Assembly (NCBI GenBank): GCA_947307355.1
Contig: CAMZIV010000002.1
Coordinates: 1-36,216, forward strand
Direction: 5' to 3'
From: an uncultured Candidatus Saccharibacteria bacterium
GTDB taxonomy: Bacteria; Patescibacteriota; Saccharimonadia; Saccharimonadales; Saccharimonadaceae
Length of the DNA: 36,216 bases
Position numbers and translations under genes: made by a program. The notes below the pieces were generated by a model that made no database searches, was not told where the DNA came from, and saw nothing but the letters and a program-made list of their open reading frames with translations. Shown one piece after another: positions 1 to 36,216 of the stretch (its first letter is position 1; each line of letters opens with the position of its first letter).

Positions 1-49
1 CGACCTCGACTTCCCAAAAGTCGCGCGCTACCAACTGTGCTACACCCAG
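1..49 (-). tRNA. tRNA-Pro (anticodon TGG), 3' part cut off by the window edge
   Basis: Reverse complement reads CTGGGTGTAGCACAGTTGGTAGCGCGCGACTTTTGGGAAGTCGAGGTCG; anticodon stem CGACT/AGTCG with loop TTTGGGA; upstream minus-strand TGATATAATATAG promoter at about 61-68. Confidence 0.9.
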
Positions 50-124
50 ACGGTATCTATATTATATCATATTGTTTAAAAAAATGAAGAGATTTTAGCT
101 TTAGGCTTATGGTATAATAATAGT

Positions 125-1963
125 ATGAATAAAAGGGCGGTAATTAGCTTGGTTTTGGCTATGTCTGCTCTTTTTGCGCTTCATCCTAGCATCGTTACTT
201 TTGCCGATGAGGGAGCTTTAGTTTCTGTTGATGTCGCGGATGCAGCTTTAGAGTTAACTGTACCTGCTAACACTAGTATAGAACTTAATCCTGTTTTTTC
301 TGGTGCTGTATTTGGGAATACTGACATTACCGTGAGAGTAGCGACGAATAGTATCAATGGTTATACTTTGTTAATGTCTGTTCCGACTACGGATCTTACG
401 CATAGTACGATCACTGGTGATAATGCGCCGGTGATTCCGACACTAAAGGCAGCTGCTTCGCAAGCGAATTTTCCAGCTAATGCTTGGGGGTATAAAGTTG
501 TAGGTGATGATTATCTTCCGGTGCTTAATTCAAATACTCCTGTTTCTTGGTCTAGCAATGAGCCAACCAATGGCACAAATTATGTAATGACTCTCGGTGC
601 AAAGGTAGATGGTACAAAAACGTCTGGTGCGTATGTTAATACTTTGACTTTTCAGGTTGTGGCGAATCCAAATTCTCATAGGGACACGATAATTTTTGAT
701 AAGAATAATGAGAATGCTACTGGTTCAATGAACAACCAAACTATTTATCAGGCTTCCTCGACTGTTTTAAATAATAATCAATTCTCGCTTGAGGGAATGA
801 GATTTGCGGGATGGAGCACAACGGCATCTGGTACAGGTACTGGCGTGAGATATTATGCGGATGGGGCTTTATACTATGCGGAGGAGGCTGGCGAAAATCG
901 CCAAATTACACTTTATGCACAATGGACTAATTTGCCAGACACGACTGATGATCCTGGTGGTGATGGTGGTTCGGGTGGTGGTGCTTATGGGACTACGCTC
1001 CAACGGGCTTATGAGATAGCTTATACTGCGGCGGGGAAGGGGATGTATATTCCTGAAGGCAATGGCTATCGTGAGGCTACGAGCGGATCCGACTATGATG
1101 GTATTCCGGCTAATGATTGTAGATTTTTGATTCAGGATATGACGCCAGAGATTTGCGCTAGCGCAACCGCGATAGGCACTGATGCTTTTGTGCTGGATAT
1201 TCGTGATAATAAATCGTATTGGATTGCAAAGGCAAATGATGGGCATTGTTGGATGACACAGAATCTAGATTTGGATTTGGCGCATGACAAGGTTTTGACT
1301 CATGCTAATACAGATCTTGGTTGGACGAACTGGAATACTAATGCGACATGGAACCCAAATACTACGGCCAATACTACAGATGTGAGCAACTGGGTTCGGG
1401 ATTACAACATTCCATATTCGGTGGAAGGAGGGGAAGTATATGTACTTTCATCTGGTTCTAATACCTGGAATGTTTATGACACTACTTTTACTGATCTTCA
1501 GGATTGTCCTTTTGAGGACAAAAGACAGTGCAAACACTATCATTTGGGTAACTATTATAACTGGCCAGCTGCAATAGCTACAAATAATGGGAATGGTTTT
1601 AATGGGATAGCTCCAAATTCAATTTGTCCAGCTGGGTGGAGATTAACTGGGCCTTCAGATTATGGTAATTTGTTTGTGGCGCACAATATAATGGCTTCGG
1701 CTAGTGATTACGTTACTACTGAAAATGGTTTTATAATGATGAGGGATGATCCACTCTATTTTATAAGAAATGGTGAGATTGATAGCACAAATAAAGTTCT
1801 TCGCTATATAGGCCATGAGGGTTATTATTGGTTAAATGAAGGTGGCGCTCCAAGCAGTGCAGGGCTTATGTCGTTTGGGGGCACTGCTTCTATTTATCCA
1901 CATCAGATTATTAGATATCGTCGTGGTAACGGATATGCTATTCGTTGTTTGGCGCGAGACTAG
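125..1963 (+). CDS. Secreted surface protein with an InlB/Listeria-Bacteroides-type repeat and a C-terminal FISUMP-like domain
   Basis: N-terminal signal peptide; FAGWSTTASGTGTGVRYYADG...ITLYAQWT repeat; YWIAKANDGHCWMTQNLDLDL motif; Gly-rich linker. Confidence 0.8.
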   Translation: MNKRAVISLVLAMSALFALHPSIVTFADEGALVSVDVADAALELTVPANTSIELNPVFSGAVFGNTDITVRVATNSINGYTLLMSVPTTDLTHSTITGDNAPVIPTLKAAASQANFPANAWGYKVVGDDYLPVLNSNTPVSWSSNEPTNGTNYVMTLGAKVDGTKTSGAYVNTLTFQVVANPNSHRDTIIFDKNNENATGSMNNQTIYQASSTVLNNNQFSLEGMRFAGWSTTASGTGTGVRYYADGALYYAEEAGENRQITLYAQWTNLPDTTDDPGGDGGSGGGAYGTTLQRAYEIAYTAAGKGMYIPEGNGYREATSGSDYDGIPANDCRFLIQDMTPEICASATAIGTDAFVLDIRDNKSYWIAKANDGHCWMTQNLDLDLAHDKVLTHANTDLGWTNWNTNATWNPNTTANTTDVSNWVRDYNIPYSVEGGEVYVLSSGSNTWNVYDTTFTDLQDCPFEDKRQCKHYHLGNYYNWPAAIATNNGNGFNGIAPNSICPAGWRLTGPSDYGNLFVAHNIMASASDYVTTENGFIMMRDDPLYFIRNGEIDSTNKVLRYIGHEGYYWLNEGGAPSSAGLMSFGGTASIYPHQIIRYRRGNGYAIRCLARD

Positions 1964-2001
1964 AGTTTTGTGGTAAAATTAAGAGATAAGGAGAAATAAA
2001 A

Positions 2002-3924
2002 GTGGCAGATAATACAAAAAAACCTATAGGGCGACCTGGAAACAATAATTCTACATCAAATACCATTAGAAGCGTTTTGTTTTTTGCAGTTATGATTTGT
2101 TTTGGTGCGCTTATTGTAATGAATTTTAGTAATACCGGTAAACCAAAAACAGAAGTGCCGATTTCTGATGTAGTGCGTCGCGCAAATGATGAAAATGGCA
2201 ACATTTCTAAAATTACTGTCACTGGTAATGAACTTGAAATCACTTTGAAGGGCGAATCTGCTCCAACTGAAACATCTAGAAAAGATGGTTCGGGAACTTT
2301 GTATGATCAAGGTTTAGTAAATCACTGCGAAGGACTTGAAGGAACTGAACTTGGTGAATGCGAAAGTAAATATCCAACGATTGAGTACAAAGAGGATACG
2401 AATGTATGGGGAATTGTACTTGATGTCACGCTTACGGTTCTTCCAATTGTCGCAATTTTGATTTTCTTCTCCTGGATGATGAAACAAGCTAATGCCGCAA
2501 ACAGCCAGTCAATGAGCTTTGGTAAATCTCGCGCTAGACTCTATGGTCCAGACAAAAAGAAAGTTTTATTTAAGGATGTGGCTGGTAACGAATCAGCTAA
2601 ACAAGATCTTGAAGAAGTCGTAGATTTCTTAAAGAGCCCGAAGAAATATGAAAAACTGGGTGCTAAGATTCCACGTGGTGTTCTTTTAGCGGGTGATCCT
2701 GGTACTGGTAAAACTTTGATGGCTCGTGCAGTGGCAGGAGAAGCCGATGTGCCATTCTTCTCAATTTCTGGTTCAGAATTTGCAGAAATGTTTGTGGGTG
2801 TAGGTGCTTCTCGCGTGCGCGATTTATTCTCTAAGGCAAAGAAAAATGCACCATCAATTATCTTTATTGATGAAATTGATGCGGTGGCACACAAACGCGA
2901 TGCTAGAGGAGGAGCTGGTCGTGAGGACGAGCAAACATTAAACCAAATCCTTGTAGAAATGGACGGTTTTGATAATGACTCTGGCGTGATTGTAATGGCA
3001 GCAACCAACCGTGTGGATATGCTTGATAAAGCACTTCTTCGCCCAGGTCGTTTTGATCGTCATGTTAATGTGACCCTGCCAGAAAGAAAAGATCGTCTCG
3101 AAATTTTGAAAGTTCACTTTAAAGGTAAACCAGTAGAAGAGAATGTAGATCTTGAGGCGCTTGCTAAAAAGACTGCTGGCTCTTCTGGCGCAGATCTTGC
3201 AAACATTGCCAACGAAGCAGCAATTACCGCAGCTCGCGAGGGACACAAAGCGATTTCTAATAAAGATGTAACTGAAGCTTTTGAACGTGTAGCAATTGGT
3301 CCAGAAAGAAAGTCTAAAGTAATGAATGACAAGGAACGTCAAATTACGGCTTATCACGAAGCTGGTCATGCAATTGTAGGTCACGTGCTTCCGGATTCTG
3401 ATCCAGTACACAAGGTTACGATTATCCCACGCGGTGCAACTGGTGGTGTAACTTGGTTCTTGCCGCCAGAAGATAGAAGCTATAAAAATATCTATGAGCT
3501 AAAAGACATTCTCGCTCGTGCGATGGGTGGTCGTATTGCTGAAAAAATAGTCTTTGGTAATGACGCGGTAACCACTGGTGCATCTTCAGATTTAAAGAAC
3601 GTGGCAGAACTTGCTAAGTCTATGATTATTGAAGAAGGCATGGGTAAGAATATGCGCAATATGGTATTTCCGAGTGAGTCTACTGGATATTACACAATTA
3701 CTACTGGTAAACCATATTCTGAAAAAACTGCTGAAGCAATTGATGCGGAAATTAAAATTCTTGCTGATGAAGCTGCAAAGCGCGCGGAAGACGTTTTGAA
3801 GGCGAACCGCAAAGTACTAGACGAACTTGCTGCAGCACTTCTCAAAAATGAAACTTTGGAAGAAGCCGAGCTTGAGCCACTGCTCAAGGGTGCCAAGCTT
3901 CCAACGATTGCAAAACTACATTAA
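2002..3924 (+). CDS. ftsH: ATP-dependent zinc metalloprotease FtsH
   Basis: GTG start; two N-terminal TM segments; Walker [12 protein letters not shown] region; HEAGH zinc motif. Confidence 0.97.
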
Positions 3925-3939
3925 CACCAGGAGGACAAG

Positions 3940-6297
3940 ATGGAAAGATTAATTAAATATTTTGTGCCGGAAAAATATGTACTAAATCTCGACATTGATA
4001 AGAATAAAAAAACAATTGGTGGAACGGTAATTGTTAGTGGCGAGGCTAAGGCCGACGTTGCGAAATTTCACGCAGTAGATTTTGAAATTAAAAATGTGAA
4101 AGTGGACGGTGAGGACGTAAAGTTTAAATATGCGGATGATGTTTTGGAAGTGCCGACGAATGTTGGTGAGCGCGTGATTGAAATCGAATACACCGGCACT
4201 TTGAACGAAAACATGCAGGGAGCATATCTTTCCACGTACGATTATAATGGTAAAAAGGAAATTATTGTGGCAACGCAATTTGAGAGCCACTATGCACGGG
4301 AGGCGTTTCCATGTATTGACGAACCGGCAGCGGAGGCGGTGTTTGAACTCAGTATTAAATTACCGGAAGGTTCGGATGATTTGATTCTGACAAATACTAA
4401 ACTCGGTGAACCAACGCCACGGATGAGTACGTATCTACTTGCGTGGGTGATTGGGCATTTCCATGGCAAGACTATTAAGAATGCACATGGTACGGAAATT
4501 ACAACTTACGTAGCGTTAAATCAAGATCTTGATTCGGTGGATTTTGCAAACGATGTGGCGGCAAAATCGCTAGAATTTTACGATGATAATTTTGGTGTGC
4601 CATATCCACTCGAAAAATGCGACCAAGTAGCATTGCCGGATTTTGAAGCGGGCGCGATGGAAAACTGGGGACTGGTAACTTATCGTGAATCGATGCTAAT
4701 TGCTGGAAAGGATGCAACACTAAGCACCAAAAAGGGCGTGGCGCTTACTGTGGCGCACGAGCTTTCGCACCAATGGTTTGGTGATCTCGTAACAATGGAA
4801 TGGTGGGATGATTTGTGGCTTAATGAATCGTTTGCGAGTGTGATGGAATATTATGCGGTAGATCACGCCTATCCGGAATTCAAAATTTTTGAAGGTTTCT
4901 TTACTGGCGATGCTTTGGCGGCGCTGAGACGCGACTGTCTGTCTGGTGTGCAATCTGTGCATCAAGACGTAAATGATCCGGCAGAGATTGCAACCTTGTT
5001 TGACCCGGCGATTGTTTATGCAAAAGGTGCAAGATTAATGTTGATGGTAATTCGTGCGATGGGTTGGGATGATTTTACGGCTGGCATTCGTGATTACTTT
5101 GAAGAATACAAATATGGGAATACGATCGGTGATAATCTTTGGGATGCATTAAACAAATATGCCAGTTTTGACGTGAAGAAAATGATGCACGCATTTATTG
5201 ATCAACCAGGGTATCCTGTGATTACAGATGGCAAGCAAAAGAGATTTTTGATTGATGACGAGATGGTAGATTCAAACTGGCCAATTCCAGAAATTCGTGA
5301 AGATATGTCTTCGCATTACGTTCTTAATTTGACTGATGCGGAATTTGAAGAACGTTTGGCACGTTTTGATACTTTGAATTTGGAAGAGAAGTTGAGACTC
5401 CTAATCGACCGTGATTTGTTATCTAAAACTGCGCTTGTGAGTGCCGCTTCGCTTTTGCCGCTGGTGATGAAATTCAAGAATGAGAACAGCGCAGCGATTT
5501 GGAATATCATTGTAACGATTATCGGCACACTCAAGGTTTTCTTCATGTATGGTTCGGACGAGGAAAAGAAGTTTAAAGAATTCGTGAGGGAATTAGTCGA
5601 TACGAAACTTTCCGAAATTGGTATTAAAACTCGTGAAGGTGACGATGAAAATACGATTCGCTTGCGTGCGAATTTGCTCGCGTTAGATTATTATGCGGAA
5701 GATTTGCCAAGAATCAAAGAGCTCGCCAAGATGTATGATGTAAACTATGCGACGCTGGATACGGAAATCCGCGATGATATTTTCGACGCAAAAATTTATC
5801 TTGAACCAAAAATGGTTGATAAATATATCGAGAATTACACCAAGATTTCTGACCCAGAAATTAAATTTGATTTGCTATTTGCTGCAACGCTTAGTCGTGA
5901 TGAAAAAGTGATTAATAAAATGGTGGAGCTACTGGAAAAGCCAGAAATCGTAAAGCCGCAAGATCATTTCCATTTATTTATTTACGAATATCGCAATCCG
6001 GCGGCGAAGGATAAGGTATGGGATTGGTTAACCTCACATTGGGATTATGTGAAAAAGATTGCGGGTGACAAGTCGCTTGAAGATTATCCGCGGTATACGG
6101 CGGCGTCGATTAAAACACAGGCAGATTTTGATAAGTATTTGGAGTTCTTTGAGCCGATGGCAAATGATCCAGCTTTGAAGCGCGCAATTGAAGTAGGGAA
6201 AAACGAAATCCGCGCGAGACTGAAATTAATCGAAGACGATAAAAAAGCGGTCTATAGTGCATTAGACCGTTGGTGCAACGCCGGCTTCGCCGGCTAG
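3940..6297 (+). CDS. pepN: M1 family aminopeptidase (aminopeptidase N-like)
   Basis: GAMEN motif and HELSHQWFGDLVTMEWWDDLWLNESFA; SD GGAGGA upstream of ATG. Confidence 0.95.
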   Translation: MERLIKYFVPEKYVLNLDIDKNKKTIGGTVIVSGEAKADVAKFHAVDFEIKNVKVDGEDVKFKYADDVLEVPTNVGERVIEIEYTGTLNENMQGAYLSTYDYNGKKEIIVATQFESHYAREAFPCIDEPAAEAVFELSIKLPEGSDDLILTNTKLGEPTPRMSTYLLAWVIGHFHGKTIKNAHGTEITTYVALNQDLDSVDFANDVAAKSLEFYDDNFGVPYPLEKCDQVALPDFEAGAMENWGLVTYRESMLIAGKDATLSTKKGVALTVAHELSHQWFGDLVTMEWWDDLWLNESFASVMEYYAVDHAYPEFKIFEGFFTGDALAALRRDCLSGVQSVHQDVNDPAEIATLFDPAIVYAKGARLMLMVIRAMGWDDFTAGIRDYFEEYKYGNTIGDNLWDALNKYASFDVKKMMHAFIDQPGYPVITDGKQKRFLIDDEMVDSNWPIPEIREDMSSHYVLNLTDAEFEERLARFDTLNLEEKLRLLIDRDLLSKTALVSAASLLPLVMKFKNENSAAIWNIIVTIIGTLKVFFMYGSDEEKKFKEFVRELVDTKLSEIGIKTREGDDENTIRLRANLLALDYYAEDLPRIKELAKMYDVNYATLDTEIRDDIFDAKIYLEPKMVDKYIENYTKISDPEIKFDLLFAATLSRDEKVINKMVELLEKPEIVKPQDHFHLFIYEYRNPAAKDKVWDWLTSHWDYVKKIAGDKSLEDYPRYTAASIKTQADFDKYLEFFEPMANDPALKRAIEVGKNEIRARLKLIEDDKKAVYSALDRWCNAGFAG

Positions 6298-6315
6298 GGC
6301 ACCAGCGTCGCCTCG

Positions 6316-6343
6316 AACAAAAAAGAGCGAGCTCTTTTTTGTT
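6316..6343. terminator. Bidirectional intrinsic terminator between the aminopeptidase gene and tRNA-Leu
   Basis: AACAAAAAAGAGC-GA-GCTCTTTTTTGTT, perfect 13-bp arms, T-tract on both strands. Confidence 0.85.
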
Positions 6344-6354
6344 GCTCGTCTCCT

Positions 6355-6441
6355 TGGTGCCCACTAAGAGACTTGAACTCTTACGATATTGCTATCACTA
6401 GCACCTGAAGCTAGCGCGTCTACCAATTCCGCCAAGCGGGC
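6355..6441 (-). tRNA. tRNA-Leu (anticodon CAG) with encoded CCA
   Basis: Reverse complement GCCCGCTTGGCGGAATTGGTAGACGCGCTAGCTTCAGGTGCTAGTG...GTAAGAGTTCAAGTCTCTTAGTGGGCACCA; long variable arm; minus-strand TATAAT at 6450-6455. Confidence 0.95.
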
Positions 6442-6457
6442 CTGAGGCAATTATAAC

Positions 6458-6490
6458 ACAAAAAAGTACCCCTGAGATAATCTCAGGGGT
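6458..6490 (-). terminator. Intrinsic terminator of the candidate ncRNA
   Basis: 10-bp perfect stem, 3-nt loop, then AC and TTTTTT on the minus strand. Confidence 0.85.
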
Positions 6491-6686
6491 ATAGAAGAGA
6501 GTTATGATGACAATACGGAGATAAGATGCCCTACGGAATAATTTTAAAATATTGTATTTATAGGTGTTCGTAGTTCTAAATAACTTTGAAAAGGAGGTGT
6601 GGGCACCTCGAATTAGTTGCAGCCTGGCTGCTCTGTCATCAAACGGAAATGTTCGAGCCACCCCGGCCATTGAGGGCGACTTAATA
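6460..6686 (-). ncRNA. Candidate structured non-coding RNA with its own promoter and intrinsic terminator
   Basis: Minus strand: TTGCAT (-35) 17 nt TATAAT (-10, 6692-6697); terminator hairpin ACCCCTGAGA-TTA-TCTCAGGGGT then TTTTTT; internal hairpins GAGGTG-CCCA-CACCTC, GCAG-CCAGG-CTGC and CTCGAA/TTCGAG. Confidence 0.6.
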
Positions 6687-6759
6687 ACTATATTATATCA
6701 CACTTTTGCTAAAAATGCAAGAGTTTTTTCTGTTTTACGCTGTGATATAATAAAATTAT

Positions 6760-7902
6760 ATGATTATGCTTAATTTTAACCCAGAGGTAGACCAGGGAAA
6801 ACTCGCGGAAATTTTGGCGAGTATTAGGGGTGACGCTATGGGTGGTTGGGTGGATTTGCCAAAAAACATCCTAATTGATGAGATTTTAAGTATAAAAGAG
6901 GCGGCTAAGAAAATAACAGAGGAAGCCGAATATTTGGTTTGTATTGGTATTGGAGGTTCTTATCTGGGGCACAGGGCGATTATAGAGGCGCTTTCGCCAA
7001 AATCTGATGTAAAAATTGTTTACGCTGGTAATTCCCTGAGCCAGAGAGAATTAAATAGAGTGCTAACAGAGGTGGGAGATGCTGATTTTTCGGTGCTTGT
7101 GATCTCTAAATCTGGGACAACTTTGGAGCCGAAAGTGGCTTTCGAAGCCTTTAAGAAGAAATTAGTCGAGAAATATGGCGAGCAAGCCAGCTCTAGGATT
7201 TATGCGACGACGGATGCGCATAAGGGCGAGTTGCACGATGAGGCTGTCCAGAACGGTTACACGCGTTTTATAGTGCCCGATAATGTAGGCGGAAGGTATT
7301 CAGTATTGTCCGCAGTGGGGCTTTTGCCGCTTGCGGTGGCTGGTGTTGATATTGATAAACTACTTGAAGGCGCTACTGAAATGTATGGTGATGCGGGGAT
7401 TCAGGCGGCAGCAAAGTACGCATGGCTCCGGTGGATGCTTTTTGAGAGGAATTATGATACGGAGGTTTTTGCCAGTTTTGAGCCAAGTACGGCGTATTTT
7501 AATGAATGGCTAAAGCAATTATTTGGAGAATCGGAAGGGAAAGGGAAAAAAGGTATTTTCCCTGCTTCCCTGATTTATTCTACGGATTTGCATTCAATGG
7601 GGCAATTTATGCAGGATGGGCGCAGAAACTTGTGGGAGACGATTATCGATTATCCAACTGACGAGCTGAACCGTAAAGTTGTAAAAGCTGTAAGGGCGGC
7701 GCATTCTCAGGGCGGAATTCCGGTACTAAATATCGGTGTGCCGAGTTATGACGAAAAAGGTTTTGGTGAACTAATTTACTTCTTTGAAATGGCATGTGCG
7801 ATTAGTGCAAAATTACAGGGAGTAAATCCGTTTGATCAGCCAGGTGTAGAAGCTTATAAAAAGTTATTAAAGGATGGGCAGAATGGAAAAGCTACATTAT
7901 GA
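6760..7902 (+). CDS. pgi: Glucose-6-phosphate isomerase
   Basis: YLVCIGIGGSYLGHRAIIEAL...VLVISKSGTTLEPKVAFEAF; TATAAT 8 nt upstream of ATG. Confidence 0.95.
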   Translation: MIMLNFNPEVDQGKLAEILASIRGDAMGGWVDLPKNILIDEILSIKEAAKKITEEAEYLVCIGIGGSYLGHRAIIEALSPKSDVKIVYAGNSLSQRELNRVLTEVGDADFSVLVISKSGTTLEPKVAFEAFKKKLVEKYGEQASSRIYATTDAHKGELHDEAVQNGYTRFIVPDNVGGRYSVLSAVGLLPLAVAGVDIDKLLEGATEMYGDAGIQAAAKYAWLRWMLFERNYDTEVFASFEPSTAYFNEWLKQLFGESEGKGKKGIFPASLIYSTDLHSMGQFMQDGRRNLWETIIDYPTDELNRKVVKAVRAAHSQGGIPVLNIGVPSYDEKGFGELIYFFEMACAISAKLQGVNPFDQPGVEAYKKLLKDGQNGKATL

Positions 7903-9457
7903 TGGGCCAGTAGTACTGGCGGTACTTGATGGTGTAGGACTGGCGCCGGATGGGCCGGGTAACGCTGTTTCTAAGGCTAGAACTGGTTTTTTGGGACGTG
8001 CAGCGCGTGATTATCTACATATTGCGCTTGATGCTTCGGGTGAGGCGGTAGGTTTAGTTCCCGGCCAGATGGGCAACTCGGAAGTTGGTCATAACACCAT
8101 GGGCGCAGGCCGCCCAATCAAGCAAGGTATTGCGCGTATTAATGAAGCTTTTGATACGGGTGAGGTTTTTGAATCTGAGACCTGGAAAAAGGCAGTCTCT
8201 ACAAAAGGAACTTTGCATTTTTCTGGCATTTTTTCAGATGGCGGCGTGCATAGCCACATTGATCATTTAAAGAAAATGATTCAAAGAGCATATATGGATG
8301 GTGCACGAAAGATTCGAATTCACGCAATCTTTGATGGGCGTGATGTTCCCCCGCAGTCTGAACCAAAATATATTCATGATATAGAGGCGTATGTGATTCA
8401 ATTTCCTGGTTTGGATGCGAGAATTGCCTCTGGCGGTGGCCGGATGACGACGGTTGCGGATAGGTATATGAGCGATTGGACAGTTGTAGCACGCGGTTGG
8501 GACATGATGGTGAATGGTGAGGCGGATTATTATTTTAAAAATGCGGATGAGGCAATCCAAATTTTGCGTAGAATTAATCCAGAGGTGCAAGACCAATATT
8601 TGCCGGCTTTTGTGATAGTGGACGAAAAAGACCAGCCGGTGGGGAAAATCGAAAAAGGTGATTCCCTTATTTACTTTGATTTCCGGGCGGATAGGGCGAT
8701 TGAGATCGCAATGGCATTTACATATTATGATTTTCCGTATTTTAACAGAGGTAAATATTCGCCAGACGATGTATATTTTGCCGGGATGACTGAGTACAAT
8801 TCTGACACGCACGTGCCGGAACATCGCTTGGTGGAGCCGGTAGATATTAAGGAGCCTTTGAATCAGTTTTTAGGTGAACGTGGAGTATCGCAGTTGGCAA
8901 TTTCGGAAACGGTAAAATTTGGTCATATTACTTATTATTTTAATGGTAATAGTTACGAAAAAGCTCCGGGCGAAACGTTTATCGAAGTGCAGTCTTATAC
9001 GGAGCCGTTTGAAACGCGTCCGTGGATGAAGTGTGCGGAGATTACGGATGAAGTGGTGAAGCGGATGAAGGATTATAAGTTTGTACGCGTGAACTTTCCT
9101 GGTGGTGATATGGTGGGACACACGGCTGACATGGAAGCGACGATTATCGCGATGGAGTCTATTGATCTTTCTCTAGCCAGGATTGCGGCCGAAGTGGATA
9201 AGTTGGGAGGTGTCCTAGTGGTAGTGGCGGATCATGGTAATGCCGAAGAGCTGATTGATGAAAAAGGGGAAAAGAAAACTGCGCACACCACTAATAAAGT
9301 TCCTTGCCTATTTTATGACAATACAGTAAATCGTGGTAAATATCAGTTCTCTGGTGTTTCTGATCCGGGTCTAAAAAATATCGCGGCGACGATGGCGGTT
9401 TTGCTTGGCCAAAATGATTATCCAGATTTATGGAGTGAGCCTTTGATAAAGTGTTAA
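7883..9457 (+). CDS. gpmI: 2,3-bisphosphoglycerate-independent phosphoglycerate mutase
   Basis: LAVLDGVGLAPDGPGNAVSKA, GQMGNSEVGHNTMGAGR, DGRDVPP and VVADHGNAEELID motifs; second ATG preferred over the ORF-track start at 7874; overlaps the pgi end. Confidence 0.95.
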   Translation: MEKLHYDGPVVLAVLDGVGLAPDGPGNAVSKARTGFLGRAARDYLHIALDASGEAVGLVPGQMGNSEVGHNTMGAGRPIKQGIARINEAFDTGEVFESETWKKAVSTKGTLHFSGIFSDGGVHSHIDHLKKMIQRAYMDGARKIRIHAIFDGRDVPPQSEPKYIHDIEAYVIQFPGLDARIASGGGRMTTVADRYMSDWTVVARGWDMMVNGEADYYFKNADEAIQILRRINPEVQDQYLPAFVIVDEKDQPVGKIEKGDSLIYFDFRADRAIEIAMAFTYYDFPYFNRGKYSPDDVYFAGMTEYNSDTHVPEHRLVEPVDIKEPLNQFLGERGVSQLAISETVKFGHITYYFNGNSYEKAPGETFIEVQSYTEPFETRPWMKCAEITDEVVKRMKDYKFVRVNFPGGDMVGHTADMEATIIAMESIDLSLARIAAEVDKLGGVLVVVADHGNAEELIDEKGEKKTAHTTNKVPCLFYDNTVNRGKYQFSGVSDPGLKNIAATMAVLLGQNDYPDLWSEPLIKC

Positions 9458-9493
9458 GCTTTGTTATAATTGTGATAGCAAAAGCGAGGCAAT

Positions 9494-11170
9494 ATGTTAA
9501 AAATAAAACACCAAAAAAGAGATCCGTTTGTTCCTCATCTTAGTATGTCGGCGCTTTTTAATCTGTCTAGTTTTCGCCATTGGAACGATGTGGTGGCTAA
9601 CCAAAAAGAAGTAGATTTTACACGTCGCGATTTGAAGCGCGATCGCAAGCTTCTTGCAAAGGCGATGTTGGGGCTCGGCGTAAAGGCTGGTGATATTGTT
9701 CTAGTGACGACCGGGCGTTCGCTTTATGACAATATTGTGATTTTCTTTGCGGCGAATAAAATCGGTGCGACGGTAAGTTTTTTGGATGAAAAAACTCCAC
9801 GAGACACCGTGGTGCATTATCTTGAAGAGTTTAATTCTCCTTTGCTTTTTACTTATAAAAAATCGATTATTCAAATTAGGACTTTGAAAAAAGAAGTTAA
9901 GACATTGAAAAATGTAATTAATCTTACTTCTGATTTTGATAATAAAAACTGGGGCGAGACGGTACTTGAGACATTTATGCTCGGTAAGTCATCGATTTTA
10001 AAATTTGCTGAAAACTACAGTGGGCATGTGCCGAAAAACGCTTTTAGTGCAAACAAGCCTGCATTAATTTCCTTCACTTCGGGTTCGACGTCTGGGCCAA
10101 AGCCAATGATTTTTACGAATAAGAATTTGATTGCATCGGCGATTTATTCAAAGGTGGCAAGTGGCGTAAAAATGTGGGACAAAAACCTACATACTTGGAT
10201 GAGCTATGTACATCTAGATTGTCCTTATGGGCTGGTGGTATCGATTTTGGCGCCGATTTGTGGTGGCGGTGAAGTGGTTTTGACGCCGGATATTGATGAA
10301 ACAAATCTTGATTATTACATGGGGAAGAATCCAAATACAATTTTTGGCATCCCTCCCCTTATAGAAGTGATGCCGACACTTAAAAAATCGACGGATATTT
10401 CTGGTCTTAAAATGTTCGCTTCGGGCGGTGAGAGATTGGAAAAGTCTGCTTCCCTCGCGGCTTTGGATTTTTTTAAAAAGCGTTGCGACAAGAACGTGAA
10501 AATCAGTAATGGCTATGGTGTGGGTGAGGCACTTGGTTTGATTTCTACCGCGGTAGGGTCTACGGCCTACAATCCGGATTCGGTGGGTAAAATTCCGGCT
10601 GGTGTGCATGTGATGGTGCTAGATCCAGAGACTGGCGAAGAGCTTGGGTTTGGCAAAACTGGTATGCTTTATGCTACTGGCAAGCATATTTTGACAGGTT
10701 ATTATAATCGTCCGGAGCTGAATGAAGAAAAAACGATGACGGTGAAAGGAAAGAAGTTTGTAAAGACTGGTGATCTGGCTTATGTGTCTGAAACTGGGTA
10801 TATTACCCTGGTGGGCCGCGCGACATTCTTTATTAATAACCTGCCGGCAAAAGTTTATTATGAAGTGGTGCGTGCTGCGATTTCTAAATCTGAGCTAGTT
10901 AAGAAATGCTATGTAGTGAAGGGTCCGGACAAAAAGTTGAAATTGGCTTCATATGCTTATGTGGTTTTGAATGATGGCGTGGCAAAAAGCGCTGAGACCC
11001 GTCGGGCGATCTTGAAGACTGCTGCAGAGCCATTTAATCTTGGCCGCCGCAGGATTACATTGAAGTCTTATGAAATTCCACATAAGGTGATTTTTCTAGA
11101 CGAACTGCCGCTTACTCGGGCTAGCAAGGTGGATTTTCGCAAGCTCGAAGCGATGAGCAAAAATTCTTGA
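9494..11170 (+). CDS. AMP-dependent synthetase/ligase (acyl-CoA/acyl-ACP synthetase-like)
   Basis: ANL superfamily motif SFTSGSTSGPKPMIFTNKNL; NGYGVGEALGLIS; YATGKHILTGYYNRPE; KTGDLAYV. Confidence 0.85.
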   Translation: MLKIKHQKRDPFVPHLSMSALFNLSSFRHWNDVVANQKEVDFTRRDLKRDRKLLAKAMLGLGVKAGDIVLVTTGRSLYDNIVIFFAANKIGATVSFLDEKTPRDTVVHYLEEFNSPLLFTYKKSIIQIRTLKKEVKTLKNVINLTSDFDNKNWGETVLETFMLGKSSILKFAENYSGHVPKNAFSANKPALISFTSGSTSGPKPMIFTNKNLIASAIYSKVASGVKMWDKNLHTWMSYVHLDCPYGLVVSILAPICGGGEVVLTPDIDETNLDYYMGKNPNTIFGIPPLIEVMPTLKKSTDISGLKMFASGGERLEKSASLAALDFFKKRCDKNVKISNGYGVGEALGLISTAVGSTAYNPDSVGKIPAGVHVMVLDPETGEELGFGKTGMLYATGKHILTGYYNRPELNEEKTMTVKGKKFVKTGDLAYVSETGYITLVGRATFFINNLPAKVYYEVVRAAISKSELVKKCYVVKGPDKKLKLASYAYVVLNDGVAKSAETRRAILKTAAEPFNLGRRRITLKSYEIPHKVIFLDELPLTRASKVDFRKLEAMSKNS

Positions 11171-11194
11171 TGTTTGTGATATAATGACCTTATT

Positions 11195-12022
11195 ATGATT
11201 ACGAAAGCTATTATTCCGGTAGCGGGCTGGGGCACTAGGCGCTTACCGATTACCAAGATTATAGAAAAATCAATGCTTCCTGTGGGCAATCGTCCCCTTG
11301 TGGATTATTCGGTACAGGATTTAATCAAGGCCGGTGTAAAGGATATTTACATGGTGGTTTCTAATGTGGAACCTTGCCAAGTGCGTGCGTTTTATCGTGA
11401 TAATCTGGCTTTGAATTTGTACCTAAAAGATCGTGGCAAAGAGGATAAGCTTGAAAAGGCTAAGACTTTGCCAGACGATGTAACGATTCACTATGTGGCA
11501 CAAGACCCATCTTCTAAGTATGGTACTGCAGTGCCGGTGGCGATGGTGGTGGAAGAATACCATATCGATGAGCCAGTGTTTGTATTTATGGGTGATGATT
11601 TTATCTGGAATCCAGATGGCCCTTCTGCAGCAGAATCTTTGCTTGCAGCAGTAAAGGATGATTCTGAATCGGCGCTCATGGCAATTGACCATCCAGAAGA
11701 AGCTATTATGAATGGTGGTGCTTTGACGATTGAAGATGAGAAAATCGTAAAAATTACCGAAAAACCAAAGCCAGAACAGGTGACTGGCCTTGCTAGCGTA
11801 AGTAAGTATATCTTGTCCCCTGCTATGCTTCAAGAAATTGTGAAATATGTAAAAGAAAACGATTTTGGTCCATTAGACCAAGAATATATGATTACCGACC
11901 CATTTGAGACTTACATCAAAAAAGGTGGTGTGTTCCGTGCGGCTCGCACTGATGGTGAATATCTTGATGGTGGAACCGTTGAGGGTTGGGTTCACGCAAA
12001 CAATGTAGTTTGTAAAAAGTAG
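11195..12022 (+). CDS. galU: UTP--glucose-1-phosphate uridylyltransferase
   Basis: MITKAIIPVAGWGTRRLPITKIIEKSMLPVGNRPLVDYSVQD; FVFMGDDF. Confidence 0.92.
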   Translation: MITKAIIPVAGWGTRRLPITKIIEKSMLPVGNRPLVDYSVQDLIKAGVKDIYMVVSNVEPCQVRAFYRDNLALNLYLKDRGKEDKLEKAKTLPDDVTIHYVAQDPSSKYGTAVPVAMVVEEYHIDEPVFVFMGDDFIWNPDGPSAAESLLAAVKDDSESALMAIDHPEEAIMNGGALTIEDEKIVKITEKPKPEQVTGLASVSKYILSPAMLQEIVKYVKENDFGPLDQEYMITDPFETYIKKGGVFRAARTDGEYLDGGTVEGWVHANNVVCKK

Positions 12023-12062
12023 TTTTTCTGTGGTATAATTTAACCATAAGGAGAATATTTTG

Positions 12063-12860
12063 ATGGAACAAAATCAAGCAATGCCAGGGCAGCCTACAAA
12101 TCCAGTAGTAGCCGCTTTGGAACAAACTGAGCCTGTGCAACCTGTGGCTGCTGCGCCTGTACAAGCGGCGCCGGCTCCAAAAAAGAAAAATAGCACGATG
12201 GCACTTGTAATTATATTATTGGTGCTTATTGCGTTAGGTGGGATTGGTTTTGGTGTGTGGGCCATGATGGACGGCAATGCGCGTGTAGAGACTGCGAAGA
12301 AAAATTGTAGCGGTTCTACCGAAGTGATTACGAATTGTGATGTGGATGGAAATAACGGTGGCGATAGTGATGGTACTGGTACAAATACTAGTACGGACAC
12401 AACTCCAATATTTAAGAACCCAGTGATTTCTTCTACGGTTGGGAACTATAATGTTTCAATTAATGAGACGGTAGTCATCAGCAATGATAAAAGTCTGAAC
12501 ATTAATGTAAAAAATGGCGAAGTAGTTGGTTGTCATTATTCTGTTGGTGGCGATTGTACAATTAGTGGAATTAGTGGAAAAATTTTTAAAATGTCTGAAT
12601 TTGGCGCAGGCCAAGACATTGAAGGTTTTTATCAGGGTTTTCTAATGGAGGATGGTACAGTTCAATACTTTGGTCTAAAGGATGCTAGTGAAAAGACGAA
12701 TTATAGTATTGAAGGAACATTAAAGATAAATGGGAAAGTAAAAGACATTATTAGCGTCGGTGCTCTAGAAACTGGACGCGAGGTGGGTGGTTTCGGAACG
12801 AGCTTATTTATACTTAGCGACGGTAGCATTGTAATGTTTGATATTTCAATGTTACAATAA
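12063..12860 (+). CDS. Hypothetical single-pass membrane protein with Pro/Ala-rich N-terminus and extracytoplasmic C-terminus
   Basis: ORF with one TM segment (TMALVIILLVLIALGGIGFGVWAMM); SD AAGGAG. Confidence 0.75.
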   Translation: MEQNQAMPGQPTNPVVAALEQTEPVQPVAAAPVQAAPAPKKKNSTMALVIILLVLIALGGIGFGVWAMMDGNARVETAKKNCSGSTEVITNCDVDGNNGGDSDGTGTNTSTDTTPIFKNPVISSTVGNYNVSINETVVISNDKSLNINVKNGEVVGCHYSVGGDCTISGISGKIFKMSEFGAGQDIEGFYQGFLMEDGTVQYFGLKDASEKTNYSIEGTLKINGKVKDIISVGALETGREVGGFGTSLFILSDGSIVMFDISMLQ

Positions 12861-12880
12861 AAACAGAGGTAAATTTGGTG

Positions 12881-12911
12881 AATTAGCACTCTTGCATAAT
12901 GAGTGCTAATT
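12881..12911. promoter_or_regulatory. CIRCE operator (HrcA site) upstream of clpC
   Basis: TTAGCACTC-TTGCATAAT-GAGTGCTAA matches the CIRCE consensus exactly, with arms extended to 11 bp. Confidence 0.95.
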
Positions 12912-12926
12912 TGCTACAATGGGGGT

Positions 12927-15395
12927 ATGCAAGAAGAATTTAGTGAGATTATGAACCGGCTAAGTGAGAACGCACGTTTTGCGCTCCAGAAGGCCGATTT
13001 TTATAGCAAGAGATACAACAATGGTTATATGGGCACTGAGCATTTGCTGCTTGGAATTATGTCGATTGATACTTCTACTGGTGCAAAGATGATTCGCGAA
13101 AGCGGCGCAACTTTAGAAGAAGTGGAGAAGGCTTTGAATAAAGTTGCGGTGGAAGTGCCGGGCTCGGATATGGCAATGATGTCACTGTCTGAAGCGGTGA
13201 TTTTGACGCTTCGGATGGCGCAGAATTACACTCGCGAAAATGGTTTAACTGTAATTGGTACCGAGCATATCCTTCACGCCCTGCTCTCTCAGCCAAATTC
13301 TCGCGCTTCTCTTATTCTGTCTGGCCTAAGTGTTGATACTGAAAAACTATTGATTGATATTGAAGATTTGGTTGAAGAACAAACCAAAGATGAAAAATTG
13401 AAAGCCGAAAAAGCCAAGTATGTAAAAGGCGGTGGATTGAAGTTTTTAAAACGTTACGGTAAGGATCTTACCGAAGAAGCTCGCGCAGGAAAACTCGATA
13501 CTGTAATCGGCCGCGAAAACGAGATTGAGCGGGTGGTGACAGTTCTCTCTCGCCGCACTAAGTCTAATCCGGTACTCATTGGTGAGGCTGGCGTGGGTAA
13601 AACCGCGATTGTGGAAGGCCTGGCGATGCGTATTGTCAAAAACGAAGTGCCAGGAAACTTGATTGGCAAGCATATTTATCAGGTAGACTTAAGCTCGGTG
13701 GTGGCCGGAACTAAATTCCGTGGTGAATTTGAGGAACGCATTAAGGGGATTATTGATGAAGCTACTGGCGACGATTCGGTACTACTATTTATTGATGAAA
13801 TTCATCTGCTTTGTGGTGCAGGATCTTCTGAAGGTTCGATGGATGCGGCAAATATTTTGAAGCCAGCACTTGCGCGCAATACAATTAATTTGATTGGTGC
13901 GACAACTCTTGATGAATATCGTAAATCGATTGAAAAGGACAAGGCTCTTTCCCGCCGTTTCCAAACTGTGATGGTAGAAGAACCAAGCGCGGCGGTAACT
14001 TTGCGCATTTTGAAGGGAATTAAAAGCCATTATGAAACACATCACGGTGTAGTGATTCCCGACTCGATTTTGGAGACGGCAATTACGATGAGCCAAAGAT
14101 ATATCAACGATCGGTTTATGCCGGATAAGGTGATTGATATTATTGATGAGGCTTCGGCGATTTGCAAGGTGGCTGCGGATAAAAAAGGTGGCGGTAAATA
14201 CAAGAAGATGAAGATTGAGGCTCAGCAACTAGAGAATAAGATTTCTGATGCGGCGGATAAAGAAGATTACGAAAAAGCCGCGGAATACAAGACGGAGCTG
14301 GCCAAACTTGAACAGGAAATTAAAAAACTTGAAAAATCTGGTGTGAAAGCTACTGAAAACCCGAAATTAACAGAAGAAAAATTGGCTACGGCAGTTTCCC
14401 TTAAGACCGGGATTCCGGTTTCTAAAGTGCATGGGTCTGAAATGAAGATGCTGATGAACCTTGAGGAAGAACTGAAGCAGTCTGTGGTTGGGCAAGATGA
14501 AGCAATTAAAGCGGTGGCAAAGGCGATTCGTAGAGGCCGTAGTGGTATTGCAGACTCACGTCGCCCAATCGGTTCTTTCCTGTTTATGGGGCCAACTGGC
14601 GTAGGCAAAACCGAGCTTGCTCGCGTGATTGCGCGCGAAGTGTTTGGTGGTGAGAACGCGCTGGTAAAAATCGATATGTCTGAGTTTGGCGAAAAACACA
14701 ATGTTTCGCGCCTTGTAGGTGCGCCGGCTGGTTATATCGGCTACGATGATGGCGGCAAGCTTACTGAGGCTGTGCGCCGCAAGCCATACTCGGTAATTCT
14801 CTTTGATGAGATTGAAAAGGCGCATCCGGATGTGTTTAATCTCCTGCTCCAGATTTTGGAGGACGGTGTGCTTACGGATGGCCAAGGTAATAAGATTAAA
14901 TTTAATAATACAATTGTAATTCTAACTTCTAATCTTGGGTCGGCGGATATGTACCGCGAGAGCGAACTTGGCTTTACTGCGCGAACGGCTAAGGATAAAA
15001 AAGCGCTTGAACAAGAGTATGAAGAGAACAAAGAATATGCGATGAAGGCGCTCAAAAAGGTGATGCGCCCAGAGCTAATTAACCGTCTCGATAATATTTT
15101 GGTATTCCATGCCCTTACCCGCCAAAACGTCGAAAAAATCTTTGATAATCTGATCAACGACCTTCGCAAGCGTTTGGCGACTAAGGGAATTGGTATCAAA
15201 ATTGATGAAAAGGCTAAGGAATATTTGATAAAAGAGGGTTATGATCCGAAGAATGGCGCAAGACCGCTACGCCGCAAGATCGAAGATGAGGTTGAATCAT
15301 TGCTTTCCGAAGAGATTATTTCTGAAAAATTAAAAAAGGGAGATATCCCAGTTTTGAAACTAAATAAAGGTAAATTAACTTTAGTAAAGGAGTAA
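12927..15395 (+). CDS. clpC: ATP-dependent Clp protease ATP-binding subunit ClpC
   Basis: Clp N-domain, two AAA+ modules ([16 protein letters not shown]), UVR-like middle region; start at MQEEFSEIM placed 6 nt after TACAAT. Confidence 0.95.
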
Positions 15396-15396
15396 T

Positions 15397-15978
15397 ATGA
15401 AAGATTATCTAGTACCAACAGTGGTGGAAGAGACCAACAAAGGGGAGCGCGCATACGATATTTATTCGCGCCTTCTAAACGACCGTATTATTTTTCTTGG
15501 TGAGGATGTAAATGCACATACGGCAAATCTCGTGGTGGCACAGCTACTTTATCTTGCGCACGAAGATCCAAAGAAACCTATTAAACTTTATATTAATTCC
15601 CCAGGCGGCTCTGTGTATGATGGCCTCGCGATTATTGATACGATGAATTTTATTGAGCCGGATGTAGAAACTATCGGTATTGGCCTTCAGGCTTCTATGG
15701 GAGCGATGCTTCTCTCTTCTGGGGCTAAGGGCAAGAGATATTGTCTTCCAAATGCTCGTATTATGATTCACCAGCCATCTTCTGGCACAGAAGGTAAGAT
15801 TACAGACCAGGAAATCATGCTTCGTGAAGGTGTATTTCTTAAAAAGCGCTTAGCGGAGATTTTTGCAAAAAATACAGGGAAGACTTTGGCGCAAGTAGAG
15901 AAGGATATGGACCGCGACAATTGGATGAGCGCCGAAGAGGCCAAAAAGTACGGTATTATTGACGAAATTATCAAATAA
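15397..15978 (+). CDS. clpP: ATP-dependent Clp protease proteolytic subunit ClpP
   Basis: [43 protein letters not shown]; directly follows clpC. Confidence 0.97.
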
Positions 15979-15993
15979 TATTATAATACCCCT

Positions 15994-16098
15994 ATGGCAA
16001 GAAAATTTGTAATGAAACCTGTTGCAAAACAAAATCGCAACAATAATCACAAACACAGCGACAAGAGAAAACACCCAAGACTCAAGAATGGTCGCTAA
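15994..16098 (+). CDS. Small (34 aa) highly basic protein, function unknown: MARKFVMKPVAKQNRNNNHKHSDKRKHPRLKNGR
   Basis: TTATAAT 6 nt before ATG and an intrinsic terminator immediately after the stop; below the ORF-track size cutoff. Confidence 0.65.
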   Translation: MARKFVMKPVAKQNRNNNHKHSDKRKHPRLKNGR

Positions 16099-16126
16099 AA
16101 TAAGGCCCAAAAAGGCCTTATTTTTT
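16097..16126 (+). terminator. Intrinsic terminator
   Basis: AAAATAAGGCC-CAAAAA-GGCCTTATTTTTT. Confidence 0.9.
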
Positions 16127-16144
16127 ATGATTTTTTACAGGGGT

Positions 16145-16170
16145 AAAGTGCCAAAAGCACTTGCTTTTTT
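16145..16170 (+). terminator. Second, tandem intrinsic terminator
   Basis: AAGTGC-CAAAA-GCACTT followed by GCTTTTTT. Confidence 0.8.
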
Positions 16171-16244
16171 AGGGAAAGTGTGATATAATTAGGGTATAGG
16201 TACCAATGGTGGTATACTCGTAGTTTTACAAGGAGGTAATAGAT

Positions 16245-17183
16245 ATGAAAAAACTACTCACTTTTTTGATTTCATTTTTACTAGTTGTTATGGTAGTAGC
16301 TTGTACAGAGAACGTTTCTGCCATTGGTGGAGACGATATCGATGACAGCAATCCCATAATAGATTCGGTTGACGACCCTCAGCCGATAGAATTGAATCCG
16401 GTTGTGGTAGACCCTGATCCGGAGCCCGTAGTGGCGCCTGATCCTGAGCCCGAACCCGAGCCTCAGATTGATCCTAATGAACAACTCACTTGGGACTATC
16501 TCGAGGTGGATGAAGCTTGGCTTAAAAGTTATGGCGGAGTAGGACTAAAGCGTGATGGAAAATTATATTCGTTGTGTGACGAAACCATGCCAGAAAGCTT
16601 TAATAGAACTGGAATGGGATTTAAAATCTATGAACAGTCTTATATAGGGGCTTGTGGTGATTGGGGTGACGATAACCTTATCATGGATGATCGCTTTGTG
16701 ATCCCTTGTGTGAATGGCTCTAGTGACGACGTTTGTTGGTATGGTGAAGCGATTGATTCTTTGAAGTTAGTCCCTATGCATCTAAAAGGTTATACTGTAC
16801 CTGTTATGCAAGATTGGAATATTTGCAACAATCTCTACATTTATGATAAAAGAGAGTTTCCCACGAACGATGTGACTGTAATCTATGATTATAAAAGTAA
16901 ATCTACGCGGTTAATTGATATTAACGGCAATGATGTTTTTTCTAGCTTTAGAGAGCTAAATCATGGTGAAACATACACATTGAAGTGGAATGATGGGACA
17001 GAACGCGAAGAGTCGTTTGAAGCATTCTGGAGGTATTATGAGCCAACTGGAGAAGAAACAATTACCGTGGCAAGTATACCTACGGATGACTCGCAAGTTT
17101 GTAAATTAAATTTTTCATCTATACCTTCAGGACTGTATTTTATAGTTGAATGCTATGGTATGGTCGAAATCAAAAACGATTAA
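16245..17183 (+). CDS. Putative secreted lipoprotein with Asp/Glu-Pro-rich linker
   Basis: MKKLLTFLISFLLVVMVVAC lipobox-like signal peptide; PDPEPVVAPDPEPEPEP linker; strong SD AAGGAGGT. Confidence 0.75.
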   Translation: MKKLLTFLISFLLVVMVVACTENVSAIGGDDIDDSNPIIDSVDDPQPIELNPVVVDPDPEPVVAPDPEPEPEPQIDPNEQLTWDYLEVDEAWLKSYGGVGLKRDGKLYSLCDETMPESFNRTGMGFKIYEQSYIGACGDWGDDNLIMDDRFVIPCVNGSSDDVCWYGEAIDSLKLVPMHLKGYTVPVMQDWNICNNLYIYDKREFPTNDVTVIYDYKSKSTRLIDINGNDVFSSFRELNHGETYTLKWNDGTEREESFEAFWRYYEPTGEETITVASIPTDDSQVCKLNFSSIPSGLYFIVECYGMVEIKND

Positions 17184-17202
17184 TGGTTAGCTTAGGCTAA
17201 TC

Positions 17203-17230
17203 AAAAAGCGCTGCAATTGCAGCGCTTTTT
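17203..17230. terminator. Bidirectional terminator between the convergent lipoprotein and tsaB genes
   Basis: AAAAAGCGCTGCAATTGCAGCGCTTTTT is a perfect 28-bp palindrome. Confidence 0.9.
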
Positions 17231-17236
17231 CATTGT

Positions 17237-17569
17237 TTATTTTTTTGGAGCGGAGATATTGGCTCCGCGGCCGTAATCAGGGAGAATGATTTGGTGTTTT
17301 TCTCCATGGTGGTCGTATAGTGGGATATTTAGCTCTGATGCAAGAGTATTTACTACGCTAGCACCGATGCGAAGTCCAGTAAATGAGCCTGGGCCAGACA
17401 TAAGGGTGATCTCGGTGATATCTTGCCAGGTAGCGTTGTTTTCTGCGAGCTTATCACGAATAAACCCAAGAAGATTTTCGGCTAAATCACGGCCAGATTC
17501 CCATTCGTAGGTTTTGCCATCTAACTTAAGAATGGTGGTAGGTGTGGATGTGTCTAGATGGAGCTTCAT
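17237..17569 (-). CDS. tsaB: TsaB-like tRNA threonylcarbamoyladenosine biosynthesis protein, short form (110 aa)
   Basis: MKLHLDTSTPTTILKL...ITLMSGPGSFTGLRIGASVVNTLASELNIPLYD; overlaps tsaE by 4 bp. Confidence 0.85.
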   Translation of the reverse strand: MKLHLDTSTPTTILKLDGKTYEWESGRDLAENLLGFIRDKLAENNATWQDITEITLMSGPGSFTGLRIGASVVNTLASELNIPLYDHHGEKHQIILPDYGRGANISAPKK

Positions 17570-17970
17570 AATGTTACCTCGCGAGTGTCATCTTCGTTGT
17601 AACTGATGGTGATTTTAATGTGGTTTTCTGGAAGTAAATTTGCTACAGAATCTGCCCATTCGATAATGACGATATTATTTGGATTGCCAATACTTTCTGA
17701 TAGGTCTTCGGACATAAGACCAGGATCTGGCAAACGATAAAAATCATAATGGACAAGGTTTTTGCCGCCAGGAAGAGCATAGGTTTTGGAAATGGTAAAA
17801 CTAGGGCTGGTAATAGACTCTTTTACCCCTAACCCTTCGGCGAGACCGCGGGTAAAAGTGGTTTTGCCAGCGCCGACATCACCAAGTAGTTCGATTACCT
17901 GGCCTGGAGAAACCTTTTTGGCAAACTCTTTGCCGAAGTCTAACATTTCTTGCTCTGAAGCGATTTTCAT
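17566..17970 (-). CDS. tsaE: TsaE, tRNA threonylcarbamoyladenosine biosynthesis ATPase
   Basis: ELLGDVGAGKTTFTRGLAEGLGV, SPSFTISKTY, HYDFYRL. Confidence 0.95.
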   Translation of the reverse strand: MKIASEQEMLDFGKEFAKKVSPGQVIELLGDVGAGKTTFTRGLAEGLGVKESITSPSFTISKTYALPGGKNLVHYDFYRLPDPGLMSEDLSESIGNPNNIVIIEWADSVANLLPENHIKITISYNEDDTREVTL

Positions 17971-17984
17971 TATATAATTATATC
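17971..17984. promoter_or_regulatory. Symmetric bidirectional -10 element shared by tsaE (-) and murC (+)
   Basis: TATATAATTATATC; ATATAATTATAT is palindromic; TATAAT lies 6 nt from each ATG. Confidence 0.75.
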
Positions 17985-19202
17985 ATGAATATATATATTT
18001 CTGGTATATCTGGCACCGGTATGGGTCCTTTGGCATTGATGGCAAAGGCAGCGGGGCACAATGTAAACGGTTCGGATCTTAGTAAAGGTGCAGTTTATGA
18101 TGAATTAGTGAAGGCTGGAATCGATGTATTTATCGGTGAGCAGGACGGCGAGTTTTTGAAGAAAAAAATGGAAAGTGGCGTGGACTGGTTTGTTTACACT
18201 TCGGCTTTACCAGATACTCATGCAGAATTAGTGTTGGTGCGCGAGGCTGGAATTAAATGCACTAAGCGTGATGATTTTACGGCTTTTCTCGTAAATGAAT
18301 TGGGGCTAAAAATGGTGGCGGTGGCAGGAACTCATGGCAAGACTACGACTACGGCAATGATTGTATGGGCTGCGCTAAAACTTGGTTTGCCAGTTTCTTA
18401 TATAGTGGGGACCACGCTTGGTTTTGCTCCGAGCGGCGCATACAATGAAGGCGACCAATTCTTTATTTACGAAGCAGACGAATATGATAGAAATTTCTTG
18501 AAATATAATCCGTGGCTTGCGGTGATTCCGGCGATTTCTTACGATCACCCAGATATTTATCCAACTCGTGAGGATTATATAAAAGCTTTTGAACAGTTTA
18601 TGAACCAAAGTGAAGTGGTAGTACGTGAACCAGAAACGACAGACTTCAAAATTGCGGGCGAAGCAAGAAGGTTTGATGCTGGACTGGCGGCGGAGGCTGT
18701 TAGCGAAATGGCTCCAGATTTAGAAAAAAATAGAATTGTTGGAACTTTGAATGAATTCCCAGGGGTGGGTAGGAGATTTGAAAAGTTGGCAGATGGCGTA
18801 TATACGGATTATGCGCATCATCCAGAAGAAATTTCAGCTACGATGGATGTAGCTAGGGACGAAGCGGAACTGCGTGGACTAAAGGGCGTGGTGGTAGCTT
18901 ATCAACCGCATCAAAATACGCGCCAGCATGAAGTGGCGGAAGGATACTATGATGCGTTTGTTGGTGCGGAAAAGATCTTTTGGCTTCCAACTTATCTTAC
19001 GCGAGAGAACCCAGATTTGCCAGTGCTTACACCACATGATTTGATTGAAAAATTGGCAAATGCGGATGTGGCGGAGCCAGCCGAAATGAATGATGAACTA
19101 TTTAATACTTTAATGAAGTATCGCGATGATGGGTATTTAGTGCTTTTGATGACGGCTGGACCGGCAGACAATTGGCTACGAGAAAAACTCGTAAAAAACT
19201 AG
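17985..19202 (+). CDS. murC: Mur ligase family protein, UDP-N-acetylmuramate--L-alanine ligase-like
   Basis: ISGISGTGMGPLALMAKAAGHNVNGSD; VAGTHGKTTTTAMI; EADEYDRNFL; YAHHPEEI. Confidence 0.85.
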   Translation: MNIYISGISGTGMGPLALMAKAAGHNVNGSDLSKGAVYDELVKAGIDVFIGEQDGEFLKKKMESGVDWFVYTSALPDTHAELVLVREAGIKCTKRDDFTAFLVNELGLKMVAVAGTHGKTTTTAMIVWAALKLGLPVSYIVGTTLGFAPSGAYNEGDQFFIYEADEYDRNFLKYNPWLAVIPAISYDHPDIYPTREDYIKAFEQFMNQSEVVVREPETTDFKIAGEARRFDAGLAAEAVSEMAPDLEKNRIVGTLNEFPGVGRRFEKLADGVYTDYAHHPEEISATMDVARDEAELRGLKGVVVAYQPHQNTRQHEVAEGYYDAFVGAEKIFWLPTYLTRENPDLPVLTPHDLIEKLANADVAEPAEMNDELFNTLMKYRDDGYLVLLMTAGPADNWLREKLVKN

Positions 19203-19236
19203 TGCTTTTTGATTGTGATTATGCTAAAATAAGAGC

Positions 19237-22182
19237 ATGAAGAAAAAATGGCTGACAGTGTTGTCGTTAGTGTTGTTGGTTGTTTTGTGCGTTTCGTATG
19301 CAAACGGGAACTTTGCTTTAGCAGAGAGGTTATGTAATGGTGCTGCTTGTTCTGGGACTGGAAATCAGAACCCGAGTGGTTCGGTTGCTGATTGTGGCAG
19401 TGCAGAGGAATTATCTTGGGCGTATAGTACGTGTTATGGAGCAACTTGGAGATATGAGGCATGGACATATGGTGATTCTCCACATACAATTTATGGTAAT
19501 GGCAAGTCGTATTCTGAGACTGCAACTATTGATGGAGAGGCTATTCAAATTTGTAAAAAGGCGGGCGGGTACTATCGTTATGCTATGGTGAATAGATTTA
19601 CTGGAGAACAAACTGGGGTGTTAAAATTGAGTGGCCATGGTGGTTCCTTTGAATCACAAATGTTGGGTGGAAAGATGCCTTATCGTGATTCAAAAATGAC
19701 AAATGGTGGTAAAGATTGGAATGAAGTGGTAAATGCGTATGCGGACGCAGAGGCTAAATATGGAGATTTTGGACCAGGTCTTGTTAGTGGTAGTGGCTTA
19801 ACTTGGTTCTGTGCAACAGAAGGTGGTGATCCTGGCGATGACATACATCATTGTGAAGGGTCTTGTGAATGTGAGGGTATTTCTGTGCCTAATGGTTATA
19901 ATGCTTCTGTAGCTAACGGTAGCAGCAGTATGGAAGGATGGTCTTCAGTAAGAACTCAGGTTAAAAACTTAAACTCCGGAGACTTTACCAATAATGATCT
20001 ATGGTTAAAACCAACTGATTCTGTATTGTGGAGACATTGTTATTTTCCTGGTATGCAGGTTGTAAGTGATAAAAAAGTTACAACGAGTCATTCAGAACAT
20101 TCGGAGACTGTGCCGCTTACTAATGCCGATGAACCAACGCCAGACCCAACGGATTTTTCATTATCAAATTCTACGCTTGGTAATTTAAATGGTTGGAGTA
20201 GTGCTTATAAAATAACCGATAAAAATGGGAATAGTAGTAGTATTTCATACGATTTTGGAGATTATAATGTTAAGCGAGTTGATCACCCTTATAATGTTGA
20301 CCCGAGTTGGGTAGGTCATACTTATACCGAAACATCCGATTTGTCTCTGAATACGTGGTATCATGCAAAGGCTAATGCAGGAGTGGAGCACAAATGGGAT
20401 TGTACGTGGACACGTAAGATTACAGCCGCTAATCCAGAAAATGAACCAAGCTGTGCTGTTTACGGTTGTTATTTGCAAAATGGATTAGGATTCTCAAATA
20501 TCCCAGATAAGAATGTTTGCGAAAGCAGTGGCGGTACTTGGAAAGTTATGAGTTATAAGGATCCTTGTATGATAGAATCAACAACTAACTATACTTGTAG
20601 CCACGGTAAAAAATTATACTATGAAAAAACAAGCCCGGACACGTCTATGTATAGCGGCGATAAAAGTAGCGAATCCGCTACAGTGTATGTGCCTTATAAC
20701 TTTAACATGTCTGGTAGTGTAAAGATAAAAACGGGTAGTGGCAACGTGGTATATGCTGGAGAAACGGCAAAACTAGAAGATGCTGAAGTACATTTGAGCA
20801 ATAAGGAAAATTTGGAAACTAAGGGTGTGTATGCGACTAAAGCTCCAATCGTAAAAGCAAAGTATATTACATATGTTTCCGATATTAATGATACTGGGAA
20901 AACAAACCCTAGTAATGGCACTATAAGAACTGGTGATGTTATGGAAAGAAAAGACCAGAATGGCAACTGGTTGGCATTGGAACCTGAAGGTGCGAGCGCA
21001 ACTTGGGCAGTTCCAGTAACCAGCGTGAATGTTGACGATACTACTGCTGGTAGATGGTTCTGTGTTGCGTTATTGGTATATCCATCTAGTAGTGGGATCG
21101 ATAGGCAGATGGATGCTGAAGGCAATAGAACCTGGGGTATGTCTCAAATAGACTGCAAACAGATTGCTAAGCGTCCAACAGTACAGGTTTGGGGTGGTAG
21201 CTTATTCTCCAACGGTAATATTACAACGTCGAGGGCAGAAAAGAATAATTTGAATGGGTTTGCGGATAGAAGTTATAAGATTAGTGGGGTGAGCGGTGCA
21301 AATGTCTTTGGCTCTTGGGATGAATTAAGTGTAATGACGATAGGTTTGAATCAAAAATTTGGTTCTGGTGCTGGAACGGCGGATAGACAACTCGGAGGAT
21401 GGACAGGTGTGGGACGTTATGAAAAGAAAGAAGTAGATGCAGGCTTTTGCAAATATGAATCGCCACTTACCTTTGCAAACTATGCAAAAAAAGGTAAACA
21501 AATATGTGGTGTTACCAAAAATGCGACTGGTCAGTTTAGTAAGGCAGGAATTATCGTAGAAAAAGAATCGTATGTAACGAGTATCACGAATGGTAAAAAG
21601 CCTTCTGGTGGTTCTGTGGGGAATGCTCCATTTCAGCTAGGCGTAGGCGGCACTTATAGCGTGGTCACATCGGCTACTGGAAAACAATTCCTTTACACAA
21701 TTGGTAACGGGGATATTCATATTACTACTTCTGAGATTGCTTTAGGACAAACTTATATTGTTCAGTCTACTGGTGGCAGCGTGTTTATTGAGGGTAATAT
21801 TACCTACAAAGATGGTGCTGTTAATGCGGATGAAATTCCAAAATTAATTGTTTATGCTAAAAATGATATCAAAATAAACTGTAGTGTAAATCGTGTTGAT
21901 GCTGCATTGATTGCAGAAAATACCGTAGATACTTGTAGAGACTCTAACAATATAAATGATGCTAAACGCTCCAATCAATTAGTAATTAACGGTACTGTAA
22001 TTGCAAATAAGATTAATTTGAAACGTACTTATGGTGCAGGTGCAGGCATTTATTCTAGTATCCCAGCAGAAATCATCAACTATGATAGTTCGCTCGTGAT
22101 GTGGGCCAGGAGCCGTGCAGATACTACCCAAACTGGTACACTCAACGAGACTTACACGCACGAGCTCGCTCCGCGCTATTAG
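19237..22182 (+). CDS. Large secreted Cys-containing surface protein (981 aa), function unknown
   Basis: Signal peptide; many paired Cys; C-terminal repetitive beta-rich stretch GDIHITTSEIALG...SVFIEGNITY...LVINGTVIANKINLKRTYG...; TAAAAT 6 nt before ATG. Confidence 0.75.
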   Translation: MKKKWLTVLSLVLLVVLCVSYANGNFALAERLCNGAACSGTGNQNPSGSVADCGSAEELSWAYSTCYGATWRYEAWTYGDSPHTIYGNGKSYSETATIDGEAIQICKKAGGYYRYAMVNRFTGEQTGVLKLSGHGGSFESQMLGGKMPYRDSKMTNGGKDWNEVVNAYADAEAKYGDFGPGLVSGSGLTWFCATEGGDPGDDIHHCEGSCECEGISVPNGYNASVANGSSSMEGWSSVRTQVKNLNSGDFTNNDLWLKPTDSVLWRHCYFPGMQVVSDKKVTTSHSEHSETVPLTNADEPTPDPTDFSLSNSTLGNLNGWSSAYKITDKNGNSSSISYDFGDYNVKRVDHPYNVDPSWVGHTYTETSDLSLNTWYHAKANAGVEHKWDCTWTRKITAANPENEPSCAVYGCYLQNGLGFSNIPDKNVCESSGGTWKVMSYKDPCMIESTTNYTCSHGKKLYYEKTSPDTSMYSGDKSSESATVYVPYNFNMSGSVKIKTGSGNVVYAGETAKLEDAEVHLSNKENLETKGVYATKAPIVKAKYITYVSDINDTGKTNPSNGTIRTGDVMERKDQNGNWLALEPEGASATWAVPVTSVNVDDTTAGRWFCVALLVYPSSSGIDRQMDAEGNRTWGMSQIDCKQIAKRPTVQVWGGSLFSNGNITTSRAEKNNLNGFADRSYKISGVSGANVFGSWDELSVMTIGLNQKFGSGAGTADRQLGGWTGVGRYEKKEVDAGFCKYESPLTFANYAKKGKQICGVTKNATGQFSKAGIIVEKESYVTSITNGKKPSGGSVGNAPFQLGVGGTYSVVTSATGKQFLYTIGNGDIHITTSEIALGQTYIVQSTGGSVFIEGNITYKDGAVNADEIPKLIVYAKNDIKINCSVNRVDAALIAENTVDTCRDSNNINDAKRSNQLVINGTVIANKINLKRTYGAGAGIYSSIPAEIINYDSSLVMWARSRADTTQTGTLNETYTHELAPRY

Positions 22183-22200
22183 TATGCTATAATTATCTTT

Positions 22201-23550
22201 ATGAAGAGTAGGAGTCAATTTGTTTGCCAGCAGTGCGGTGCTGTTTATGCCAAATGGGTTGGGCAGTGCTCTAATTGTAATGCTTGGAATTCCCTCGTGG
22301 AGCAAGTGGCGGAAACCGCCGCCGAGAAAAAATCTGCTTTAGAAAAAGGGAAATTGTCTGGCAAAAAACTTGATTTTGTTAAAATTAAATCGATTATTCC
22401 GTCTGATGAAAAAGCACGGCTCGTAACGAATTTTTCGGATTTAGACACGGTGCTTGGTGGCGGGATTTTGAAAGGCTCAGTATTGCTTCTCGCTGGCCAG
22501 CCGGGCATCGGTAAATCTACGCTGCTCATGCAAATTTGTGCCGAAATCGCAAAGGGCCACAATGTGCTTTATATTTCTGGTGAGGAAAGTGCAGGGCAAG
22601 TGAAGCTTCGCGCGGAGAGACTTGGGGCGAGTAGTGATAAACTAAACTTCGCTTCGTCTACTTCCGGTAATGATATTTCAAAAACAATTGAGTCTGGTGA
22701 GTTTGACCTGGTAATTGTGGATTCGATTCAGACCTTGGCGATGGATGAAATATCTTCTGCACCTGGTACTGTATCGCAAGTGACAAATTGTGGCAACTTG
22801 ATTATTCGCGCAGCAAAGGCTACGGATACTGCGGTGGTGATTGTGGGCCATGTGACAAAAGAGGGAACTTTGGCTGGTCCAAAAGTCATAGAGCACTTGG
22901 TGGATGTAGTTTTGAATTTTGAGGGTGATAGGTATGGTGGATTTAAAACAGTGCGGGCGGTGAAAAATCGTTTTGGTTCTACCAATGAAGTTGCGATTTT
23001 TGAAATGTTTTCCGATGGTCTACATGAAGTAGAAAATCCGTCGGCGGCGCTTCTAGCGGAGCGTACTAATACTGATGGTTCAATAATTCTAGCGACTCTT
23101 GAAGGGAACCGTCCGATTTTGGTTGAGATACAAGCACTTGCAACACCAACAAATTTTGGCTATCCAAAACGTACAGCGAGTGGATTTGATATTAATCGTT
23201 TGAATTTACTTATTGCCGTGATTGAACGAAGAACTAAATTGAAATTGTCTGACAAAGATATATTTATTAACGTAGTTGGTGGTATGAAGTTGAATGATTC
23301 GGCGGCGGACCTTGCGGTCTGTATGGCGATCGCTTCGGCAGTGGCTGGCAGAAAACTTGGCGAAGAATATGTAGTGTTTGGTGAGGTGGGGCTGGGTGGA
23401 GAAATTCGCTCGGCATTTCGGGCAGACCAAAGAATTGCCGAAGCAAAGAAACTTGGGTTTAAACATGCGATTGCGCCAGCAACGATACGCGACAAATTTG
23501 TCACGCCGGTAAAAGACCTGCGTGAAACTCTCATTAAGTATGTAAAATAA
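22201..23550 (+). CDS. radA: DNA repair protein RadA
   Basis: C4 zinc finger FVCQQCGAVYAKWVGQCSNCNAWNSL; AGQPGIGKSTLLMQ; KNRFGSTNEVAIFEM; Lon-like C-terminal domain. Confidence 0.97.
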   Translation: MKSRSQFVCQQCGAVYAKWVGQCSNCNAWNSLVEQVAETAAEKKSALEKGKLSGKKLDFVKIKSIIPSDEKARLVTNFSDLDTVLGGGILKGSVLLLAGQPGIGKSTLLMQICAEIAKGHNVLYISGEESAGQVKLRAERLGASSDKLNFASSTSGNDISKTIESGEFDLVIVDSIQTLAMDEISSAPGTVSQVTNCGNLIIRAAKATDTAVVIVGHVTKEGTLAGPKVIEHLVDVVLNFEGDRYGGFKTVRAVKNRFGSTNEVAIFEMFSDGLHEVENPSAALLAERTNTDGSIILATLEGNRPILVEIQALATPTNFGYPKRTASGFDINRLNLLIAVIERRTKLKLSDKDIFINVVGGMKLNDSAADLAVCMAIASAVAGRKLGEEYVVFGEVGLGGEIRSAFRADQRIAEAKKLGFKHAIAPATIRDKFVTPVKDLRETLIKYVK

Positions 23551-23650
23551 TACCATACGGGGTATTTCGGAGCGCGGCAGCGCGAGAGTTAGCGCCGGCC
23601 GCCCATGGCGATGGGCCGGCCGGACGCGGCCCCGGACGGTATTATTTTAC
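23542..23650. repeat. Long GC-rich inverted-repeat structure between convergent radA and ruvA
   Basis: Perfect 13-bp arms GTAAAATAATACC/GGTATTATTTTAC enclosing nested stem CCGGCCGCCCAT-GGCG-ATGGGCCGGCCGG. Confidence 0.85.
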
Positions 23651-24219
23651 TTACGTAATGCAAGTTTAATACGGTCTTCTACTGGCAATGACTTGTCGAT
23701 ATTTTCGAGGGCGAGAGTAGCTTCTTTTAGTGGGAAGCCAAGAGCAATAAGCGCGTCCAGGGCTTCGTCTGTTTTTTCGGTAGCAGTAGCAAGAGTGGCA
23801 GTAGTACCATAGTGAGAAGGAATACCGACTTTGTCGCGAAGATCTACAATTACGCGTTCGGCGGATTTTTTGCCGACGCCGGATGCTTTTGCGATGAAGG
23901 CTGCGTCTGCATTAGCTATGGCATTACGGACTTCTTCGGCTTCGGCAAGTGAAAGAATGGCGATGCCGGCTTTTGGCCCAACGCCTTGTACGGAAATTAG
24001 AAGTTCAAAGAGTTTTTTGGCAGTAAGGGAAGAAAAGCCATAGAGTTCCTCCGCGTTTTCACGAATGGAATGATAAGTAAAGAATTTACGCTCTTCGTTT
24101 AATGTGACGTTTTCAAAGTCTGGAGTAGGAATGGTGATTTCATAGCCAATTCCGTGGACATCAACAATAATTGAGTTTCCGAATTTTTCGACTATTTTGC
24201 CTTCCACGTGTGCAATCAT
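23647..24219 (-). CDS. ruvA: Holliday junction DNA helicase subunit RuvA
   Basis: MIAHVEGKIVEKFGNSIIVDVHGIGYEI; LISVQGVGPKAGIAILS; ASGVGKKSAERVIVDLRDK. Confidence 0.95.
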   Translation of the reverse strand: MIAHVEGKIVEKFGNSIIVDVHGIGYEITIPTPDFENVTLNEERKFFTYHSIRENAEELYGFSSLTAKKLFELLISVQGVGPKAGIAILSLAEAEEVRNAIANADAAFIAKASGVGKKSAERVIVDLRDKVGIPSHYGTTATLATATEKTDEALDALIALGFPLKEATLALENIDKSLPVEDRIKLALRK

Positions 24220-24231
24220 ATGTCGATTATA

Positions 24232-24310
24232 GCACGAAATAACCGTTTAGAGTTTGTAAAGACTTGGCCATAGCGGCCCGGAGCGCAAACTTGAAACGGT
24301 TATTTCGTGC
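24232..24310. repeat. 17-bp perfect inverted repeat between ruvC and ruvA
   Basis: GCACGAAATAACCGTTT (24232-24248) and AAACGGTTATTTCGTGC (24294-24310), 45-nt spacer with further pairing. Confidence 0.95.
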
Positions 24311-24782
24311 TTAGTTGCATGAGTGAGTGCGTAATAGCGGCGGCAAGAGCGTCGGCGGCATCATCGGGACGCGGTTTTTTCTCTAGGCCGAGGTGGAGTT
24401 TTACCATTTCCTGCATTTGTGGTTTGCCGGCAGAACCGTAGCCGGTGAGAGTCTTTTTAATTTCGTTTGGTGTATATTCAAACACTGGAATATTACGTTG
24501 GGCGGCAGTGAGAAGCACGAGGCCACGAGCCTCGGCTACTGCGATACCAGTAGTGATATTTTTAGAAAAGAAAAGCTTTTCTACAGATATCACGTCTGGT
24601 TTGCACGTATCGAACACTTCCTGTAAAGAATTATAGAGTTCTTTTAATCGGCCTGGTAAAGGTGCGTTCATTTCGGTAGTAATTACTCCAAAATCGAGAG
24701 CTCTCGCATTACTGCGAGAGCTCGTTTCGATTAGGCCGAAGCCTGTGATACCAATACCAGGATCGATACCTAAGATTTTCAT
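24300..24782 (-). CDS. ruvC: Crossover junction endodeoxyribonuclease RuvC
   Basis: MKILGIDPGIGITGFGLIE; SVEKLFFSKN; KPRPDDAADALAAAITH. Confidence 0.96.
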   Translation of the reverse strand: MKILGIDPGIGITGFGLIETSSRSNARALDFGVITTEMNAPLPGRLKELYNSLQEVFDTCKPDVISVEKLFFSKNITTGIAVAEARGLVLLTAAQRNIPVFEYTPNEIKKTLTGYGSAGKPQMQEMVKLHLGLEKKPRPDDAADALAAAITHSLMQLSTK

Positions 24783-24783
24783 G

Positions 24784-25758
24784 TTATTTCATGAGTTCTT
24801 TGATTAGGTCTTCGTATGTGCTACTATTCATCACTTCGTTAACAGCGTCTTTTGCAGCATCTTCACCATACTTGGTGGTGAGGATTTTTACGAATTCGTT
24901 CCAGTTGGTTCTGACGGTGGTAGAATCACCTTCGAACTTGAGTGGAAGAACTTCGGATGGCTTTGGAAGATTGTCATCTCTCCAGGAAGTGAGAGCACTC
25001 TTCTTGCTGGTGTATTCGCTATAAAGGCTAGAATAACCAGTGGTTGCCTTGTCGTATTCTTGGTAAGCTTTGTAAACTTCAAGAGCTTTGGTTTTCCATT
25101 GTTCACCAAAGGCTTTGAAGGTATCGTTGCCAGAGTTGATAGCATAGTTTGCCACAGTGTTGATTTTGTCTTCGGTTGCACTGTAGAAGCTGAAGCCATC
25201 GGAATCATAAACGAACTTGTGCCAGCTGTCATAAACGTCGAGAGTTTTGGCAGTGTCGTCGTTTACACTAGAAGTGGCTTTCTTGAATTCATCATAGAAT
25301 TTGTCGAATTTAGCTTTGACGTCGCCGTCGTGAGCTACGCCAGAAGTGCCAGCAAGTTGGTTAACTTTGTCGATAGTGTCTTTTGAGACAGCTGATTTAC
25401 AATCTGCAACACGGCTACTATAGGTAGAGGTGCCAGCCCAGTCGTCATTAACGTCTTCTACAACGTCTAGACAATCGTCGTAATCATAGTAAAAGTCACT
25501 GATTTTGTCATCGAGATCTTTTGCTAGGGTGTAAGATTCTTTGTAATCAACTTTGTTTAGAACAATTACTAGTACAACTGCTACGATGATGCCGATTAGG
25601 GCAACACCACCAACGCATGACCAGATAATTATGTTTTTCTTTTTCTTTGGATCCATTGGCTTCTTCTCTTTAGGAGCTTCAGCTTTTGGAGTTTCTTTTG
25701 GGGCTTCGGCTGGTTGTGCAGCTTCCACCTTTTCTGCAGGTTTCTTTTCCTCGCTCAT
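24784..25758 (-). CDS. Hypothetical membrane protein with Lys/Pro/Ala-rich N-terminus, one TM and a large extracytoplasmic domain
   Basis: NIIIWSCVGGVALIGIIVAVVLVIVLN TM segment; SD AAAAGGA. Confidence 0.75.
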   Translation of the reverse strand: MSEEKKPAEKVEAAQPAEAPKETPKAEAPKEKKPMDPKKKKNIIIWSCVGGVALIGIIVAVVLVIVLNKVDYKESYTLAKDLDDKISDFYYDYDDCLDVVEDVNDDWAGTSTYSSRVADCKSAVSKDTIDKVNQLAGTSGVAHDGDVKAKFDKFYDEFKKATSSVNDDTAKTLDVYDSWHKFVYDSDGFSFYSATEDKINTVANYAINSGNDTFKAFGEQWKTKALEVYKAYQEYDKATTGYSSLYSEYTSKKSALTSWRDDNLPKPSEVLPLKFEGDSTTVRTNWNEFVKILTTKYGEDAAKDAVNEVMNSSTYEDLIKELMK

Positions 25759-25883
25759 AGAAAATCCTTTTATAGTTAGTATATAGGTTAATCATATAAT
25801 TTTTTTCCCTATAATAAAAGGGTTGAAATTTTGCGAATAGTGTGGTAAAATAACGGGTAATTGTCTAATAATAAAGGTAAAAT

Positions 25884-26366
25884 ATGAGTTTTTCTATTCT
25901 AAAGCAAATTGGTGACGCACAAAAGAAGAAAGCTGTTGTGGATGTGCGTTCTGGTGATACCGTAAAAGTCACTCAAAAAATTAAGGAAGGTGAGAAATTC
26001 CGTCTTCAGGTATTTGAAGGTGTTGTAATTCGTGTAGACCGTAAAGAATCTCACACTGCCCGCATCGTAGTACGCAAAGTTACCTCTGGTGTTGGTGTTG
26101 AGAAGAGCTATCTCATCCACTCTCCACTCGTAGAGAAAATTGAGATTACCAAGCGTTCTAAGGTTCGCCGCAACAATCTTTCTTATCTTCGTGCACGTTC
26201 TGGTAAGTCCGCTCGTCTTTCTGCAAAGGATTTCGATCGCGCAGCTGTGAATGATGTAAAGATTGAAGAAGAAGCTCCTGAAGTTGAAGTTGTTGAAACT
26301 CCAGCAGAAGAAGTAAAAGAAGAAGCTCCAGCTACCGAATCTCCAGCCGAAGAAAAAGCTGAGTAA
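25884..26366 (+). CDS. rplS: 50S ribosomal protein L19 with acidic Glu/Ala/Pro-rich C-terminal extension
   Basis: SGDTVKVTQKIKEGEKFRLQVFEGVVIRV...KVRRNNLSYLRARSGKSARL then ~50 aa acidic tail. Confidence 0.95.
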   Translation: MSFSILKQIGDAQKKKAVVDVRSGDTVKVTQKIKEGEKFRLQVFEGVVIRVDRKESHTARIVVRKVTSGVGVEKSYLIHSPLVEKIEITKRSKVRRNNLSYLRARSGKSARLSAKDFDRAAVNDVKIEEEAPEVEVVETPAEEVKEEAPATESPAEEKAE

Positions 26367-26375
26367 TTAGTTTTT

Positions 26376-26407
26376 AAGAGAGCCTGGCAAAACCAGGCTC
26401 TTTTTTG
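26376..26407 (+). terminator. Intrinsic terminator after rplS
   Basis: GAGCCTGG-CAAAA-CCAGGCTC-TTTTTT. Confidence 0.93.
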
Positions 26408-26420
26408 TTATAATGACGGT

Positions 26421-27380
26421 ATGGCGATTTTGGGAATCGATGAAGTAGGGCGTGGACCTCTGGCTGGACCGCTAGTAATTGGAGCGGTAATTTTGCCAGA
26501 TGAAAAACCGGAATGGGTGAGTGAACTTCGCGATTCCAAGAAACTAACTCCAAAGAAACGTGAGAAACTTTCTGAGATTATTTTGGCTGAGGCCCCAGCT
26601 ACAGGACTTGGTTGGGTTTCACCAGCGGAGTTGGATGATTTAGGTATGACTGAGGCGCTGCGCGTTGCTACTAGTCGTGCCGTGAAGTCTGTGCAATCAC
26701 TTCACGTACCTTTTTCACAGATAATAATTGATGGAAAAATTAATTTCTTGGGCCATACGCCGCTTGCAAAATTTGTATCTACGATGGTAAAGGCCGATGA
26801 TTTGATAAAAGAAGTTTCGGCAGCGTCGATTATTGCTAAAGTTGCTAGGGATAATTATATGAAGGAAGCAGGGGAAAGATTCCCTGGATACGGTTTTGAA
26901 AAAAATGCCGGCTATGGCACAGCTTTGCATATGGAAGCGGTTTCAAAACTTGGTGTTACGCCTGAGCATCGCAAGAGTTTTGAGCCAATAAAAAGTATGG
27001 TTGGGTTTTCGCGCGGGGAAGTGGCCCGAAAGAATACGTCTTTTACTGGTGCACTAGGGGAAGAAGCAGTAGTAAAGTATTTGCTAGGATTGGGACATGA
27101 AATAGTGGCACGGAATTTTAAAACATATTTTTATGAGATTGATATTGTGTCGGTACTAGGTGGAGAGATTTATTTTACGGAAGTAAAATACCGTAAGAAT
27201 AGTAGTCGTGGCGGTGGTTTGGCAGCAATAGACTCGAAGAAAAGATCGCAAATGAAATATGCGGCGGAATGTTTTTTAAAATACCACGCTAGGGAATTCG
27301 GTTTGATGCAACCATTGCTGGCTGCAGCAGCAGTGGAGGGGGAAGATTTTGAAGTGAAAGACTGGTTAATTATACGTTGA
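26421..27380 (+). CDS. rnhB: Ribonuclease HII fused to a YraN/UPF0102 endonuclease-like domain
   Basis: N-terminal AILGIDEVGRGPLAGPLVIGAVIL, DSKKL; C-terminal GALGEEAVVKYLLGLGHEIVARNFKTYFYEIDIV...IYFTEVKYRKN. Confidence 0.93.
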   Translation: MAILGIDEVGRGPLAGPLVIGAVILPDEKPEWVSELRDSKKLTPKKREKLSEIILAEAPATGLGWVSPAELDDLGMTEALRVATSRAVKSVQSLHVPFSQIIIDGKINFLGHTPLAKFVSTMVKADDLIKEVSAASIIAKVARDNYMKEAGERFPGYGFEKNAGYGTALHMEAVSKLGVTPEHRKSFEPIKSMVGFSRGEVARKNTSFTGALGEEAVVKYLLGLGHEIVARNFKTYFYEIDIVSVLGGEIYFTEVKYRKNSSRGGGLAAIDSKKRSQMKYAAECFLKYHAREFGLMQPLLAAAAVEGEDFEVKDWLIIR

Positions 27381-28359
27381 ATTTGAATTCAACCACGTCG
27401 CCGTCTTGCATGACGTAGGTTTTGCCCTCGGTGCGGAGTTTGCCAGCGGCTTTTACGGCTTGTTCGGAGCCGAGTTCTTTGAGATCGCTATAGTTACAAA
27501 TTGATGCGGCGATGAAACCACGTTCAAAATCGGTATGAATGGTGCCGGCGGCCTGTGGGGCGGTGGCGCCTTTTTTGATGGTCCAAGCGCGGCACTCTTT
27601 TTTGCCGGCGGTAAGGAAAGATTGTAACCCAAGTGTGGTGTAAGCGGCCTTGATAAGTTCGCCAAGAGCGTCGTCTTTTACGCCATAACTTTCGAGGAAT
27701 TCTTTGCGTTCATTACGGTTCATGCCGGACATTTCTTCTTCGAGTTTGGCGTTTACAAAGATGGCTTCGGCTGGTTTTACGAGGTCTTTTAATTGCGATT
27801 GCAAGTTTTCGTCGGTGAGGCCATTTTCATCCACATTAAACATATAAATTACTGGTTTATCTGTAAGATATGGAATGTTTTCGTCGGCAGGATCTTTTTT
27901 TCTTTTGGCTTCTACTTTTGCTTTGGTCTCTTCATCAGCGAGTTGAAGCTCGAGATTAATAATATCGATATCGTCTTTGGCTTGCGCGACAATATCTTCT
28001 TCGATTTTATTGTCGGCACGAACGATGTCGTTGTTTACAAAAGCGCGAACTACATGACAGATGGCTTGGCATTCGCGAATGTGAGCAAGGAACTTGTTGC
28101 CAAGACCTTCGCCTTTAGACGCACCAGCGACAAGGCCAGCAATATCTACAAATTCTACGGTTGCTGGAACGATTTTGTCGGTTTCGTACATTTTGGCAAG
28201 AACGTCTAGGCGTTCGTCTGGAACTGGAACGATACCGACGTTTGGCTCGATGGTAGCAAAAGGATAGTTGGCAGCGAGTGCGCCAGCATTTGTAAGTGCG
28301 TTAAATAGTGTGGACTTACCAACATTAGGAAGTCCAACGATTCCGATCTTTAAATTCAT
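27370..28359 (-). CDS. ychF: Ribosome-binding ATPase/GTPase YchF (OLA1 family)
   Basis: MNLKIGIVGLPNVGKSTLFNALTNAG; YPFATIEPNVGIVPVPDERL; TGS domain end. Confidence 0.96.
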   Translation of the reverse strand: MNLKIGIVGLPNVGKSTLFNALTNAGALAANYPFATIEPNVGIVPVPDERLDVLAKMYETDKIVPATVEFVDIAGLVAGASKGEGLGNKFLAHIRECQAICHVVRAFVNNDIVRADNKIEEDIVAQAKDDIDIINLELQLADEETKAKVEAKRKKDPADENIPYLTDKPVIYMFNVDENGLTDENLQSQLKDLVKPAEAIFVNAKLEEEMSGMNRNERKEFLESYGVKDDALGELIKAAYTTLGLQSFLTAGKKECRAWTIKKGATAPQAAGTIHTDFERGFIAASICNYSDLKELGSEQAVKAAGKLRTEGKTYVMQDGDVVEFKFNV

Positions 28360-28367
28360 AACCAACC
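28340..28367. repeat. Direct repeat copy A (parental ychF 5' end)
   Basis: ATTCCGATCTTTAAATTCATAACCAACC, identical 28 nt at 29061-29088. Confidence 0.95.
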
Positions 28368-28424
28368 TGTGATATCTGTTATTGTAGGTATAATTATAAC
28401 ATATCTTAATGTATAATATAAGGC

Positions 28425-29051
28425 ATGGACAAAGATAAGATTATTAAAATAGAAGACTTTATCTTTCGAATAAAAAAGAAACCCCTCGCTGCGGCAGGAG
28501 TGATGGCTGATATTGTGGGAGTCTTGATAGATTTGAAACCGGCTATGATAGGAGGGTTTGAAGAAGATGAGCTCAAGAATTTTAGAATTGAAGACTTTGA
28601 TAAATTATTAGATGATTTAGGATTGAAAAGAGTTTATTTTGAAAACCACTATTATATCAATGATAAAAAACTTACGGATAGGGATTTTTGTATTTCTAAA
28701 AAAATAAGATTAGCTAAGCAAACACATAATGCTTTTGTCAAACTATGGTCAACAATGGATAATGCAGGAGAGATACTTAATCATAAAAAATGGGTAAAAA
28801 CTACCAGGAAGATTGGAAAATTATTAGGCTATCCAAAAACTGCAGTCAAAGATTTTGTGAAAGAAACCGACATAGACAACGATGATAGAATCGAACGAAT
28901 GAAACGAAACAGATACTATGCTCATAGTGCGAAATACGAAAACGATGAGTTTAGGTCATACGATCAGAAACTAAATAGAGCTCTTGCTGATTTTGCTCCA
29001 AAAACCACTGCTCTTTTATCTAAAAATACAGAAAAAAGATGGTTGGTTTAG
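28425..29051 (+). CDS. Hypothetical protein (208 aa)
   Basis: ORF with TGTATAAT 7 nt before ATG; no family recognised; contains RNRYYAHS. Confidence 0.7.
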   Translation: MDKDKIIKIEDFIFRIKKKPLAAAGVMADIVGVLIDLKPAMIGGFEEDELKNFRIEDFDKLLDDLGLKRVYFENHYYINDKKLTDRDFCISKKIRLAKQTHNAFVKLWSTMDNAGEILNHKKWVKTTRKIGKLLGYPKTAVKDFVKETDIDNDDRIERMKRNRYYAHSAKYENDEFRSYDQKLNRALADFAPKTTALLSKNTEKRWLV

Positions 29052-29088
29052 AAATTCAAGATTCCGATCTTTAAATTCATAACCAACC
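29043..29088. repeat. Repeat copy B (truncated ychF 5' end)
   Basis: 28 nt identical to copy A; 41 nt near-identical (3 mismatches) to copy C; minus strand encodes MNLKIGILNF*. Confidence 0.95.
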
Positions 29089-29220
29089 CGTTAAATATTA
29101 CTTTTTATCTCTATAAATTATACCATAAAAAGATGTTATAATAAAAATACGATAAGTAGAAGATATTGAACTGAATCAACTGCTTATCTTCTTAAAACAA
29201 GGATTTAGAGGAAATGATAA

Positions 29221-29907
29221 ATGGTTAGTTTTCAGGAATATCAAAAAGGCTGGAAGTGGAGTACATTGCGGTCGGAAAAAGATAGAAAGCAATGGTTGAC
29301 ACCGTCACTTGAGACTTATTCGTTTCTTTATCGCTGGAAAGAACTGGGTAAAAAAGATTATCTTGATCTTGGATGCGGTATCGGTCGCCACGCATTGATT
29401 TTTGGCAGACAAGGGTTCAATGTTTATTTTTCAGATATAGTCCCAGAAGCAGTAAAACAGACAGAATCACTTCTAAAAAAAGAAAATATTCCATGTTCTG
29501 GGCGGGTTGAAGATATGGAAAACATGTCTTTTGATGACAATTCTTTTGATTGCATTCTGAGTTGGCAAGTGATTAATCACAACGATACTAAGGGTGTCAA
29601 AAAAACGATTTCCGAGATTTATCGTATTTTAAAGCCGAATGGTGAAGTTGCCCTGACGATCCCATCAAAGAAAACTTGGGGTTTTAGGCAAGATTGGCCG
29701 GTTGTTGATGAGAACACAAAGTTAAATATGGCCAACCCGCTCGAAAACCATATTCCTCATTTTTATGCTGATTACGGCTTGATAAAAGAACTATTTAAAG
29801 ATTTTGAGCTTCTAAAAGTCGATGAAGTTTGTCAATGTAAACAATTTGAAAGTGGTCGAGAAAGTTTAGATTCGTATAAGTTTATCATTCTTGCTCGTAA
29901 AAAGTAG
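29221..29907 (+). CDS. Class I SAM-dependent methyltransferase
   Basis: DYLDLGCGIGRHALIFGRQGFNVYFSDIVPEAV; FDCILSWQVINH; IYRILKPNGEVALTIP. Confidence 0.9.
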   Translation: MVSFQEYQKGWKWSTLRSEKDRKQWLTPSLETYSFLYRWKELGKKDYLDLGCGIGRHALIFGRQGFNVYFSDIVPEAVKQTESLLKKENIPCSGRVEDMENMSFDDNSFDCILSWQVINHNDTKGVKKTISEIYRILKPNGEVALTIPSKKTWGFRQDWPVVDENTKLNMANPLENHIPHFYADYGLIKELFKDFELLKVDEVCQCKQFESGRESLDSYKFIILARKK

Positions 29908-30018
29908 CATATGTACCTTCTTTTGACTTTTGTCTATATAAGCGTTAAAATTTACTACGATTTTTGTGGTCTGGTTTTGGTAGCTGAATTTTAGGAGAGA
30001 ATGAGACACAAAAACACA

Positions 30019-30059
30019 TTGGTTTAGAAATTCAAGACTCCGATCTTTAGGTTCATAAC
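30019..30059. repeat. Repeat copy C (truncated ychF 5' end)
   Basis: TTGGTTTAGAAATTCAAGACTCCGATCTTTAGGTTCATAAC; minus strand encodes MNLKIGVLNF*. Confidence 0.9.
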
Positions 30060-30079
30060 AGATATAATTATAACATATT

Positions 30080-31135
30080 TTAGACAATTTTTCTTAAGAA
30101 TGGGATTTTGCGGAGATAGAAAGTTAGTATGAGACAAACGAAGAAACAAGAGACAGCTTTAACTGGGATGTCGATGAAAACTGGTAAAGATGGTAGCAAC
30201 GTAAAGACATTTTCTAGTAGTAATAAGTGCATGACATAAATGCCTAGACTATATTTTGATGCCCATATAAGAAGTCTTGTTATATCATTTTCTGAAGTGT
30301 GATATTTTGCAAAAGTAAATAGTCCAACACTTACCAATACACTGTTGATACATAGGTCTTTTATGAATACAACAGCTGGCGAGCTAGTAGCGACGGAGAG
30401 ACCCCATGTCGCGAAGAAAGTAAATAATAAACCAATTAAACCAGCAATATAGAGTCTTTTTCGGTTTTTTGCATCAATCGTTTTGTGGTACAAATAGTAT
30501 CCAAGAACATAGTAAAAGCTATGGCCAATTAAACTGCCAAAACCAACCGATTTTAAGGCGTTGTTAAGACCCGATTCTACGCCCATAAAATGTGAAGGCA
30601 AAGCTGTTAAGATTTCCGAAAAATCTCGAAGTACTATTCCAAAGATGAATGAAACGATGAGAAAAAGTTTTAGATTTTTAGGTGTTTTTATAAATGATTT
30701 AATGAAGGGTGTTAGGATATAGAGTCCGAGTAGCATATATAAAAACCAAAGATGATAGTGTCCTCCTCCGATAATGTTGCAGATAAAATCTGACAAAGAA
30801 GAACCATTGATGAGACCGACGATTCCATAGATGAGATTCCAAGACAACAATATAGTGACTATTCTTAAAATATTTTTCTTGAAAAATGTGTTCAGGTCCC
30901 GGTCTTTACTTAAATGTAGGGCACCGCTAATCATGACAAAGATCGGTACGGCCCATCTAGATATAGATTCAAAAAAGTTAGTGATTAACCAGCTACGTGA
31001 TCCTGGCGATAAGGTCATGAAATATGCAGCGGCGCAATGGATTATTATTACGAAAAAGATGGCGACTGTCCTTAATGCATCAAAATAATAGACGCGTTTT
31101 TCTGGAGTTGAAGTTGATGCGGATGTCTTTTTCAT
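30080..31135 (-). CDS. Acyltransferase family 3 (OafA/WecH-like) integral membrane protein
   Basis: RVYYFDALRTVAIFFVIIIHCAAAYF; multiple TM segments; start moved to MKKTSAST, 6 nt after minus-strand TATAAT. Confidence 0.85.
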   Translation of the reverse strand: MKKTSASTSTPEKRVYYFDALRTVAIFFVIIIHCAAAYFMTLSPGSRSWLITNFFESISRWAVPIFVMISGALHLSKDRDLNTFFKKNILRIVTILLSWNLIYGIVGLINGSSLSDFICNIIGGGHYHLWFLYMLLGLYILTPFIKSFIKTPKNLKLFLIVSFIFGIVLRDFSEILTALPSHFMGVESGLNNALKSVGFGSLIGHSFYYVLGYYLYHKTIDAKNRKRLYIAGLIGLLFTFFATWGLSVATSSPAVVFIKDLCINSVLVSVGLFTFAKYHTSENDITRLLIWASKYSLGIYVMHLLLLENVFTLLPSLPVFIDIPVKAVSCFFVCLILTFYLRKIPFLRKIV

Positions 31136-31206
31136 TTTTTTATTATAACATTTATATATACTGCGGGTTGGTTTAAAAATCGTATTTGTTGAGTATAATA
31201 TAGAGT

Positions 31207-31770
31207 ATGAGTAAACCAACAATCTTTTTAGTCCATGGATACAATGGGGCGCCAAAAATATTTAATTATTTTAAAGAAACATTCGAAAAAGACGGGTATA
31301 AAGTTGTGATGCCGTCTTTTCCAACGCAAACTGAAATCACAAAAGATGGATATTTTTCTGTTTTTGACCAATATAAAAATGATTTGAATAATAACACAAT
31401 TATTATTGCTCATTCGATTGGCAATATTATATCCCTAAAATATTTATACGAGAATAACATTGCTATTCGTGGTTACATTAGCCTGGCTGGTTTTGGCGAG
31501 CCTTTTGTAAATGAAGGCCGTGATGATTTGAATAGTGTAATAGCGCCACTTCGTTTTACGGAAGATGAACTTGTGAAGGTGCCTGAACTGGTTGGTAAAG
31601 CGTATTCAGTTTATAGCGATAACGATCATATTGTTCCGTTTGGTGTGCTTAAGAAGTACCCAACCATCATTGGTGCGAAAGATTGTTTTATTGCTGGAAT
31701 TGGACATATGGGAAGTAAAAGCGGCTTGGAAGAATTACCGGAAGTTGTAGATATAGTAAAAGAAATATAA
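31207..31770 (+). CDS. RBBP9/YdeN-like alpha/beta hydrolase
   Basis: IFLVHGYNGAPKIFNYF; IIIAHSIGNIISLKYL; YSDNDHIVPF. Confidence 0.85.
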   Translation: MSKPTIFLVHGYNGAPKIFNYFKETFEKDGYKVVMPSFPTQTEITKDGYFSVFDQYKNDLNNNTIIIAHSIGNIISLKYLYENNIAIRGYISLAGFGEPFVNEGRDDLNSVIAPLRFTEDELVKVPELVGKAYSVYSDNDHIVPFGVLKKYPTIIGAKDCFIAGIGHMGSKSGLEELPEVVDIVKEI

Positions 31771-31771
31771 A

Positions 31772-32293
31772 TTAGCTATCGCTTGCGGAAATCTTTTCGA
31801 TGAAGTCGCGTAGTTTTGCGTAGTTTAGATATTTGCATTCGCCATTTCTGACGGCCAAACATTGTTTTACTATGTTGGTGGTATAGTCAGCGTTTAAAGT
31901 TGGATGAAAATCTTCGATTATTTGTGGCGCCAAAACTTCGTAATCGTTATAAAGATAGATTTCGTCTTTTAGTGATTGCTGATATTCTTGCTCGAAAGCG
32001 GTTTTATAAAAAAGGTGGTCGGTTAACAAGTGTAAATAATAACCTTTCCAATAATCGCTCGAAAGGTCGACATTTTTGTCGTTTATAAATTTATTAAAAT
32101 CGACGGCGTCATCGTCTGGTTTAATTCGATAATGAGAAGTTGCTTTTTCTGCATCTGATAGAATTCTAGAAAAGCTACCATCAAGATCGGGAGCGATTGA
32201 ACCTTTTTCGAATTCATTTTGGTTTAAAATCTTGCCCGGGTGAAGTTCCGTGTATCGTTTTGCGATTGCTAAATGAATAAGTAATGATGGCAT
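31772..32293 (-). CDS. Zinc-dependent phospholipase C-like protein
   Basis: MPSLLIHLAIAKRYTELHPG; FEKGSIAPDLDGSF; SHYR; GYYLHLLTDHLFY; start chosen 6 nt after TATAAT. Confidence 0.65.
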   Translation of the reverse strand: MPSLLIHLAIAKRYTELHPGKILNQNEFEKGSIAPDLDGSFSRILSDAEKATSHYRIKPDDDAVDFNKFINDKNVDLSSDYWKGYYLHLLTDHLFYKTAFEQEYQQSLKDEIYLYNDYEVLAPQIIEDFHPTLNADYTTNIVKQCLAVRNGECKYLNYAKLRDFIEKISASDS

Positions 32294-32335
32294 ATGTCTA
32301 TTATATAACATGCGGGGATTTGTTATAATTAGTCT

Positions 32336-32749
32336 ATGAAAATATTTTTAGCAGCGTCGAGTAGCTTTTGGGACAGACTACCAGAAATCAAAAAGAAACT
32401 CGAGGATTTGGGACATGAAGTAATGCTTCCGTCCACAGTTGAAGATCCAGAACTCGAGGAAAGAACCTGGAAAGAAAGCGATGAAGCACACGTTGAACTT
32501 ATTCGCAAACTATTTGAAGACAGCGAAGAGCGTGTTGGTAAATGGTGCGATGCTTTTTATCTACTAAACTATGAAAAACACGATACTCCTGGCTATGTTG
32601 GTGGCGCAGCGCTGATTGAACTCTATATTGCGCACCGTGAACGTAAAAAGATTTTTATTGAAAACGATGTTTTTCCTGGACCAATGTATGATGAAATCAT
32701 GGGTTTTGGTCCAGTGTTTGTACATGGAGATTTAACGAGGATAAAGTAG
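32336..32749 (+). CDS. Nucleoside 2-deoxyribosyltransferase-like superfamily protein
   Basis: MKIFLAASSSFWDRLPEIKKKLEDLGHEVMLPS; GYVGGAALIELYIAHRERKKIFI. Confidence 0.5.
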   Translation: MKIFLAASSSFWDRLPEIKKKLEDLGHEVMLPSTVEDPELEERTWKESDEAHVELIRKLFEDSEERVGKWCDAFYLLNYEKHDTPGYVGGAALIELYIAHRERKKIFIENDVFPGPMYDEIMGFGPVFVHGDLTRIK

Positions 32750-32750
32750 C

Positions 32751-33092
32751 ATGAATATTGATATTAAAAGAGTAAAAATTAGCGTAACTGTCCCAAGCGA
32801 AAATGTGCCTACCGTTTTAAATGCAATGTGTAATGCTGGAGCAGGTGTAATTGGTAATTATAGTTTTTGTTCTAATTCTTGTAAGGTTGTGGGAACTTTT
32901 AAACCAAACGAGGATGCGAATCCATATATTGGCAAGAAAAATAATCTTGAGTTTGTAGATGAAGAAAAGCTTGAAGTGGTTTGTGATGTCGAAAAAGTCA
33001 AAGATGTTGTTACCGCACTCAGGAAAACCCACCCATACGAAGAGCCGGGAATTGAAATTATTCCACTACTAGACGAGAAATCATTTAAATAG
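32751..33092 (+). CDS. Stand-alone NIF3-associated CutA/PII-like domain protein (COG3323/YqfO-insert type)
   Basis: VPSENVPTVLNAMCNAGAGVIGNYSFCSNSCKVVGTFKPNEDANPYIGKKN...LRKTHPYEEPGIEIIPL. Confidence 0.75.
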   Translation: MNIDIKRVKISVTVPSENVPTVLNAMCNAGAGVIGNYSFCSNSCKVVGTFKPNEDANPYIGKKNNLEFVDEEKLEVVCDVEKVKDVVTALRKTHPYEEPGIEIIPLLDEKSFK

Positions 33093-33102
33093 GAGTAAAA
33101 AA

Positions 33103-33411
33103 ATGAAGGACGCACAAGAAAAAATTAGAGAAGTAGTCGCCAAGTATAATTTAGGCGGAGATATTAATGTAAAATATATAGACCTTACTTCTGAAGTTGG
33201 TGAGCTTGGCAAGGAAATCTTAAAAGGGAATGATTACGGTACGAAAGAGTTTGAAAAAACCGACGACACAGCGATGGAACTTGGTGACGTACTTTTCTCA
33301 TTAATTTGTGTCGCAAATGAGTTAGGTATCGATATGGAAGAAGCACTTAACGCTGTGCTTACGAAATATGCTAACCGCTTTGAAACCAAGGCTAATATCG
33401 GCTCTGATTAA
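33103..33411 (+). CDS. MazG-like nucleotide pyrophosphohydrolase (copy 1)
   Basis: EVGELGKEILKG...DTAMELGDVLFSLICVANELGID, the EXXE/EXXD MazG motif. Confidence 0.85.
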   Translation: MKDAQEKIREVVAKYNLGGDINVKYIDLTSEVGELGKEILKGNDYGTKEFEKTDDTAMELGDVLFSLICVANELGIDMEEALNAVLTKYANRFETKANIGSD

Positions 33412-33413
33412 TA

Positions 33414-33600
33414 AAACTGGACTCATAGGCTTTGCATTTGTGTGCTTACTTATATTGTTGTAGTGATTTATTCATTTACGATTCAAAAAGTATCAAATGT
33501 GTTTTTATTTTCGATTGTGCCAGTCATTGGTTTTACGCTTTCGACGTTGTCTCTTGGCGGTGTTCGTAAAATTTGGGAAAAGTGTATCAAGAATAAATAA
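33414..33600 (+). pseudogene. Remnant of a small membrane protein with frame disruption
   Basis: Frame a: NKTGLIGFAFVCLLILL*; frame b: VVVIYSFTIQKVSNVFLFSIVPVIGFTLSTLSLGGVRKIWEKCIKNK*; no in-frame ATG. Confidence 0.45.
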
Positions 33601-34617
33601 TTAAAAATCAAAGTCCAGATAGACGTATTTATCCATACTATAAGATAAATTTTTGTCGATGGCAGCTTTGGCGATTTTGCAAACTTTGGAGATGCGCTCG
33701 CCTTTAAAAAGCGGATCGATATAGCGAACTTTTACTTTTTGTTTGACATAGTAAACGCCTTCGGGTTTTGTGCTAGAAACATGAATTGTTTTGGCTTTTG
33801 CCCACGAATTAAAGACGTCTTTATATTTGGAGTTTTGAATAATTTCAATAATATCCGATTCTTTTTTGTTGTACAAATCTTCGAGTGTAATTTTGCCATC
33901 GTCTTTTAGGCGCTTTAAAATGTCGGCAATGAATTGCATGGAATAGCGGCGCTTGTCGTTACGGTAGCTTACGGACATCGTGCTAGTTACTTTTACAAAT
34001 TTTCTTGCGATGGCTTTGGTCTTAAAACCAAGTTCAATTTCGCCGGATTCATTTTTTTCAATTTCGATATCGTCGTAGATTTCCTTGATTTCGTCGAGTG
34101 TGAGCTGTTTATAAATATAAAACGCATTTGAAAGGGAATATTCGAGCCTGTCCGCAGAAAGTTGAGGAGTGTCGTTGTCCGCGATTGGATAAATATGATA
34201 GTCGTCGATTTCTTCGATTTTGATTCCATCGCGTTTTAGGAGTTTCATCACGTCGGATGACTTTTTGATAAAAGTCGTGGTGAGATCTTCGGTAGATTCT
34301 TGCTTTTCGTAATCGCCGTTTAAAAAGTCCACGCAATGCTTGAAAGCGGGAGTAGAAATGTCGTGAAAAAGCCCAGCCAGGGTTTGCTTTTTGTCATGCG
34401 TAAAATGCCAAACGATGAGAGCTACGGCAATGGAGTGATCCAAGCTAGAATAAAAAGTCTTATCTTCGTCGCTAAACAAATCGGTATAAATAGTACCGCA
34501 AGTAACGCTAACATATTTTTGAGTTTGGAGTTCTTTGGTGTTGATATATTCGTCCAGCCACTCCGGAAAATCCGCGCTGAGAATTTTGTAATATTTAGTA
34601 GTGTCGGCTTGTTGCAT
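33601..34617 (-). CDS. HD-domain phosphohydrolase
   Basis: LDHSIAVALIVWHFTHDKKQTLAGLFHDISTPAF; start shifted to the second Met, 6 nt after minus-strand TATAAT. Confidence 0.8.
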   Translation of the reverse strand: MQQADTTKYYKILSADFPEWLDEYINTKELQTQKYVSVTCGTIYTDLFSDEDKTFYSSLDHSIAVALIVWHFTHDKKQTLAGLFHDISTPAFKHCVDFLNGDYEKQESTEDLTTTFIKKSSDVMKLLKRDGIKIEEIDDYHIYPIADNDTPQLSADRLEYSLSNAFYIYKQLTLDEIKEIYDDIEIEKNESGEIELGFKTKAIARKFVKVTSTMSVSYRNDKRRYSMQFIADILKRLKDDGKITLEDLYNKKESDIIEIIQNSKYKDVFNSWAKAKTIHVSSTKPEGVYYVKQKVKVRYIDPLFKGERISKVCKIAKAAIDKNLSYSMDKYVYLDFDF

Positions 34618-34653
34618 AGACATATTATAGCATTTTGTTGATATAATACTTGT

Positions 34654-35412
34654 ATGAATAGCACAGAGATTGAAAGTAAGATGGTTTTGTTTTCCGATTT
34701 TGATCTAACGTTGTTTTTTAGAGAAGATGAGGTAAAAACTGAAGAAAATATTAAAGCCATTGAAAAATGGCGAGACAATGGTAATCAGTTTTGCATTGTG
34801 ACTGGACGTAGTTTCAGAAGCATTACAGAACATTTTCCAAAGATTAAAGACATTTGCGATTATTATATTGTTGATGGTGGCTCGATTGTATTGAATAAAA
34901 ATGGAGAACTTTTGAGAGCTTTTTATTTTGACCCAACTGTAGTTGCTGGAGTGGTTGAGTTTTCAAAAAGTTTTCCGGAAATACCGGCGACTTATTATTA
35001 CACTCCAAATTCTGAAGATGCGGACTATAAAACAGAAAATGTAACGAAACTCAGGCTTTGGTTTGCAGATGTGAGCCTACTTGGTGCGATGGCTGCGAAA
35101 ATTCGTGAAGCTTTTCCGGTGTTTGCGTTTACACTTGATGCGGGCCAACCAACTCACAAAGCTTTGGCCGGGAGAAAAGGTTTTATTGAAATAGTGCCGA
35201 ATCAATTTGGCAAAAGTAATGCGATTAGTTTTTTGCAACAAGAAGCAAATATCGCTACTAGTAATATCGTGACTGTTGGTGATGGATTAAATGATTATGA
35301 AATGGTGCGTGATTTTAATGGATTTGCAATTAAAGGTTCGGAACTTGCGAATGATTTTAAGGATTTAAAAACTACGGAATCGATTTCAACATTAATAAGG
35401 AGCATGTTATGA
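34654..35412 (+). CDS. HAD superfamily (Cof-type) hydrolase
   Basis: MVLFSDFDLTLFF; CIVTGRSFRSI; KSNAISFLQQEANI; VTVGDGLNDYEMV. Confidence 0.88.
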   Translation: MNSTEIESKMVLFSDFDLTLFFREDEVKTEENIKAIEKWRDNGNQFCIVTGRSFRSITEHFPKIKDICDYYIVDGGSIVLNKNGELLRAFYFDPTVVAGVVEFSKSFPEIPATYYYTPNSEDADYKTENVTKLRLWFADVSLLGAMAAKIREAFPVFAFTLDAGQPTHKALAGRKGFIEIVPNQFGKSNAISFLQQEANIATSNIVTVGDGLNDYEMVRDFNGFAIKGSELANDFKDLKTTESISTLIRSML

Positions 35413-35720
35413 AAGATGCACAAGAAAAAGTAAAAGGATTGGTTGAGAGATATAATCTTAGCGGCGATATAAATGTGAAATACATCGATTTAACCTCTGA
35501 GATTGGTGAGCTCGGCAAGGAAATATTAAAAGGCAGCGATTACGGTGCGAAAGATTTTGCTAAAACTGAAGACGCGACGATGGAGCTTGGGGATGTGTTG
35601 TTTTCTTTGATTTGTGTGGCAAATGAGCTAGGTATTGATATGAGCGAAGCACTAGACAGGGTGCTAGCAAAATATGCTGGGCGTTTTGAAGAAAAATCTG
35701 ATATTGGTTCAGGTAGATAA
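35409..35720 (+). CDS. MazG-like nucleotide pyrophosphohydrolase (copy 2)
   Basis: EIGELGKEILKG...ATMELGDVLFSLICVANELGID; overlaps the HAD gene stop by 4 bp. Confidence 0.85.
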   Translation: MKDAQEKVKGLVERYNLSGDINVKYIDLTSEIGELGKEILKGSDYGAKDFAKTEDATMELGDVLFSLICVANELGIDMSEALDRVLAKYAGRFEEKSDIGSGR

Positions 35721-36216
35721 ATGAAAATAATTCTAGCTAGACACGGAGAGACGAACTGGAATTTAACTGGCCAGCTGATTGGACAACAGGATATTGTTTT
35801 AAATGAGCGTGGTAAGGAACAGGCGAAAATTTTGCGTGATAAGTTGGCGGGTGTACAGTTTGATGTTTGTTATTCTTCGCCGCTGGCGCGTGCAAAAGAA
35901 ACTGCAGAAATTGTTTGCGAGGGTAGGTGCCAGGTGATTTGTGATAATCGGCTAATGGAAAGATTTGGTGGAATTATGGAAGGCAAGGTGATAAATGATT
36001 GGAATAGTTTTGATAATGATGCGACTGTGGAAACGGGCGATAGCTTGCTTTCGCGGGCGACAAGTTTTATTGAGGATTTGAAAAAGACAAATTATGACAC
36101 GGTGCTGGTTGTGAGTCATAATGGTTTAATAAAAAATTTGCAGCATGTTATTGCGGGAAATAATGGCGAAGTGGATTATAGAATTGGCGGACTTCCAAAT
36201 TGTGGATTTGAGATTT
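35721..36216 (+). CDS. Histidine phosphatase family protein (phosphoglycerate mutase-like), 3' end outside window
   Basis: MKIILARHGETNWNLTGQLIGQQDIVLNERGKEQAKIL...SSPLARAKETAEIV...VVSHNGLIKNL, open at window end. Confidence 0.9.
   Translation, partial: MKIILARHGETNWNLTGQLIGQQDIVLNERGKEQAKILRDKLAGVQFDVCYSSPLARAKETAEIVCEGRCQVICDNRLMERFGGIMEGKVINDWNSFDNDATVETGDSLLSRATSFIEDLKKTNYDTVLVVSHNGLIKNLQHVIAGNNGEVDYRIGGLPNCGFEI

Follow-up and report, generated by a model that had tools for sequence, protein, structure and literature searches.

Does the minus strand between pgi and the tRNA-Leu(CAG) gene of an uncultured Candidatus Saccharibacteria bacterium encode a functional RNA and, if so, of which kind? 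Regulatory RNAs appear to be little known in Saccharibacteria, and a limited literature search found no paper on small RNAs of the group. The DNA analysed here, referred to as the window, is a stretch of 36,216 nucleotides. The closest PGI proteins in named records belong to Candidatus Saccharibacteria of the gut of sheep, goat, cattle, yak and water buffalo, and the window organism is a Candidatus Saccharibacterium of this ruminant-gut type.

On the minus strand, the -35 hexamer TTGCAT (6720-6715) is followed by a 17-nt spacer and by TATAAT (6697-6692) within an extended -10 element, TGTGATATAAT; the promoter thus spans 6692-6720. At the other end, an intrinsic terminator at 6461-6491 features 11 pairs, a 3-nt loop and a T run (TACCCCTGAGATTATCTCAGGGGTA-CTTTTTT, 6491-6467). 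The body between them is non-coding. All parts of the transcription unit described in the first-pass annotation are present. As judged from the spacing to the -10 element, we infer that transcription starts near A6685, which yields a candidate non-coding RNA of about 225 nt (6461-6685, minus strand). The promoter is unusual in its own genome. The pattern TTG-N10-22-TGTGNTATAAT is found 44 times in the whole 658-kb genome, this promoter included, and the RNA gene would be strongly transcribed. The promoters at 6689-6759 are identical at 55 of 71 positions to those of the closest relative (z 11.6). Compared with dinucleotide shuffles, the RNA has the better fold, with a z of about -4.4 to -4.8 when the terminator is included and of -2.7 for the body alone. 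We are fairly confident that 6685-6461 is a real transcription unit.

Two further claims made for this unit fared less well. A 13-mer common to this promoter and that of tRNA-Pro is indeed present, at 68-56 of the minus strand, but is essentially just the -10 box, TATAAT and TGTGNTATAAT occurring 1033 and 88 times in the genome, respectively. The proposed pairing of AGTTAT near the 5' end with ATAACT is not upheld, because most of AGTTAT would lie upstream of a transcript starting near A6685. The tRNA gene at 1-60 (minus strand), read as tRNA-Pro in the first-pass annotation, is truncated by the window edge and has the same TGATATAATATAG promoter sequence; being incomplete, it receives no ARAGORN call.

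The RNA is flanked by separate genes. Downstream, tRNA-Leu(CAG) (6355-6441, minus strand) has its own TGTGTTATAAT upstream. The divergent pgi gene (6760-7902, plus strand; PF00342 match) features TATAAT about 9 nt ahead of its ATG (6740-6762), and its mRNA is therefore probably leaderless in the window species. pgi appears leaderless throughout the clade of the window, and many relatives carry a GGAGG-type Shine-Dalgarno (SD) sequence at the pgi start. The closeness of the divergent promoters, and the tRNA gene directly downstream, would suit a cis regulator whose transcription or read-through reaches tRNA-Leu, or which interferes with the pgi promoter. We consider this role unlikely: the strong terminator and the separate tRNA promoter set the RNA apart from the tRNA, and many relatives have both pgi and the tRNA without an RNA in between. 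That the locus is a short protein-coding gene is barely credible. A 90-aa frame does occur at 6670-6398, but it crosses the terminator, extends into the tRNA, has neither an SD sequence nor a Pfam match, and has no comparable counterpart in the homologues described below. Its own promoter and terminator, together with the lack of a conserved reading frame, are features that the unit has in common with trans-acting antisense small RNAs.

Searches of the window with Rfam 15 at gathering scores revealed only the tRNA; no family, riboswitches included, was found at the RNA. Below threshold, PsrR1 matches best; it covers the terminator end with a score of 28 bits, the cut-off being 42. Neither tmRNA (RF00023) nor RNase P RNA (RF00010) matches the locus, and the genome carries its own copies of both elsewhere, at G000:C29:6671-7025 and G000:C44:2993-3326, respectively. 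The failure to assign the RNA to a known family, already reported in the first-pass annotation, is confirmed by these searches.

We identified homologues in the two relatives that are closest by PGI, RGIG5876 from sheep jejunum (83%; hereafter G086) and RGIG7521 from water buffalo jejunum (78%; hereafter G070). In both, a non-coding body of about 200-250 nt, with a promoter and a terminator of its own, lies between pgi and tRNA-Leu. Local alignments of the bodies, promoter and terminator left out, were scored against dinucleotide shuffles and gave z values of 5.6 (window-G086), 3.3 (window-G070) and 3.0 (G086-G070). All three share the same order of elements: a 5' hairpin, a GAUGAC-type strand, the P2 hairpin, a AACUAAUU-type linker, the CCUCCUUU/CCCCUCUUUU tract, an A/U-rich part and the terminator. 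The three bodies thus appear homologous yet fast-diverging. In a control in which spacers were compared with G086, the RNA body scored z 5.0, spacers without visible shared regulatory sequence scored -1.8 to 2.7, and other spacers, including a divergent promoter region, scored 5 to 22. By this measure the body seems to be more conserved than most empty spacer and less so than promoters. Since spacers with promoters can score as high as the body, homology alone is no proof of selection on the RNA. The topA-upstream RNA described below, which is housekeeping-like and from the same genus, is far better conserved than the body.

The RNA is narrowly distributed. BLASTN searches of 60 relatives found no homologue, and a sequence model of the three bodies, run against 174 genomes of the genus, retrieved the three and no convincing further one. 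The next matches had E values of 4e-5 and weaker per genome; those read, with L214 left out, were coding or A/T-rich and had no core. Restriction to three species argues against both 6S and signal recognition particle (SRP) RNA, which are expected in all species. A strongly diverged 6S RNA, acting as an RNA polymerase decoy, would fit the size range and the stand-alone gene; RF00013 finds no 6S RNA in the genus, it gives matches below threshold in two other families of the order, and a rod with a bubble is among the possible folds of the G070 homologue. However, RF00013 does not match the window RNA at E 10 nor the G086 and G070 homologues at E 5, neither the window RNA nor that of G086 folds as a rod, the slots of the other species examined lack the RNA, and no convincing homologue came up elsewhere with the sequence model. 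Without a model match, genus-wide occurrence or a conserved rod, the RNA is very improbable as a 6S RNA. The sub-threshold matches are L117 (G059:C15:7775-7926, 39.5 bits) and L118 (G037:C51:16563-16716, 32.4 bits).

An SRP RNA missed by the Rfam models is scarcely plausible. RF00169 finds none in the genome of the window (G000), G086 and G070, RF01854 none in these and in G083, G071 and G001 (six genomes), and the window RNA contains AGCAGCC. The apical tetraloop motif is missing beside AGCAGCC, however, and AGCAGCC itself is not retained in the homologues. The models may simply miss a diverged SRP RNA in the searched genomes; a whole-genome regular-expression search for the SRP motif was uninformative.

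In other species of the genus, the same slot holds a small open reading frame (ORF), a short spacer or other sequence, the last category having been only partly examined by eye. The ORF encodes about 80-120 aa with the consensus MxYxxSVxLK...NGFxIY...YxCxYNG..PxQxVL, has no significant Pfam match and, in the 15 genomes searched, is almost confined to this slot. Its promoter is similar to that of the RNA. Members of the family, such as L123, L124, L137, L139 and L158, are fast-evolving, carry the motif YxCxYNG, and have a strong promoter and an SD sequence. Some species have repeated palindromic elements, ACTATTCGGGACCATAAGCTTGGGCGAACG among them, inserted between pgi and tRNA-Leu, as in the slots L152, L170 and L045/L148. 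In the PGI tree, the species with the RNA form one group (support 98/92) nested among ORF-bearing and empty lineages; the RNA state has a single origin.

This history provides the main rival to a functional RNA. The clade may have lost the small protein gene served by the promoter, leaving a relic transcript in which promoter and terminator persist and the body is transcribed but drifts without function. We regard such a relic as a serious possibility, although not the likeliest one. What speaks for it is that many other species have the fast-evolving ORF family in the slot and others have nothing there, that the promoters are similar, that the RNA state is nested among ORF-bearing lineages and that the body diverges rapidly. 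Yet the ORF-family model found no remnant in the three RNA slots in protein space, nor did it retrieve a copy from the rest of G000 or G070, and at the nucleotide level ORF transcripts and RNAs show no similarity (best z 1.9). Moreover, the bodies are still alignable, unlike most gene-free spacers, and two of the three RNAs fold much better than shuffles. That a structured regulatory RNA took over, in a one-time event, the promoter that serves the protein gene in most lineages of the genus, so that protein and RNA genes alternate at the locus and possibly perform the same regulatory task, is a rather improbable scenario.

Folds were predicted for each homologue. In the minimum-energy fold of the window RNA, a closing helix, P1, is formed by UUGAUGACA (6634-6642) and UGUCAUCAU (6504-6512), with pair probabilities of 0.64-1.0. 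An equivalent helix of different sequence (AAGAAGAG/CUCUUCUU) closes the domain with high probability in G070, which scores z -5.4 against shuffles with its terminator included. P1 is absent from the minimum-energy fold of G086, which is only slightly better than chance (z -1.9). The P2 hairpin (GCAGC-CAG-GCUGC, 6619-6631), followed by the AACUAAUU linker, is the sole helix in the consensus fold of the three sequences, with 4 pairs and 0 double changes; no consensus fold is supported beyond this one hairpin. CTCGAA and TTCGAG, thought in the first-pass annotation to close a sub-domain, are both present, but their pairing is kept in neither homologue.

The same annotation described an anti-SD-like hairpin in the RNA. 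GAGGTG-CCCA-CACCTC is found at 6609-6594, followed by CTTTTC (whole element, 6588-6609), and holds the stretch CACCUCCUUUU, which presumably resembles the 3' tail of 16S rRNA; a search of the assembly for GGNTCACCTCC located no 16S 3' end. The hairpin is specific to the window species and absent in G086 and G070. The part that is retained, in 3/3 sequences, is a C/U-rich tract (CCUCCUUU or CCCCUCUUUU), which is complementary to strong SD sequences and, in the predicted fold of the window species, is half paired in the hairpin. Outside the RNA locus, exact AAAGGAGGTG occurs at four sites of the genome, all four shortly upstream of an ATG, with pairing of up to 11 nt. In specificity, such pairing does not exceed that of the 16S tail, and any 16S-tail-like piece would have this complementarity. 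The best recurring BLASTN match, a 25-mer that includes the hairpin, falls within coding sequence of rpoB (EMEVWALEAYGAA) and is most readily taken as a chance similarity. What stands of the original description is an independent non-coding transcription unit that has no Rfam family; the anti-SD hairpin is not supported as its defining part.

We tentatively favour, at somewhat less than even confidence, a functional, lineage-specific and Hfq-independent regulatory RNA, possibly pairing with SD sequences. Body homology, the conserved promoter, the single origin, the folds of the window and G070 RNAs and the tract common to all three point to it. These are weighed against a comparison of three sequences, a consensus of four pairs, the poor fold of G086 without P1 and the pairing of the tract in the window species. 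The RNA would act in trans without Hfq, a step less certain than its transcription; searches of six genomes of the genus detected no Hfq. Its C/U-rich tract (CCUCCUUU) would pair with the SD regions of some mRNAs and lower their translation, in the manner of C-rich-motif RNAs of Firmicutes. In the window species, the tract is half buried in the hairpin, which would need to be opened. In S. aureus, RNAIII and the Rsa RNAs are Hfq-independent and use C-rich or UCCUCC motifs to pair with SD regions. The window RNA resembles them in being a stand-alone gene with its own promoter and terminator, an SD-complementary C/U-rich tract and a host in which Hfq was not detected. It differs from them in that its tract is paired in the window species and any targets are putative; we know of no sequence relation between them.

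While listing the strong promoters of the genome, we noticed a second non-coding unit of about 310 nt, located upstream of topA at G000:C7:7325-7645 (plus strand; L241), between a dprA-like gene and topA. Its promoter is TTGACA-TGTGATATAAT and its terminator hairpin is conserved. Of 36 genomes tested in the genus, 34 carry the unit, that of the window among them; at the BLASTN level, it was found in none of 24 other genera. Identity between species ranges from 72 to 91% and is 78-91% for most species. In an alignment of 30 sequences, 71 pairs were counted, with 97.6% of cells paired and a double change in 30 of the 71; structure and counts derive from the same alignment, without phylogenetic correction. 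A stretch, UAUUACCUCCACU, looks invariant. Nothing in Rfam matched at E 0.05, and the hits that came up at E 10 were weak and at chance level. The topA-upstream RNA is a strong candidate for a structured RNA of Saccharibacteria that is as yet undescribed. Both RNAs occur in the same genome with the same type of strong promoter, a terminator and no Rfam family. In contrast to the pgi-side RNA, however, that upstream of topA is nearly genus-wide, well conserved and extensively covarying, and the two have no sequence relation; the pgi-side RNA was rejected as a paralogue (z below 0.6).

The pgi-side RNA is probably an independent small RNA gene of one small clade of gut Saccharibacteria, a modest find rather than a hidden housekeeping RNA, as far as its sequence and distribution indicate. 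It led to the far better conserved topA-upstream RNA, which is more deserving of a study of its own. Should the pgi-side RNA be functional, a host-dependent bacterium, from a genus in which Hfq was not detected in six genomes, would have in it a lineage-specific regulator, encoded at a locus that holds a protein gene in some lineages and an RNA gene in others.
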